Below are positions 1 through 64,000 of a stretch of 64,000 nt of DNA, piece by piece. The notes under the pieces were generated by a model, which saw nothing but the letters and a program-made list of their open reading frames with translations, was not told the DNA's origin and did not search any database. Made by a program: the position numbers and the translations under genes. Numbering within the stretch: the stretch's first letter is position 1; the number at the start of each line of letters is the position of its first letter. This stretch comes from Pectobacterium araliae (lineage in GTDB: Bacteria; Pseudomonadota; Gammaproteobacteria; Enterobacterales; Enterobacteriaceae). The stretch is taken from the NCBI RefSeq assembly GCF_037076465.1, contig NZ_AP028908.1, forward strand, positions 4,030,001 through 4,094,000. The letters run 5' to 3'.

Positions 1-2907
1 ATAGGCAAAGAAGTCAGCTTAAAAATATACGACCGCCAGGAAATCGCCGCCGGTCAAAGCCGTTACCAAATTGTGCAGCAACCCAAATTTGAACGCGGCA
101 GCCCTTTGCGTAACGACCGACGCGGTGATGTGCTGCTACTGATTAACGGTATGCCGGTTATCCATGTAGAACTAAAGCGCAGCGGTATACCAGTTAGCCA
201 GGCAGTAAATCAAATCGAAAAGTACAGCAAAGAGGGCGTATTTAGCGATCTATTTTCGCTCATCCAGGTGTTTGTAGCTATGGAGCCAAACGAGGCCAAA
301 TACTTTGCCAACCCTGGACTAGACGGCAAGTTTAATCCCGACTATCAGTTCAACTGGGCCGATTTTAATAACGAGCCCATGAACCACTGGAAAGACATCG
401 CCTCTACCTTGCTTTCTATCCCCATGGCGCACCAGTTAATAGGTTTTTATACCGTTGCCGACGATACCGATGGTGTGCTTAAAGTGATGCGCAGTTATCA
501 GTATTACGCCGCCAATGCGATATCTGACAAAGTGGCCAAAACCAACTGGCAGCAACTGGGTAACGCGGTCAATAATCCCGATCGCCTCGGGGGATATGTG
601 TGGCATACCACGGGTTCGGGTAAAACCATGACCAGCTTTAAATCGGCACAGTTGATTGCACAATCCAAAGATGCCGATAAAGTCATTTTTTTAATGGACA
701 GGATTGAGCTAGGTACTCAGTCGCTGACGGAATATCGCAATTTTGCGGGCGATGGCGAAGACGTTCAAGCCACCGAAAATACTCACGTACTTATTACCAA
801 ATTAAAAAGCACCGATCCCGCCGATACCTTAATTGTTAGCTCCATTCAAAAAATGAGTAATATTTTTGAAGCAGTAAATGATGAAGGCGTAGCCACCAAC
901 GCTGGAGATATTGAAAAAATTCGCGCTAAGCGTTTGGTGTTTATTGTCGATGAGGCGCATCGCTCTACCTTTGGCGACATGCTGATTATTATTAAACGTA
1001 CCTTTCCGCGAGCCTTATTTTTTGGGTTTACCGGTACACCAATTCAAGAAGAAAACGAAAAAAACGGCAATACCACCAGTACCGTATTTGGCAACGAGCT
1101 ACACCGTTATAGCATCGCCGATGGCATACGCGATGGCAACGTGCTGGGTTTCGATCCTTATAAAATACCCACCTTTAAAGACAGTGACTTAAGACAAGCT
1201 GTAGCGTTAGAGCAAGCCAAAGCTGGCTCGGTGATGGAGGCCATGGATAACCCAGCCAAAAAGAAAAAATTTAACCACTTTATGAATGATATGCCTATGG
1301 CTGGCCATAAAGATGCCACTGGCAAATACCACAAAGGCATTGAAGACTATGTGCCTAAAAGCCAATATTTAAGCGAAACCCACCAGACCAAGGTGGTGGA
1401 AGATATTCTGCATAAATGGGATGTGCTCAGCCAAGGCAATAAATTCCACGCCATTTTGGCCACTAATAGCATTGCCGAAGCCATTGACTATTACCGTCAT
1501 TTAAAAGCCACCAAACCTGAACTTAAAGTATCGGCCCTGTTTGATCCGAACATTGATAACGACGGCAGTGGCGACCGTGGCCCCACCTTTAAAGGCGATG
1601 GCCTGGAAGAAATTATGGCCGACTATAACGCGCGTTATGGCCAGGATTTTGATTTTGCCCGCCATGCAGCCTTTAAAAAAGATTTAGCGGCACGCCTCGC
1701 CCATAAAAAACCCTACGAACGCATTCATACCGAGCCTTCAAAGCAATTAGATTTACTGATTGTTGTAGATCAAATGCTCACTGGCTTTGACTCTAAATGG
1801 CTTAATACCTTGTATTTAGACAAGGTGATTAGATACCAAAACATTATTCAAGCATTCTCACGCACCAATCGCTTGTTTGGTCCCGACAAACCCCACGGCA
1901 TTATCCGGTATTATCGCTATCCGCACACCATGGAGCAGCACATTAACGCTGCGGTAAAACTCTATTCCGGCGACAAACCTATCGGCCTCTTCGTAGATAA
2001 GTTAGAAAGCAATCTTAAAGCCATAAATGAATTAGTGGCTGAAATTACCGAGCTGTTTGTCAGCGCAGGTGTTGAGAACTTTGAAAAACTGCCAGAAGAT
2101 ATAGAAGACAGTGCCCAATTCGCCAAATTATTTAACACCTTTAGCCAGCATCTCGAAGCGGCTAAAGTACAAGGTTTACATTGGGAACAGTCGGTCTATT
2201 CCTTTACTGAAAATGATGTAGAACATGAGGTAATACTGGCTATAGACGAACAAACTTACCTGAGCCTAGCCCTGCGCTATAAAGAATTGGTAGGCAAAGG
2301 TGATGGCGGTAGCGCAGGTGGCGGCGATGTGCCTTTTGATATCAGTGGCTATTTAACTGAAATAGATACTGGAAAAATCGATGCCGACTATATGAACAGC
2401 CGCTTTGATAAATTTTTAAAAGAGCTGAACAAACATCAAGACTCTGCGAGCATTGAAACCACCTTAAATGAGCTGCACAAGTCGTTTGCATCGCTCACCC
2501 AAAGCGAGCAAAAGTACGCCAAGCTCTTCTTGCACGACTTGCAGCGCGGCGATGCGCAGTTACTTGAAGGCTATACTTTTAGAGACTACATCAACACCTA
2601 CAAAGATAATGCTGAAAATGCACAATTAAACGCCGTTGTTAATGCTCTTGGTTTAGATAAAGGACTCCTCATAGCATTAATGGCTGATAGTGTTAATGAT
2701 AAGAATCTCAACGACTTTGGTCGCTTCGACTCATTAAAAGAATCGGTAGATAAGGCAAAAGCCAAGGTCTATTTTGAAAAACGAGACGGCGTAACCATAC
2801 CTCTTTTTAAACTGAATATTCGCATTGAGCAGTTTTTAAAGCGGTTTATTTTGGCACAAACAGATGATTTTTTGGGTGATAGTGATGTTGTTGATGAAGT
2901 GATGTAA
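1..2907 (+). CDS. hsdR: Type I restriction enzyme, R (HsdR) subunit, 5'-truncated by the window
   Basis: Motor and nuclease subunit of a type I restriction-modification complex; it translocates DNA by ATP hydrolysis and cuts unmodified DNA. The frame is open from base 1, so the true start lies upstream; the first internal start would be GTG at 73. Counting from that GTG: a PD-(D/E)XK-like nuclease core (D19, then E33-L-K35), Walker A GSGKT near residue 181, DEAH box near 293, motif III FTGTP shortly after, and late helicase motifs (TGFDS, QAFSRTNR) near 570-600. The coding strand is AT-richer than the core genes, with many AAA and TTA codons, which suggests transfer. No hsdM or hsdS is visible; they would lie to the left. 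The family is clear, activity is not testable here. Confidence 0.93.
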   Translation: MGKEVSLKIYDRQEIAAGQSRYQIVQQPKFERGSPLRNDRRGDVLLLINGMPVIHVELKRSGIPVSQAVNQIEKYSKEGVFSDLFSLIQVFVAMEPNEAKYFANPGLDGKFNPDYQFNWADFNNEPMNHWKDIASTLLSIPMAHQLIGFYTVADDTDGVLKVMRSYQYYAANAISDKVAKTNWQQLGNAVNNPDRLGGYVWHTTGSGKTMTSFKSAQLIAQSKDADKVIFLMDRIELGTQSLTEYRNFAGDGEDVQATENTHVLITKLKSTDPADTLIVSSIQKMSNIFEAVNDEGVATNAGDIEKIRAKRLVFIVDEAHRSTFGDMLIIIKRTFPRALFFGFTGTPIQEENEKNGNTTSTVFGNELHRYSIADGIRDGNVLGFDPYKIPTFKDSDLRQAVALEQAKAGSVMEAMDNPAKKKKFNHFMNDMPMAGHKDATGKYHKGIEDYVPKSQYLSETHQTKVVEDILHKWDVLSQGNKFHAILATNSIAEAIDYYRHLKATKPELKVSALFDPNIDNDGSGDRGPTFKGDGLEEIMADYNARYGQDFDFARHAAFKKDLAARLAHKKPYERIHTEPSKQLDLLIVVDQMLTGFDSKWLNTLYLDKVIRYQNIIQAFSRTNRLFGPDKPHGIIRYYRYPHTMEQHINAAVKLYSGDKPIGLFVDKLESNLKAINELVAEITELFVSAGVENFEKLPEDIEDSAQFAKLFNTFSQHLEAAKVQGLHWEQSVYSFTENDVEHEVILAIDEQTYLSLALRYKELVGKGDGGSAGGGDVPFDISGYLTEIDTGKIDADYMNSRFDKFLKELNKHQDSASIETTLNELHKSFASLTQSEQKYAKLFLHDLQRGDAQLLEGYTFRDYINTYKDNAENAQLNAVVNALGLDKGLLIALMADSVNDKNLNDFGRFDSLKESVDKAKAKVYFEKRDGVTIPLFKLNIRIEQFLKRFILAQTDDFLGDSDVVDEVM

Positions 2908-2978
2908 TGGACGTGCATCCCTCAGCGTAAGTCCTGCCACACTTATGCTGAGTGTTCTTTTTTCAGAGGAACTGCACC

Positions 2979-3095
2979 ATGAACTCGATAAAAGTCATTA
3001 GTATCGGTCTGGCTAAATCTGTCTTTCAGATCTGCGTCTACCGGAAAACAAATACTACTGTAAGCACACCCGTTTTAGTTCCACGCACTTTTTGA
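2979..3095 (+). pseudogene. IS110-family transposase N-terminal scrap
   Basis: A short frame begins MNSIKVISIGLAKSVFQIC, which looks like the start of an IS110/IS1111-type DEDD transposase (usual form GIDLAKxxFQ). The first catalytic aspartate is replaced by glycine (IGLAK), and similarity is lost after about 22 residues. The frame then runs into the left end of the IS3-family element at 3059 and stops at 3093-3095. A purine-rich ribosome site (AGAGGA) precedes the ATG. I read it as a decayed insertion-sequence remnant inside the island; the assignment rests on one short motif. Confidence 0.55.
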
Positions 3096-3959
3096 GATTT
3101 CCGGTTTTTCTGCCATCAGCCTGTACTCTTCCGGCGTCAGGTTATTCAGGGATTCATGAGGCCGCTCACTGTTATATTCAGCCAGCCAGCGCTCGGTGAT
3201 TTCCCTCGCTTCATTCAGGGTCCTGAACAGATAAAAATCCAGGATTTCTGTCCGGTACGTCCGGTTGAATCGCTCGATAAAGGCATTCTGCGTCGGTTTA
3301 CCCGGCCTGATAAAGTCCAGCATCACCCCGTGTTCTTCCGCCCATTGTGCCAGCGTCAGCGATACCAGTTCTGGCCCGTTATCCATCCGCATCTTCAGCG
3401 GATAACCCCGGTTTGCCACGATCCTGTTCAGGACCCTGACCACCCGCTGAGCCGGGATATTCAGGTCAATTTCTATCGCCAGTGCTTCGCGGTTAAAATC
3501 ATCCACCACGTTGAAGGTCCGGAAACGTCTGCCGCAGACCAGCGCATCATGCATAAAATCGATGGACCAGCTCTGATTGAGCGCCTCCGGCGTGGCCAGT
3601 GGCGCAGGATTACGCACCGGCAGACGTTGTTTTCCCTTGCGACGAAAATTCAGTTTAAGCAGGCAGTAAATTCGATGAACACGTTTATGATTCCAGGCAT
3701 TGCCCTGTCTGCGTAATACCTGAAACAGCTTCTTAAAGCCGTACCGGGGATAACGTTCAGCCACGTCTGTAAGCGCCAGGATCACCGGTTCGTCACGCCG
3801 GGTATCGGGCTGATAAAAGTACACCGTCCTGCTCAACGATAATGTCCTGCACGCCTGGCGTAAGCTCATGGCAAATTGTGCTGTCAGATAGCTGACGAGC
3901 TCACGCTTTATCGCTGGTTTTAAAGCTTTTTTTCGATAACGTCTTTCAGGGCCCGGCAT
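3075..3959 (-). CDS. IS3-family transposase OrfB (DDE integrase domain)
   Basis: Catalytic half of the transposase, probably made mainly as an OrfAB fusion by -1 frameshifting at the A7G run. An HTH_21-like region (RYGFKKLFQVLRRQG, about residues 72-86) precedes an rve integrase core with the DDE triad: D in SIDFMHD, D in RMDNGPELVS, and E in NAFIERFNRTYR. The C-terminus has the family signature YNSERPHESLNNLTPEEY. The 294-residue length is normal and no internal stop is present, so it appears intact. Confidence 0.92.
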   Translation of the reverse strand: MPGPERRYRKKALKPAIKRELVSYLTAQFAMSLRQACRTLSLSRTVYFYQPDTRRDEPVILALTDVAERYPRYGFKKLFQVLRRQGNAWNHKRVHRIYCLLKLNFRRKGKQRLPVRNPAPLATPEALNQSWSIDFMHDALVCGRRFRTFNVVDDFNREALAIEIDLNIPAQRVVRVLNRIVANRGYPLKMRMDNGPELVSLTLAQWAEEHGVMLDFIRPGKPTQNAFIERFNRTYRTEILDFYLFRTLNEAREITERWLAEYNSERPHESLNNLTPEEYRLMAEKPEISKSAWN

Positions 3960-4186
3960 TCCAGACTGATATCGGCAAACATTTGCTTGAGGCGACGATT
4001 CTCGTCCTCAAGATCTTTTATTTTCCGGATATCAGAGGCTTCCATTCCGCCGTACTTTGCTTTCCAGTTGTAGTAGCTGGCTTCAGATATTGCCGCTTCG
4101 CGGCAGACGTCCTTAACGGTGCGTCCGGCTTCAACGGACTTCAGAACGGCGATGATCTGGTGTTCGGTAAATCGGGCTTTGCGCAT
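3920..4186 (-). CDS. IS3-family transposase OrfA (helix-turn-helix subunit)
   Basis: An 88-residue DNA-binding half of the transposase. It starts MRKARFTEHQI with a helix-turn-helix (VKDVCREAAISEASYYNWKAK), then a leucine-zipper-like charged helix (LEDENRRLKQMFADI) typical of IS3-family OrfA. I chose the ATG at 4184-4186 because GGAGGA lies just upstream; a longer frame reaches 4207. It ends DVIEKKL over an A7G run (3926-3933), the expected site for a -1 ribosomal frameshift that produces the OrfAB transposase. It overlaps orfB by 40 bp. Confidence 0.9.
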   Translation of the reverse strand: MRKARFTEHQIIAVLKSVEAGRTVKDVCREAAISEASYYNWKAKYGGMEASDIRKIKDLEDENRRLKQMFADISLECRALKDVIEKKL

Positions 4187-4306
4187 GGTGATCTCCTCCG
4201 GGAACATAATCAGTATGTCGGAAGATCTCTAAAAGTGAATGGTTCGGTTAAGCGGGATACTTACACTACCTTCCATCATGATTTCCTTTTAGATTCATTA
4301 AATTGC

Positions 4307-4337
4307 AAAAAAGTCTCTGTCTTTTGACAGAGGCTTT
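4307..4337. terminator. Bidirectional rho-independent terminator
   Basis: Stem GTCTCTGTC / GACAGAGGC (4313-4321 with 4326-4334) with a TTTT loop, A6 on the left and T3 on the right. It sits between the IS element and the 3' end of the integrase gene, and on the minus strand it would end integrase transcription. Confidence 0.6.
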
Positions 4338-4390
4338 CTGTGACATGAAATTATTGAATGAGACGTATTACTATAAAAGATTGATGATGA

Positions 4391-5656
4391 TTATTTGAAT
4401 GGATTATTTACTTTTGCGTAATCAAAAGGCGATATAACGTGCTGCCGATTCGCATCCAGGAAATCAGCCCACCACTGCAGCATTAGCCTGCGCTCATCAA
4501 GATGCTCGGCTTTGTGAATGTAAGCCGCGCGCACCGAGTTACGTTCCATATGGCTCATCTGGCGCTCCACTGCATCCCTCGACCATAACCCCGATTCAAT
4601 CAGCGAGCTACAGGCCATCGTTCTGAAACCGTGGCCGCAGACTTCAGTCTTGGTGTCATACCCCATTACTCGCAGCGCCTTATTCACCGTATTTTCACTC
4701 ATGGGCTTACGCGGATCGTGATCGCCAATAAAGATCAGTTCATGGTTGCCGCTGAATTGCTGTATTTGCTTCAAAATAACCAACGCCTGTCGGGAAAGGG
4801 GCACCAAATGCGGAGTACGCATTTTTGAACCACGATGAGAGTGCTTCACACCCTCTATCGGTTTTCTCTCAGGAGGGATAGTCCACATTGAGGTTTCAAA
4901 ATCGATCTCCGACCAACGGGCAAAGCGCAGTTCGCTGGAGCGGATAAAGATCAATAACGTCAACTCTACCGCCAAACGCGTTAATGGCCTGCCGGTATAG
5001 CTATCGATGCGCTGAAGCAGCTCGGGAGTATGCTTTAATTCCAGTGCAGGACGATGCTGCCGATTACTTGATGCCACAGCGCCCGCCATTTCCTGCGCCG
5101 GGTTGTAGTCGATTAACCCGCTTTGTACCGCGTAGCGCATTATTGCGGTTGTGCGTTGTTGAAGTCGTGATGCCACTTCAAGACGGCCTGATTGTTCAAC
5201 CACCTTAATAGGGGCTAACAGGTCTCGCGTTTTGAGTTCGGCAATGTTGCGTTTACCGATAGCAGAGAAGAGGTTATCTTCCAGGCTTTTCAGCACGCGG
5301 CAGCTGTGCTCTTCCGACCACTTTTGATTGGTAGCGTGCCACTCTCGGGCTACAAACTCAAAAGTGAATACCGCTTTCGCCTGTTCTTCTTGTACCGCAC
5401 GTTTTTGCTCACGCGGATCAATGCCCGCAGCAACCAACTTTCTGGCGTCTTCCCGCTTTTGTCTGGCATCAGCCAATGAAACTTCGGGATAGACGCCAAA
5501 TGCCATCAGGTGCTGTTTGCCACCGAAGCGAAAACGAAAGCGCCAGTATTTTGAGCCATTGGGATGAACTAGCAAAAACATGCCGTCGCCATCAACCAGC
5601 GAATACTCTTTTTCCTCGGGTTTAGCAGAACGTACCTTAGTATCTGTCAGGGCCAT
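4391..5656 (-). CDS. int: P4-type tyrosine recombinase (integrase)
   Basis: A 421-residue site-specific recombinase that integrates and excises the neighbouring island at the tRNA-Leu gene. The N-terminal DUF4102 arm-binding domain begins MALTDTKVRSAKPEEKEYS; the catalytic domain shows the box I Arg (IRSSELRFARW), HGFR (H-x-x-R) and the nucleophile Tyr in SVRAAYIH. I chose the ATG at 5654-5656 because GGAAGGA precedes it and the protein then starts like other P4 integrases; the frame extends to 5734 without a better start. It reads away from the tRNA 3' end, so the island should extend leftward past base 1. Confidence 0.93.
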   Translation of the reverse strand: MALTDTKVRSAKPEEKEYSLVDGDGMFLLVHPNGSKYWRFRFRFGGKQHLMAFGVYPEVSLADARQKREDARKLVAAGIDPREQKRAVQEEQAKAVFTFEFVAREWHATNQKWSEEHSCRVLKSLEDNLFSAIGKRNIAELKTRDLLAPIKVVEQSGRLEVASRLQQRTTAIMRYAVQSGLIDYNPAQEMAGAVASSNRQHRPALELKHTPELLQRIDSYTGRPLTRLAVELTLLIFIRSSELRFARWSEIDFETSMWTIPPERKPIEGVKHSHRGSKMRTPHLVPLSRQALVILKQIQQFSGNHELIFIGDHDPRKPMSENTVNKALRVMGYDTKTEVCGHGFRTMACSSLIESGLWSRDAVERQMSHMERNSVRAAYIHKAEHLDERRLMLQWWADFLDANRQHVISPFDYAKVNNPFK

Positions 5657-5817
5657 AATGGTTATCCTTCCATAATCCTGCTGTGAGTATATAAGCAATA
5701 TCGAACCAGCATATATACTCGGTTCTATACTCACAAGCAGATTGATGTGGGTGGACTCAGATTGACTTCCGTTGACAGAAAATTCGGGTAAAGCCTTGTG
5801 TGGCGCGGATTTCAGAC

Positions 5818-5843
5818 ATAAAAAAAGACGTCCGTGGACGTCT
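5818..5843 (-). terminator. Terminator of tRNA-Leu
   Basis: On the minus strand the perfect stem AGACGTCC / GGACGTCT (5826-5843) is followed by a run of seven T. It lies 13 bp past the encoded CCA of the tRNA. It is inside the island side of the attachment site, so it may be supplied by the element. Confidence 0.75.
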
Positions 5844-5856
5844 ATTTACATACTGT

Positions 5857-5941
5857 TGGTGCCGAAGGCCGGACTCGAACCGGCACGTATTTCTACGGTT
5901 GATTTTGAATCAACTGCGTCTACCGATTTCGCCACTTCGGC
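5857..5941 (-). tRNA. leuX: tRNA-Leu (anticodon CAA), leuX type
   Basis: An 85-nt gene on the minus strand with encoded CCA. The acceptor stem pairs GCCGAAG with CTTCGGC, the T arm contains GGTTCGAGTCC, there is a class II variable arm, and the anticodon arm is GTTGA-TTCAAAA-TCAAC with CAA at positions 34-36 (decodes UUG). In E. coli the tRNA with this anticodon is leuX, a classical integration site for islands carrying P4-type integrases, which matches the integrase starting 200 bp beyond its 3' end. The gene is intact, so the integrated element restored the tRNA sequence. Confidence 0.95.
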
Positions 5942-5969
5942 ACAGAAGTAGTATGCGGAAAACGGGTGC

Positions 5970-5997
5970 ATTATACCGTTTGACGGCCCACGCGCAA
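5970..5997 (-). promoter_or_regulatory. Promoter of tRNA-Leu
   Basis: On the minus strand TTGCGC (5992-5997), a 16-bp spacer and a perfect TATAAT (5970-5975). A GC-rich discriminator (GCACCCG) follows, as in stable-RNA promoters under stringent control. Confidence 0.75.
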
Positions 5998-6099
5998 CGT
6001 TAATCCACTCTACACTCGGCTAAGTGCTGAAAAAATCATCTTTAGCAACGCGTTATGGCTACTTTGCCGTCAATATTGTGTGGTGTGACGTTGTTGTGA

Positions 6100-6171
6100 A
6101 TCGAGTAGGAGGCGAGATTACTCCCGCCGTCCTCTCACACCACCGTACGTGCGGTTCCGCATACGGCGGTT
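6100..6171 (-). ncRNA. Group II intron domains V and VI
   Basis: Domain V (about 6139-6170) has the stem ACCGCCGTA / TACGGTGGT, the conserved two-base bulge before TACGG, and a distal stem TGCG-GAAC-CGCA. The catalytic triad sits as CGC just before CGTATGCG. Domain VI (about 6100-6136) is a GGCGGGAG...CTCGCC hairpin followed by TCCTACTCGAT, which contains the likely branch-point adenosine near the 3' splice site. Confidence 0.75.
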
Positions 6172-6175
6172 CATG

Positions 6176-7564
6176 TTAACTCTGGAACTGCCGTTGCTGC
6201 TCCACTAGTGATATCAAGCCGAGTCGTCTGAACTGCGCCGTCTTTATCGCATCATTCATGTGACTCGACCCCGCGTTCCACCACGCTCCTCGCTGGTTAC
6301 TCGCCGACCTCCACGCTCGCTTTTCACACAAGCCCGCTCGCATTAGCATTCGGGCTCGCGTATACGTTCGTTTCCATTGCCGCCACAGTAGACTGCGCAG
6401 TTTACGCCTGACCCAGCCGTCAATCTTCTCCAGAACTCCTTTTACTTCCGTGTATCTGAAGTAGCTCATCCAGCCTCGCAGTATCGGTGTGAGTTCATTG
6501 ATTACGCCTTTCACTGATTTCGTCGCGTGCCCTGTCGTCAGGCTACGGATCTTCTCCTTCAGCCTCTCGACACTGCTCCCTGCGATCTTCAGTCGGGTCT
6601 GTTTGTGCCGTGTCACGCTGTATCCCAGGAACTTACGCTCCCACGGTCGCGACACCGCACTCTTCTGCTCATTGACCTTTAGCTTCAGTATGTCTCTCAG
6701 GTACACCCTGATTGCCCTAAAGATATGCTCGCCTGCTTTGCGACTGCTCACGTAAATGTTGCAGTCATCCGCATAGCGACAGAAGCTGTGACCTCGACGC
6801 TCCAGTTCTTTATCCAGTTCATCCAGCAGAATGTTCGACAGTAGCGGCGACAACGGTCCGCCCTGCGGCATTCCCTTACCTCGCTTCTCTGTCTCGCACC
6901 CGTTCGTCATTTCCGCTTCAAGGTAGCGACGTATCAGTTTCAACAGCCGTTTATCCCTGACATGCCTCGCCAGACGTGACATCAAAATGTCATGATCCAC
7001 CCGGTCAAAGAACTTTTCCAGATCCAGATCGACCACCCAGCGTTTCCCGCTTTGTATGTAGCGCTGTGCCTGTTGCACTGCCTGCCACGCATTGCGGTTA
7101 CTTCTGAACCCGTAACTCGATTCGCAGAAGTGCGGCTCCACGACCGGACTGAGTTGTTGTGCTATCGCCTGCTGGATAAGCCTGTCCACTACCGTCGGGA
7201 TACCCAGGGTTCTCACGCCGCCGTCCGGCTTTGGGATATCCACTCTGCGTATCGCCTGCGGCTGGTAGGCGCCCGTAATCAATGCCTGCCTGATACTCGC
7301 CCAGTTCTGTTTCAGCCACGGCTTCAACTCCGTCACTTTCAGGTTATCTACCCCTGCCGCGCCGTTGTTTTCCACCACGCGCTGATAGGCCAGCATCAGG
7401 TTCTCTCTCGTTATCACCGTTTCCATCGTCAACGGCATTTCCGCTTTCGTTTGCCCACCGACCGCCGTGGGGATTTCAGCACCCTCATGCAGCACTGACG
7501 GATACTGTCCGTCTCCTCTGCCGCTGGCCGCAGTGCTCTGCGCTTGTGCCTCATTAATTCCCAT
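6176..7564 (-). CDS. ltrA: Group II intron-encoded reverse transcriptase/maturase
   Basis: A 462-residue protein that splices its host intron and copies it into new sites. Reverse-transcriptase motifs are clear: GVRTLGIPTVVDRL (about residues 116-129), SYGFRSNRNA (150-159), VVDLDLEKFFDRVDHD (177-192), GMPQGGPLSPLLSN (231-244) and catalytic YADD (264-267). The maturase region contains LRGWMSYFRY. No HNH endonuclease domain follows, consistent with terminator-targeting introns that use replication forks or nicks. The first about 40 residues are atypical, and translation may begin at the Met near residue 43 or 47. It lies in intron domain IV and ends six bases before domain V. Confidence 0.93.
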   Translation of the reverse strand: MGINEAQAQSTAASGRGDGQYPSVLHEGAEIPTAVGGQTKAEMPLTMETVITRENLMLAYQRVVENNGAAGVDNLKVTELKPWLKQNWASIRQALITGAYQPQAIRRVDIPKPDGGVRTLGIPTVVDRLIQQAIAQQLSPVVEPHFCESSYGFRSNRNAWQAVQQAQRYIQSGKRWVVDLDLEKFFDRVDHDILMSRLARHVRDKRLLKLIRRYLEAEMTNGCETEKRGKGMPQGGPLSPLLSNILLDELDKELERRGHSFCRYADDCNIYVSSRKAGEHIFRAIRVYLRDILKLKVNEQKSAVSRPWERKFLGYSVTRHKQTRLKIAGSSVERLKEKIRSLTTGHATKSVKGVINELTPILRGWMSYFRYTEVKGVLEKIDGWVRRKLRSLLWRQWKRTYTRARMLMRAGLCEKRAWRSASNQRGAWWNAGSSHMNDAIKTAQFRRLGLISLVEQQRQFQS

Positions 7565-8030
7565 CGAGTATCGGTGTCCTAATCACGGTTAATCATGTTC
7601 AGCCCTTCATGCTGCCAGTTATGCAGCACTACTACGGCTTCGGCTGACTGCTGCACGTTCATCCCGTCGCCTCTCGACGCTCGGTAGCCCTGAAGCAAAC
7701 GTGCAGCCCTCCCGGGGTAATTCGCGCGACCTTCCTGCTTATGCCTGTCAGCTTTACGTCACAGCGTTCTGTGCAAGTATTGGGCTTTGATGATATTTGC
7801 CACCTTACCCCGCTGTGCCGCCTAAACTGCTTCCTGTTCGTCAGGCCAGCATTTTGCCTTCAGCTTCCTTCAGATCCCACCTCGCGGTGGGCACCCTTGC
7901 CGTTCGGCTAACACTTCCCCTTGCCGGGTGTGTAGAGGACTTTCACCGCCAAGTCGCCCCTTGACCACTACAGTCAACGGACAGCGCCCGTCAAGGCGCT
8001 ACGCGCCATGCCCGGCGCACAAACAAAAAA

Positions 8031-8067
8031 GCGCCGAAGGTTTACCCGCTCGACGCTTTTTTACTCG
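8031..8067 (-). terminator. lptG terminator and intron target
   Basis: On the minus strand AAAAAAGCGTCGAG pairs with CTTCGGCGCTTTTTT (with wobbles), starting 8 bp past the lptG stop. It ends the lptFG transcript. The group II intron begins directly behind its T run, so the hairpin itself was left intact. Confidence 0.8.
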
Positions 8068-8074
8068 TTTAGCA

Positions 8075-9151
8075 TTATCGCCGTTTCAGCAGCAACGCCA
8101 CACTGATGAACAAAAACACCGAGCTAGGCAAAACCGCGCCCAATATCGGTGGAATACCATAGACTAGGCTGAGCGGACGGAAAATCTCATTCAGCAGGTA
8201 GAAAAGAAAGCCAAAGCTGATGCCTATAACAATACGTGAACCCGCCGAGACGCTACGCAGCGGGCCAAAGATGAAAGAGACGGCCATAAGCATCATCACC
8301 GCTACCGAGACCGGTGCAAAGATCTTGCTCCACATGTTGAGCTGGTAGCGGCTTGATTCCTGACCACTCTGTTTCAAGTAGTTGGCGTAATCATGCAACC
8401 CACGGATCGATAGCGCATTCGGCTCCAGCGCCACCACGCCCAGTTTATCCGGCGTCAGGTTGGTTTTCCATTCACCGCTGAGTGTTTGGCTACCGCCAAT
8501 TTGTTTGCCGTCGCTCAAATCGGATTCATCAACTTGCGAGAGGTTCCAGACATTCCTGTCTTTATCAAACTCAGCGGAGGCCGCGTAGCGTAGCGACAGC
8601 AGTTTGTTCCGATCGTCGAAGTGATAAATATTGACGCCAGACAGCTCTTTATCGCCGACGACCCGTTCAATATAGATAAAGTCATTGCCATCTTTTGCCC
8701 ACAGCCCGCCCTGCGTAGAGATCATCGACCCACCCGAGATCATCTGAGAACGGTAGTTGCGCGCCATCTGTTCCCCTTGCGGAGAAACCCACTCACCAAT
8801 CGCCATCGTCAGTAGTACCAGTGGGATCGCCGTTTTCATCACAGCAGTCGCGATCTGCAAGCGGGTGAAGCCTGAGGCCTGCATCACCACCAGCTCACTG
8901 CGGGTCGCGAGCTGACCCAGCCCAAGCAGTGCTCCGAGTAGTGCAGCCATAGGAAAGAACGTCTCAATGTCTTTTGGGACGCTAAGCAGCGTATACAGCC
9001 CCGCGCCCAGCGCCGAATACTCGCCCTGCCCGACTTTACGCAACTGATCAACAAACTTGATGATGCCGGAGAGCGACACCAGCATGAACAATGTCGTCAT
9101 AATGGTGGTGAAAATCGTTTTACCGATATAGCGGTCTAATACACCAAACAT
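8075..9151 (-). CDS. lptG: LPS export permease LptG
   Basis: Inner-membrane subunit of the LptB2FG ABC transporter that extracts lipopolysaccharide and feeds it to LptC-LptA. Length 358 matches E. coli LptG (360). Membrane helices are visible near residues 13-32, 60-80 and 100-118, and three more occupy the last about 95 residues, with a periplasmic jellyroll domain between. It begins [18 protein letters not shown] as in E. coli. The start ATG overlaps the lptF stop (TGATG), so the two are translationally coupled. It is followed directly by the terminator that hosts the intron. Confidence 0.97.
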
Positions 9152-10266
9152 CAGGCCGCTCCTTGTAGTCTAAGGGGACGAGGCTTAAAGCGGGCGCGCA
9201 TTTTGCGCATCGGCACGGTATCCCACAGGTTAAGCATCACCGCGATGCCGAAATACATCAGGTTAGTCAGCCAGATCCATACCATCGGATCGATTTTTCC
9301 TTTACTGGCGTTAGAGCGCAGCGAGCTTTGCAGCAGGAAGAAGATCAGGTACAGCAGCATCGCAGGCAGCATACTCAGCACCCTACCCTGACGTGGGTTC
9401 ACCACACTCAGCGGCACCACCATCAGCGCCATGATCAGCACCGAAATAATCAACGTCAGCCGCCAGTGAAATTCTGCGCGCGCATCGTGCGCATCCGAAT
9501 GCCAGAGGGTTGGCATATCCATTTGCTGCACGTCGCTATTATTTAGCGTCACGGCCTGGTGGCCAATCACGGCCTGATAGTTGGTGAAATCCGTGATACG
9601 GAAGTCGCGCAGCAACGCTGTGCCTTCGTAACGCGATCCATTATCCAACGTTACAACCTGCGCACCGTCTTCATTTTGCTTGATATGACCGCGATCGGCC
9701 ACAACGACAGAAGGCCGAGCGTTACCGCTGGGCCGTAGCTGTGCCAGAAAGACGTGCTGAAACTCCGATCCTTTCACATTGCCGACAAACAGCACCGCAT
9801 TACCGCCCTGTGCAGACTGGAACTGTCCTTCCACCAGCGCGGCCATGCCGGGGTTGGCTTTCGCTTCTGCCAGCACTTCTTCCTGATGCCGGGACGACCA
9901 CGGGCTGAGCCACATGACGTTAATAGTTGCGATGATGGCAGTGAACACCGCCAGGACCAGCGCAGCTTTCAGCAACACGCGTTTGCCTAGCCCGCAGGCA
10001 TGCATGACGGTGATCTCGCTTTCCGCATAGAGGCGGCCAAACGTCATCAATACGCCAAGAAACAGACTTAATGGCAGGATGAGTTGCACCATCTCTGGCA
10101 CGCCCAATCCCAACAGGGAGATAACCAAATTTGTCGGGATTTCACCATCAACCGCGGCACCCAGTATCCGTACCAATTTCTGACAAAAGAAAATCAGTAA
10201 CAGAATGAAAAGGATCGCCAGTTGGCTCTTAAAGGTTTCCCGTACCAGATATCGAATGATGATCAC
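9151..10266 (-). CDS. lptF: LPS export permease LptF
   Basis: Partner of LptG in the essential LPS exporter. The 371-residue protein begins MIIIRYLVRETFKSQLAIL exactly like E. coli LptF and has the same layout: three N-terminal helices (about residues 15-35, 55-80, 100-120), a periplasmic domain, and three C-terminal helices preceded by the conserved VVPLSVVNPRQGR. First gene of the lptFG operon, divergent from pepA as in E. coli. Confidence 0.97.
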   Translation of the reverse strand: MIIIRYLVRETFKSQLAILFILLLIFFCQKLVRILGAAVDGEIPTNLVISLLGLGVPEMVQLILPLSLFLGVLMTFGRLYAESEITVMHACGLGKRVLLKAALVLAVFTAIIATINVMWLSPWSSRHQEEVLAEAKANPGMAALVEGQFQSAQGGNAVLFVGNVKGSEFQHVFLAQLRPSGNARPSVVVADRGHIKQNEDGAQVVTLDNGSRYEGTALLRDFRITDFTNYQAVIGHQAVTLNNSDVQQMDMPTLWHSDAHDARAEFHWRLTLIISVLIMALMVVPLSVVNPRQGRVLSMLPAMLLYLIFFLLQSSLRSNASKGKIDPMVWIWLTNLMYFGIAVMLNLWDTVPMRKMRARFKPRPLRLQGAA

Positions 10267-12060
<1,794 letters not shown>

Positions 12061-12100
12061 CGCAGCCAACGCACATGCAACTTGAAGTATGACGAGTATA
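12061..12100 (+). repeat. Dispersed 40-bp intergenic repeat, family A copy 1
   Basis: Starts directly after the pepA stop: CGCAGCCAACGCACATG, then CAACTTGAAGTATGACG and AGTATA. The same 40-bp pattern occurs at 15715-15754 and, reversed, at 16399-16438. This copy lies in the pepA-holC gap and adjoins the likely holC promoter. Confidence 0.75.
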
Positions 12101-12139
12101 ATGGGTCGGACTATCCGGCCCTTATCAATAGTGTAAACA

Positions 12140-12589
12140 ATGAAAAACGCAACGTTCTATCTTCTCGAACACGACAGCAAAAGCGGTGAACTCAGCGCCC
12201 ATGAGGCACTGGCATGCGATCTGGCGGCAGAACGTTGGCGAGCAGGAAAACGCGTGTTGATAGCCTGCGAAGACGAACAGCAGGCTATCAGGTTGGATGA
12301 AGCATTATGGCAGCGCGACCCCAACGCGTTCGTGCCACATAATCTGGCAGGCGAAGGACCGCGTCACGGCGCACCGGTCGAGCTGGCTTGGCCCCAGCGA
12401 CGTGGTAATGCACCACGTGACCTGCTGGTCAGCCTATTGCCACAGTTCGCAGATTTTGCCACCGCTTTCCATGAAGTGATAGACTTTGTCCCTTACGAAG
12501 AATCCTTAAAACAGTTGGCGCGCGACCGCTATAAAACCTATCGCAGCGTCGGCTTCCAATTGACCACGGCTACGCCGCCAACTCACTGA
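12140..12589 (+). CDS. holC: DNA polymerase III chi subunit
   Basis: Clamp-loader accessory protein that pairs with psi (HolD) and binds single-stranded DNA-binding protein, linking the loader to SSB-coated template. The 149-residue length is close to E. coli chi (147). It begins MKNATFYLLEHD and contains the conserved PHNLAGEGP and APVELAWP segments. It sits between pepA and valS as in E. coli, with valS starting 12 bp after its stop. Confidence 0.96.
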   Translation: MKNATFYLLEHDSKSGELSAHEALACDLAAERWRAGKRVLIACEDEQQAIRLDEALWQRDPNAFVPHNLAGEGPRHGAPVELAWPQRRGNAPRDLLVSLLPQFADFATAFHEVIDFVPYEESLKQLARDRYKTYRSVGFQLTTATPPTH

Positions 12590-12601
12590 ATTTTGAGCAT
12601 A

Positions 12602-15457
12602 ATGGAAACGAAATATAACCCGCAAGATATCGAGCAGCCGCTCTACGAACTCTGGGAAAAGCAAGGCTACTTCAAGCCGCACGGCGACACGAGTAAAGAA
12701 AGCTTTAGCATTATGATCCCGCCGCCCAATGTCACCGGCAGCTTGCATATGGGTCATGCTTTCCAGCAAACCATTATGGATACGTTGATCCGCTATCAGC
12801 GTATGCAGGGCAAAAACACTCTCTGGCAGGCGGGCACCGACCACGCCGGTATCGCCACGCAGATGGTGGTTGAGCGCAAGATCGCCGCAGAAGAAGGCAA
12901 AACGCGCCACGATTATGGCCGTGAAGCGTTTATCGACAAAATCTGGCAGTGGAAAGGCGAATCCGGTGGCAACATTACTAACCAGATGCGCCGTCTAGGC
13001 GACTCCGTTGACTGGGAACGCGAGCGTTTCACCATGGATGAGGGCCTGTCCAACGCGGTGAAAGAAGTTTTTGTCCGTCTGTATAAAGAAGACCTGATTT
13101 ACCGTGGCAAGCGTCTGGTGAACTGGGACCCGAAGCTGCGCACCGCGATTTCCGATCTGGAAGTAGAAAACCGCGAAGTGAAAGGGTCAATGTGGCACCT
13201 GCGTTATCCGCTGGCCGATGGCGTGAAAACCGCCGAAGGGAAAGACTATCTGGTCGTCGCGACGACTCGCCCGGAAACGATGCTGGGTGATACCGGCGTT
13301 GCTGTTAACCCGGAAGATCCGCGTTATAAAGATCTGATCGGCAAAGAGGTGATCTTGCCGTTGATTGGTCGTCGAATTCCGATCGTTGGCGACGAACACG
13401 CCGATATGGAAAAAGGCACCGGCTGTGTGAAGATCACGCCAGCGCACGACTTCAACGACTACGAAGTGGGTAAACGCCACCAGTTGCCGATGGTGAACAT
13501 CCTGACGTTCGACGGTGATATCCGCCAGAGCGCTGAAATTTTTGATACCAATGGCGAAGCCAGCACCGCTTACAGCAGCGACATTCCAGAAGCCTTCCAG
13601 GGTCTGGAGCGTTTTGCTGCACGTAAAGCGCTGGTCGCCGCATTCGATGAGCTCGGCCTGCTGGAAGAGATCAAAGCGCACGATCTGACCGTGCCTTACG
13701 GCGACCGTGGCGGCGTTGTCATTGAGCCGATGCTGACCGACCAGTGGTACGTGCGTGCTGCCGTACTGGCTAAACCAGCAGTGGAAGCGGTGGAAGATGG
13801 CCGCATTCAGTTCGTACCAAAACAGTACGAAAACATGTACTTCAGTTGGATGCGTGACATTCAGGACTGGTGTATTTCTCGTCAACTGTGGTGGGGTCAC
13901 CGTATCCCAGCCTGGTACGATACCAACGGCAACGTCTATGTGGGTCGTACCGAAGCGGAAGTACGGAGTGAAAACAATCTCGCTGACGATATCGTCCTGA
14001 ATCAGGATGAAGACGTACTGGATACCTGGTTCTCATCCGGGCTGTGGACCTTCTCTACGCTGGGTTGGCCAGAGCAAACGCCCGATCTGAAAGCGTTCCA
14101 CCCAAGCAGCGTGATGGTCAGCGGCTTCGACATCATCTTCTTCTGGATTGCCCGCATGATCATGCTGACCATGCACTTCATCAAAGATGAAGACGGCAAA
14201 CCACAAGTGCCATTCCATACCGTCTACATGACCGGCCTGATCCGTGATGAGGAAGGCCAGAAAATGTCCAAATCCAAAGGGAACGTCATCGACCCGCTGG
14301 ATATGGTGGACGGTATCTCGCTGGAAGCGCTGCTGGAAAAACGTACCGGCAACATGATGCAGCCGCAACTGGCGGAAAAAATCCGCAAGCGCACCGAGAA
14401 GCAATTCCCGAATGGCATAGAACCTCACGGTACAGATGCCCTACGCTTCACGCTGGCGGCATTAGCGTCTACTGGCCGCGACATCAACTGGGATATGAAG
14501 CGTCTGGAAGGTTACCGTAACTTCTGTAACAAGCTGTGGAACGCCAGCCGTTTCGTGCTGATGAACACTGAAGATCAGGATTGCGGTTTTGGTGCTGGTG
14601 AAAAAGTGCTGTCGCTGGCTGACCGTTGGATTCTGGCGGAATTCAACCGCACAGTGAAAGCCTACCGCGATGCGCTGGACAGTTATCGCTTTGATATTGC
14701 CGCCAACATTCTGTATGAATTCACCTGGAACCAGTTCTGCGACTGGTATCTGGAGTTGACGAAGCCAGTGATGAACGGTGGTACGGAAGCAGAACTGCGC
14801 GGCACGCGTCACACGCTGGTTACCGTACTGGAAGCGTTACTGCGTCTGGCACATCCGATTATTCCGTTCATTACCGAAACCATCTGGCTACGCGTTAAAG
14901 CACTGAAAGGCATTAGCGCCGACACAATCATGTTGCAACCCTTCCCAGAGTTCGATGCCGCGCAGGAAGATACGCTGGCGCTGAACGATCTGGAGTGGAT
15001 CAAGCAGGCGATTACCGCTGTGCGTAACATTCGTGCAGAAATGAATATCGCGCCGGGCAAACCGCTGGCAGTTTTACTGCGCGATGCCACGGCCGAAGCA
15101 CAGCGTCGTGTGGAAGAGAACCGCAGCTTTATCCAAACGCTGTCGCGTCTGGAAAACATTACGCTACTGCCAGCGGGCGATAAAGGCCCGGTTTCCGTCA
15201 CTAAACTCATCGAAGGTGCCGAGCTGTTGATCCCAATGGCCGGCCTGATCGACAAAGCGGCAGAGTTGGATCGTCTGGCAAAAGAAGTGGCGAAAATCGA
15301 AGCAGAGATTGAGCGCATCGCAAGCAAGCTGTCTAACGAAGGCTTTGTGGCACGAGCACCGGAAGCGGTCGTTGCCAAAGAGCGTGAGAAGCTGGACGGC
15401 TACGCCGTAGACAAAGCCAAACTGCTGGAACAGCAAGCGGTGATCGCAGCGCTGTAA
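12602..15457 (+). CDS. valS: Valyl-tRNA synthetase
   Basis: Class I aminoacyl-tRNA synthetase charging tRNA-Val. The HIGH-type motif is in [11 protein letters not shown] near residue 50, KMSKS starts at residue 554, and the CP1 editing domain (about residues 200-350) carries [15 protein letters not shown]-terminal coiled coil ([20 protein letters not shown]) is the tRNA-binding arm. I chose the ATG at 12602 ([13 protein letters not shown]) rather than the upstream frame start at 12593, because E. coli ValS begins there and the length becomes 951 as in E. coli. Confidence 0.97.
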
Positions 15458-15499
15458 GCTGTAAGCGTTAACCGATTTCCAGCGGTAGTAGGGTAAGCA

Positions 15500-15535
15500 T
15501 GAAAGCCTCGTTGCAAAACGGGGCTTTTTTATTGA
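15500..15535 (+). terminator. valS terminator
   Basis: Stem AAAGCCTCGTT / AACGGGGCTTT around a short CA-rich loop, followed by a T6 run (15527-15532). It is 43 bp after the valS stop. Confidence 0.8.
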
Positions 15536-15714
15536 GGGATTGCCCCAACGCGTATTCTGCCACGTACCGGTTTATGCGCAACACCATCTATCATGCAAAG
15601 ACAAGGGGCCATTGACAAAACTGTCGCTCTAACTGGGAATGTCTGTGAGGCTTATTTAATGATTAGCGGGCATCGACCCAAATAGGGAAAAGTACACGTT
15701 AGCGTACTGAGTAA

Positions 15715-15754
15715 CGCAGCCAGCATACCTGTGGCTTGAAGTATGACAGTTATA
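15715..15754 (+). repeat. Dispersed 40-bp intergenic repeat, family A copy 2
   Basis: Matches copy 1 at the CGCAGCCA start and the CTTGAAGTATGAC core, ending AGTTATA; the middle (GCATACCTGTGG) has diverged. Exactly the same 40-bp span as copy 1. Confidence 0.7.
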
Positions 15755-16398
15755 TTGTATAAACCTCTGCTGAATGCACGTTATTTATGAAATACCACCA
15801 AACAAAACCATTTATTTAGCATAAATATAGATTAAATATCTAATCCGTGCTCTTTCCACACATCCCATTGCTATATTTTAATAAATTATTATCCTGTTAA
15901 TTTAAATAAATATAGGCATCTGCTTTGCCCTAAGTAAAAATTAAATTCATAAAATTGCAAAAATAGCCTTACAAAAAAAACAGATTCATACGACAGCGTT
16001 TAACTGTTTATTTTTTGATAGAAATTAACGATCGAATATGAAAAATTGAACGGTTTAATGATTGGTGAATTCGATCAATAATGCGATTACTATAGTGTGA
16101 GGCTATAAAATCAGATATTGCGCTTTTTCGCATCTGTATAAAAATAATACTCAGTTTATGTTTCAAATCAGTACAGGCCTTAACATTACCTTTTAGCCAA
16201 CACTATGGGAGAACCAACACAATGAAATGTAAGGAAAAAAAACCACTTCTCTGCCATCCCCCCCCCAGAGAGCTAAACCGAATGGAAAAATAATGCTAGT
16301 AAGAGTGACTACGGTAGGAAAAGGATGCTGCCAATTCATCAGCCATGGCGTAAACGCCAGGTTGATAGAGCCCATTACAGCAAGAAAATGACTCTTTC

Positions 16399-16438
16399 TA
16401 TACCCATCATATTTCAAGTTACATGTGCATTGGCTGGC
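16399..16438 (-). repeat. Dispersed 40-bp intergenic repeat, family A copy 3
   Basis: On the minus strand it reads CAGCCAATGCACATG, then TAACTTGAAATATGATG and GGTATA, close to copy 1. It is oriented opposite to the other two copies. Confidence 0.7.
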
Positions 16439-16640
16439 CAAATTCGTTCCAGAAAAATTTGTCTTTCTCTTGCCGTGTTACGAAGCTTATAAATAATCCT
16501 TGCTCGTGCGGGCTAACGTTTTGCGTTATTCAAAACGCCAACGTTTGTCCTAAAACTAGAATTATTTAGGGTATATGCTTTAGAAAGATCATTATGTGTG
16601 GAAAAAATATGCATAGTATAAAGAAGGATGAATATCCATA

Positions 16641-18311
16641 ATGAATTTTTTAAAAAATATGAAAATTGGCAACCGACTCTTTCTGGGGTTCGGTTTACTG
16701 ATTATGCTAACGTTGACTTTGTCGTCGCTCGAATATTTTTTTATGAAAAATATAGGGAAAGAAGTTGATATCATTACCGAAGACAGAATGGTTAAATCCA
16801 ATATGCTGCGTGATATCAGAGATAACTTAAATGAAAATGTCCGGACTGTACGGGATATTATCCTGCTTCCCAGTGATAAACGTCAGGAAAAACAGGACTT
16901 AAGGAAAATTATCACCACAATAACAAATAACTCAAGCGAGATATATAAACACCTGGATGGAATAATAAAATTTGGCAAAGGCCGGGAACTGTTTGATCAA
17001 CTACTCGACATAAGAAAACAATATAGTGTCACCATCAATCAAGCTCTAGCCTATGCACTTGAAGGAACGGATGAACAGGCTACGGCATTTTTATTCAATG
17101 ACGTAGCCAAAATTCAAAAAACTTACTTCACCACACTAAGTGATCTTATTGATTATCAACAAAAAAACGTCCATGAAGCCAAAAGCGAGACGGATTTATA
17201 TATTTCCGAAGCGCTTTTCTGGACAATATTATTGTCCGCCTTTTCAGCCATTTTGGGAGTGCTGATTGCCTGGCTGCTGACTCGCAGCGTGACAGCACCG
17301 CTATCCCTTGCGTTGTCTTCTGCCCAACGCATTGGTGAAGGTGACCTGCGTGGAACAATTGCGGTTGATAGCCGTGACGAAGTCGGCCAGTTGCTGGCAG
17401 CAATGCGCGATATGCAATCCTCTCTGACCAGAACAGTCGTCACCGTCAGAGATAATGCAGAAAGTGTCGCCACCGCGAGTGTGCAAATTGCCCAAGGCAA
17501 TGCGGATCTGTCTTCCCGAACCGAGGAACAGGCAAGTGCGCTAGAAGAAACCTCTTCCACAATGACCCAACTTGGCATGACGGTGAAGAATAATGCCGAT
17601 AACGCTCGTCAGGCAGATCAGCTCGCTAAAAACGCCAGCACGGTGGCACAACAAGGGGGGGATGTTGTTAATAACGTCGTGGAAACGATGAAAGCCATTA
17701 ATGAAAGCTCCCGAAGCATTGCTGATATCATCAATGTCATCGATAGCATTGCCTTTCAAACCAACATACTGGCCCTCAATGCCGCAGTAGAAGCCGCCCG
17801 AGCAGGTGAACAGGGGCGTGGGTTTGCGGTTGTCGCAGGGGAAGTGCGTAATCTGGCACAACGAAGCGCAGGGGCTGCCAAAGAGATTAAAAATCTGATT
17901 ATGACAAGCGTAGATCGCGTAGGACAGGGTTCCGATTTGGCGAATAAAGCAGGGGAAACCATGCGACAAGTCGTAATTTCTATTCGTCAGTTAACAGATA
18001 CGGTGGCAGAAATTAGCTCAGCCAGCGCGGAGCAATCTACGGGGGTTGATCAGGTTGGTATCGCTGTCAATCAGATGGATCAGACAACACAACAGAACGC
18101 CGCCCTCGTGGAAGAATCCGCAGCGGCAGCACTCAGCCTTCAAGAACAGGCCGATCTGCTTGTTAGAGCGGTCTCTGTGTTCAAAGTGACAGGCAATCAG
18201 CCATCAGTTGCCGAGCCGCAATTCTCTCCCCGGCTCTCACCGCCACAAGCGATGCTTTCTGCGACTTCGGGCGCAGCAAACTCAAGCTCAGGAGACTGGA
18301 CTAGCTTCTGA
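16641..18311 (+). CDS. Methyl-accepting chemotaxis protein, four-helix-bundle sensor type
   Basis: A 556-residue transmembrane chemoreceptor controlling CheA. TM1 is near residues 12-34, a periplasmic helical ligand domain spans about 35-188, TM2 begins near 190, then HAMP and the methylation and signalling helices. The hairpin tip motif (NILALNAAVEAARAGEQGRG) begins near residue 375. The C-terminus ends DWTSF, matching the xWxxF tether for CheR and CheB, so it is likely a high-abundance, well-adapting receptor. AAGGATG precedes the ATG. Its ligand cannot be read from sequence. It converges on a second receptor gene that shares only the cytoplasmic core. Confidence 0.93.
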   Translation: MNFLKNMKIGNRLFLGFGLLIMLTLTLSSLEYFFMKNIGKEVDIITEDRMVKSNMLRDIRDNLNENVRTVRDIILLPSDKRQEKQDLRKIITTITNNSSEIYKHLDGIIKFGKGRELFDQLLDIRKQYSVTINQALAYALEGTDEQATAFLFNDVAKIQKTYFTTLSDLIDYQQKNVHEAKSETDLYISEALFWTILLSAFSAILGVLIAWLLTRSVTAPLSLALSSAQRIGEGDLRGTIAVDSRDEVGQLLAAMRDMQSSLTRTVVTVRDNAESVATASVQIAQGNADLSSRTEEQASALEETSSTMTQLGMTVKNNADNARQADQLAKNASTVAQQGGDVVNNVVETMKAINESSRSIADIINVIDSIAFQTNILALNAAVEAARAGEQGRGFAVVAGEVRNLAQRSAGAAKEIKNLIMTSVDRVGQGSDLANKAGETMRQVVISIRQLTDTVAEISSASAEQSTGVDQVGIAVNQMDQTTQQNAALVEESAAAALSLQEQADLLVRAVSVFKVTGNQPSVAEPQFSPRLSPPQAMLSATSGAANSSSGDWTSF

Positions 18312-18322
18312 TTTTGCAAAAA

Positions 18323-18352
18323 CCCCTGACAAACCCGTTTGGCAGGGGTCAA
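18323..18352. terminator. Terminator between convergent chemoreceptor genes
   Basis: Stem CCCCTG-A-CAAA / TTTG-G-CAGGGG (18323-18348) with a CCCG loop, between the two gene ends. It has A runs on the left that become T runs for the minus-strand gene, so it can serve both directions. Confidence 0.7.
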
Positions 18353-18369
18353 CACAACTAATGGATCAT

Positions 18370-19995
18370 TTAATGATAACGGGCATCGGCCAGTGCAATG
18401 TTCTGACGCAAGCCGGGCAGAACATGGTTCATTTCCACCTCTTCTCTTGCGATTTGAAAACGGGAAACGGACTGTTGCAGGTTAATAACCTGTTCCTGAA
18501 GCGCATTTGCTGAGGTCGCCACTTCTGATACCAATGACGCATTCTGCTGCGTCACACCGTCCATCTGATTAATAGCGATATTAATCTGCGAAATGCCGCG
18601 GCTCTGCTCGCTGGAAGCAAGCGTGATTTCATCCATGATATCGACCACTTTTTTCACATCCATCAGCACTTCGTCCATGGTGTTACCCGCCAGTTCAACC
18701 AGCCCTGCGCCCTTTTCAATGCGGCTGAGGGAGGCATCAATCATGGTGCCAATCTCTTTCGCTGCTGTCGCACTGCGCGCAGCTAACATCCGGACTTCAG
18801 AAGCAACCACCGCAAAGCCTTTACCATATTGACCCGCACGGGCAGATTCCACCGCAGCGTTCAGTGCCAACAGGTTGGTCTGGAAAGCGATACCGTCGAT
18901 CACTCCAACAATGTCGGAAATTTTGGCAGAGCTCTGCCTAATAGAACGCATCGTATCAACTACTTCGGTGACAACATTCCCGCCGCGAGACGCAGAATCT
19001 GAAGCTTTCTGCGCCAGATCGTTGGCTTTACGCGTGTTGTCTTCGTTGTTTTTCACCGTTGACATGATCTGTTCCATGCTTGAAGCCGTTTCGTCCAACG
19101 AGGCCGCCTGCTGCTCGGTACGGCTGGAGAGATCGATATTACCGGAGGCGATTTCCTCAACGCCGATGCTGATCGCATCAGTACCGTTACGCACCACGCG
19201 CACCATATTTTCCAGCCCGTCACGCATACGCTGAACCGCAGCGAACAACTGTGCAATTTCATTTTTCCCGCGGCTATCAATCTGCGCACGCAGGTCACCT
19301 TCCGCGATGCGGTCAAAGACGGAAATAGCCTGATTCAACGGTTTCACAATAAGGTTGGTCATCACGGACCAGGCCAATGCAGCCAGCAGCAACGCACAGG
19401 CAATCGCGGCGTACAGGATGGTTTCCATGAGTTCCACACGGCCATTCGAATCCGCGTAGGCTTCATCAATGCTCTTCAGCTTGAAGGCAACCAGCGTCTT
19501 AGAAGCTTTATCAAACGCGGCATACAGCACCGTTGATTTCCCTGCACGCTGGCGGTATTCATCCAAATTCCCTGCGTTAAGCGCTGCAAATGCCGGATCG
19601 ATAAACTCTTGCATCAGCGTATTGCGTTTCTCGGCCATCTCCACAGAAATGACTTTTTCTTCTTCGGACTGCGGATATTTTAGGTATTCCTGCCATTTCT
19701 CGTTGGCACCATCGACCTTGCCCCTGGCACGACCCAGCGCGACTTTAGCCGCCTCGACGTCCCCTTTCCCCATTAATGATTCATACAAACGTAAATCTAA
19801 CCGACCACGCAACAGCAGTTCGGAGCTATCATTCAACGCGACCAACCCTGGCAGCACTTCTATATCGACGCGGGCAAATGATTTATTCCCTGACTGAACC
19901 GCAACCAACCCTAAAACGCCGACAAAAAGCAGTAGCGCCGCTAACGAAAATACCATCATGCTGAGTGCAGTACGGATCTTTACCTTACGAAACAT
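18370..19995 (-). CDS. Methyl-accepting chemotaxis protein (Tar/Tsr-like sensor)
   Basis: A 541-residue chemoreceptor. TM1 is near residues 11-33 (ALSMMVFSLAALLLFVGVL), a periplasmic helical domain follows, TM2 is near 190-212, then HAMP (VFDRIAEGDLRAQID) and the signalling domain with NLLALNAAVESARAGQYGKG. Unlike its neighbour it lacks a C-terminal xWxxF pentapeptide (ends IALADARYH), so it would depend on other receptors in the array for efficient methylation. The ligand is unknown. Confidence 0.93.
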   Translation of the reverse strand: MFRKVKIRTALSMMVFSLAALLLFVGVLGLVAVQSGNKSFARVDIEVLPGLVALNDSSELLLRGRLDLRLYESLMGKGDVEAAKVALGRARGKVDGANEKWQEYLKYPQSEEEKVISVEMAEKRNTLMQEFIDPAFAALNAGNLDEYRQRAGKSTVLYAAFDKASKTLVAFKLKSIDEAYADSNGRVELMETILYAAIACALLLAALAWSVMTNLIVKPLNQAISVFDRIAEGDLRAQIDSRGKNEIAQLFAAVQRMRDGLENMVRVVRNGTDAISIGVEEIASGNIDLSSRTEQQAASLDETASSMEQIMSTVKNNEDNTRKANDLAQKASDSASRGGNVVTEVVDTMRSIRQSSAKISDIVGVIDGIAFQTNLLALNAAVESARAGQYGKGFAVVASEVRMLAARSATAAKEIGTMIDASLSRIEKGAGLVELAGNTMDEVLMDVKKVVDIMDEITLASSEQSRGISQINIAINQMDGVTQQNASLVSEVATSANALQEQVINLQQSVSRFQIAREEVEMNHVLPGLRQNIALADARYH

Positions 19996-20171
19996 AAATT
20001 ATCCCTATGGTCTGAAAATAAGAAAGGATGGGCGCCAGCTCCAGAGCAGAGCCGTTCAGTTATTTACGTAATAGTCGTTATATTTCAATTTTCAGGCATA
20101 TTAATATACTAAAACCTGAAATAAATATGCTATAACACCGTAATAAAAATAAATAAACGTATAAAGAAAAT

Positions 20172-20207
20172 AATGACCGACAGAGAATAAACTTTCTATC
20201 GGTCATT
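20172..20207 (-). terminator. Terminator hairpin downstream of the exported hydrolase
   Basis: Stem AATGACCGA / TCGGTCATT (20172-20180 with 20199-20207), 5 bp past the stop of the minus-strand gene; the following strand is T-rich (TATTTTCTTTAT). Confidence 0.6.
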
Positions 20208-20212
20208 GGAAT

Positions 20213-21292
20213 TTATTTTTTGTTCTTTTTCTGAGACTGATTTTTTTCTAAGAAACGTTGCAGCTCATCTTTATAAAACTTCGCCGACATCATCGTGCCA
20301 TGCCCGCTGGTTTCATTACTGGCGGGAATAAGGAACACGGTCGCCTGCTTAATTTTCTTAAGCTCATTATCCAGGATGCCGGTTTCAACAGGATTACGCT
20401 CATCATCCGCAGAGTTAATCACCAGAACGGGGGCCTTAATTTTATTCAACTCCGGTGCCGCGTTATAATTTGCAGATGAGCCCCAGATATAAATAAAGTC
20501 ATTGGCATCGCTGGTCGACGGTGCAGCAAGACGCTCTTCTACCAGTTTGTCCGCCTGTGCGCGTGTCGGTGCTTTGCTCTGATAAGCCAGCGTTCCACCA
20601 GTAGTAGCAATACTAAACATAATGCTAGCCGTTTTTAGCGTCGGCGGCTGTTGCGTATAATTGCCATTATTCCAAGCCGGATCGTTCTTGATGGATTCAA
20701 TCAAGATGCGACGCATCATCCAGTTACGGCCAGACAGTTCGTTTGGCAACGACGCCATTGGCACCAATGCATCCATCATGTCCGGGTATTTTTCCCCCCA
20801 CAGCCAGGTCTGCATTCCGCCCATGGAATAACCCATCACCAGACGCAGGTGGTTAATACCCAGTCCTTCTTTGATTAAGCGATATTGTGCCTGCACCATA
20901 TCGTTATAATCGTACTGGGGAAATTTCATCCGTAAGCCGTCTGACGGCTTGGAAGATTTTCCAGAACCAATGCTCTCCGGCATGATTATAAAGTATTTGC
21001 TGCTATCCAGCGCCTGACCTGGCCCGAAAAGCTCTCCGCCAAAGCCATTTGCTAACAACGCGTTAATCGGCTGATTCGTTCCATGCAGTAATAACACGGC
21101 TGGTTTGGTTTTATCACCGAACGTGTAATAGTGGATGCGCAGATCTTTTAATTTATCACCACTGTTGAAGGTAAATTCTGGCGCGATCCAGTCACCTTCT
21201 TGTGGCACTGAAAAATTGGTCTGTGCATACGTTAATGGTGACAGCATTAACAGAAATGCACCCACCACCCCTGATAGTATTCGGTTAACCAT
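20213..21292 (-). CDS. Exported alpha/beta-hydrolase, homoserine acetyltransferase-like fold
   Basis: A 359-residue predicted periplasmic or secreted hydrolase. A signal peptide (MVNRILSGVVGAFLLMLSPLTYAQ) ends near residue 24. The nucleophile elbow is GYSMGG, an oxyanion-side HGTN motif follows a beta strand (VLLLHGTNQP), and the C-terminal catalytic His is in SGHGTM. The closest family by eye is the MetX-like alpha/beta-hydrolase group, but an exported enzyme is unlikely to acylate homoserine. I chose the ATG at 21290-21292 because GAAGAG lies just upstream; a longer frame starts at 21313. Substrate unknown. Confidence 0.85.
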   Translation of the reverse strand: MVNRILSGVVGAFLLMLSPLTYAQTNFSVPQEGDWIAPEFTFNSGDKLKDLRIHYYTFGDKTKPAVLLLHGTNQPINALLANGFGGELFGPGQALDSSKYFIIMPESIGSGKSSKPSDGLRMKFPQYDYNDMVQAQYRLIKEGLGINHLRLVMGYSMGGMQTWLWGEKYPDMMDALVPMASLPNELSGRNWMMRRILIESIKNDPAWNNGNYTQQPPTLKTASIMFSIATTGGTLAYQSKAPTRAQADKLVEERLAAPSTSDANDFIYIWGSSANYNAAPELNKIKAPVLVINSADDERNPVETGILDNELKKIKQATVFLIPASNETSGHGTMMSAKFYKDELQRFLEKNQSQKKNKK

Positions 21293-21563
21293 AAATAGCT
21301 CTTCGGTAATCATGAAGTCGTGAAGCCGCGATTTTAATGTCTATTAGGAAAAATCCCAATAAACATAAGTAAGCTAATAATAAAAAGATATTATTAGCTG
21401 ATTTTTTTACTTATAGCGAAATATTCTATAGTGAGTTTTCAATAGTATGACATTTAACACATTCGAGTTAATCGTCTTACTATGCCGCACAGACTTTCCG
21501 CCTGGCTTTAACGTCCATAAAAACAACAAAAAGTGGAAAAAATCGTTCACATCGCGAACAAGA

Positions 21564-21602
21564 ATACCGATAGTGCGCAGTGATATTGCACACTATCGGT
21601 AT
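21564..21602. terminator. Strong 12-bp hairpin downstream of the M48 peptidase gene
   Basis: Perfect stem ATACCGATAGTG / CACTATCGGTAT around a 15-nt loop, 31 bp past the stop of the M48 gene. It lacks a clear T run, so it may stabilise the transcript end rather than terminate on its own. Confidence 0.5.
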
Positions 21603-21632
21603 AAGGCTGGGGGGTAAAATCGGCGTTGACGA

Positions 21633-22670
21633 TCAGTGCTGATTCATTTCTCTTTCAATCGTTCTAAGTCGCTCATCCATATCTGGGTGTGTACTCAGCC
21701 AGTCAGGTAAATCCAGTGGTTCAGCGTCATCCCCACTGCGGTCGTGATTGAGCAAGGCTTGATACATTGCCTGCATTGACTGAAGTGAACGCCCTTGTTG
21801 CTGCATTTTTTCTATTGCCCATGCATCGGCTTCCCGTTCCATATCACGAGAAAACTGCATCTCGTTGATAAAGGCGGCAGACTGCAATACGGTATCTCCG
21901 ACGCCACTGACATCTCCCGTCATCCACATGAACATCAACGACATCAGCGATGAACGCACCACCATACGCATGGGATGACGATAGGCATGGTGCCCCATTT
22001 CGTGCAACATCACTGCCGCCAACTCGTTGTCATTTTTCGCCAGCTTCACCAGATCGTCACTGATAATCAGCGTGCCATCCGCCAGCATAAAAGCATTCGG
22101 CCCGATCGGCGCAGCCATGATCTCCAGACGCAGCGGCGTTTTATCTTCTCGCATGTCCGCGGGCATAACCTGCTGAAACAGCGTTTGCATCGCCTGCTGG
22201 TGCTCAACAGGCAGTTTGGAAGGCTTAAAATCACTGTGCCGTAACAGCTTCAGCGTGTTTTGCCCCAACTGCTGTTCGATAACGGTAGGAATGCGCAGCG
22301 CCAGCGCAGAACTTGCCCACGGCAACACCACATAAACATAGTTTATCACCATCAATATGGTGGCGAATAACGTGAGAATGACGCCACGTTTATGGCGTTC
22401 CAACCGATGGACCAACCCCGGTCGACGCCGTGCGGAATACCATGTGCGAAAATCAGGATCGTCGGCAGGAACAAAACGACCGCCGTCAGGAAACGTTAAC
22501 GTGAGAGGAATGGACCCCAGCGCATCGGAAACCGTGACCTGCTCAAGAGAAAATGTGGTGTTCGATGACCCGGTGTTCAGCGCCATCGTCGAACCATTGT
22601 CCGTTAAATGAAGAGAAGCGGCCACGCGGGCCGCCAATCCGGGGTATTGATAATGCCCCTCAATATTCAT
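21633..22670 (-). CDS. Membrane-anchored M48 family metallopeptidase
   Basis: A 345-residue zinc peptidase. The active site is HEMGHH in VMLHEMGHHAYRHPM, with a third ligand in EREADAWAI. A single membrane helix near residues 95-118 separates a short N-terminal beta-rich region from the protease domain. It follows yjgN by 16 bp and reads the same way, so the two probably form an operon and could act together in membrane quality control. This pairing of a DUF898 protein with an M48 peptidase is an inference from adjacency. Confidence 0.9.
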   Translation of the reverse strand: MNIEGHYQYPGLAARVAASLHLTDNGSTMALNTGSSNTTFSLEQVTVSDALGSIPLTLTFPDGGRFVPADDPDFRTWYSARRRPGLVHRLERHKRGVILTLFATILMVINYVYVVLPWASSALALRIPTVIEQQLGQNTLKLLRHSDFKPSKLPVEHQQAMQTLFQQVMPADMREDKTPLRLEIMAAPIGPNAFMLADGTLIISDDLVKLAKNDNELAAVMLHEMGHHAYRHPMRMVVRSSLMSLMFMWMTGDVSGVGDTVLQSAAFINEMQFSRDMEREADAWAIEKMQQQGRSLQSMQAMYQALLNHDRSGDDAEPLDLPDWLSTHPDMDERLRTIEREMNQH

Positions 22671-22686
22671 ATCCCTGCCTTATAAC

Positions 22687-23861
22687 TTACAGGCCGACAC
22701 CCAAATCGAGCGCCTGCACGGCTTCTTCAGCCAACGCGCTGTTTGCAGTGTCCTGATGTGCCTGAACGTGCAGCAGTGCCAGATCGCCTTCAACCGCTGT
22801 CGCATTCGCTATATAGCGTGCATGGCGAATTTCTGCCACCGGTGCAGCCCAACCCAAAGAGAAAATAGTGATCAGGCTATTCGTTATCAGTAGCCCCATG
22901 TAAGACAGCGTTTGCATGGAAGAATGCAATTTCACACCACCATTCAGCGATGTCTGGTTAAACAGATAATTACGCTGCGCAACCACCAGATAGCTGCTGG
23001 AAACCAGAATACCCAGCAGCGCCACAACGACCATCATGATCATATTAAAGACGTTGCTCAGCAACATCATCAGTACGAGCTCTTCATTTCCGCCGCCCAT
23101 CATAATAGTTTGGAATAGCGTGAAGAAGAACGAACTCATGAACGACAACGATGCGATCAGGAAAGGAACAAAAATCAGCAGGCTAATCAGAGAAAATTTG
23201 ATAAACGCCGATTTCGCTAATTCTGCGTTAAACGCGGTTTTACCGAAGAACAGGTTATTAACATAAAAGTCGAGCAGCATCATTTTCATGATGCCATTTA
23301 CGGCGGCAAACCCCGGAATAGCAATCGCCAACGCAATGAACCCAATCAGAATTGGGCTATTGCTCTGCATACCGATCATGACAACAACAACCAGAGCAAT
23401 ATAAAAAGCCAGCAGCAGCAGGATAGGGCAAAGCAGCAATACCCAATACGCACGGCCTGTCTGGCAATGATAATTAAAACGAACGCCGCGATAGCTGGAC
23501 ATAATGGCGTCATAACGCCAGTTGCGGATCACGAGAACCGGAATAAGTGCCGAAAATGCCAATGCGAGAATCGTTCCCAGCGTTGGTGACATCGCCAATA
23601 CAAAATAAAACAGAATCAGACCGGCGATAACCAGCAAGCGCCCTTTAAGGTCGGCTGCGCGTGGTAATCAAAACGGTCACCATTAATTTCCGTGTTACCA
23701 TAAAAATAACGGCGACGGCGCACGGTGGCCCAGGCAGAATAAATACCTAAAGTGATAACCGTTAATAACGCATTCACCAGCCAAATTGCAAAATATTCCC
23801 CAGCCTTACCATGAAACTGCACGCGATGCTGCGTGCTATTTTCTGAAGTATTGATAGTCAT
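22687..23861 (-). pseudogene. yjgN: DUF898 membrane protein YjgN, split by a one-base frameshift
   Basis: Two overlapping frames together make a normal-length YjgN-like inner-membrane protein. The 81-codon N-terminal part (23616-23861) carries the conserved FHGKAGEYFAIWLVN and FYGNTEINGDRFDYH segments; the C-terminal part (22687-23637) has the remaining helices. The first frame reads LKGACWL where LKGRLLVIAG is expected. Adding one G to the GGG run at 23641-23643 would restore a single frame. It could be a real null allele or an assembly error. It sits beside yjgM and valS as in E. coli. Function unknown. Confidence 0.8.
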
Positions 23862-24159
23862 AAACCTTTCATCCTAAAAGAAATAAGCCTCATAAACGCT
23901 TCATTCGATACGTTATTGGCATACAAAAAGCGGCTTATTTAAGCATGTCCTGTTAATGACAACAATATAAGTTAACAAAAATCACACAAGCTTATGTGCT
24001 TACTAATTACATGGAATAGGGAAATCCACAAAGTAACAAACACAATAATAATAACGTGAAATCTGACGAGTATAGACGTTGCATCAATGTGGCCTGAAAT
24101 GGTATTACAATCGGCCAGGATCATTACCCCCGTAAACCGTAAGAGCAAGAGTACGTATT
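23862..24159. promoter_or_regulatory. yjgN-yjgM divergent intergenic region
   Basis: 298 bp, AT-rich, between two divergent genes. It should hold both promoters, but I see no clear consensus site or repeat. Confidence 0.3.
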
Positions 24160-24663
24160 ATGACAACCGCGACCTCCGCCAATCTTCAGCTACGCCCCAT
24201 CACCGAACAGGACGATGCTGCCATCGCACACGTCATCCGCCAGGTTTCTGCTGAATTTGGTTTGACGGCCGACAAAGGTTACACCGTTTCCGACCCTAAT
24301 CTGGATACGCTGTTTACTCTGTATAACCAGCCGAAAAGCGCCTACTGGGTGGTTGAATATGAAGGCCGAGTCGCGGGTGGCGGTGGCATTGCCCCACTGG
24401 TCGCGGGAGAAAAAGATGTGTGTGAATTGCAGAAAATGTATTTCCTACCCGTCGTGCGGGGTAAAGGGTTCGCACGTCAGCTAGCAATACAGGCACTTGA
24501 TTTTGCGCGTGAGCAGGGCTTTCGCCGCTGCTATCTGGAAACCACCGGCCACCTGACCAGCGCGATCCGGCTGTATGAGTCTCTGGGCTTCGATCCTATT
24601 CCCCATTCAATGGGTAACACGGGCCATACAGACTGTGAAGTGACGATGCTAAAGATGCTGTAA
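24160..24663 (+). CDS. yjgM: GNAT acetyltransferase YjgM
   Basis: A 167-residue GCN5-related N-acetyltransferase. Motif A for acetyl-CoA binding is [12 protein letters not shown] (R/Q-x-x-G-x-G/A), preceded by the beta strand ELQKMYFLP and followed by YESLGF. It lies between yjgN and rraB as in E. coli. The acceptor substrate is not known. Confidence 0.9.
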
Positions 24664-24671
24664 AAGTAGTT

Positions 24672-24778
24672 ATCGATTGTTTCAGGAGAGAGATACCGGG
24701 GCGACCACGGTGCGAGGTCTCCCTGCGGGAACCTCATCACCGAGTTTCCCCTAAACCCACGCTTAAGCTATCGGCATG
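24672..24778 (+). repeat. Palindromic about 110-bp intergenic repeat, family B copy 1
   Basis: Core GATACCGGGGCGACCACGG, then TGCGAGGTCTCCC, GCGGGAACCTCATCACCG, GTTTCCCCTAAACCCACG and CTTAAGC. It pairs with copies at 29842-29950 and 54358-54474. The left end of this copy has diverged. Located just after yjgM. Confidence 0.75.
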
Positions 24779-24795
24779 ACAATCAAGTAAAAAAC

Positions 24796-24826
24796 CAAAA
24801 AAAACGCCGCAGGGTATTCCTGCGGC
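24796..24826 (-). terminator. rraB terminator
   Basis: On the minus strand GCCGCAGG-AATAC-CCTGCGGC (24806-24826), then CG and a run of eight T. A textbook rho-independent terminator 34 bp past the rraB stop. Confidence 0.85.
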
Positions 24827-24859
24827 ATTCAGTGAGGCGTGTGCTTCGAGGTTAATGAC

Positions 24860-25285
24860 TTAATGCCGCTTGCCGTCATCATCTTCGTCATAAAAATCTT
24901 CATCATCCCCGTCTTCTTCGCCTTCACCATCGGGATCTTCAAAGTACGTGCCCCATCCGTCATAATTCACACCGTGGCGTTCTGCCAGCGCCAGCAACTG
25001 CTCTACCTGTGCGTCGATCAGCTCCGCATTTAGCGCCACTTCACTGATAGCATCACAGCACATCAGCAATACACCCTCTTCCACTTCCAGTTCTTCCGCA
25101 TCCGTCACTTCATAGCCCAGCTTGAAGGCTTCTACAGCGACTTTTTCCAACACGTCAAACTTCTCAGCAGAGAAATGGTGTTCAATGGTATAGAGCGCGT
25201 CAGGATCGCTGCCATCATCCAGCAGTTCTTCAATGATCAGGCGTGTCTCTTCCCGTTGCTCTTCCAGTAATTCGCGGTTTGCCAT
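24860..25285 (-). CDS. rraB: Regulator of RNase E activity B
   Basis: A small acidic protein (141 residues) that binds RNase E and modulates degradosome composition, changing the decay of particular mRNAs. The N-terminus ([18 protein letters not shown]) and the segment [14 protein letters not shown] are as in E. coli RraB. The C-terminus is extremely acidic (runs of D and E), typical of the family. It is divergent from argF. Confidence 0.95.
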
Positions 25286-25370
25286 GCCTCAGTCCTCATT
25301 AATCGACGTAATATTGCTTATTGTCCCACAGCCCTGCGGCTTGCTCCACCACAAAGTTTGATATCACCAC

Positions 25371-25413
25371 TTGAATTTGAATAATTACACATATAAAGTG
25401 AATTTTAATTCAA
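25371..25413 (+). promoter_or_regulatory. Tandem ARG boxes upstream of argF
   Basis: Two ArgR sites: TTGAATTTGAATAATTAC (25371-25388) and a near-perfect TGAATTTTAATTCA (25399-25412). Paired boxes overlapping the promoter are the normal arrangement for arginine repression. Confidence 0.8.
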
Positions 25414-25446
25414 CCAATAGTGTTGAGCCACATGGAGAGGTACATC

Positions 25447-26454
25447 ATGCAACCGTTCTACAAGCGTCATTTTTTAAGGTTAATGGATTTTACACCCGCA
25501 GAAATTGCCCATCTTTTAACCCTGTCAACGAAACTGAAGGCCGATAAAAAAAACGGGACAGAAGTCCGCCGCCTGCAAGGTAAAAACATCGCACTCATCT
25601 TCGAAAAAGATTCGACCCGTACTCGCTGCTCTTTCGAAGTTGCTGCATACGATCAGGGCGCGCAAGTGACCTATCTCGGTCCAAGCGGCAGTCAAATCGG
25701 CCATAAAGAATCCATCAAAGATACCGCACGCGTACTGGGAAGAATGTACGACGGCATTCAATATCGCGGCTACGGCCAGCACATTGTTGATACGCTGGCA
25801 CAATACGCGGGCGTTCCGGTCTGGAACGGGCTGACGAACGAATTCCACCCCACACAGTTACTGGCAGACCTGCTGACAATGCAGGAACATTTGCCGGGTA
25901 AAGCGCTGTCAGAGATGACGCTCGTTTATGTGGGCGATGCGCGCAACAACATGGGCAACACCATGCTGGAAGCGGCCGCGCTGACCGGATTGGATTTACG
26001 CCTTGTTGCGCCAAAAGCCTGCTGGCCGGATGCCGGTCTGGTGGCGGAGTGTCAGGCGGCGGCAGAGCAAACGGGTGGCAGCATCACGCTGACGGAAGAT
26101 ATCGCCGCAGGCGTTGCGGGCGCAGATTTCATTTATACCGACGTTTGGGTTTCCATGGGCGAACCAAAAGAAACCTGGAAAGAGCGTATCGCACTGCTGA
26201 AACCGTATCAGGTGAACATGGCGATGATTGCCGCGACGGGTAACCCGCAGGTGAAGTTTCTGCACTGTCTGCCCGCGTTCCATGATGACCAGACGACCAT
26301 GGGTCAACAAATGGCGGAACAGTACGGCCTGCACGGCGGAATGGAAGTGACGGACGAGGTCTTTGAATCCGCGCACAGCATCGTGTTCGATCAGGCGGAA
26401 AACCGCATGCACACCATCAAAGCCGTGATGGTCGCCACGCTGGCGCAGGATTAA
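25447..26454 (+). CDS. argF: Ornithine carbamoyltransferase
   Basis: Converts ornithine and carbamoyl phosphate to citrulline in arginine synthesis. Carbamoyl-phosphate motif STRTR starts near residue 56; [10 protein letters not shown] and the ornithine-binding HCLPAFHD are present. Length 335 is one more than E. coli ArgI. I chose the ATG at 25447 ([16 protein letters not shown]) with GGAGAGG just upstream, not the frame start at 25420. The place next to rraB and tabA corresponds to argI in E. coli. Confidence 0.97.
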
Positions 26455-26591
26455 GGTTTAACCTGCCTTTGATGTGTTTAAAAACAGATCAGAGGTGGGC
26501 TGTTTCATCGCCCAAAACAGTAATAGATTTTTGTTACTGAACCACAGAAAAACACGATTCTTGCCTTAATTCTGCTTCTTGAAACAAACCG

Positions 26592-27035
26592 CTACTCTCT
26601 CCAGGCATTGATCCCTTTGGCATCAATATCAATCGTAGGCATGACCGGCATTTTACCGTCATAAAAAAATGATGAATTGCTAAATGAATAAATTTTGCCT
26701 GTCATTTTGACAGTAATACGACTCCCCACACCAGAAACTGATACGTCGCTACGGTCTGCAGTCAGAAATGGCGCAGACTCGCCAAGTACTTTCATTGGAT
26801 CGCCATCAATATGACGATAAAGGTAGTAGCGATAAACGTCAGAATCCGTCGCGCCAGCATTCTGGTACTGGGTCACATAGAGCCAGATTTTATCAGTAAG
26901 CGGTTTTTGGCTGTAAAGCCGATCGTTATAGGGGCCAGATGATAAGAACTGAATCATACAGAAACCGACGACAGCAACGAGCAGCACCGCTGTCAGTAAA
27001 CGATGCCCCCACTTAATAGCCGTGCTGGCGTGCAT
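26592..27035 (-). CDS. Putative immunity protein for the adjacent toxin remnant
   Basis: A 147-residue protein of no recognised family: a short cytoplasmic N-terminus, one membrane helix (residues 13-31, LLTAVLLVAVVGFCMIQFL) and a polar domain ending GINAWRE. Its ATG lies inside the last codons of the toxin remnant (overlap 27013-27035). Such tight overlap downstream of a polymorphic toxin tail is typical of immunity genes. The membrane anchor would put most of the protein in the periplasm or hold it at the inner membrane. The role is inferred from position alone; unlike the toxin the frame is intact. Confidence 0.6.
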   Translation of the reverse strand: MHASTAIKWGHRLLTAVLLVAVVGFCMIQFLSSGPYNDRLYSQKPLTDKIWLYVTQYQNAGATDSDVYRYYLYRHIDGDPMKVLGESAPFLTADRSDVSVSGVGSRITVKMTGKIYSFSNSSFFYDGKMPVMPTIDIDAKGINAWRE

Positions 27036-27411
27036 AGTCTATTCCTTGTTGAATCCAGAACTGATCGCGTGGATCATCTCCATAGGGTGACCGATGATAC
27101 CAATATCCCCAGTCAGGTCGAGAAGTTCCTGCCCGACTCTGGGTCCAGCCAGCCCCCATCAACAATATATTTGGCATAATTCCCGCAGCCGTACCCGTCG
27201 CACCGTAATTAAAATTACCGAAGTTAGCCAGCGAACGATCACGCTGCTTGTAATCCTACGGACCACCATTACGAACCTGCTGATAAAACCAATAGCGGGA
27301 CTGCCATACTCCGTGGCATACCATTTCTGCGAGCCTCATGGAGATTTTTAAGCAGAAGAGGAAAACCTCCGGGGTGGCATTTGAGGAATTATTGCCATTA
27401 TTTTCTCCGTT
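27013..27411 (-). pseudogene. C-terminal remnant of a polymorphic toxin (type 44 domain)
   Basis: On the minus strand a frame reads YWFYQQVRNGGP, stop, DYKQRDRSL, then FGNFNYGATGTAAG, GWTQSRAGTS, SPYGDDPRDQFWIQQGIDYAR and stops at 27013. These motifs match the polymorphic toxin type 44 domain found at the ends of Rhs-like and other secreted toxins. The expected GPWDYKQ has a nonsense change (TGG to TAG at 27256-27258). Upstream of about 27290 another frame (NLHEARRNG) may be the true one, hinting at an additional frameshift. Only the toxin tip remains; no Rhs or delivery domain lies upstream, where tabA follows at once. Confidence 0.75.
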
Positions 27412-27443
27412 TTATGATTGAACGTTCCTTGTTCACAAAAATT

Positions 27444-27944
<501 letters not shown>

Positions 27945-28108
27945 TTACAATCCTTATACTCTCCAAATGTAACACCCGCCAGCGCGTTAATCCGAAAAAG
28001 TGAACTGTCCATCACTCTTCTGAAACGACCTTCTTCTTCCCACCGACATTATGCATACAGCACCCCACCCGCAACCGATTGCGATGCGTAAAAAACCACG
28101 CTTTCTGC

Positions 28109-28136
28109 TTGAAATAGCCTAGTCGGCGCGTATAAT
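28109..28136 (+). promoter_or_regulatory. pyrLBI promoter
   Basis: TTGAAA (28109-28114), 16-bp spacer, TATAAT (28131-28136). The start region just after it is followed by a CCGACAG/CCGGG hairpin that could act as a transcription pause. Confidence 0.75.
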
Positions 28137-28161
28137 TCCCGACAGTTTGCCGGGAGGGGTC

Positions 28162-28284
28162 ATGCACCGTTACACCAAAAAATTCGCTGTTTATGTTGGT
28201 TCTCAACCACAACTGCCATCCGGCAGCCAGCCAGCGTTTTCCTTTCCGTTGCTCAATCGATCAATTAAGAAAGCCCCTCAATGA
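28162..28284 (+). CDS. pyrL: pyrBI leader peptide
   Basis: A 40-codon leader frame starting MHRYTKKFAVYVGSQPQLP behind a GGGAGGGG ribosome site. Its transcript has a U-rich tract (TTTTCCTTTCC, about 28234-28244) and its stop codon TGA (28282-28284) falls in the loop and stem of the attenuator. In E. coli, low UTP slows polymerase in such a tract, letting the translating ribosome catch up and block terminator formation, so pyrBI is expressed. The peptide differs from E. coli PyrL but the layout is the same. Confidence 0.8.
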   Translation: MHRYTKKFAVYVGSQPQLPSGSQPAFSFPLLNRSIKKAPQ

Positions 28285-28297
28285 GGGGCTTTTTTTT
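28268..28297 (+). terminator. pyrBI attenuator
   Basis: Stem AAGCCCCTC / GAGGGGCTT with a 3-nt loop, followed by a T8 run, 60 bp before pyrB. It overlaps the end of the pyrL frame, as required for UTP-sensed attenuation. Confidence 0.9.
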
Positions 28298-28357
28298 GCC
28301 CACCGCCCGGGCCGCCAGATACAACATTTCCTGTTTACTCGTTAGGAGAAAGACAAC

Positions 28358-29293
28358 ATGGTCAATCCGCTCTATCAAAAACATATCATTTCGATTAACG
28401 ACCTCAGTCGGGAAGATTTAGAGCTGGCGCTGAATGTAGCCGCTAGCCTGAAAGCCAAACCTCAGCCTGAGCTGTTAAAACATAAAGTGATTGCCAGTTG
28501 CTTCTTCGAAGCATCTACCCGGACACGTCTGTCCTTTGAAACCGCGATGCATCGCCTGGGTGCCTCCGTCGTCGGTTTCGCCGACAGCAATAACACATCG
28601 CTGGGGAAAAAGGGCGAAACGCTGGCCGATACTATTTCCGTCATCAGCCAGTACGTTGATGCCATCGTGATGCGCCACCCGCAGGAAGGCGCGTCCCGCC
28701 TTGCCACCGAATTCTCCGGCGGCATTCCGATTCTGAACGCGGGCGACGGCGCGAACCAGCACCCGACGCAGACGCTGCTCGATCTGTTCACCATTCAGGA
28801 AACGCAAGGTCGGCTGAATAACATCAACATCGCGATGGTCGGCGATTTGAAATATGGTCGCACCGTGCATTCACTCACGCAGGCGCTGGCCAAGTTCGAA
28901 GGCAACCGCTTCTATTTCATCGCCCCAGACGCATTGGCAATGCCAGACTACATTCTGAGCATGCTGAAAGAGAAGAATATTGCTTACAGCCTGCACAACA
29001 GCATCGAAGACGTCGTCGGCGAACTGGATATTCTGTACATGACACGCGTCCAGAAAGAGCGTCTGGACCCCTCCGAATACATCAACATCAAATCCCAGTT
29101 TGTGCTGCGCGCCGCCGACCTGCACAGCGCCCGCCCGAACTTGAAAGTGCTGCACCCGCTGCCGCGCGTCGATGAGATCACCATTGATGTGGATGCCACG
29201 CCTTACGCCTATTATTTCCAACAGGCGGGCAACGGCATTTACGCCCGTCAGGCACTGCTGGCGCTGGTCTTGAATCGCGAACTGGTTCTGTAA
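28358..29293 (+). CDS. pyrB: Aspartate carbamoyltransferase catalytic chain
   Basis: Catalytic subunit of the dodecameric aspartate transcarbamoylase, forming carbamoyl aspartate in the first committed step of pyrimidine synthesis. Length 311 as in E. coli. The carbamoyl-phosphate motif STRTRLSFE lies near residue 53; [11 protein letters not shown] and HPLPRVDEI are present. A GGAGAAAG ribosome site precedes it. First structural gene of pyrBI under attenuation control. Confidence 0.98.
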
Positions 29294-29773
<480 letters not shown>

Positions 29774-29841
29774 TTTTCTGCTTTGTCTCGTAATGAACAT
29801 TGCCTGCGACGGGGCTTTTTTGAATAATGGCTACGTCCGTG

Positions 29842-29950
29842 TAATGCCGATCGTTTAAGGATCGTGATACCGGGGCTACCACGGTGTGAGGCATTCCTAC
29901 GGAAACCTCACACCGCGTTTCCTCTAAATCCATGCTTAAGTGACTAGCAT
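29842..29950 (+). repeat. Palindromic about 110-bp intergenic repeat, family B copy 2
   Basis: The most complete copy. Ends form an imperfect inverted repeat: AATGCCGATCGTTTAAG on the left and, reversed, AATGCTAGTCACTTAAG on the right. Inside, CCACGGTGTGAGG pairs with CCTCACACCGCG. Lies between pyrI and ridA. Confidence 0.8.
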
Positions 29951-29992
29951 TCTGCATCCGCGTTCCTTTTACGCCCCCATCAAGGAGATACT

Positions 29993-30379
29993 ATGTCACG
30001 CATTATCAGCACTGAGAACGCCCCAGCCGCCATCGGCCCTTATGTTCAGGGCGTCGACCTTGGCAGCATGATCTTCACGTCCGGCCAGATCCCCGTGAAT
30101 CCGAAAAGCGGCCTGGTGGCTGACAACATCACCGCTCAGACGCGCCAGTCACTGGAAAACGTTCAGGCGATTGTGGAAGCCGCTGGTCTGAAAGTTTCCG
30201 ATATCGTGAAAATGACCGTGTTCGTAAAAGACCTGCACGATTTCACTCTCGTGAACACCGCGTATGAAGCCTTCTTCAACGAACATAGCGCACCGTTCCC
30301 GGCTCGCTCTTGCGTTGAAGTCGCCCGCCTGCCAAAAGACGTGAAAATCGAAATCGAAGCGATCGCCGTTCGTCGCTAA
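29993..30379 (+). CDS. ridA: 2-iminobutanoate/2-iminopropanoate deaminase RidA
   Basis: Hydrolyses reactive imines released by PLP enzymes such as threonine dehydratase. The 128-residue protein has family signatures YVQGVDLGSMIFTSGQIPV and ARSCVEVARLPKDVKIEIEA; the Arg in the last segment binds substrate. Preceded by AAGGAGA. Placed after pyrBI as in E. coli. Confidence 0.97.
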   Translation: MSRIISTENAPAAIGPYVQGVDLGSMIFTSGQIPVNPKSGLVADNITAQTRQSLENVQAIVEAAGLKVSDIVKMTVFVKDLHDFTLVNTAYEAFFNEHSAPFPARSCVEVARLPKDVKIEIEAIAVRR

Positions 30380-30403
30380 CTTTCGCTATTGATAACCACC
30401 TCA

Positions 30404-30440
30404 CAAGACGCACCATCATGGCTGCGTCTTGTTGATTTTT
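30404..30440 (+). terminator. ridA terminator
   Basis: Perfect stem CAAGACGCA / TGCGTCTTG (30404-30412 with 30423-30431) followed by TTGATTTTT, 25 bp after ridA. Confidence 0.85.
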
Positions 30441-30597
30441 CGCCGTTTTCTCCCCTCATTTCAGTGCAACCACGCCTCCCAACGCACCAATACAGGGCAA
30501 AATTCCGCGTATTCTCTGACAACAGCATGCTTTTTCAAAATGGCGCATTTTATGCATTGTCCTATTATCGCTATTAAGCGTGATGCTGGGGATGACA

Positions 30598-32037
30598 ATG
30601 ATAAAAATGAAGCTTCCAACTGCGCCTTATTACGACGAGATGCTCTCGTCCGAAGGCAAACAACGTCAACACTACAATTCTTATTGGCAGTGGCTACAGC
30701 AAACCGACCAGCATGCCATCCGACAAAAGAAAGAGCAGGCAGAACTGCTCTTTCACCGCGTCGGTATTACTTTTAACGTTTATGGTGAGGAAGGCGGCAC
30801 CGAACGCCTTATTCCGTTCGATAGCGTACCGCGTATTATTCCCGCTAATGAATGGCAGTTGCTCGATCGCGGCATTCGTCAGCGGGTACAGGCGCTGAAC
30901 GCGTTTCTTTACGACATTTACCACCAGCAGCACATTCTCAACGCGGGCATTATTCCTCGTGAACAGGTGCTGGCGAACGAGCAATATCAGCCCTGTATGC
31001 AGGGAGTAAACCTGCATAACAACATTTATGCCCATATCACGGGGATCGATATGGTGCGCAACAGCGACGGCAATTATTACGTGCTGGAAGACAATTTGCG
31101 TACCCCATCCGGCGTCTCTTACATGCTGGAAAATCGCAAAATGATGATGCGTCTCTACCCGGATCTGTTTGCCAGCCAGCACATCGCGCCCGTAGAACGC
31201 TATCCGAGCTATCTGCTACAAACGTTGCGTGAAAGTACGCAGGTTGACGATCCTACCGTGGTCGTGATGACGCCGGGTCGTTTCAACAGTGCTTACTTCG
31301 AACACAGCTTTCTGGCACAGCAAATGGGCGTCGAGCTGGTAGAAAGTGCAGATTTGTTCGTCAAGTCCGGTGCCGTCTACATGCGCACGACAGAAGGGCC
31401 TTGTCAGGTGGATGTGATTTATCGCCGTGTCGATGATGCCTTCCTCGATCCGCTGGCGTTTCGTGCCGACTCAATGCTTGGCGTACCCGGCCTGCTGTCC
31501 GTCTATCGTGCAGGCGGCGTCGTGTTAGCCAATGCGGTCGGCACTGGCGTTGCCGACGATAAATCCATCTATCCCTACGTGCCGGACATGATCCGTTTCT
31601 ATCTGTCTGAAGAACCGATTCTCAGTAATATTCCCACCTGGCAGTGCCGCGACCCAAAAGCTCTCCGCTATGTTCTCGACCATCTGGACAGCATGGTAGT
31701 GAAGGAAGTCCACGGCGCAGGCGGTTACGGCATGCTGGTCGGCCCGCGCGCGACACGTCAGGAAATCGAGATGTTTCGTCAGCGTTTACTGGCAAACCCG
31801 CATAACTATATTGGTCAGGAAACGCTGGCGCTCTCCACCTGCCCGACGTTTATCGATGATGGCTTAGCGCCTCGTCATATCGACCTTCGCCCTTTCGCGC
31901 TATCCGGCGAGGAAATCCGTCTGATTCCCGGCGGTCTGACGCGTGTTGCCCTTACCGAAGGCTCTCTGGTCGTCAACTCCTCTCAAGGCGGCGGCACCAA
32001 AGATACGTGGGTCATGGAGGGGGATGAATCATGCTAA
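30598..32037 (+). CDS. Circularly permuted type 2 ATP-grasp protein (COG2308)
   Basis: First gene of the Anbu operon. The family (DUF404/DUF407) has a rearranged ATP-grasp fold and is predicted to ligate a carboxylate to an amine using ATP; the substrate is unknown. Signatures: GVNLHNNIYAHITGIDMVR, YYVLEDNLRTPSGVSYMLEN, YRRVDDAFLDPL, VKEVHGAGGYGML and GQETLALSTCPT. The start is uncertain: GTG 30580, ATG 30583, 30592, 30598 and 30607 are in frame; I chose 30598 (479 residues) because GGGGA sits just upstream. The stop overlaps the next gene by 7 bp. Confidence 0.9.
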   Translation: MIKMKLPTAPYYDEMLSSEGKQRQHYNSYWQWLQQTDQHAIRQKKEQAELLFHRVGITFNVYGEEGGTERLIPFDSVPRIIPANEWQLLDRGIRQRVQALNAFLYDIYHQQHILNAGIIPREQVLANEQYQPCMQGVNLHNNIYAHITGIDMVRNSDGNYYVLEDNLRTPSGVSYMLENRKMMMRLYPDLFASQHIAPVERYPSYLLQTLRESTQVDDPTVVVMTPGRFNSAYFEHSFLAQQMGVELVESADLFVKSGAVYMRTTEGPCQVDVIYRRVDDAFLDPLAFRADSMLGVPGLLSVYRAGGVVLANAVGTGVADDKSIYPYVPDMIRFYLSEEPILSNIPTWQCRDPKALRYVLDHLDSMVVKEVHGAGGYGMLVGPRATRQEIEMFRQRLLANPHNYIGQETLALSTCPTFIDDGLAPRHIDLRPFALSGEEIRLIPGGLTRVALTEGSLVVNSSQGGGTKDTWVMEGDESC

Positions 32038-32960
32038 GCCGTACCGCAAGTGAACTGTATTGGATGGCTCGCTATCTGGAGCGGGCAGAAGGCCTCGCCC
32101 GCGTGCTGGATGTGACCTACAAACTCTCGATGATGCCGAGCCATAGTCAACAGCAACACGATCTGGCATTGCCGCTGAATCTGACGATGACGCATGAATT
32201 ATTTCAGCAGCGCTACGCCCAATTTTCCATGAACAACCTGCTGAATTTCTTCGCATTGGACAACCAGAACCCCAGCAGTATCTACAACTGTATCGAAATG
32301 GCCTGGAATAACGCGCACGCCGTGCGTGGCAGCCTCTCTTCCGAGGTCTGGGAATGCATCAACACCACCCGCATCGACATTCGCAATCTACGGCATCAGG
32401 GCGTGGACACCATCGGTATTGATGCATTTTTTGACTGGGTAAAAGAGCGTTCTCACCTGTTTCGCGGCGCGATGTTCGGCACCCTGCTGCGTAATGATGC
32501 CCAGTGTTTTATCCGTCTTGGTACGCTGATTGAGCGCGCCTATGCCACCGCACAGTTACTGAATATCAAACATCAGCAACTCCATAACGACCCCGATCCG
32601 GTGCGTGAGTATTATCGTCTGGATACCCTGCTGCGGGCAGTGAGCGCACGCGAGGCTTACCACAGCATCTATCGCCAGCCGATCAGCCTGGAAACAGTGA
32701 CCGAACTGCTCGTCTTGCGCGAGGACATACCGCGTTCTTTGCACGCCTGCGTCAGCGATCTGGTACAGCAGTTAGAAGCCATCGGTAGCCAGCGAGCCAG
32801 AGTGCCCCACCGGCTTGCCCACCTACTGCACGTTGAGCTGCGTTTCAGCACGCTGGATGACATTCTGGCGCAGGATCTCCCCACCTATCTCAACCACTTT
32901 ATCGGCAAAATTAACGAATTGGCTGACAGCATCCGTCACACCTATCTGGAGGCGTTATGA
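32031..32960 (+). CDS. Alpha-E domain protein (COG2307)
   Basis: A 309-residue all-helical protein of the DUF403/alpha-E family, almost always next to the permuted ATP-grasp gene. The N-terminal signature is LSRTASELYWMARYLERAE, followed by regular amphipathic helices; LRHQGVDTIGIDAFFDWVKER and MFGTLLRNDAQCFIRLG are further conserved parts. No catalytic motif is evident; it may act as a scaffold or present a substrate to the ligase. It overlaps the preceding gene by 7 bp and the next by the 4-bp ATGA, so translation is coupled. Confidence 0.92.
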   Translation: MLSRTASELYWMARYLERAEGLARVLDVTYKLSMMPSHSQQQHDLALPLNLTMTHELFQQRYAQFSMNNLLNFFALDNQNPSSIYNCIEMAWNNAHAVRGSLSSEVWECINTTRIDIRNLRHQGVDTIGIDAFFDWVKERSHLFRGAMFGTLLRNDAQCFIRLGTLIERAYATAQLLNIKHQQLHNDPDPVREYYRLDTLLRAVSAREAYHSIYRQPISLETVTELLVLREDIPRSLHACVSDLVQQLEAIGSQRARVPHRLAHLLHVELRFSTLDDILAQDLPTYLNHFIGKINELADSIRHTYLEAL

Positions 32961-33778
32961 AACTGACCATCAATCACCTTACGCACTACCGCTATGATGA
33001 AGAAGTGAAATTCAGCACCCAGTACCTGCGCTTGACGCCGCAAGATTCCGTGCACCAAAGAATACATGAATGGAAACTGACCCTGCCTGTTCCCGCCGTT
33101 CAAACCACCGATGCGTATGGTAATGTGTTACATGTGCTAACGCTCGACCACCCGCACCATGACATTACGATTCATGCAGAAGGCATTGTCGATATCATCG
33201 ACAGCGACGAAGGAGAAAAACCAGCCGTACAGGACGCTCTGTCGCCGCTGGTTTTTTTACGTATGACGCCGCTCACCGAAGCCGACGGCAATATTCGGGC
33301 GTTTGCCCAGCGCTATTATCAGCAAGATGCGCCGGAAGAGAGCCTGAATACGCTGATGGCGGAATTGCTGTTGAAAATGCCGTATACTCCCGGCGCAACG
33401 CAGGTTCAGGATAGCGCCGCTGCCGCGTTTGCCATGCAAAAAGGCGTGTGTCAGGATCACACCCATGTCTTTCTGGCATGCTGCCGCAGCCTGGCTATCC
33501 CGGCGCGCTATGTCAGCGGCTACGTCTACAGCAAGGACACCAAGCATGTTGCGATGCATGCCTGGGCGGAAGTCTGGCTGAACGGAAAGTGGCAAGGATT
33601 CGACATTACCAATAGCTCCCGCCAGCTCTACCAGCATCTGTGGCTGGCCGTAGGGATGGATTATATGGATGCCTGCCCGGTACGCGGTACGCGACTGGGA
33701 GGTGGATGCGAAGAGATGTTTTCAGAGGCTGAAGTCCGTTTGTTTGCACGGCAACAGCAGGTACAGCAGCAACAGTAA
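32957..33778 (+). CDS. Transglutaminase-like cysteine protein (COG1305)
   Basis: A 273-residue protein with an N-terminal beta domain (LTINHLTHYRYDEEVKFS) and a papain-like transglutaminase core. The catalytic triad is visible: Cys in GVCQDHTHVFLACCR, His in HAWAEVWL and Asp in GFDITN. Members of this subfamily cluster with ATP-grasp/alpha-E genes and may cut or form isopeptide or peptide bonds in the product of the ligase. It is cytoplasmic by lack of a signal peptide. Followed by anbu after a 23-bp gap. Confidence 0.92.
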   Translation: MKLTINHLTHYRYDEEVKFSTQYLRLTPQDSVHQRIHEWKLTLPVPAVQTTDAYGNVLHVLTLDHPHHDITIHAEGIVDIIDSDEGEKPAVQDALSPLVFLRMTPLTEADGNIRAFAQRYYQQDAPEESLNTLMAELLLKMPYTPGATQVQDSAAAAFAMQKGVCQDHTHVFLACCRSLAIPARYVSGYVYSKDTKHVAMHAWAEVWLNGKWQGFDITNSSRQLYQHLWLAVGMDYMDACPVRGTRLGGGCEEMFSEAEVRLFARQQQVQQQQ

Positions 33779-33801
33779 AATTGTTAATAAAAAGGTACTT
33801 T

Positions 33802-34539
33802 ATGACGTACTGTGTCGCCATGTGTCTGTCTGACGGCCTGGTTTTTGCTTCTGACTCCCGCACCAATGCAGGCGTTGATCACATCGCAACGTTCAAAAAG
33901 TTGCATGTCTTTCAACACGAAGCAGAACGGGTATTCGTTATCCAATGCGCGGGAAATCTGGCAACCACGCAAAGCATCATCAGCCTGCTCAGCGCCCGAA
34001 TCAATACGCAACACACGCCGAACCTGATGCAGATGGGATCGATGTATGATGCCGCGATGCTGCTTGGGGAAACGGTGCGAGAAGTCATTCACCGCGATAG
34101 CAGTGCGCAGCAGAACGGCAGCAACACCAATTTTGGCTGTAATCTGCTGCTGGGTGGACAAATCGGCGGCGACACCCATCGGCTATTTCATATTTACCCA
34201 GAAGGCAACTTCATCGAGTCCACGCCGGATACCCCCTACTTCCAAATCGGCGAAAGCAAATACGGTAAACCGATTATCGATCGGGTATTGACCATGGATA
34301 CCTCGCTGGAGCAAGCCATGTGCTGTGCGCTGATTTCCATCGATTCTACTTTGCGCAGTAACCTATCTGTCGGCCTGCCATTGGATGTCATGATTTACCG
34401 TAGCGGTAGTTTTGACAGCAGCGAACAGCAACGCATCACTGAAAATAACGCCTATTTTTCCGCTATCCGTAAAGCATGGTCTGAAGGGCTGCTGAACACC
34501 TTCCGCCAACTACCCCCTTTCCCTGACATTCAACAGTAA
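33802..34539 (+). CDS. anbu: Anbu proteasome-type peptidase (ancestral beta subunit)
   Basis: A 245-residue Ntn-hydrolase related to HslV and proteasome beta subunits (COG3484). I chose the ATG at 33802 because the nucleophile must be the residue after Met: MTYCVAMCLSDGLVFASDS puts Thr at position 2, exposed after Met removal. The frame start at 33781 would bury it. The SDSRTNAGVD segment and downstream Lys (FKKLHVF) fit the proteasome-like active site. Known Anbu proteins form open helical or split-ring assemblies and are of uncertain function. Last gene of the operon, ending before a strong terminator. Confidence 0.93.
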   Translation: MTYCVAMCLSDGLVFASDSRTNAGVDHIATFKKLHVFQHEAERVFVIQCAGNLATTQSIISLLSARINTQHTPNLMQMGSMYDAAMLLGETVREVIHRDSSAQQNGSNTNFGCNLLLGGQIGGDTHRLFHIYPEGNFIESTPDTPYFQIGESKYGKPIIDRVLTMDTSLEQAMCCALISIDSTLRSNLSVGLPLDVMIYRSGSFDSSEQQRITENNAYFSAIRKAWSEGLLNTFRQLPPFPDIQQ

Positions 34540-34551
34540 TACGCCCTCATT

Positions 34552-34597
34552 GGCATTCAGTAGCCGTAACCACGACGGGCTACCGAATGCCGAAAAA
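34552..34597 (+). terminator. Terminator of the Anbu operon
   Basis: Long interrupted stem GGCATTC-A-GTAGCC / GGGCTAC-C-GAATGCC (34552-34591) followed by GAAAAAT, 12 bp after anbu. The T run is poor, but the stem is very stable. Confidence 0.7.
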
Positions 34598-34830
34598 TAG
34601 CCTCTGCTATTTCTAACGCCAGTCACTTAAGCCCGTTTCCTCCACCTATCTCGATACTAAACGCTCGGCATTAGTCTGCCATTTCAGATTTTTCTGTCTT
34701 TTCACCCTCACTGACAATAAAAACGCCTCAATCACGTCACCAGACCACGTACCGCAAGCCGTCACAAACCTTGCGTCCGAAATGGTGAAATTTCGGTCAA
34801 GGTCGATTTATCTACTAGGTAAGAATTTCT

Positions 34831-34844
34831 TTGCTCTACATCAA
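34831..34844 (+). promoter_or_regulatory. Putative FNR site upstream of nrdD
   Basis: TTGCT-CTAC-ATCAA matches the FNR consensus TTGAT-N4-ATCAA at nine of ten half-site bases. It lies about 170 bp before nrdD. Oxygen-limited activation of the anaerobic reductase is expected. Confidence 0.6.
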
Positions 34845-34880
34845 TTTTGCTGCGATAAAAGCGCAAACCCTCCTACGCAA

Positions 34881-34928
34881 TTTCAATATATAGTGCCTAT
34901 CCTATAAACACGACCTACATATAGTGTT
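34881..34928 (+). promoter_or_regulatory. Paired NrdR boxes upstream of nrdD
   Basis: TTTCAATATATAGTGC (34881-34896) and ACCTACATATAGTGTT (34913-34928), both close to the NrdR consensus with a central ATATAG core. They are 32 bp apart centre to centre, about three helical turns, the normal spacing for NrdR repression by dATP-loaded tetramers. Confidence 0.8.
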
Positions 34929-35012
34929 TATCCACAGTGTCATCCACAGCCCTCTGTAACCCTTGTCGGTTAGGGCTTTCGCCTGTGGATAACCTTTCTA
35001 GAGGAAGAAAAC

Positions 35013-37151
35013 GTGAAACCAGTAGTGATTAAACGGGACGGTTGCCAGGTGCCTTTTGATGAAGTACGTATCAAAGAGGCGGTCGAGCGCGCGGCACAGG
35101 CAGCCGGTGTCAATGATGCAGACTATTGTGCAACTGTGGCCTGTGCGGTCGCTCAACAAATGCTGGATAAATCGCGCGTAGATATCCGCGATATTCAGGA
35201 CGCGGTCGAAAACCTGCTGATGTCTGGCAAGTATAAGCAGCTGGCGCGTACCTACATCGAATACCGCCATGACCGCGATATTGCGCGTGAACGCCACGGT
35301 CGCCTCAATCAGGAAATTCGTGGTCTGGTCGAGCAGAGCAACATGGCGCTGCTGAACGAAAATGCCAACAAAGACAGTAAAGTGATCCCCACCCAGCGCG
35401 ATCTGCTGGCAGGGATTGTCGCCAAACACTACGCCAAACAGTACATCCTGCCGCGTGATGTGGTATTGGCGCACGAACGCGGTGAGATTCACTATCACGA
35501 CCTCGACTACTCGCCGTTTTTCCCGATGTTCAACTGCATGCTGATCGACCTGAACGGCATGCTGACCAACGGCTTCAAAATGGGCAATGCGGAAATTGAA
35601 CCGCCGAAGTCGATCTCAACCGCGACCGCCGTCACCGCGCAGATTATCGCGCAGGTCGCCAGCCACATTTATGGCGGCACCACGATTAACCGTATTGATG
35701 AAATTCTGGCACCGTTCGTCACCGCCAGCCATGCGAAACACAAAGCCGTGGCGGAAGAGTGGAAGATCCCAGATGCAGAAAACTATGCCCTGACCCGCAC
35801 TGAAAAAGAGTGCTACGACGCCTTTCAGTCACTGGAATATGAAGTCAACACGCTGCACACCGCTAACGGCCAGACGCCGTTCGTCACTTTTGGCTTTGGG
35901 CTTGGCACCTGCTGGGAATCGCGTTTGATTCAGGAATCCATCCTGCGTAACCGCATTGCCGGGCTGGGTAAAAACCATAAAACCGCAGTATTCCCAAAAC
36001 TGGTCTTCGCCATCCGTGACGGTCTGAACCATAAGGCAGGCGATGCCAATTACGATATCAAGCAGCTCGCGCTAGAGTGCGCCAGCAAACGCATGTATCC
36101 AGATATCCTGAACTACGATCAGGTCGTGAACGTCACGGGTTCGTTCAAAACGCCAATGGGCTGCCGCAGTTTCCTCGGCGTTTATGAAGAAAACGGCCAG
36201 CAGATTCACGACGGGCGTAATAATCTGGGTGTCATCAGCTTGAACCTGCCGCGTATTGCGCTGGAAGCCGAAGGCAATGAAGATCGCTTCTGGACGCTGC
36301 TGGATCAACGTCTGACGTTGGCGAAGAAAGCACTGATGACGCGTATTGCGCGATTGGAAAACGTAAAAGCTCGCGTCGCACCAATCTTATATATGGAAGG
36401 TGCCTGCGGCGTGCGCTTAAAAGCGGACGACAATATCGCAGACATCTTCAAAAACGGACGCGCCTCGATTTCGCTGGGCTATATCGGCCTGCATGAAACG
36501 ATTAATGCGCTTTTCGGTAGCCAGACACACGTGTTTGATGATGAAGCGCTGCGTGCCAAAGCCGTGGCTGTCATTGCCCGCCTGAAAGCCGCCACCGAGC
36601 AGTGGAAAGACGAAACAGGTTACGGCTTCAGCCTGTACAGCACACCAAGCGAGAACCTGTGCGATCGCTTCTGCCGTCTGGATACCGCCGAATTTGGCGT
36701 CGTACCAGGCGTGACGGACAAAGGCTATTACACCAACAGCTTCCATCTCGATGTGGAGAAGAAGGTGAACCCTTACCAGAAAATCGACTTTGAGTTGCCC
36801 TATCCGCCGCTGGCTAACGGTGGGTTCATTTGCTACGGCGAATATCCGAACCTGCAACACAACCTCAAAGCGCTGGAAGACGTGTGGGATTACAGCTACA
36901 CGCGCGTGCCTTATTACGGCACCAACACGCCGATCGATGAATGCTATGAATGTGGCTTCACGGGTGAATTCGAGTGTACCAGCAAAGGCTTCACCTGCCC
37001 GAAATGTGGTAACCACGATTCGGCGCGCGTTTCCGTGACGCGCCGTGTGTGCGGCTACCTCGGTAGCCCGGATGCACGCCCGTTCAACGCCGGTAAGCAG
37101 GAAGAAGTTAAACGCCGGATTAAGCATCTGGGCAACGGTCAACTGGGGTGA
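35013..37151 (+). CDS. nrdD: Anaerobic (class III) ribonucleoside-triphosphate reductase
   Basis: Glycyl-radical enzyme that makes deoxynucleotides without oxygen. 712 residues, same length as E. coli NrdD. An N-terminal ATP-cone regulatory domain (VVIKRDGCQVPFDEVRIKEAV) precedes the barrel; the radical glycine is residue 681 in RVCGYLG. The C-terminal zinc site has CYEC and CPKC pairs. It starts with GTG at 35013 behind GAGGAAG. Its partner activase nrdG follows. FNR and NrdR sites lie upstream. Confidence 0.98.
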   Translation: MKPVVIKRDGCQVPFDEVRIKEAVERAAQAAGVNDADYCATVACAVAQQMLDKSRVDIRDIQDAVENLLMSGKYKQLARTYIEYRHDRDIARERHGRLNQEIRGLVEQSNMALLNENANKDSKVIPTQRDLLAGIVAKHYAKQYILPRDVVLAHERGEIHYHDLDYSPFFPMFNCMLIDLNGMLTNGFKMGNAEIEPPKSISTATAVTAQIIAQVASHIYGGTTINRIDEILAPFVTASHAKHKAVAEEWKIPDAENYALTRTEKECYDAFQSLEYEVNTLHTANGQTPFVTFGFGLGTCWESRLIQESILRNRIAGLGKNHKTAVFPKLVFAIRDGLNHKAGDANYDIKQLALECASKRMYPDILNYDQVVNVTGSFKTPMGCRSFLGVYEENGQQIHDGRNNLGVISLNLPRIALEAEGNEDRFWTLLDQRLTLAKKALMTRIARLENVKARVAPILYMEGACGVRLKADDNIADIFKNGRASISLGYIGLHETINALFGSQTHVFDDEALRAKAVAVIARLKAATEQWKDETGYGFSLYSTPSENLCDRFCRLDTAEFGVVPGVTDKGYYTNSFHLDVEKKVNPYQKIDFELPYPPLANGGFICYGEYPNLQHNLKALEDVWDYSYTRVPYYGTNTPIDECYECGFTGEFECTSKGFTCPKCGNHDSARVSVTRRVCGYLGSPDARPFNAGKQEEVKRRIKHLGNGQLG

Positions 37152-37232
37152 TCCCTTCTGGGCCGCAGCAATGCGGCCCACCTTTCGCGGCACCGTCAAC
37201 ACGCGCCCGCTTCATAACATGGGCTCTATCGT

Positions 37233-37697
37233 ATGAATTACCACCAATATTATCCCGTCGATGTGGTCAACGGCCCCGGCACCCGCTGCACGCTATTTGT
37301 CGCGGGTTGCGTACATGAATGCGTGGGGTGCTACAACAAAAGTACCTGGCGCCTCAACTCCGGCCAGCCGTTTACGCAGGAACAGGAAGATCGGATCATC
37401 GCCGATCTTCAGGATACCGCGATCCCACGGCAGGGCATTTCGCTGTCTGGCGGCGATCCGCTTCACCCACAGAATGTGCCTGATATTCTGCGGCTGGTCG
37501 AACGGATACGCGCTGAATGCCCAGGCAAAGATATCTGGGTTTGGACGGGCTACGTGCTGGCGGAACTCACGCCGGAACAACAGCGGGTGGTCGATCTCAT
37601 CAACGTGCTAGTCGATGGAAAATTTGTGCAAGATCTGAAAGATCCCGCACTGATTTGGCACGGTAGCAGCAATCAGGTTGTTCACCGCCTGCGCTGA
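37233..37697 (+). CDS. nrdG: Anaerobic ribonucleotide reductase activating protein
   Basis: Radical-SAM activase that installs the glycyl radical on NrdD. 154 residues as in E. coli. The iron-sulfur motif is C-x3-C-x2-C in CVHECVGCYNKSTW, with the SAM-binding GGDPL shortly after. It follows nrdD by 81 bp in the same direction and ends 11 bp from the convergent yraR. Confidence 0.97.
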   Translation: MNYHQYYPVDVVNGPGTRCTLFVAGCVHECVGCYNKSTWRLNSGQPFTQEQEDRIIADLQDTAIPRQGISLSGGDPLHPQNVPDILRLVERIRAECPGKDIWVWTGYVLAELTPEQQRVVDLINVLVDGKFVQDLKDPALIWHGSSNQVVHRLR

Positions 37698-37708
37698 TCG
37701 ATAAGCGG

Positions 37709-38362
37709 CTACTGAAGCGGTTGCCACTTACCCAACGAACGTAATTGATCGGATTCCAGTACCGTCACCCGCGCTTTTGGCTCCGGTGAGAACGCCTGAT
37801 TCAGCAACGCCTGCGCCACGGTTTTTCCCTTAATCGCTCGCCATTTTGCCGGGAACAGGCGGAACAGCGGCGCGGCAAGGCTCTCTAATGTGCGACTGTC
37901 CTCTCTTTCCCCCAGCAGCATCGACGGCTGTGCCAATGTCAGATGCTGCCAGCCTTGCTGACGCAGCGATTTTTCCGTTTCCCCCTTCACCCGCGAGTAG
38001 AAGAAAGGCGACGTTGCATTCGCACTCAGCGAGCTGACCACCAACAGGTGCGTCGCGCCTAGCGCTAACGCCACTTTTGATCCTTCCACCACCAGCGTGT
38101 AATCCACATAGCGGAACGCCTGCTTACTGCCTGCTGTCTTGAGCGTCGATCCCAGACAGCAAAATGCGATATCGACAGGATCGGTCAACTGCGCCAGCGC
38201 GGCAGACAGATCGGGATCGTGCGGGTTGACCACTTTCTTCGACTGCGCCAACGGCTTACGGGTCGGCGCATAGATCGTCTCTACTCGGTTATTGGCTTTC
38301 AGCAATGCTAACAGTTCGTGTCCCACTAACCCCGTTGCACCTAATAACAGTACCCGGCTCAT
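37709..38362 (-). CDS. yraR: NAD(P)-binding Rossmann protein YraR
   Basis: A 217-residue SDR-like protein. The N-terminal nucleotide-binding motif is GATGLVG in VLLLGATGLVGHELL; the segment FFYSRVKGETE has the Y-x3-K arrangement of short-chain dehydrogenases. It is similar to E. coli YraR and to the HTATIP2-like group; its substrate is unknown. In E. coli yraR also lies near yhbP, which is upstream here. Confidence 0.88.
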   Translation of the reverse strand: MSRVLLLGATGLVGHELLALLKANNRVETIYAPTRKPLAQSKKVVNPHDPDLSAALAQLTDPVDIAFCCLGSTLKTAGSKQAFRYVDYTLVVEGSKVALALGATHLLVVSSLSANATSPFFYSRVKGETEKSLRQQGWQHLTLAQPSMLLGEREDSRTLESLAAPLFRLFPAKWRAIKGKTVAQALLNQAFSPEPKARVTVLESDQLRSLGKWQPLQ

Positions 38363-38387
38363 CCGTTTCCCCCTTGTTTTGCGTCTT

Positions 38388-38894
<507 letters not shown>

Positions 38895-39341
38895 TCAATC
38901 GATTTTCTGAACAAACGTATCCTGCCCAGCCAACCGTTGCCCTTGCGCAGAGTGCGGCAGCATAGTTTGTAAGGGGCGGCCGGTGTGTTTATCCAATAGC
39001 CGGGAGTGAGGCTCCCCTTCAGCGAACAGCTGCTGTTCACCCCACTGGCGTAGCGCCACAACGAGCGGGAATAGCTGCTCACCTTTTGGTGTCAGAACAT
39101 ATTCCTGATAGGCCGAATTTTCGGAAACGGGCTGAACGGACAAAATGCCCTCGTCAACCAAGGTGCGCAGACGGTCGGTAAGAATATTTTTGGCAACGCC
39201 CAAACTGCGCTGAAAATCGCTGAAACGGCGGCGATTATCGAAAGCATCACGGATAATTAGCAATGTCCAACGATCGCCAACCACATCCAGCGCGCGCGCA
39301 ACAGGGCACACATCCTCTTTTAGACTTTTGCGCTTCACCAT
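38895..39341 (-). CDS. HxlR-family transcription regulator
   Basis: A 148-residue winged-helix regulator. It carries the family signature CPVARALDVVGDRWTLLIIRDAF with one cysteine that could sense redox or aldehyde stress, then the recognition helix in FQRSLGVAKNILTDRLRTL and a wing (SENSAYQEYVLTPKG). Divergent from an MFS transporter gene across 139 bp that contains twin palindromes, so it probably controls that transporter and itself. Confidence 0.92.
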   Translation of the reverse strand: MVKRKSLKEDVCPVARALDVVGDRWTLLIIRDAFDNRRRFSDFQRSLGVAKNILTDRLRTLVDEGILSVQPVSENSAYQEYVLTPKGEQLFPLVVALRQWGEQQLFAEGEPHSRLLDKHTGRPLQTMLPHSAQGQRLAGQDTFVQKID

Positions 39342-39415
39342 ACCTATTTCCTCCCCTTTTTCCTGTTCATCCTATCTGCCTTATCCCCACGCTGAAAAAC
39401 CGATCCCACATATTT

Positions 39416-39471
39416 TGGTTGCATAATAAAACCATATAACCCATGCTTAAAATGGTTTTATTTTGAAACCA
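39416..39471. promoter_or_regulatory. Twin 19-bp palindromes, likely HxlR operators
   Basis: Two matching palindromes TGGTT-N9-AACCA: TGGTTGCATAATAAAACCA (39416-39434) and TGGTTTTATTTTGAAACCA (39453-39471), 37 bp apart. They lie between the divergent regulator and transporter genes. The second covers the upstream TTG start candidate of the transporter, arguing for a later start. Confidence 0.7.
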
Positions 39472-39480
39472 CATAGAATA

Positions 39481-40764
39481 ATGAAAGCCAATATGATGAA
39501 AAATAGCCCTATTCATACCACGTCATCCGTCACAGCATATGATCTTTACAGCAATGTGCCCCCCACCCAGACGGCATTACCGCGCCATGTCGTGTTGCTC
39601 TTTGCCTGTGCCAGCGCCCTCAGCGTCGCCAATGTGTATTACGCACAGCCGCTGCTGGATGCCTTATCGGTAGATTTTCACCTCAGTATCGCTGCCGTTG
39701 GCGGGGTAATGACGGCAACACAGCTTGGCTGTGCGCTGGCGTTAATTTTGCTGGTGCCACTGGGAGATATTCTCAATCGACGCTATTTGATGTTGGCGCA
39801 GTTGAGTACGCTCATCGTGGCGCTGGTTGCCGTTGGACTCGCGACCACATCCCTGTATTTATTGCTCGGCATGCTGGCTGTGGGCATGCTCGGCACGGCC
39901 ATGACTCAGGGTCTGATTGCTTATGCTGCGACGGCGGCTGCACCGCAAGAGCGTGGGCGCGTTGTGGGTGCCGCACAGGGCGGCGTAGTGATTGGGCTTT
40001 TACTGGCTCGCGTGCTGTCCGGCTTCATTGCCGATCTAGCAGGCTGGCGCTGCGTATACTTTTTCTCCGCACTGCTGATGCTGATGCTTGCCGTACTTCT
40101 GTGGCGCGTGCTGCCGCATCAGCCACCTGCCCGGCAACGCCCGCGCTATTCCGCGTTGCTGATTTCTATGCTGACCCTGTTGCGTAAAGAACGGGTGTTG
40201 CAAATACGTGGCGTCATCGCTTTACTGATGTTTGCTGCCCTGAGCATTTTCTGGAGCGCGTTAGTTCTGCCACTGAGTCGCGCACCGTATTTCTTCTCTC
40301 ATACGGTTATCGGTGCGTTTGGTCTGGTGGGTATTCTCGGCGCATTGGCGGCAGTGAAAGCAGGTTCACTGGCTGATAAAGGTCGTGGTCAGTGGGTCAG
40401 CGGCATCGCTCTGTTGCTGCTGATGGCATCATGGCTACCGCTGTGGTTCGCGCCCTATTCTCTCTTCGCGCTGGTGGTCGGCATTATCGTGCTCGATCTG
40501 GGCGGACAGGCCATTCACGTCACCAACCAAAGCATGATTTTCAAGACGCATCCTGATGCGCACAGCCGTCTGGTAGGCTGCTATATGCTGTTTTATAGCA
40601 TCGGCAGCGGGCTGGGCGCGATGGCAACCACAGTGGCGTATGACGCTGCTGGCTGGTCAGGCGTATGTCTTCTTGGCGCCGCCGTCAGCCTGCTGGCGTT
40701 ACTCTTCTGGAAAATGACGCTGCACCTTTCAGTCCCGTCACCGACAACATTCACGCTATCGTGA
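39481..40764 (+). CDS. MFS efflux transporter
   Basis: A 12-helix drug:proton antiporter-like protein (427 residues from ATG 39481; ATG 39493 and 39496 also possible). The N-terminal half begins with SVANVYYAQPLLDALS, typical of a YnfM/YgaY-like group of sugar or drug exporters, and the loop 2-3 signature appears as PLGDILNRR. The substrate is unknown. The divergent HxlR gene and twin operators suggest induction by a small aromatic or aldehyde compound, as is common for this pairing. Confidence 0.9.
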   Translation: MKANMMKNSPIHTTSSVTAYDLYSNVPPTQTALPRHVVLLFACASALSVANVYYAQPLLDALSVDFHLSIAAVGGVMTATQLGCALALILLVPLGDILNRRYLMLAQLSTLIVALVAVGLATTSLYLLLGMLAVGMLGTAMTQGLIAYAATAAAPQERGRVVGAAQGGVVIGLLLARVLSGFIADLAGWRCVYFFSALLMLMLAVLLWRVLPHQPPARQRPRYSALLISMLTLLRKERVLQIRGVIALLMFAALSIFWSALVLPLSRAPYFFSHTVIGAFGLVGILGALAAVKAGSLADKGRGQWVSGIALLLLMASWLPLWFAPYSLFALVVGIIVLDLGGQAIHVTNQSMIFKTHPDAHSRLVGCYMLFYSIGSGLGAMATTVAYDAAGWSGVCLLGAAVSLLALLFWKMTLHLSVPSPTTFTLS

Positions 40765-40797
40765 TAACAGAAAATGATTATTGATAAAGGAGAAATC

Positions 40798-40941
40798 ATG
40801 AGCGAACTGACATTACTGGCCGATGCCGATGAGCGTGGCCGACGTTATTTGGCTGAGACTGCACAGAGTCGGGTTTTCCCGTCTGCCCGCGTGGGATTCC
40901 CGTCTGAGCGGAGCAGCGTATGGAAGACCAAAAATCATTAG
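40798..40941 (+). pseudogene. Truncated start of a PLP-dependent decarboxylase/aminotransferase gene
   Basis: A 47-codon frame with an excellent ribosome site (AAAGGAGAA) starts MSELTLLADADERGRRYL, like the N-terminus of a pyridoxal-dependent decarboxylase group, but similarity ends after about 32 residues (RVFPSA) and a stop follows at 40939. It lies 33 bp after the MFS gene, so it may once have been its operon partner. Identification rests on a short N-terminal stretch. Confidence 0.5.
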
Positions 40942-41007
40942 TATCATGCTTCACCAGTACGGTGAGCACAAAAACAACATTCTGTAATACTGACACGCAA
41001 TCCCCCA

Positions 41008-41178
41008 TCACTTTTCCCGGTATTTCATCCTATCTATGCTGGGGAAGCGTTTTTTCATATCGTCCGGCGTTGCATACATTTCACGTTTGATAACCAAATA
41101 TAGATCAGCAAGTGCTGCCGCCTGATTTGGAAACTGCGTGGTTGCCGCGTCAAAAGGTGCCCGCGAAATAACATGCAT
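41008..41178 (-). pseudogene. higB: Truncated HigB-type toxin
   Basis: A 56-codon frame beginning MHVISRAPFDAATTQFPN and ending RFPSIDRMKYREK, which matches the first half of HigB (RelE-superfamily mRNA interferase, usually about 100 residues). After KYREK the usual KWW is broken by a frameshift to TGA; weak traces (RMLFL) persist beyond in the same frame. No higA antitoxin follows; the decarboxylase scrap lies there instead. The catalytic C-terminal half is lost, so it should be inactive. Confidence 0.75.
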
Positions 41179-41196
41179 CCTGATTCCTTTCCTGTC

Positions 41197-41213
41197 GTTT
41201 CCAAATTGGAAAC
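41197..41213. promoter_or_regulatory. Perfect palindrome upstream of the HigB remnant
   Basis: GTTTCCAAATTGGAAAC, a 17-bp perfect palindrome 19 bp before the toxin start. It is of the kind bound by HigA antitoxins for autoregulation. A half-like TTTGGAAAC also occurs at 41132-41140 inside the coding remnant. Confidence 0.55.
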
Positions 41214-41276
41214 ACTATGTCGTAAACGGAATGAGTTGACAATATGGAAACCGAGATGACTTATATCTTTACTATT

Positions 41277-41305
41277 CGGCTTATCCCCACGCGAGTGGGG
41301 AACGC
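41277..41305. repeat. Single CRISPR-like repeat of type I-E kind
   Basis: A 29-bp unit: CGGCTTATCCCCAC then GCGAGTGGGGAACGC. It agrees with the E. coli type I-E repeat at 22 of 29 positions and keeps the CCCCAC/GTGGGG stem, where the change from G-C to A-T is compensated on both sides. No second copy lies 61 bp away on either side, so there is no array here. Confidence 0.5.
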
Positions 41306-41316
41306 TATCACACACC

Positions 41317-42045
41317 TCACGCCGTCGGCGCACTTCCTGCTAACGCCACGACGTTCTCTTGCTCTGCGAGCACCTTAGCGGTTTTCTCTTTTTTCTTTTC
41401 CACGTAGGTCAGTTTTTCCTGACTCTGCGCTGGCGGAGTGAGTGGGTGGGATTGACCGGTGAAGATGCCGCCTTTTTCGATAGAGAGTTCATCGGTGAAA
41501 ATATCGCCGAACACTTTTCCCTGCGCTAAAATCGCCACAACGCTGGCTGCTATGCGTCCTTCAACGCGACCGTTGATGACGATCTGCTGCGATTTCATTT
41601 CGCCGTTGATCTGACCAGTGTGCTCCACTTTAATCGTGTTATCACACTGCACATCACCTTCCACCTGGCCTTCCACGGTGATGTTGCCATCCACAGCCAG
41701 AGAGCCCGTCATACGTCCCCCCTGAGAAATGAAGGTGTCCTTTTTCACACGCACAGGATTCACTGAATTAATCAACTCGTTCGATGGGCTAATAGCGGGA
41801 GAGCTGTTTATTTCACTGCGCCCTTGCGGCTCTTTTGCGTCTTTTTTGTTTTTATCGAATGAAAACATCGTGTTATTCCTTTTAACAGTATAGAAAAATG
41901 CGATCGTGGCACTTGCGGCGAGTACAGCCGCCACTCCCTGATCGTAATATCGAAGGGGAAATTCGCTATAAATATCAACAAGCCAGACGATAACCAATAA
42001 CGCCCATATCGCCCATATTCCCCAAAGCTGGTTGTAATTACGCAC
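41317..42045 (-). CDS. Bactofilin-like polymer-forming protein with membrane anchor
   Basis: Cytoskeletal polymer protein of the bactofilin (CcmA/DUF583) family. The C-terminal half (from about FISQGGRMTGSLAVDGNITVEG) has the short beta repeats with glycines at regular spacing that form the beta-helix core; a basic tail rich in KKKEK follows. The N-terminus has two membrane helices (LWGIWAIWALLVIVWLVDIY and VAAVLAASATIAFFYTV). The likely long start is GTG 42045, overlapping the stop of the small upstream gene (GTGCGTAA). A second start, ATG 41868 (MFSFDKNKK) with AAAAGGAA upstream, would give a soluble 183-residue form. Both may be used. Confidence 0.85.
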   Translation of the reverse strand: MRNYNQLWGIWAIWALLVIVWLVDIYSEFPLRYYDQGVAAVLAASATIAFFYTVKRNNTMFSFDKNKKDAKEPQGRSEINSSPAISPSNELINSVNPVRVKKDTFISQGGRMTGSLAVDGNITVEGQVEGDVQCDNTIKVEHTGQINGEMKSQQIVINGRVEGRIAASVVAILAQGKVFGDIFTDELSIEKGGIFTGQSHPLTPPAQSQEKLTYVEKKKEKTAKVLAEQENVVALAGSAPTA

Positions 42046-42226
42046 GATCGGAACGCCGATTAAATTCAATTTCCAGGGTGGAAATATCAGGAATAGTAAT
42101 ACGAAGTGTTTTACGTCCTCCTTCCAGATAGCGTATGTCGATCTGAACACCAGCACTATCGCCGACGTGCTGTTTAACCACGGTCTTTAATTCATCCAAC
42201 ATGTTATCCAAGATTTTATGAGCCAT
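42038..42226 (-). CDS. Small conserved-looking protein coupled to the bactofilin gene
   Basis: A 62-residue protein, MAHKILDNMLDELKTVVKQ..., with a helical N-terminus and a beta-rich end (GGRKTLRITIPDISTLEIEF). I chose the ATG at 42224-42226 because AAGGAGAG precedes it; an open frame extends to 42307. It overlaps the bactofilin start by 8 bp, so the two are co-translated. No family recognised; a partner or regulator of bactofilin assembly is a guess from position. Confidence 0.65.
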   Translation of the reverse strand: MAHKILDNMLDELKTVVKQHVGDSAGVQIDIRYLEGGRKTLRITIPDISTLEIEFNRRSDRA

Positions 42227-42553
42227 GCCATTCTCTCCTTCTTGCTTGGTATCTTCCTTGGGGACAGTCACGCTGTACTGCCAAACGACATAGAGAGTAT
42301 CGGGCAAGAACGTATTTTATTTAGCCCGCGATTTCAAAAACCCGCTCTCGTTTACTTTCCTTTCTTTATACGACCATGTCAAAAAAACATGATTATCCAA
42401 ACACTTAACATATTCCTGTAACTAACCGCCTCTCCCTCTACTTATTTCCTCGTTGCAGGTAATTACGCAGGCATTTTCATAATGACATTGCTTAGCTAAA
42501 CCGATTCTTCTATTTTAGCAAACAGTTTAATTATCATTGATAAGAGTAACGTT
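42227..42553. promoter_or_regulatory. Divergent control region before scrK, with ScrR operator-like sites
   Basis: 327 bp between the bactofilin pair and scrK. It has TGCTTAGCTAAACCG (42489-42503), containing the ScrR-type palindrome TTAGCTAA, and TTTTAGCAAAC (42523-42533), a half-site. Apart from these I see nothing distinct. Confidence 0.6.
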
Positions 42554-43489
42554 ATGGCAAACAGAATTTGGGTCATGGGCGACGCGGTTGTCGATCTCAT
42601 CCCGGAAGATACGGAACGCTATCTGAAATGCCCCGGCGGTGCGCCAGCCAATGTCGCGGTCGGCATTGCCAGACTGGGGGGAAACAGCGCCTTTGTCGGT
42701 CGCGTTGGTGACGATGTTTTTGGCCATTTTCTAAAAACGGTTCTGGAACAGGAAAGCGTCGATACCCATTACATGGTGCACGACAGGCATCACCGAACCT
42801 CAACCGTGGTCGTGAGCCTCGATGAAACTGGGGAACGCACCTTCACGTTCATGGTGCGTCCGAGTGCCGACCTGTTTTTACAACCGAAAGACCTGCCGGT
42901 GTTCAACCAGAAAGAATGGCTGCACCTCTGCTCTATCGCGCTGTCGCAAGAACCGTCGCGCAGTACCACATTTGAAGCGATGCGGCAGGCGAAAGCTGCA
43001 CAGGGACGGGTCAGCTTCGATCCGAATATCCGTGGCGATCTCTGGCAAAGCAAACAAGAACTGCGCCATTGTCTGACACAGGCGCTAATGCTGGCCGATG
43101 TGGTGAAATTGTCGCGCGAAGAACTGGCTTTTCTCTGTGCAACACCGGACGTTGAAGAAGGCATCAAGCAGTTCATGCAGCGCTACCCTACTCGATTGTT
43201 GCTGGTGACGCTGGGAAGTGAAGGCGTCTGGCTGCACGATCGCCACCAGCTACAGCACTTTGCCGCACCAACGGTGAAACCTGTTGATACCACTGGTGCA
43301 GGGGATGCTTTCGTTGCGGGTTTACTGCATGGCCTGGCGCAATATGACGACTTGTCACAGCCGCTGAGTTGGGACCCGATTATCGCGCAGGCACAGCAGT
43401 GTGGTGCGCTGACCACCACGGCAAAAGGCGCAATGACGGCACTCCCTTACGCACAGCAATTACCCCACCCACCCGTAACCAAGCCCTAA
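42554..43489 (+). CDS. scrK: Fructokinase of the sucrose regulon
   Basis: PfkB-family kinase that phosphorylates the fructose released by ScrB. 311 residues. Signature 1 is in CPGGAPANVAVGIARLGG (about residues 27-44), and signature 2 with the catalytic Asp is DTTGAGDAFVAGL near residue 240. Starts MANRIWVMGDAVVDLIPE as in enteric ScrK. It is set apart from scrYAB by 186 bp holding another operator, so it can be transcribed on its own. Confidence 0.97.
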   Translation: MANRIWVMGDAVVDLIPEDTERYLKCPGGAPANVAVGIARLGGNSAFVGRVGDDVFGHFLKTVLEQESVDTHYMVHDRHHRTSTVVVSLDETGERTFTFMVRPSADLFLQPKDLPVFNQKEWLHLCSIALSQEPSRSTTFEAMRQAKAAQGRVSFDPNIRGDLWQSKQELRHCLTQALMLADVVKLSREELAFLCATPDVEEGIKQFMQRYPTRLLLVTLGSEGVWLHDRHQLQHFAAPTVKPVDTTGAGDAFVAGLLHGLAQYDDLSQPLSWDPIIAQAQQCGALTTTAKGAMTALPYAQQLPHPPVTKP

Positions 43490-43520
43490 CCCCTCGTTTC
43501 ATACGGTTACCGCCCGGTTT

Positions 43521-43536
43521 TGTAGTCAGGATCACA
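43521..43536 (+). promoter_or_regulatory. Putative CRP site upstream of scrY
   Basis: TGTAG-TCAGGA-TCACA matches the CRP consensus TGTGA-N6-TCACA at nine of ten positions. Catabolite control of sucrose genes by cAMP-CRP is known in enteric scr regulons. Confidence 0.65.
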
Positions 43537-43606
43537 ATTACAGAATCGGGCAAATGAAATTTCTTGCTAACCCATCTGCAGGCTTTTATTTTTCTCATGA
43601 AAAACC

Positions 43607-45211
<1,605 letters not shown>

Positions 45212-45281
45212 TGATTGGCTAGCCTTGGTGTCGATGACACGCTAATCGACGCTAAAGAAACGGTATACACAGAGGAATAAC

Positions 45282-46652
45282 ATGGATATCAACGCAACTG
45301 CCTCCGCACTCATCCCCTTGCTTGGCGGGAAAGAGAATATCGCCAGTGCCGCCCACTGCGCCACTCGTCTGCGTTTAGTGCTGAACGACGACAGGCTGGC
45401 AGACAAAAAAGCAATCGAGAATGTTGATGGTGTAAAAGGCTGCTTTCAGAACGCCGGACAAATGCAAATTATTTTCGGCACCGGGCTGGTGAACAAGGTT
45501 TACTCTGAGTTCATTAAAGCCGCTGGCATCAGTGAATCAAGCAAATCCGAAGCCGCCTCCATCGCGGCGAAAAAGCTGAATCCGCTGCAAAGACTGGCAC
45601 GTCTGCTATCGAATATTTTCGTCCCTATCATGCCTGCGATTATCGCATCTGGTCTGTTGATGGGTTTGCTCGGCATGATCAAGACCTACGGCTGGGTCGA
45701 TGCCAGCAGCGCGATCTTCGTGATGCTGGATATGTTCAGCTCCGCAGCCTTTATTATCCTACCTGTTTTGATCGGTTTTACCGCCGCACGGGAATTCGGC
45801 GGCAATCCCTATCTGGGTGCAACGCTGGGCGGTATCCTGACCCATCCGGCGCTGACCAACGCCTGGGGCGTCGCCGGGGGCTTCCAGACCATGCATTTCT
45901 TCGGCATGGACATCGCCATGATTGGCTATCAGGGCACGGTATTTCCGGTCCTGCTCGCCGTCTGGTTCATGAGCATTGTGGAAAAGCGCCTGCGTAAAAT
46001 CGTACCGGATGCGCTGGACATCATCGTCACGCCATTCCTGACCGTCATCATCTCCGGTTTCGTCGCGATGTTGCTTATCGGTCCGGCTGGGCGTGCACTG
46101 GGCGATGGTATTTCTTTAGTTCTCAGCACACTGATTGCCCACGCTGGCTGGCTGGCCGGTTTGCTGTTCGGCGGCCTCTACTCCGTCATCGTTATCACCG
46201 GTGTTCATCACAGCTTCCATGCGATTGAAGCCGGGTTGCTCGGCAACCCGAACATCGGCGTCAACTTCCTGCTGCCGATTTGGGCAATGGCGAACGTGGC
46301 ACAGGGCGGCGCGTGTCTGGCAGTCTACTTCAAAACGCGTGATGCCAAAACCCGAGCGATTGCCGTTCCCGCAGGGCTTTCTTGTCTGCTGGGTATCACG
46401 GAAGCGGCGATATTTGGTATCAACCTGCGCTTCATTAAACCGTTCTTGGCGGCACTGGCGGGCGGTGCGCTCGGTGGCGCGTGGGTGGTCTTCAATCATG
46501 TCAATATGACGGCCGTCGGGCTAACCGGTTTTCCGGGGTTGGCCATTGTGCAAGGGGGCTCAATGCTTAACTACCTGATTGGGATGTTGATTGCATTCGG
46601 TGCCGCCTTTGTCATTTCCTTACTGCTGAAATACAAAACGGATAGCGAATAA
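45282..46652 (+). CDS. scrA: Sucrose-specific PTS enzyme IIBC
   Basis: Imports sucrose and delivers sucrose-6-phosphate. The 456-residue protein begins with a IIB domain whose phosphorylated cysteine is in AAHCATRLRL (about residue 26), followed by a ten-helix IIC domain (from about residue 105). It lacks its own IIA and relies on the glucose IIA. Starts behind AGAGGAA; its stop overlaps the scrB start by one base (TAATG). Confidence 0.97.
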   Translation: MDINATASALIPLLGGKENIASAAHCATRLRLVLNDDRLADKKAIENVDGVKGCFQNAGQMQIIFGTGLVNKVYSEFIKAAGISESSKSEAASIAAKKLNPLQRLARLLSNIFVPIMPAIIASGLLMGLLGMIKTYGWVDASSAIFVMLDMFSSAAFIILPVLIGFTAAREFGGNPYLGATLGGILTHPALTNAWGVAGGFQTMHFFGMDIAMIGYQGTVFPVLLAVWFMSIVEKRLRKIVPDALDIIVTPFLTVIISGFVAMLLIGPAGRALGDGISLVLSTLIAHAGWLAGLLFGGLYSVIVITGVHHSFHAIEAGLLGNPNIGVNFLLPIWAMANVAQGGACLAVYFKTRDAKTRAIAVPAGLSCLLGITEAAIFGINLRFIKPFLAALAGGALGGAWVVFNHVNMTAVGLTGFPGLAIVQGGSMLNYLIGMLIAFGAAFVISLLLKYKTDSE

Positions 46653-48061
46653 TGAAGGAAATCCACTTACTAAAACGCATGGCACACGCCCTGATGTCAG
46701 GTCATTCACGGAAACAGGAAGATCCGTATCGCCCAGAATGGCATCTGTCCCCGTGCGTGGGCCTGCTTAACGATCCGAACGGATTCATTCATCACAATGG
46801 GCGCTACCATCTGTTTTATCAGTGGAATCCTTTAGCCTGTGCCCACGGAGCGAAATTCTGGGGGCACTGGAGCTCCGCCGATCTGGTGAACTGGACGCAT
46901 GAACCCGTGGCGCTAGTGCCGAGTGAAAGCTATGAAAGCCACGGCTGCTACTCCGGCTCTGCCATAGTCGATCAGGGCGCGATTATGCTGATGTATACGG
47001 GTAACGTGAAATACGACGATGGCTCACGCACCGCGTTTCAATGCCTCGCCCGTGAAAACCCTAACGGTGAATATGACAAGCTGGGCGCTGTGCTAACGCT
47101 TCCCGATGGCTACACCGGCCACGTCCGCGACCCTAAAGTGTGGCGTCATGATGACCACTGGTACATGGTGCTTGGTGCACAGGATCTCTGCCTGCAAGGT
47201 AAAGTGCTGCTCTACCGTTCTGCCGACCTGCTGGCATGGGACAAGATCGGCGAGATCGCCGGTTCCCGTCTGGGCGGACTCGGTGATTTTGGCTATATGT
47301 GGGAGTGCCCAGACCTGTTCCCACTGGATGGCAAAGAGGTGCTCATTTGCTGCCCGCAGGGCATCCCTGCCGAAGGAGAACGCTACCTGAATACCTTCCA
47401 GGCTGGCTATTTCATTGGCTCACTCGACTACAACAGCGGTGCTTACCCCCATCAGGCGTTCCACGAACTGGATCTCGGTTTCGAATTTTACGCGCCACAA
47501 ACCACGCTGAGTGAAGACGGGCGACGCTTGTTATTCGGCTGGATGTCGATTCCTGACGATAATGAGTTTTTTGAACCGACGATCGAATACGGTTGGATTC
47601 ATACCATGACCTGCCCGCGTGAACTCACACTGCATGGCAACCGCGTTTACCAACGCCCTGCTCGCGAATTGCAACAGCTGCGCAAGCAGCATTACACCTG
47701 GCAGGGTGCCGCAGACTACGCGTTGCCGCTGAACGCGAGCAGTGCGGAAGTGCTCATCACCGTGCAAGGGGAATTCCAGTGTAACCTTGCCTCGCAGATC
47801 GTTCTCTGCTGGGACGGTGAACGCGTAACGATAAGCCGACACAACCGTCGCACTGGGGAACCCGAACACCGCTATTGGCGCGGCGACCTCCGTCAATTGC
47901 AGATACTGTGCGATCGCTCCAGCGTTGAAATTTTTATCAACGATGGCGAAGCCGTGATGTCCTCACGCTATTTCCCAGAAAGCGAGGCGACTATCACGTT
48001 CAGCGGCTCTGGACGATTAACGCTACAACACTGGCTGTTAGCGCCATGCGTGATAGAATAA
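46652..48061 (+). CDS. scrB: Sucrose-6-phosphate hydrolase (invertase, GH32)
   Basis: Splits sucrose-6-phosphate into glucose-6-phosphate and fructose. The 469-residue protein has the GH32 nucleophile motif as LLNDPNG, the transition-state RDP motif in HVRDPKVW, and the acid/base Glu in MWECPDLF. A C-terminal beta-sandwich follows. Translationally coupled to scrA. Confidence 0.97.
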   Translation: MKEIHLLKRMAHALMSGHSRKQEDPYRPEWHLSPCVGLLNDPNGFIHHNGRYHLFYQWNPLACAHGAKFWGHWSSADLVNWTHEPVALVPSESYESHGCYSGSAIVDQGAIMLMYTGNVKYDDGSRTAFQCLARENPNGEYDKLGAVLTLPDGYTGHVRDPKVWRHDDHWYMVLGAQDLCLQGKVLLYRSADLLAWDKIGEIAGSRLGGLGDFGYMWECPDLFPLDGKEVLICCPQGIPAEGERYLNTFQAGYFIGSLDYNSGAYPHQAFHELDLGFEFYAPQTTLSEDGRRLLFGWMSIPDDNEFFEPTIEYGWIHTMTCPRELTLHGNRVYQRPARELQQLRKQHYTWQGAADYALPLNASSAEVLITVQGEFQCNLASQIVLCWDGERVTISRHNRRTGEPEHRYWRGDLRQLQILCDRSSVEIFINDGEAVMSSRYFPESEATITFSGSGRLTLQHWLLAPCVIE

Positions 48062-48091
48062 CTTCCCTTTTTTCTGATAGCAGACCTCGCG

Positions 48092-49111
48092 GTGAAACCG
48101 ACTAAACGCATAACAATCAGTGACATCGCCGCGCTAGCCGGTGTATCAAAATCCACCGCCAGTCTGGTGCTTAACGGCCGCAGCAAAGAGTTTCGCGTTT
48201 CTGATGAAACCCGCGATCGCATTTTGGCCGTCGCGCATGAGCAGCGTTATCAGCCCAGCATTCACGCCCGTTCGCTGCGTTCCTCACGCAGCAACACGCT
48301 GGGGCTTGTGGTGCCGGAAATGACCAACTACGGCTTCGCCGTCATTTCCCGTGAATTGGAGATGCTATGCCGTGAAGCAGGGTTACAGTTACTGATTGCC
48401 TGTACCGACGAAAATGCCAGTCAGGAGATGATGGCGGTCAACAGCCTGGTACAACGTCAGGTCGATGGCCTGATCGTCGCCTCCAGTCTGTTAAACGATA
48501 CCGAGTATCAGAAAATTAATCAGCAGTTGCCCGTCGTACAATTTGACCGGATTATTGGTGATTCCACACTGCCGATGGTGATTTCCGAAGCGGTAGAATC
48601 GACGGCGGAAATGGTCGAGCGAATCGCCCGCCAGCATCGTGATGAATTCTATTTCCTTGGCGGCCAGCCGCGCATTTCTCCCACTCGCCACCGGCTGGAA
48701 GGCTTCCAGCTTGGGCTGACACGCGCAGGTATCGACTGCCAGCCAGAATGGATTCTTCACGGCAGTTATCACCCCAGCGCGGGTTATGAAATGTTTGCTC
48801 AACTGTGTGCGACGCTGGGACGCCCGCCAAAAGCGCTGTTTGTTGCCGCTTGTGGCCTGATGGAAGGCGTGCTGCGCTATATGAACCAGCATAACCTGAT
48901 GGAAAGCGGCATCCGTCTATGTTGCTTTGACGATCACTATCTGTTTGATTGTTTGCCGCTGAAGATCGATACCGTGGCACAGGACTGTGAAAATCTGGCA
49001 CGTAACAGCTTTGAAATGATTACGAGTTTGATTGCACAACAGCCGCTTGAAGAAGATCGGCGCTATATCCCAACGCGTATTCACTGGCGTCACCCCGACT
49101 CACGGGCGTAG
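48092..49111 (+). CDS. scrR: Sucrose operon repressor
   Basis: LacI-family repressor of scrK and scrYAB, released by fructose or fructose-1-phosphate. 339 residues from GTG 48092. The helix-turn-helix is [23 protein letters not shown], followed by a hinge helix ([11 protein letters not shown]) and a periplasmic-binding-like core. It follows scrB by 30 bp and is probably co-transcribed, which gives autoregulation. Confidence 0.97.
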
Positions 49112-49160
49112 GCCAAAGCGGCCAGCCATATCACCCAGATGAAACCTACAGGCGTAAAAA

Positions 49161-49198
49161 AAGGAATGCGGTTTGAATTTTCATCCCGCATTCCTTCT
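49161..49198. terminator. Bidirectional terminator between scrR and exbD
   Basis: Stem AAGGAATGCGG / CCGCATTCCTT around a T-rich loop, A run on the left and TT on the right. Serves the convergent scrR and exbD transcripts. Confidence 0.8.
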
Positions 49199-49218
49199 TA
49201 AAGCATCACTCGTAATCG

Positions 49219-49644
49219 TTATTTAGCAGCAGCGGTTTCCGCACCAACCAAGCCAACCTTGAGGTAGCCCGCTTTACGCAGTGAGTCCATCACGCTCATG
49301 ATGGTTTCATAATCGACGCTTTTATCCGCCTGAAAGAAGATAGTGGTTTCTTTGTTAGCGCTGGTTTTCGCATCCAACACCTGAGCCAGAGACTGTTCGT
49401 TAATCGCCTCTTCCCCCAAAAACATTTGCTTATCCGCTTTTACCGTCAGATAAAGTGGCTTCTCTGGACGCGGCTGCGGTACTGCTGATGATGCTGGCAG
49501 ATCGACACGAATGTCCACCGTTGCCAGCGGTGCCGCCACCATGAAGATGATCAGCAGAACAAGCATGACGTCAATGAACGGCGTGACGTTGATGTCATGC
49601 ATTTCACCGTCATCACCCACGTCCTCCTTCAAATGCATCGCCAT
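49219..49644 (-). CDS. exbD: TonB-system proton channel protein ExbD
   Basis: Inner-membrane partner of ExbB that couples the proton gradient to TonB. 141 residues; the single helix holds the essential Asp in INVTPFIDVMLVLLIIFMV. The periplasmic domain follows. Starts 2 bp after the exbB stop. Confidence 0.97.
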   Translation of the reverse strand: MAMHLKEDVGDDGEMHDINVTPFIDVMLVLLIIFMVAAPLATVDIRVDLPASSAVPQPRPEKPLYLTVKADKQMFLGEEAINEQSLAQVLDAKTSANKETTIFFQADKSVDYETIMSVMDSLRKAGYLKVGLVGAETAAAK

Positions 49645-49646
49645 GA

Positions 49647-50651
49647 TTAACCCACCCGCAGTTTATGCGCTGCTGAAGACGCCCGGTTATCGTTGCTGGC
49701 GGCGACATCAAGATCGCGGCTTTGCAACAGCAACACTTGCGCCGCTACATCGCCAACCATCGCTTTGTAGCCCGCAATCGAACGGGTGAAGACGTTATAG
49801 ATAACCACCGCAGGGATCGCAGCGACCAAGCCAATCGCCGTCGCCAGCAGGGCTTCTGCAATCCCCGGTGCAACCACCGCCAGGTTAGTGGTTTGCGTCT
49901 GTGCAATACCGATGAAGCTGTTCATAATGCCCCATACCGTACCGAACAGCCCCACGAACGGCGCAACCGCGCCGACCGTAGCCAGGTAGCCATTGCCACG
50001 CCCCATATGACGCCCGGTCGCCGCCACGCGACGTTCCAGACGAAACGCGGTGCGCTCTTTAATCCCGTTGTTGTCATCCGAACGCACAGACAGTTCCAAC
50101 TCGTTCTGTGCATCCACTAATAACTGCTGCGCTACGCTGCCTGATTTGAACGCCTCTGCCGTCTCCAGCGCATCGTCCAGCGTTTTCGCCTGTTCCAACG
50201 CCAGATACTCACGGCGCAGTCGGCGTTTCGCACCAGACATTTCAACGCTTTTACTGAAGAAAATCGCCCAGGTAATCACGGAAGCCAGCAGCAAACCGAT
50301 CATCACCGTTTTCACCACGGCATCCGCGTGCTGATACATGCCCCAGACGGACAAATCGGTCTTCATCAGGTTATTCGTACCCGGTGCAGCACTGGCCGGA
50401 AGCGAGAGTGCTGATGCTGGTGCATCGGTTGCCACAGGTGCAGAAGGAGATGCAGCAGCAGGCTGAGCCGCTGTCGCGGCATTTTCTGTCGATAACGGCG
50501 TCGTTGCCGGCGCTGCAAACGCATTTCCACTTAGTCCCGCCATACACAGCAGGATAACCAGCACGCTACGGGAAAATGCGCTGAACGCACCACGTTTTTT
50601 TTGCCAGGCTGATAACACCTGTTGAGTTGTATTACTGACAGCCGTCTTCAC
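49647..50651 (-). CDS. exbB: TonB-system channel protein ExbB, long form
   Basis: Pentameric channel subunit energising TonB-dependent uptake. I chose GTG 50651 because GGAGG lies 8 bp upstream; the frame reaches 50789. The 334-residue product has a signal-like helix (SVLVILLCMAGLSGNAFA) and an Ala/Pro-rich periplasmic extension of about 70 residues that E. coli ExbB (244) lacks. The MotA/TolQ-like core includes GNGYLATVGAVAPFVGLFGTVWGIM. A Fur box lies upstream. Confidence 0.93.
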   Translation of the reverse strand: MKTAVSNTTQQVLSAWQKKRGAFSAFSRSVLVILLCMAGLSGNAFAAPATTPLSTENAATAAQPAAASPSAPVATDAPASALSLPASAAPGTNNLMKTDLSVWGMYQHADAVVKTVMIGLLLASVITWAIFFSKSVEMSGAKRRLRREYLALEQAKTLDDALETAEAFKSGSVAQQLLVDAQNELELSVRSDDNNGIKERTAFRLERRVAATGRHMGRGNGYLATVGAVAPFVGLFGTVWGIMNSFIGIAQTQTTNLAVVAPGIAEALLATAIGLVAAIPAVVIYNVFTRSIAGYKAMVGDVAAQVLLLQSRDLDVAASNDNRASSAAHKLRVG

Positions 50652-50752
50652 GCTGTGCCTCCACCATTCGTTCTGTACAATAACGCACACATACCCGCAG
50701 GTATAATGCCGTAATAACGCAGCCTGAAATGATACCAAACCCTGAACGAATT

Positions 50753-50771
50753 GATAGTCGTTCTCATTATT
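50753..50771 (-). promoter_or_regulatory. Fur box upstream of exbB
   Basis: On the minus strand AATAATGAGAACGACTATC, 14 of 19 matches to GATAATGATAATCATTATC, about 100 bp before the exbB GTG. Iron repression of exbBD is expected. Confidence 0.7.
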
Positions 50772-50789
50772 ATTTACACCAGATAACAC

Positions 50790-51320
50790 ACTTTTTCTTG
50801 CGTTCTGACAGGGTTCTTGGGGGTATTACCTGCATATCGATGGGCGTGGTATCAAAACCATGAAAAATCGTATTCAGGAACCTATCTGGTAGGAGAGCCG
50901 CAGGCACTCGCCTAAAATGTCTCATTGTTCCGTTAGGTTTTTGTGATCGACATTAAGTTATCACACCATTTCATGGTGGCTGGCGATAGGTTTAATGAAA
51001 TAAACAGAAACATAAAAACACAATAAGACAAATAAAAACACCATGTTACGCATATTTAGATTGAAGAAAAAGGAATAAAACCCCGATAAAACAGCATTTC
51101 ATATTAGCTGTTTCTTTTGTGACACGAGTCATTCTACGAAGTTGTATAATAGGTTAGCTTAGCTCACAGAGAATGCCGACGCGCACCACGATAATACCCC
51201 ATACAAGGATGCCGTCCTCTCACCAGTAAACCCGCCATTCATTACTCTATTTTTCATGGGTTTATTTTTTAATCACCCTTTGATTATCGATAATGTCACC
51301 CTACCTCTGGAGATAATTCA
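50790..51320. promoter_or_regulatory. Long upstream region of the TRAP transporter operon
   Basis: 531 bp without a gene. It contains the inverted repeat TGTGAT / ATCACA (50942-50965) directly followed by the palindrome CACCAT-TTC-ATGGTG (50964-50978), a TATAAT near 51145, and AT-rich flanks. These look like operator sites for an unknown regulator; none adjoins the operon. Confidence 0.4.
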
Positions 51321-52298
51321 ATGAAGCTGTCGAAAACATTGATCGGCGTTTGTTTGAGTTCTACCGTACTCCTGATGAGCCAAGCGATTCAGGCACAACA
51401 AATTAAAGCCTCCGATGTTCACCCTGAAGGTTATCCGAATGTCGTCGCCGTACAGAAAATGGGAGAAAAATTAAAAGCTGCTACCAATGGCAGACTGGAA
51501 ATTAAAACCTTCCCTGGCGGCGTATTAGGTGATGAAAAACAAATGATTGAGCAGGCGCAGCTCGGCGCGATTGATATTATTCGTGTATCAATGACGCCCG
51601 TTGCCGCTATTTTGCCGGAAATAGAAGTCTTTACCCTGCCCTATATTTTCCGTGACGAAGATCATCTGCATAAAGTGCTAGATGGAAAAATCGGGCAGGA
51701 AATTGGTGACAAGATTACCCAGAACAGTAAATCAAAATTGGTTTTCCTGGGCTGGATGGACGCGGGAACACGTAATTTAATCACCAAGCAGCCAGTGGCA
51801 AAACCAGAAGACCTCAAAGGCATGAAGATTCGCGTTCAAACCAGTCAGGTCGCTCTCGCCACGCTGAAAGCGATGGGTGCTAACGCCATCGCCATGGGCA
51901 CCAGTGAAGTCTTCAGCGGTATGCAAACCGGCGTGATTGATGGCACCGAGAATAATCCGCCAACCTATGTTGCACATAACTACATGCCCGTTGCCAAGAA
52001 TTTCACCTGGAGCCGCCACTTTATTATTCCTGAGCTGTTCCTGTACTCCAAAACCAAATGGGACAAGCTTTCCAAAGAAGATCAGGATCTGATCCTGAAA
52101 CTGGCAAAAGAAGCGCAGCAAGAACAGCGCGTGCTGTGGAATGAATATACTCAGCAATCTCTGGATAAAATGAAGGCCGGTGGCGCTCAATTCCATGAAA
52201 TCGATACCGAGTACTATTTCAAAGCCACGCAGCCTGTACGCGATCAGTTTGGTGCCAAATATCAGGATCTGATTAAAGCCGTCGCCGACACGCAATAA
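51321..52298 (+). CDS. TRAP transporter solute-binding protein (DctP family)
   Basis: Periplasmic receptor for an organic acid, 325 residues. The signal peptide ends near residue 25 (SQAIQA-QQ). The DctP core contains the conserved segments FPGGVLGDEKQMIEQAQLGAID and LKGMKIRVQTSQV, whose Arg normally binds the ligand carboxylate. It heads a three-gene TRAP operon. The ligand cannot be named; no catabolic gene adjoins. Confidence 0.93.
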   Translation: MKLSKTLIGVCLSSTVLLMSQAIQAQQIKASDVHPEGYPNVVAVQKMGEKLKAATNGRLEIKTFPGGVLGDEKQMIEQAQLGAIDIIRVSMTPVAAILPEIEVFTLPYIFRDEDHLHKVLDGKIGQEIGDKITQNSKSKLVFLGWMDAGTRNLITKQPVAKPEDLKGMKIRVQTSQVALATLKAMGANAIAMGTSEVFSGMQTGVIDGTENNPPTYVAHNYMPVAKNFTWSRHFIIPELFLYSKTKWDKLSKEDQDLILKLAKEAQQEQRVLWNEYTQQSLDKMKAGGAQFHEIDTEYYFKATQPVRDQFGAKYQDLIKAVADTQ

Positions 52299-52523
52299 TC
52301 AAGGCCACATTCCAGCAGATAAATAGCTGACTATTGACAAACCGACTTGCAGAATGAAAACGGTGATAATGGAAGCCTATCCATTATCACCGCACTACGG
52401 AATTGTCAGCCGTTTCATAAATAGTTCTCTATTTATCCGCCACCATTAATGGCCTGATATCAACAATCAGAAAGATTGATTCCCCTCCGCTTATCACTCA
52501 GCGGAGTGAATATAGGTGACACA

Positions 52524-53030
52524 ATGGCACAGTCTTATCTCTCAAGTATGGATGTACTTTATCGTATTGCCATGTGGGTTTCTGGTCTGGCATTATTAAT
52601 TATGACGCTAGTCATTCCTATCGGTATATTCGCGCGTTATGTTTTAAATGCGGCATTATCCTGGCCAGAACCTATTTCGATTATTTGTATGGTGACGTTT
52701 ACTTTTGTCGGCGCAGCCGTCAGTTACCGTTCTAACTCACATATTGCCGTCAGCATGTTGACAGACAGATTGCCAGAATCCGGTAAGAAGATTTGCATTC
52801 ACCTGTCGAATCTCCTGATGCTCTTAATTAGCTTGTTTATTCTCTATTACAGCACGGTGCTTTGTATGGAGTTATGGGAACAACCCGTCGCAGAATTTCC
52901 ATTATTAACCGCGGGTGAAAGTTATTTGCCGCTCCCTATCGGCTCGTTCATCACTACGCTCTTTATCATCGAAAAAATGTTTTTCGGCCCGCAGGATAAA
53001 CGCCCTGTGGTCATGCTTGGCAGTGCTTAA
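52524..53030 (+). CDS. TRAP transporter small membrane subunit (DctQ)
   Basis: A 168-residue four-helix protein that partners DctM. I chose ATG 52524 (MAQSYLSSMDVLYRIAMWV) behind AGGTGAC; the frame start at 52476 lacks a ribosome site. The conserved FARYVLNAALSWPEPISIICMV block marks the family. It lies 225 bp after the binding protein, a long gap that may allow higher expression of the receptor. Confidence 0.93.
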   Translation: MAQSYLSSMDVLYRIAMWVSGLALLIMTLVIPIGIFARYVLNAALSWPEPISIICMVTFTFVGAAVSYRSNSHIAVSMLTDRLPESGKKICIHLSNLLMLLISLFILYYSTVLCMELWEQPVAEFPLLTAGESYLPLPIGSFITTLFIIEKMFFGPQDKRPVVMLGSA

Positions 53031-53047
53031 TTCTCGGAGCCAATACC

Positions 53048-54340
53048 ATGGATGCATTTATTCTTGTTGCCACGCTGGCCGTGCTGCTGGCGGTCGGCGT
53101 TCCTGTCGCCTACGCAGTAGGATTGAGCGCGATTGTTGGTGCTTTCTGGATCGATCTGCCGCTTGAAGCAGTCATGATTCAGATTACTAACGGCGTGAAC
53201 AAATTTTCGCTGCTGGCAATCCCCTTCTTTATTCTGGCTGGAGCCATTATGGCCGAAGGCGGCATCGCCCGCAGGCTAGTCAGCTTCGCGTATATTTTTG
53301 TCGGCTTTATTCGCGGCGGCTTATCGCTCGTTAACATCGTCGCATCGACGTTTTTCGGTGCAATATCCGGCTCTTCGGTGGCAGACACGGCGTCGATAGG
53401 CTCAGTGATGATCCCGGAAATGGAGAAGAAGGGCTACCCACGCGACTTCTCCGCCGCCGTCACCGCCAGCGGTTCCGTGCAGGCGATTCTGACACCACCG
53501 AGCCACAACTCCGTAATCTACTCGCTGGCAACCGGCGGCACGGTTTCGATTGCCTCGCTGTTCATCGCAGGAATCTTGCCCGGTCTACTGCTCAGCCTAA
53601 CCTTGATGGTGATGTGTGTCGGTTTCGCCCATCGACGAGGCTACCCGAAAGGCGAACGCGTACCGTTCCGTCAGGCGCTAAAAATCTTTGTCGATACCCT
53701 GTGGGGATTGATGACGGTGGTCATCATCATGGGCGGAATTCTGTCCGGCATTTTTACCGCGACCGAGTCGGCAGCCATCGCCTGCCTGTGGTCCTTCTTC
53801 GTGACCATGTTCATCTACAAAGATTATAAGTGGTCAGAACTGCCTAAGCTGATGTACCGCACGGTAAAAACCGTCACGATCGTGATGATCCTGATCGGCT
53901 TCGCTGCCGCATTCGGTGCCATCATGACCTACATGCAGTTACCAAGCCGTATTACCGAGTTTTTCACCTCCATTTCGGATAACAAGTACGTCATCCTGAT
54001 GTGGATTAACATCATGCTGCTGCTCGTCGGTACGCTGATGGACATGGCACCGCTGATCTTGATTCTGACCCCCGTTCTGCTGCCTGTCGCCCACTCGCTC
54101 GGCATCGATCCGGTGCATTTCGGTATGATCATGCTGGTCAACCTCGGGATCGGCCTGATTACGCCGCCAGTAGGATCGGTGCTTTTCGTCGCCAGTGCGG
54201 TGAGTAAGCAGAAGATAGAACAGGTCGTTAAAGCGATGCTGCCCTTCTACTGCGGACTTTTCTTTGTGCTGATGCTAGTCACCTATATTCCGGCTATCTC
54301 ACTCTGGCTACCCAAATTCTTTGGTGTTCACACCGGCTAA
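53048..54340 (+). CDS. TRAP transporter large permease (DctM)
   Basis: Translocation channel of the TRAP system, 430 residues and about 12 helices. Characteristic segments: AIPFFILAGAIMAEGGIARRL, GAISGSSVADTASIGSVMIPEM and LGIGLITPPVGSVLFV. It is coupled to Na+ in known members. Starts 17 bp after dctQ. Confidence 0.95.
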   Translation: MDAFILVATLAVLLAVGVPVAYAVGLSAIVGAFWIDLPLEAVMIQITNGVNKFSLLAIPFFILAGAIMAEGGIARRLVSFAYIFVGFIRGGLSLVNIVASTFFGAISGSSVADTASIGSVMIPEMEKKGYPRDFSAAVTASGSVQAILTPPSHNSVIYSLATGGTVSIASLFIAGILPGLLLSLTLMVMCVGFAHRRGYPKGERVPFRQALKIFVDTLWGLMTVVIIMGGILSGIFTATESAAIACLWSFFVTMFIYKDYKWSELPKLMYRTVKTVTIVMILIGFAAAFGAIMTYMQLPSRITEFFTSISDNKYVILMWINIMLLLVGTLMDMAPLILILTPVLLPVAHSLGIDPVHFGMIMLVNLGIGLITPPVGSVLFVASAVSKQKIEQVVKAMLPFYCGLFFVLMLVTYIPAISLWLPKFFGVHTG

Positions 54341-54357
54341 CGCCTCTATTGCGCCAA

Positions 54358-54474
54358 TGCTACTCGCTTAAACGTGGACTTCGGGGGAAACACGGTGATG
54401 AGGTTCCCGCAGGGATGCCTCGCACCGTGGTAGCTCCCGGAATCTCGATCCTTAAACGATCGGCATTACCCCAT
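54358..54474 (-). repeat. Palindromic about 110-bp intergenic repeat, family B copy 3
   Basis: On the minus strand it reads AATGCCGATCGTTTAAGG, then AGCTACCACGGTGCGAGGC, CCTGCGGGAACCTCATCACC, GTGTTTCCCCCG and GTTTAAGCGAGTAGCATT. It aligns with copy 2 along its length. Lies between the TRAP operon and metC. Confidence 0.8.
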
Positions 54475-54722
54475 TGCGCCATGTTTTCTGCATTGTTGCG
54501 AATAACATAACGCTTCTTGATTCCTTCCTGAAATGTTTTCATCTACACACAATCTTATCCCACTCAATCCCACACGCCGCCCAAGCCGTGATAACGTAGA
54601 CCTCATAAATCGAACACGTATAAATCCAATCATGCCCCCGCAATTCCCCACCGCTCATTGTCGGGGATGAGTTGGCATATAAAGTCATGCAGCAGGACTG
54701 AACAGAAAAGGTGATAGTGGTT

Positions 54723-55913
54723 ATGACAAGCAAAAAAACGGCAACCGCGTTAGTCGCCGCAGGACGCAGCAAGAAATTCACCCAAGGCTCCGTCAACCCC
54801 GTTATTCAGCGCGCGTCCTCTCTGGTATTCGATACCGTACAGGACAAAAAACACGCCACCATTAACCGCGCCAAGGGCGCACTATTCTATGGTCGTCGTG
54901 GTACGTTGACCCATTTCTCGTTTCAGGAAGCGATGGTGGAGCTGGAAGGCGGCGTAGGCTGTGCGTTGTACCCTTGTGGTGCCGCGGCCATCTCTAACGC
55001 GATCCTCTCTTTCGTTGCGGCAGGCGATCACATTCTGGTGACAGAGTCAGCCTACGAACCCACACAGGATTTCTGCACCAAAGTGCTCAGCAAGCTGAAC
55101 GTCAGCACCACCTATTTCGATCCGCTCATTGGTTCCGGGATTGCCGAGCTAATCCAGCCAAATACCAAAGTGGTCTTTCTTGAATCGCCGGGCTCCATCA
55201 CCATGGAAGTCCACGATGTGCCAGCCATCGTCCAAGCCGTGCGCCGTATCAACCCTGAGATCGTTGTCATGATTGATAATACCTGGGCGGCGGGCATTTT
55301 ATTCAAAGCGTTCGACTTCGATATTGATATCTCGATTCAGGCTGGTACGAAATATATCGTCGGCCATTCCGATGCTATGATCGGTACGGCTGTCGCTAAC
55401 GAACGCTGCTGGGCACAACTGCGTGAACACTCTTATCTGATGGGACAAATGGTGGATGCCGACACCGCCTACGTCGCCAGCCGAGGGCTACGCACATTGG
55501 GCGTCAGGCTCAAGCAACATCAGGAAAGCAGCATCCGCATTGCGAAATGGCTGGCGGAACGGCCAGAAGTCGCCGTCGTTAATCACCCCGCGTTGCCAGG
55601 GAGCAAAGGACATGAATTCTATGTTCGTGATTTTAACGGCTGCAACGGCTTGTTCTCCTTTGTGTTAAAAGAGAAATTAAGCAAAGAAACGCTGGCGCAC
55701 TATCTGGACCATTTTGAGCACTTCAGTATGGCGTATTCCTGGGGTGGCTTTGAGTCCCTGATTCTGGCAAATCAGCCGGAAGAACTGGCAGCACTTCGCC
55801 CCGTGAATGGAGTGGACTTTACCGGCACACTTATCCGGTTACATATAGGACTTGAAGACAGTGACGATCTGATCGACGATCTGGCCGCGGGTTTCAGCAG
55901 ACTAAGCGCCTAG
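54723..55913 (+). CDS. metC: Cystathionine beta-lyase
   Basis: PLP enzyme that cleaves cystathionine to homocysteine in methionine synthesis. 396 residues from ATG 54723 ([19 protein letters not shown]), matching the E. coli start; GTG 54711 is also in frame. The PLP lysine is in [19 protein letters not shown], and [17 protein letters not shown] and [10 protein letters not shown] are conserved. In E. coli metC is directly divergent from exbBD; here the TRAP operon and a repeat lie between them. I see no strong MetJ box. Confidence 0.97.
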
Positions 55914-56236
55914 CAAGCTCAGCGCTGCCGGACGACAGTAAACAAATTACAGGCAGGAAAAAAAAGACTGAAAATGTGACGGCCATAAAACCACCGCGTC
56001 TTGATTTCCCCTGCGGCGCGGTGGGTAATGCGTTATGATAATCATGAGTCAACGCTTACCAAAAAACGCGTTACCTTAACCCAAATTAAGCATTAAGCCC
56101 TATCGCATTCTCACAATGCGGCAAGGCGTTTTGCCCATACTGATTTTAGGGCTTGATAGGCAGTAGATTTCAGGTAGCCCAGCGTTCCACGCCGCAGCCT
56201 GAGAGATAGTGAATATCGTCACTAGCGGGAAGTAAT
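55914..56236. promoter_or_regulatory. metC-yghB intergenic region with a multi-stem element
   Basis: 323 bp. A nested set of stems occupies 56095-56154: outer AAGCCCTA / TAGGGCTT enclosing hairpins CGCATT-CTCAC-AATGCG and GCAA-GGCGTT-TTGC. This resembles a three-way junction in the yghB leader. A promoter-like region (TTATGATAAT near 56033) lies upstream. Confidence 0.4.
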
Positions 56237-56896
56237 ATGAGTGTGGTTCACGACATTATTCAGGCGCTCTGGCAGCAGGATTTTAGTGCACTGGCCGATC
56301 CCCACGTCATTTGGGTGATTTACGGCATTCTGTTCACGACGCTGTTTCTGGAGAACGGCCTGCTACCTGCCTCTTTTCTGCCCGGCGATAGCCTGCTGCT
56401 GCTCACCGGCGCCATGATTGCCAAAGGCGTGATGAGCTTTTTCCCCACGATGATTCTGCTTACCATCGCCGCCAGTCTCGGCTGTTGGCTCAGCTACCTT
56501 CAAGGACGCTGGCTGAGCGATACCCGATTGGTAAAAGGCTGGCTGTTACAGCTTCCTGCGCATTATCACCAGCGTGCTCACCATCTATTCCACCGCCACG
56601 GCCTGATGGCGTTGCTGGTTGGCCGCTTTTTAGCCTTCATTCGCACGCTGCTGCCAACAATGGCGGGGATTTCGGGGTTAAACAATACGCGTTTTCAAAT
56701 TTTCAACTGGCTCAGCGGACTGCTGTGGGTCGGGGGGATTGTCACGCTCGGCTATGCACTCAGCCACATTCCGCTAGTCAAACGCTATGAGGATCAAGTG
56801 ATGACTGCGCTGATCCTGCTGCCAATTATTTTACTGGTCAGCGGCCTGATCGGCATGGCTGTTGTAGTGTGGCGTAAAAAACGCACCGTCGCCTAA
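56237..56896 (+). CDS. yghB: DedA-family membrane protein YghB
   Basis: Inner-membrane protein of the DedA family (219 residues), needed with its paralog YqjA in E. coli for normal division, Tat export and proton-motive-force homeostasis. Signatures: [23 protein letters not shown] and [20 protein letters not shown], the latter with the essential Arg pair. Next to metC as in E. coli. Confidence 0.95.
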
Positions 56897-56925
56897 CCGG
56901 GCAACCGTGCGATTTATTGTCGTAT

Positions 56926-57909
56926 TCAGCTTTCCTCAACCACCATATTACTGGCCTTTAATCTCGCCACTTCATCACCCGGCGTCGCGCCAAAATAGCG
57001 TTTAAATTCCCGGCTAAACTGCGACGCACTCTCATATCCGACGCGAGCGGCGGCAACGCCCGCTCTCAGACCATCGTTGAGCATCATCACACGCGCTTTA
57101 TGCAAGCGATAGGATTTCAGGTACTGCAATGGCGATGTATTGGTGACTGCCTTGAAGTTATGATGAAACGCAGAAACGCTCATGTTCACCTCGGCCGCCA
57201 GCTGTTCCACATTCAGGCTAGCGGCGTAGTGATTCTCAATGCGTCGCAGCGCTTTGGTGATGTGGCTGAAGTGCGTGTGCCGATTCACCAACGCCTGCAA
57301 TGCCGAACCACTTTCGCCACAGAGCATATGATAGATAATCTCGCGCACAATCGTCGGGCCCAGCACACGAGCATCACGCGGGTTATTCATCGCATCCAGC
57401 AGTCTCTCAACGGCACACAGAATCTCATCGGTCAGCGGTGCGCTATTCACGCCGCACGAGCAGGAACAGGGACGGATCGCACTGTCATCATCACCGATGT
57501 CGATCAGTAAATCCTGAAGCATTTGGATGTCAATGCGGATCGCCATCCCCACCAACGGGTGCTCCACGCTGGCTATCGTTTCACATTCGAACGGCAGCGG
57601 CACGGTCATCAACAGGTAGTTTTCCGGATCATACTGGAAGGTTTTTCCGCCTAGATAGCCAATCTTTTTTCCCTGAAAAATGATGACGATCGTCGGTTCA
57701 TACATCACCGGGACTCGCGGATGATGCTGTTCCGTATACAGAATTTTGACCTGGGGCACGAGAGAAGGCGTGGCCCAGCTTTTGGCTGAACAGCGTATTG
57801 CCTGTTGCACGATGCGTTGCCGCACGCTGGGCTGCTGAACAAGCCGCTCACATTGGCTTTCTGTCGACATGCCTTGGTGTTCCGTCAACATGTATGGGGT
57901 CTGCGTCAA
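56926..57909 (-). CDS. yqhC: AraC-family regulator YqhC
   Basis: Activator of yqhD and dkgA in response to aldehydes and glyoxal in E. coli. 327 residues: an N-terminal AraC_N domain ([20 protein letters not shown]) and a C-terminal double helix-turn-helix ([33 protein letters not shown]). A CSCSCG triple-cysteine cluster near residue 150 could sense electrophiles. Divergent from the nitroreductase-yqhD genes it presumably controls. The ORF begins [12 protein letters not shown]; Met at residue 8 or 14 is possible. Confidence 0.93.
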
Positions 57910-58122
57910 AATAGTGTTATCCCGCTACTGGTTCGCTTTTCCTGCCCGAAGCCTCTCTCCTGACAGAAGAAACAAAATGACATACCTGCGAATTATTATC
58001 ACCCTTTTCTCCTATATTTTGGAGAAATAGGCAATAACCAAACAGGAATGTGCATTGAACGTCTTCCCCGAGTTGATGACAATAGTGAGCATACATTTGC
58101 CCACTATCACTCGGGAAAAGAC

Positions 58123-58863
58123 ATGAATAAAACGATTGAACTGTTTACGTCACATCGCAGCGAACGTAGTTATCTTGATAAACCCATTCCCGATGACGTG
58201 CTGGATGCCATTGTTCAATCCGCCCATCTGGCACCCACATCCGTGAATTCTCAGCAAGTGTCACTCATCGTCACCCGCGACCCAGAACGCAAGGCACACA
58301 TTGCCGAACTGGCTGGCGGCCAGCCATGGATTGCCCAGGCACCCGTCGTCATTACCGTAGTGCTGGATATGTATAAAACGCAGGTCGGGATTGCCATGAG
58401 CGACAAGCAGCAACACGCACATGAAAGCCTTGAAAGTCTGATTTCCGGCACAACGGATGTCGGCATCGCGCTCGGCACGTTAATGGCCGCCGCACGCTCA
58501 TTTGGGCTGGGCATAGTCCCGATTGGCGGTATTCGTCGTGACCCACAGGCGATGATCGACTTTCTGGAACTTCCTGAACTGACGTTCCCCGTCGCAGGCG
58601 TCGCTATCGGCTACGTCGATACCCCCGCGCATCAGAAACCACGACTGCCCGTGAATTCATTCCGTCATGATGAAAGCTATCATCAAGACGTTCTGCCTGC
58701 GGCAATTGACCAATACAACCAAACGTTGGTGACACACTGGCAGCAAACCGGCCGCGCAGACGGCGACAACTGGGGTGATAACACCGCCAGTTACTACCAA
58801 CATATTTATTTCCCGAAAGTCTTACCCGCGATCCTGCAACAGGGCTTTAAACTGGACAAATAA
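58123..58863 (+). CDS. NfsA/Frp-type NAD(P)H nitroreductase
   Basis: A 246-residue flavin-dependent oxidoreductase. I chose ATG 58123 (MNKTIELFTSHRSERSYLD) as the frame before it has no family similarity. HRSERSYLDKPIP holds the Arg/Ser that bind FMN, and GLGIVPIGGIRRDP is the usual second FMN-binding strand. It lies 4 bp before yqhD, so both are probably in one YqhC-controlled unit for detoxifying reactive carbonyls or quinones. In E. coli no such gene lies between yqhC and yqhD. Confidence 0.9.
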   Translation: MNKTIELFTSHRSERSYLDKPIPDDVLDAIVQSAHLAPTSVNSQQVSLIVTRDPERKAHIAELAGGQPWIAQAPVVITVVLDMYKTQVGIAMSDKQQHAHESLESLISGTTDVGIALGTLMAAARSFGLGIVPIGGIRRDPQAMIDFLELPELTFPVAGVAIGYVDTPAHQKPRLPVNSFRHDESYHQDVLPAAIDQYNQTLVTHWQQTGRADGDNWGDNTASYYQHIYFPKVLPAILQQGFKLDK

Positions 58864-58866
58864 CCT

Positions 58867-60030
58867 ATGCTAAATTTCACACTCCACACCCCGACCAAGA
58901 TTCTGTTTGGCGAAGGCCAGATTGCTGAATTAGGCAAAGAAATTCCTGCCGATGCTCGTATTCTCATCACTTACGGCGGCGGCAGCGTGAAGCACAATGG
59001 CGTGCTGGATCAGGTCTATCGCGCACTGGAAGGCCGTAACATTCGAGAATTTTCCGGCATTGAACCGAACCCGACTTACGAAACGCTAATGAAAGCTGTC
59101 GAGGTCGTCCGTGCAGAGAAAATTGATTTCCTGCTGGCGGTTGGCGGTGGCTCTGTCGTTGACGGCACAAAATTTATCGCCGCCGCGGCGGATTATCAGG
59201 CCGCACAAGATCCGTGGCACATTCTGCAAACCGGTGGGGCAGAAATCGATCGCGGCGTCGCACTGGCAGCGGTACTTACGCTGCCTGCGACCGGTTCAGA
59301 ATCCAACAACGGTGCAGTCATCACCCGTAAATCAACCAACGATAAGCTCCCCTTCCGTTCACGACACACGCAGCCGGTTTTTGCCGTGCTCGACCCCGTC
59401 GTGACGTACACTCTGCCCGCTCGCCAGATCGCGAACGGCGTGGTCGATGCCTTCGTTCACACGGTTGAGCAATACCTGACCTATTCCGTCGATGCCAAAG
59501 TTCAGGATCGTTTTGCGGAAGGTTTACTGCTCACGCTGGTTGAAGAAGGCCCACGCGCGCTGGCTGAACCAGAAAACTACAAGGTCAGAGCCAATGTGAT
59601 GTGGAGCGCCACCATGGCGTTGAACGGCCTGATTGGTGCAGGCGTACCGCAGGACTGGTCAACGCATATGTTAGGGCATGAATTAACGGCGCTGCACGGC
59701 CTCGACCATGCCCAGACGCTGGCGATTGTTCTGCCCGCCATGCTGACGGCAAGAAAAACCCAGAAGCGTGACAAACTGCTGCAATACGCCGAGCGCGTCT
59801 GGAACCTGCGTGACGGTAGCGAAGACCAGCGCATCGACGGCGCGATTGCCGCCACGCGTGACTTCTTCGAAAAAATGGGCGTGCCGACTCGCCTATCTGA
59901 CTATCAGTTGGATGGCAGCTCCATCCCGACACTGGTCGCCAAACTCAGCGAACACGGCCTGACTGCGCTAGGCGAGCACCGCGACATCACGCTGGAAGAA
60001 AGCCAGAAGATTTATGAAGCGGCGCGTTAA
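58867..60030 (+). CDS. yqhD: NADPH-dependent aldehyde reductase YqhD
   Basis: Group III iron/zinc alcohol dehydrogenase that reduces many aldehydes. 387 residues, as in E. coli. The cofactor motif is TYGGGSVKHNG (about residue 37) with GGGSVVDGTKF further on; metal ligands appear in VVDAFVHTVEQY and LGHELTALHGLDHAQ. A substrate of the YqhC regulon. Confidence 0.97.
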   Translation: MLNFTLHTPTKILFGEGQIAELGKEIPADARILITYGGGSVKHNGVLDQVYRALEGRNIREFSGIEPNPTYETLMKAVEVVRAEKIDFLLAVGGGSVVDGTKFIAAAADYQAAQDPWHILQTGGAEIDRGVALAAVLTLPATGSESNNGAVITRKSTNDKLPFRSRHTQPVFAVLDPVVTYTLPARQIANGVVDAFVHTVEQYLTYSVDAKVQDRFAEGLLLTLVEEGPRALAEPENYKVRANVMWSATMALNGLIGAGVPQDWSTHMLGHELTALHGLDHAQTLAIVLPAMLTARKTQKRDKLLQYAERVWNLRDGSEDQRIDGAIAATRDFFEKMGVPTRLSDYQLDGSSIPTLVAKLSEHGLTALGEHRDITLEESQKIYEAAR

Positions 60031-60118
60031 GCCCTTCTCCCCCAAATCATTCAAGTGACAGGAGAAAACGCCATCAGTTAAATAACACTTATACCCTCAC
60101 CTCAATGCTGTGTCTGTT

Positions 60119-60146
60119 AAGGGGAGCCAATCGGCTCCCTTTATCA
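60119..60146 (+). terminator. yqhD terminator
   Basis: Stem GGGGAGCC-AATC-GGCTCCCT (60121-60140), A-rich before and TTTATC after; 90 bp past yqhD. It separates yqhD from dkgA. Confidence 0.7.
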
Positions 60147-60305
60147 TCCGACCATGCATAGCCAGCGAATTTTTCTACTAGAATGAAATCATATGCCTGT
60201 TCCTGCTAGGGATCACGTTACGCTATTTTCGTGATATGAACAGGTCGCCCATCCAGTTAACCCTATGATACGTTTATGGATTAACGGATATAAAAGGAGA
60301 ATGAG

Positions 60306-61133
60306 ATGACGCAACCGAAAGTTAAGCTGGCGGACGGCAATATCATGCCCCAGTTGGGCCTTGGGGTCTGGCGAGCAAGCAGTGAGGACACGGTGATCGC
60401 CGTGACTGAAGCCTTGTCCATCGGTTATCGGGCTATCGATACCGCCGCGATTTATAAGAACGAGGAAGCGGTCGGTCAGGCGCTGAGTTCCGCAAATCTA
60501 CCGCGTGAAGAGGTGTTCATCACCACCAAACTCTGGAATGGCGATCACACCGACCCTCAAAAGGCGCTGGAAGAGAGTCTGCGAAAGCTTCAGTTAGATT
60601 ATATCGATCTCTACCTGATTCACTGGCCGCTCCCGCAACAGAACACCTTCGTGGATGCCTGGCGCGGGCTCATCAAACTCCAGGAACAAGGTCTGGTGAA
60701 AAGCATCGGCGTGAGTAATTTTCATATTCACCATCTACAGCGGTTAAAAGAAGAAACGGGCGTCTTGCCGGTCATCGATCAGGTCGAGCTACATCCTCTT
60801 CTCCAGCAAAAGCAACTTCATTCCTGGAACGCCACGCACCATATACAGACGGAATCCTGGAGCCCGCTGGCGCAGGGTGGCGAAGGCGTCTTCGACCATC
60901 CCATTATCCGTAAACTGGCGAGCAAATACGGAAAAACGCCAGCACAGATCGTGATCCGTTGGCATCTGGACAGCGGACTGGTGGTGATTCCTAAATCAGT
61001 GACGCCCGCACGCATCAAGGAAAACTTCGAGGTGTTTGATTTCCGTCTGGATAAAGACGAACTGGGGGAAATTGCCAAGCTGGACAGCGGGAAGCGTCTG
61101 GGTTCGGACCCTGACGCACCGAGAAACGACTAA
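60306..61133 (+). CDS. dkgA: 2,5-diketo-D-gluconate reductase A / methylglyoxal reductase
   Basis: Aldo-keto reductase of 275 residues, the E. coli length. The catalytic tetrad is visible: Asp and Tyr in AIDTAAIYKNEEAVG, Lys in ITTKLWNG and His in LIHWPLP. GVVIPKSVTP-like segment (VVIPKSVTPARIKEN) binds NADPH phosphate. Follows yqhD as in E. coli but 275 bp away and behind a terminator, so it probably has its own promoter. Confidence 0.96.
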   Translation: MTQPKVKLADGNIMPQLGLGVWRASSEDTVIAVTEALSIGYRAIDTAAIYKNEEAVGQALSSANLPREEVFITTKLWNGDHTDPQKALEESLRKLQLDYIDLYLIHWPLPQQNTFVDAWRGLIKLQEQGLVKSIGVSNFHIHHLQRLKEETGVLPVIDQVELHPLLQQKQLHSWNATHHIQTESWSPLAQGGEGVFDHPIIRKLASKYGKTPAQIVIRWHLDSGLVVIPKSVTPARIKENFEVFDFRLDKDELGEIAKLDSGKRLGSDPDAPRND

Positions 61134-61175
61134 TCCATCTTTGATGCCAGCATTCCCTCTGCTGGCATTTTTTCT

Positions 61176-61913
61176 CTAATCAGCAAACTGAATCTCATAC
61201 ACATCGCTACGACAGTGTGCCTCGCTGTATTCCAGAAGTTCCCCCTGTTCGTTATAAACATGCAGTTGGCAGTACAGTGCTGGTGCCTCCGCCGTAATAT
61301 CAAGAAGCGCGGCGATGTCTGCCGTACAGGCAATCGCTTTGAAACGATAGCGTTTTTTGTCCGGCGTGATCCCACGCGCCACCCAATATTGATAGAGAGA
61401 CTGCTCAAGCGCTTCCGGGTCGGGTAGGAATTTTTGCGGTATCCAGGTCGTTTCCAACGAAACAGGCTCGCCATTGCTGAGCCGGACGCGTCGCAAATAA
61501 GTGACAGCCTCGCCTTCCGGTAGCAACATCTTTGCGGCGATGGCAGCAGGCGGAACCTGTATTGCCTTTTCTAGCCAGAGGCTGCCAGCGACGCCGCCTT
61601 GTTTCAGCACCAGTGCGGTGAACCCTTCGTCTTCCGCACTCAACGCATAATTCAGCCGCTGGACAACGCGAGTCCCGACCCCTTGCTGACGAACAATCAG
61701 CCCTTTCTCTTCCAGCAACGACAAGGATCGGGAAACGGTAACTCTCGATAATCCCAACTGTTGCGCAATTAATCTTTCCGCAGGTAAGAACTGGCCTAAT
61801 AACGTCTTCCGGCGGCCGATTTCTGATTCAAGCAACGACGCAAGCTGCATATAGCGAGGTGCCGACGACGCCCCAGCAAGCTGATCCCTGACCCAAAGCA
61901 GTAATGCCCGCAT
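61176..61913 (-). CDS. GntR/HutC-family transcription regulator (UTRA domain)
   Basis: A 245-residue regulator: N-terminal winged helix (FLPAERLIAQQLGLSRVTVSRSL, about residues 43-65), C-terminal UTRA ligand domain ending AHCRSDVYEIQF. It is close in layout to YidP/PhnF-type regulators. It converges on dkgA with 42 bp between stops. Its target and effector are not evident from neighbours. Confidence 0.9.
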   Translation of the reverse strand: MRALLLWVRDQLAGASSAPRYMQLASLLESEIGRRKTLLGQFLPAERLIAQQLGLSRVTVSRSLSLLEEKGLIVRQQGVGTRVVQRLNYALSAEDEGFTALVLKQGGVAGSLWLEKAIQVPPAAIAAKMLLPEGEAVTYLRRVRLSNGEPVSLETTWIPQKFLPDPEALEQSLYQYWVARGITPDKKRYRFKAIACTADIAALLDITAEAPALYCQLHVYNEQGELLEYSEAHCRSDVYEIQFAD

Positions 61914-62230
61914 AGTACAGCCTTTTCAATAACGCAGCATTCTGGCTGCGTATGAGTTAAAACAGAAGTGAACCTGATTCTATGACGCCACGAAATACTC
62001 TGATTCTGAATTTGTTGTAATAAAAAATATTTTTATGACTCATTAAACCCAGTATCCGAAATATTCCCTTAGTACAGAGCGACATCACTCTATAAGGTAT
62101 CGTCCACACGGCGTCGCATCTTTAATTTTGGTGTGTCTGAATAGAAGTAGATCACATTAAGAAACAAACGAGGATGGGAGATAGTGCCGTTACGTCCATA
62201 ACGGCGAAGGATTGTTGGCAGGATAGAGAT
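61914..62230. promoter_or_regulatory. Upstream region of the GntR gene and tail of ftsP
   Basis: 317 bp, AT-rich. A GCCGTTA / TAACGGC hairpin (62186-62205) sits 25 bp after the ftsP stop without a T run and may mark the ftsP transcript end. No other clear feature. Confidence 0.35.
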
Positions 62231-63646
62231 TCACATCGCCGTTTGTACGATAAGCTGTCCCGTCGAGCCGCGATCGGCCAGTTCCAGCGTCTGGCTGTAA
62301 TACAGGAAAGGGAACGCCATGGAGGAGGGCTGCATGAAATACACCAGCAACTCGACATCGTTATCCACCCATACCGTATCTTTCCAGCCGCTGTCTTCCA
62401 CCACCGGAGGGACACCATTCGCGCTGCGTACCAGAAACTTAACGCCCTGAATATGGAAAGCCTGCGGCGTATCGGCGTGGATAATCCAGCGTTCACAACG
62501 GCCAAGCTGAGTTTGCACATCAGCACGCGTCATGTCCCACATCGCACCGTTGATACCAGGTAGACTGTCACCCAGACGGAACTCACGCGTGCGGCTAATA
62601 CTCCCTTCAATGATGTTGTCGGCCAGCAAACGCATCGGTAGGTTGTCCGTGACTAATGGCAACAGCCCCGTCGGTTTAAGCGTAACAATTTGAGTGGAAA
62701 TCAGGATGCTGGAAGGTTCAAACAAGCCACGCAGGCGATCCATAATCCCAGCCGACTCGCCTGCCGTCAGCGTGACCTCTTCGCCTTGCGACATGTCGAC
62801 CAGAATTTCGCGCCGTTCGCCGGGTGCGAGCGACAGTTGGTTCACCGCCATTGGCGCGGGTAACAGCCCTTGATCGCTGGCGATCACATGCATCGCTCGG
62901 CCATCGTTGAGCCGCATTACGTAACGCCGGGAGTTCGATGCGTTCAACAATCTCAGGCGAACCCAGCCGCGAGAAACTTCAACAAAGGGGTTTTGGACGC
63001 CATTAACTAACAGCGAATCCCCCACGAACCCACCGTTAGAAGGCGGATTGTAGAGAGGAACACCAAAGTTATCCAGCCGTTTATCCTGAATAATCAATGG
63101 GAAATCATCAACACCGTAGTGATTGGGAAGCGGCAGAGATTTACTGGCGCGGTCTTCCACCAGCCACAGCCCTGCCAATCCATTATAAATATGGGGGGCC
63201 ATACGGTTCGGCGTATTCGCATGATACCAGCAGGTCGCCGCGGGCTGGCGAACGGGCAATACTGGTGACCAGTCGGTTCCTGGAGAAATAATGCGGGCAG
63301 CGCCGCCCATCAGCGGCCCTGGCACCTGCAACCCACCAATCGTCATCGCGACAGGCTCATTCAGACGGTTGCTGTAAATCAGCTTAACATCATCGCCGTC
63401 ATAGACCCGCACCGTCGGCCCTAAATAACGGCCGTTAATTCCCCAAATGGACGTCTTACGATCGCCAGAAAATGCCCAATGAACACGCTGCATCGTCAGA
63501 AAAAGAGGCTGGCCTCGGCGCGACTCCAGTAATGGCGGTATCGGCAATGCGGTGGGATTCCCACTGGCTTTCGCTGCCAGTGGCGCCATACCCGCACATA
63601 ACGCAAGGCCCGATGCCTGAATAAACTGACGTCGGCTGAGTGACAT
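62231..63646 (-). CDS. ftsP: Cell division protein FtsP (SufI)
   Basis: Periplasmic cupredoxin-like protein (471 residues) that stabilises the divisome under stress. It has a twin-arginine signal (SRRQFIQASGLALCAG) and three cupredoxin domains, but, as known for this family, lacks the copper ligands of multicopper oxidases. Segments ASNSRRYVMRLNDGR and LAPGERREILVDMS match E. coli FtsP. Downstream of plsC as in E. coli, with 99 bp between. Confidence 0.96.
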   Translation of the reverse strand: MSLSRRQFIQASGLALCAGMAPLAAKASGNPTALPIPPLLESRRGQPLFLTMQRVHWAFSGDRKTSIWGINGRYLGPTVRVYDGDDVKLIYSNRLNEPVAMTIGGLQVPGPLMGGAARIISPGTDWSPVLPVRQPAATCWYHANTPNRMAPHIYNGLAGLWLVEDRASKSLPLPNHYGVDDFPLIIQDKRLDNFGVPLYNPPSNGGFVGDSLLVNGVQNPFVEVSRGWVRLRLLNASNSRRYVMRLNDGRAMHVIASDQGLLPAPMAVNQLSLAPGERREILVDMSQGEEVTLTAGESAGIMDRLRGLFEPSSILISTQIVTLKPTGLLPLVTDNLPMRLLADNIIEGSISRTREFRLGDSLPGINGAMWDMTRADVQTQLGRCERWIIHADTPQAFHIQGVKFLVRSANGVPPVVEDSGWKDTVWVDNDVELLVYFMQPSSMAFPFLYYSQTLELADRGSTGQLIVQTAM

Positions 63647-63745
63647 AATGACTCCGTAAATCCATTAACCGTAAGCAAAGTTTAACGTCCGATTCGTTCT
63701 TGAATAGACAATCGGAAGAAATAATCGCGTAACCCGAGGGGAAAC

Positions 63746-64000
63746 TTATTTTTTGTTTGCCGCTTCACGCGCTGCGACTTCCACATCCAGTTCCGCAATC
63801 TTGGCAGCCATCACATCATGGCAATGTGTCGCCAGTTCACGAACCTGATCTTTGGTATACGCACGGGTATCAATCGGTGGCAGCATTTCTACGATAACGA
63901 GACCGTTATTCCAGCGGTTTAATTTCACCTTATTGCTGGTGGTAGAAACGCAAATGGGTACAACCGGCACTTTTGCGCTAATCGCGGCATGAAAAGCACC
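63746..64000 (-). CDS. plsC: 1-acyl-sn-glycerol-3-phosphate acyltransferase, C-terminal part
   Basis: The last 84 codons of PlsC, which acylates lysophosphatidate to phosphatidate. The frame is open at base 64000 and reads GAFHAAISAKVPVVPICVST, the conserved block IV region of this acyltransferase family, ending EVAAREAANKK. The start and the HX4D active site lie beyond the window. Confidence 0.95.
   Translation of the reverse strand, partial: GAFHAAISAKVPVVPICVSTTSNKVKLNRWNNGLVIVEMLPPIDTRAYTKDQVRELATHCHDVMAAKIAELDVEVAAREAANKK

Follow-up and report, generated by a model that had tools for sequence, protein, structure and literature searches.

An intact Anbu operon of Pectobacterium araliae carries a conserved sigma54-type element and may serve amide metabolism in nitrogen starvation

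What does a bacterium gain from an operon that couples a relative of the proteasome to an ATP-dependent ligase? Anbu figures in arguments on proteasome origins, and a proven function is absent from the papers cited here. We address this question for a locus in a 64,000-nucleotide stretch of the Pectobacterium araliae chromosome, referred to throughout as the window. The locus comprises four genes:

30598-32037, + strand: ATP-grasp protein, circularly permuted (PF14403/PF04174), a relative of solved 3n6x; assigned by Pfam profile, PDB relative and alignment
32031-32960, + strand: alpha-E protein (PF04168), predicted to be all-helical
32957-33778, + strand: transglutaminase-like enzyme (PF01841/PF08379), with conserved Cys165, His201 and Asp216
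33802-34539, + strand: Anbu, a proteasome-type Ntn-hydrolase (PF00227), with invariant Thr2, Asp18 and Lys33

All four reading frames are intact and lie on one strand. The ATP-grasp and alpha-E genes overlap by 7 nt, the alpha-E and transglutaminase-like genes by 4 nt, and a gap of 23 nt precedes Anbu, a close spacing that suggests a single transcript for all four. We read the first gene from the ATG at 30598; an alternative in-frame GTG is present at 30580. Every family assignment exceeds its Pfam cut-off (PF14403, 550 bits; PF04168, 290; PF01841, 79; PF08379, 76; PF00227, 39), and an NCBIfam search returned nothing above a curated cut-off. This layout and these identities agree with a preliminary description of the same DNA, as does its claim that the four families co-occur. 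Among the 80 named loci retrieved with the window Anbu as query, 63 keep the order ATP-grasp, alpha-E, transglutaminase-like, Anbu, and the arrangement is therefore not a matter of chance. In ten of the remaining 17, ATP-grasp, alpha-E and Anbu are present and the strongest transglutaminase match lies elsewhere, and the other seven (L058, L060, L064, L069, L073, L077 and L082) have no ATP-grasp match within the stretch, some of them being cut by contig ends. With the four families in the expected order, closely spaced on the same strand, the window locus is complete and orthologous to the Anbu operon reported earlier (PMC6376114, PMC5666114). The Yersinia bercovieri operon contains these four families in identical order, as far as PMC6376114 describes it, and Pseudomonas putida PP_2685-2688 (PMC7801951) is another close system; for neither is a difference in gene content known, the Yersinia operon being compared with the window through its published description and its Anbu structure.

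The catalytic residues expected of each family are in place. The N-terminus MTYCV is invariant in all 15 aligned Anbu proteins, and solved chain 5nyw (YbAnbu), which matches the window protein at E 6e-109, begins at the threonine corresponding to window Thr2. Thr2 is therefore the right nucleophile candidate, in keeping with the start chosen earlier, and a TTG start at 33781 is unlikely. T2, D18 and K33 (mature Thr1, Asp17 and Lys32) are invariant in 15 of 15 Anbu proteins, and further solved chains matching the window Anbu are 5lox, 5loy, 5nyj and 5nyf. We take COG3484 to be the same family. The ATP-grasp protein, presumably of the COG2308 type, covers the whole of PF14403 (1-374 of 374), matches 3n6x at E 1.8e-209 and has conserved blocks that are invariant across 15 sequences; others have shown that the Yersinia ATP-grasp protein releases phosphate from ATP. 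In the transglutaminase-like protein, C165, H201 and D216, which we take to be the Cys-His-Asp triad of the superfamily, are invariant in 15 of 15 sequences. The alpha-E protein was modelled with high scores (pLDDT 90.6, pTM 0.89); a sequence search found no PDB relative and Foldseek no PDB match at E <=0.001, so the fold gave no function.

The region upstream of the operon, left unused in the preliminary description, points to nitrogen starvation. Two elements are found there:

30541-30556, + strand: sigma54-type -24/-12 element TGGCGCATTTTATGCA, 9/12, with exact GG-N10-GC spacing
30483-30499, + strand: weak NtrC-like palindrome CGCACCAATACAGGGCA, 9/12 consensus letters

The sigma54-type element begins 57 bp upstream of the first ATG. 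Since seven of the 80 loci have no ATP-grasp match, 74 upstream regions were scanned (73 loci plus the window), and 73 of them reach a score of at least 9 within 300 bp, the exception being L076. In L029, L031 and L051 the best site lies further upstream; the first two additionally carry a same-class site in the usual location. We then hand-picked 30 representatives, in most cases a single locus for each genus label and without the Enterobacter-labelled L049 and L050, and scanned 200 bp before the ATP-grasp start against 200 rounds of dinucleotide shuffles. Of the 30, 29 have an element scoring at least 9/12 there (shuffle mean 2.49, maximum 8) and 22 have one scoring at least 10 (mean 0.47, maximum 3), a comparison that overstates independence because the representatives share descent. 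The reverse strand of the same stretches yielded 2 of 30, and regions upstream of other mechanically called reading frames in these loci 33 of 387. A scan for sigma70-type promoters and terminators gave counts like those of shuffles and was uninformative. Within one genome the motif is not specific, with 224 TGGCRY-N6-TGCW sites genome-wide versus 78 for the backward-read pattern. Significance of the window site by itself was rejected, as 8-10 of 200 shuffles match the score in seven Pectobacterium sequences. It is by its conserved position, as expected of a member of the Ntr regulon, that the putative element convinces; taken alone in this genome it is weak.

Outside the class of the window organism, 20 Anbu operons were chosen by hand and 19 kept, L131 being dropped with its ATP-grasp start beyond the stretch. 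An element of at least 9 occurs in 10 of the 19 (shuffle mean 1.25, maximum 5), and the nine operons devoid of one, which count against the Ntr reading, include L133, L134 and L136. A further 20 loci, hand-chosen from listings, have the ATP-grasp, alpha-E and transglutaminase-like genes and no Anbu; nine of these have the element (mean 1.16, maximum 4). L133, L134 and L136 look related to a Rhizobiaceae MAG locus, with 90-91% identity to a query.

The NtrC-like palindrome reaches at least 10/12 in 17 of the 30 representatives (shuffle mean 0.65, maximum 4). In Dickeya, Prodigiosinella and a Martelella alba-labelled locus the best match scores 11-12 and is placed comparably, at -117 to -130. 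Outside the class no enrichment of such sites is seen (0 of 19 score 10 or above), which weighs against the Ntr reading. The stretch before the organism's own glnA, used as a positive control, scores 10 for the sigma54-type and 10 for the NtrC-like pattern, and the genome has one ntrC match above cut-off and one rpoN match.

Published expression data support nitrogen control in P. putida and Burkholderia cenocepacia. In the data given in PMC7801951, PP_2685-2688 appear under ntrB/ntrC, with nitrogen limitation as the inducing condition; in the wild type three of the genes rise 11-15 fold and the fourth, proteasome-like PP_2685, just 1.1 fold, an unequal response across the operon. Induction of PP_2686-2688 by 14-20 fold in the rpoN mutant of the same report counts against sigma54 control. 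PMC5491218 lists a DUF403/DUF404/transglutaminase cluster with lowered expression in an ntrC mutant of B. cenocepacia, and the predicted sigma54 targets given in PMC12316311 include 'proteasome-type protease (COG3484)'. Among its best matches, our literature search found no link of Anbu to NtrC or Pectobacterium beyond these papers.

If nitrogen starvation is the setting, is proteolysis the purpose? The preliminary description saw a self-contained tagging and proteolysis unit, an idea already in print and credited to Iyer 2009 in the relevant passage of PMC6376114: the ATP-grasp and alpha-E proteins would tag proteins with a peptide or amino acid, and the transglutaminase-like protein and Anbu would untag or degrade them. 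Family chemistry, the gene order kept in 63 loci and the proteasome-like active site of Anbu speak for it, and so does the proximity of Anbu to alpha-E, within 6 kb in at least 59 of 69 genomes. However, gene content and Pfam searches reveal neither an AAA+ unfoldase nor a tag protein among the four products, in line with the earlier remark that no substrate is encoded. Anbu has PF00227 and an N-terminal Thr in common with HslV and 20S beta subunits but, unlike them, comes from an operon with no unfoldase partner; moreover, in the assays described in PMC6376114 YbAnbu showed no peptidase activity when offered three proteasome substrates, and specific binding to the other proteins of its operon went undetected. 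The same source describes an open helical or lock-washer oligomer for other Anbu proteins. Distribution also argues against the tagging unit: in a survey of 200 genomes, going by the alpha-E matches listed, Anbu is absent from 44 of 112 genomes with alpha-E. The flat response of PP_2685 also counts against the claim, and we regard tagging as unlikely.

Conversely, at least 68 of the 69 Anbu genomes have alpha-E among the matches listed, and the core therefore appears to be alpha-E and the ligase linked to it, with Anbu an optional hydrolase. This also bears on another proposal, that Anbu degrades bulk or damaged protein in nitrogen starvation, apart from an unrelated amide-forming job of the other three proteins; non-specific degradation under starvation is raised as a possibility in a passage of PMC6376114. 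The missing induction of PP_2685 alongside its neighbours would fit, as would the nine of 69 genomes in which alpha-E lies elsewhere among the matches listed (in one just 7.6 kb away; a tenth genome has no alpha-E among them) and loci L077 and L082, where Anbu stands alone within the retrieved stretch. Against it are the near-universal retention of alpha-E alongside Anbu and the failure to detect protease activity in vitro, and we consider it quite improbable.

The operons lacking Anbu have the same three families and other neighbours, and some have fused ATP-grasp-alpha-E or DUF2126 proteins. Fusion of ATP-grasp and alpha-E into one protein in L161 supports a physical partnership of the two. 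Among 20 proteins tested from 17 of the 20 loci, we found, as leads, a gamma-glutamyltranspeptidase-family gene (L154) and an AstE/AspA pair (L149); DUF2126 'putative amidoligase' proteins occur in four loci. A search for Anbu remnants behind eight of the trios gave only short matches (E >0.2), none convincing.

The nitrogen signature and the presence of alpha-E in genomes lacking Anbu favour amide metabolism over proteolysis. Our main reading, to which we assign a probability of roughly 50%, is that of an intact Anbu operon under Ntr (NtrC/sigma54) control, which joins and cleaves amide bonds in nitrogen starvation and does not serve bulk proteolysis. When combined nitrogen is scarce, NtrC and sigma54 would switch the operon on, presumably directly in this genome. 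The ATP-grasp protein, probably in complex with alpha-E, would spend ATP to link a carboxylate with an amine. Such amide bonds would then be transferred or hydrolysed by the transglutaminase-like enzyme and by Anbu, so that the operon would handle nitrogen in amides, amines or short peptides. Puu-type gamma-glutamylation of amines proceeds by ATP-dependent ligation followed by amide hydrolysis, the same logic in unrelated enzyme families. A more specific version would have a single ligase complex of ATP-grasp and alpha-E activate nitrogen compounds in the form of glutamyl-type or related amides. Anbu, not engaged in proteolysis, would then be an Ntn-hydrolase open to replacement by other amide hydrolases, for example a gamma-glutamyltranspeptidase-family enzyme, and a proteasome relative would serve as an amidase for small molecules or isopeptides; this version is tentative and somewhat unlikely as stated. 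Alternatively, like cyanophycin synthetase, the ligase might build up a reserve in peptide or polymer form, to be mobilised by the two hydrolases. A nitrogen-linked operon holding a ligase and two amide-bond enzymes would suit such storage; however, induction by starvation fits mobilisation better, and we hold this to be very improbable. For experiments, the conserved signature singles out nitrogen starvation as the condition, and the frequency of alpha-E without Anbu makes the ATP-grasp and alpha-E pair the part to study first.

The operon's absence from E. coli, asserted earlier for K-12, holds more widely: the ATP-grasp gene has no blastn match among 5,426 E. coli genomes, and among 14 control genomes PF04168 and PF14403 match only in Caulobacter and Synechococcus. 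Hairpins flank the operon in the window:

30403-30432, + strand: hairpin with a U-tract after ridA; stem of 10 bp with every position paired (-18.7 kcal/mol, z -5.0), then UUGAUUUUU
34552-34591, + strand: inverted repeat after Anbu, strong stem of 14 nt, 93% paired, z -5.2, then GAAAAAUAG, which lacks a U-tract

The folding of both is much stronger than that of shuffled sequence. Of the two terminators previously proposed, only the first has a U-tract, and it is likely an intrinsic terminator between ridA and the operon. An automatic scan called neither stem as a + strand terminator, and an Rfam search of 27500-36000 found no RNA family at gathering score. As for genomic site, the operon follows ridA in each of the 15 loci from Pectobacterium, Brenneria, Dickeya and Prodigiosinella; in eight of them nrdD lies within 1.5 kb downstream.

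Taken within one genome, the sigma54-type (-24/-12) element in front of the four-gene operon (ATP-grasp, alpha-E, transglutaminase-like and Anbu genes) means little, since the genome holds 224 sites of the same class (vs 78 for the backward-read pattern) and about 5% of shuffles match its score. The features in question are as follows.

30541-30556, + strand: highest-scoring GG-N10-GC site in front of the operon, TGGCGCATTTTATGCA, with its first base 57 bp upstream of the ATP-grasp ATG
30483-30499: NtrC-type palindrome, 9 of 12 letters
34552-34591, + strand: strong hairpin downstream of Anbu that lacks a U-tract on this strand

In Enterobacterales, Aeromonas, Pseudomonas, Microbulbifer (12/12 letters) and Thauera, however, an element recurs, mostly 28-66 bp upstream of the ATP-grasp gene. 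Among 30 representatives, which are related by descent, it reaches at least 9 letters in 29 (shuffles: mean 2.49, max 8) and at least 10 in 22 (mean 0.47, max 3), vs 2/30 on the reverse strand of the same upstream regions and 33/387 in front of other mechanically called ORFs. Its TGGC half is conserved in all four aligned groups; in the Kosakonia/Klebsiella group, the alignment divides the second half between two subgroups. NtrC-type palindromes of at least 10/12 occur in 17 of the 30 (shuffles: mean 0.65, max 4), several of them 58-90 bp upstream of the element and others much further off or elsewhere. For comparison, the glnA upstream region of this genome, scored identically, gives 10 for the element and 10 for the NtrC-type site. 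Outside the class, the element is found in 10/19 Anbu operons, and it also precedes 9/20 operons lacking Anbu, a set drawn from the order, class and phylum; NtrC-type sites of at least 10 are enriched in neither set (0/19 and 1/20, respectively).

The sigma54 link is not wholly new, because there are precedents in three papers. PMC12316311 lists COG3484 among predicted sigma54 targets, and PMC5491218 reports lowered expression of a cluster of DUF404/407, DUF403 and two transglutaminase-domain genes in a B. cenocepacia ntrC mutant. PMC7801951 assigns P. putida PP_2685-2688 the putative regulator ntrB/ntrC; under nitrogen limitation there, expression changed in the wild type, the relA/spoT strain and the rpoN strain, in that order, by factors of 12.6, 37.3 and 14.2 for PP_2686, 11.0, 16.6 and 16.0 for PP_2687, 14.7, 32.8 and 19.6 for PP_2688, and 1.1, 4.8 and 1.5 for the proteasome-like PP_2685. 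These data therefore support nitrogen control of the P. putida operon but not strict sigma54 dependence, and the Anbu gene tracks its neighbours poorly. Among the titles listed in searches of open-access literature, none was found to state the sigma54 link for Pectobacterium. What we add is the operon-level promoter comparison with controls.

The four genes are real and arranged, in open frames and spacing, as the preliminary description had them, and all products exceed curated family cut-offs. Of its two proposed flanking terminators, the upstream one is a hairpin with a U-tract, but the downstream one lacks it. Solved close relatives exist for ATP-grasp (3n6x) and Anbu (5nyw, 5lox, 5nyj and 5nyf); the best named relatives of the latter are six Pectobacterium proteins (90-95%), which makes the window Pectobacterium-like. 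For alpha-E (32031-32960), phmmer and Foldseek found no solved relative; the structure model is confident (pLDDT 90.6, pTM 0.89), and the predicted fold is possibly absent from the PDB so far. Anbu Thr2, Asp18 and Lys33 and transglutaminase-like Cys165, His201 and Asp216 are invariant in 15/15 aligned sequences, ATP-grasp has 77% mean column identity (n=15), and alpha-E R14, E17 and R18 are retained in 22/22; with such conservation, the window copy looks functional. Gene order is preserved in 63/80 named loci. In Pectobacterium, Brenneria, Dickeya and Prodigiosinella, ridA precedes the operon in 15/15 loci, and nrdD lies within 1.5 kb downstream in 8/15.

A survey of 200 genomes from the phylum found alpha-E in 112 and Anbu in 69. 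Among the matches listed, 68 of the 69 Anbu genomes have alpha-E (Fisher p 6e-22, shared descent ignored), within 6 kb in 59 and elsewhere in 9, with none in 1. In 148 genomes of the order, all 10 with Anbu fall within the 19 with alpha-E. Alpha-E is therefore the more widespread component, and Anbu the dependent one. The association of ATP-grasp with alpha-E rests on gene linkage, the two adjoining in 40 loci examined. A fused ATP-grasp/alpha-E protein (locus L161) and many long alpha-E frames (~840-870 codons) in the phylum survey argue that the two may work as a single complex. Anbu genes at L077:7001-7720 (Paraburkholderia acidicola) and L082:7001-7723 (Aquabacterium) had no ATP-grasp, alpha-E or transglutaminase match in the fetched stretch. 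The plasmid collection has 26 records with Anbu, including a 173 kb Klebsiella record; several of the others listed are chromosome-sized.

A Pfam search of 20 neighbour proteins from 17 of the 20 Anbu-less loci gave single cases, leads at most:

L154:3290-4873, - strand: gamma-glutamyltranspeptidase-family gene directly behind the ATP-grasp/alpha-E/transglutaminase set
L149:7611-9580, + strand: two adjoining AstE/AspA-type amidohydrolase genes behind the trio

The former stands in Anbu's place and belongs to another Ntn-hydrolase family. DUF2126 putative amidoligases occur in four loci (L155, L162, L164 and L166). The remaining neighbours are unrelated or without family (decarboxylase, carbohydrate kinase, oxidoreductase, thiolase, sigma factor, methyltransferase, radical SAM and others).

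We suggest that nitrogen shortage would switch on transcription through NtrC and sigma54. ATP-grasp with alpha-E would then, judging from family chemistry, join some carboxylate and some amine as an amide, and the transglutaminase-like enzyme and Anbu, by their active sites, would transfer or cut amide bonds. Phosphate release from ATP by the Yersinia ATP-grasp protein has been shown by others. Alternatively, the operon may tag proteins, as proposed earlier for a self-contained tagging and proteolysis unit. PMC5666114 describes the same gene association for Anbu and mentions co-expression attempts that failed to yield a different form of Anbu.

Elsewhere in the window, consecutive PfkB kinase, LamB-type porin, PTS EIIBC, GH32 hydrolase and LacI regulator genes (42554-49111) look like an ordinary sucrose (scr) operon.
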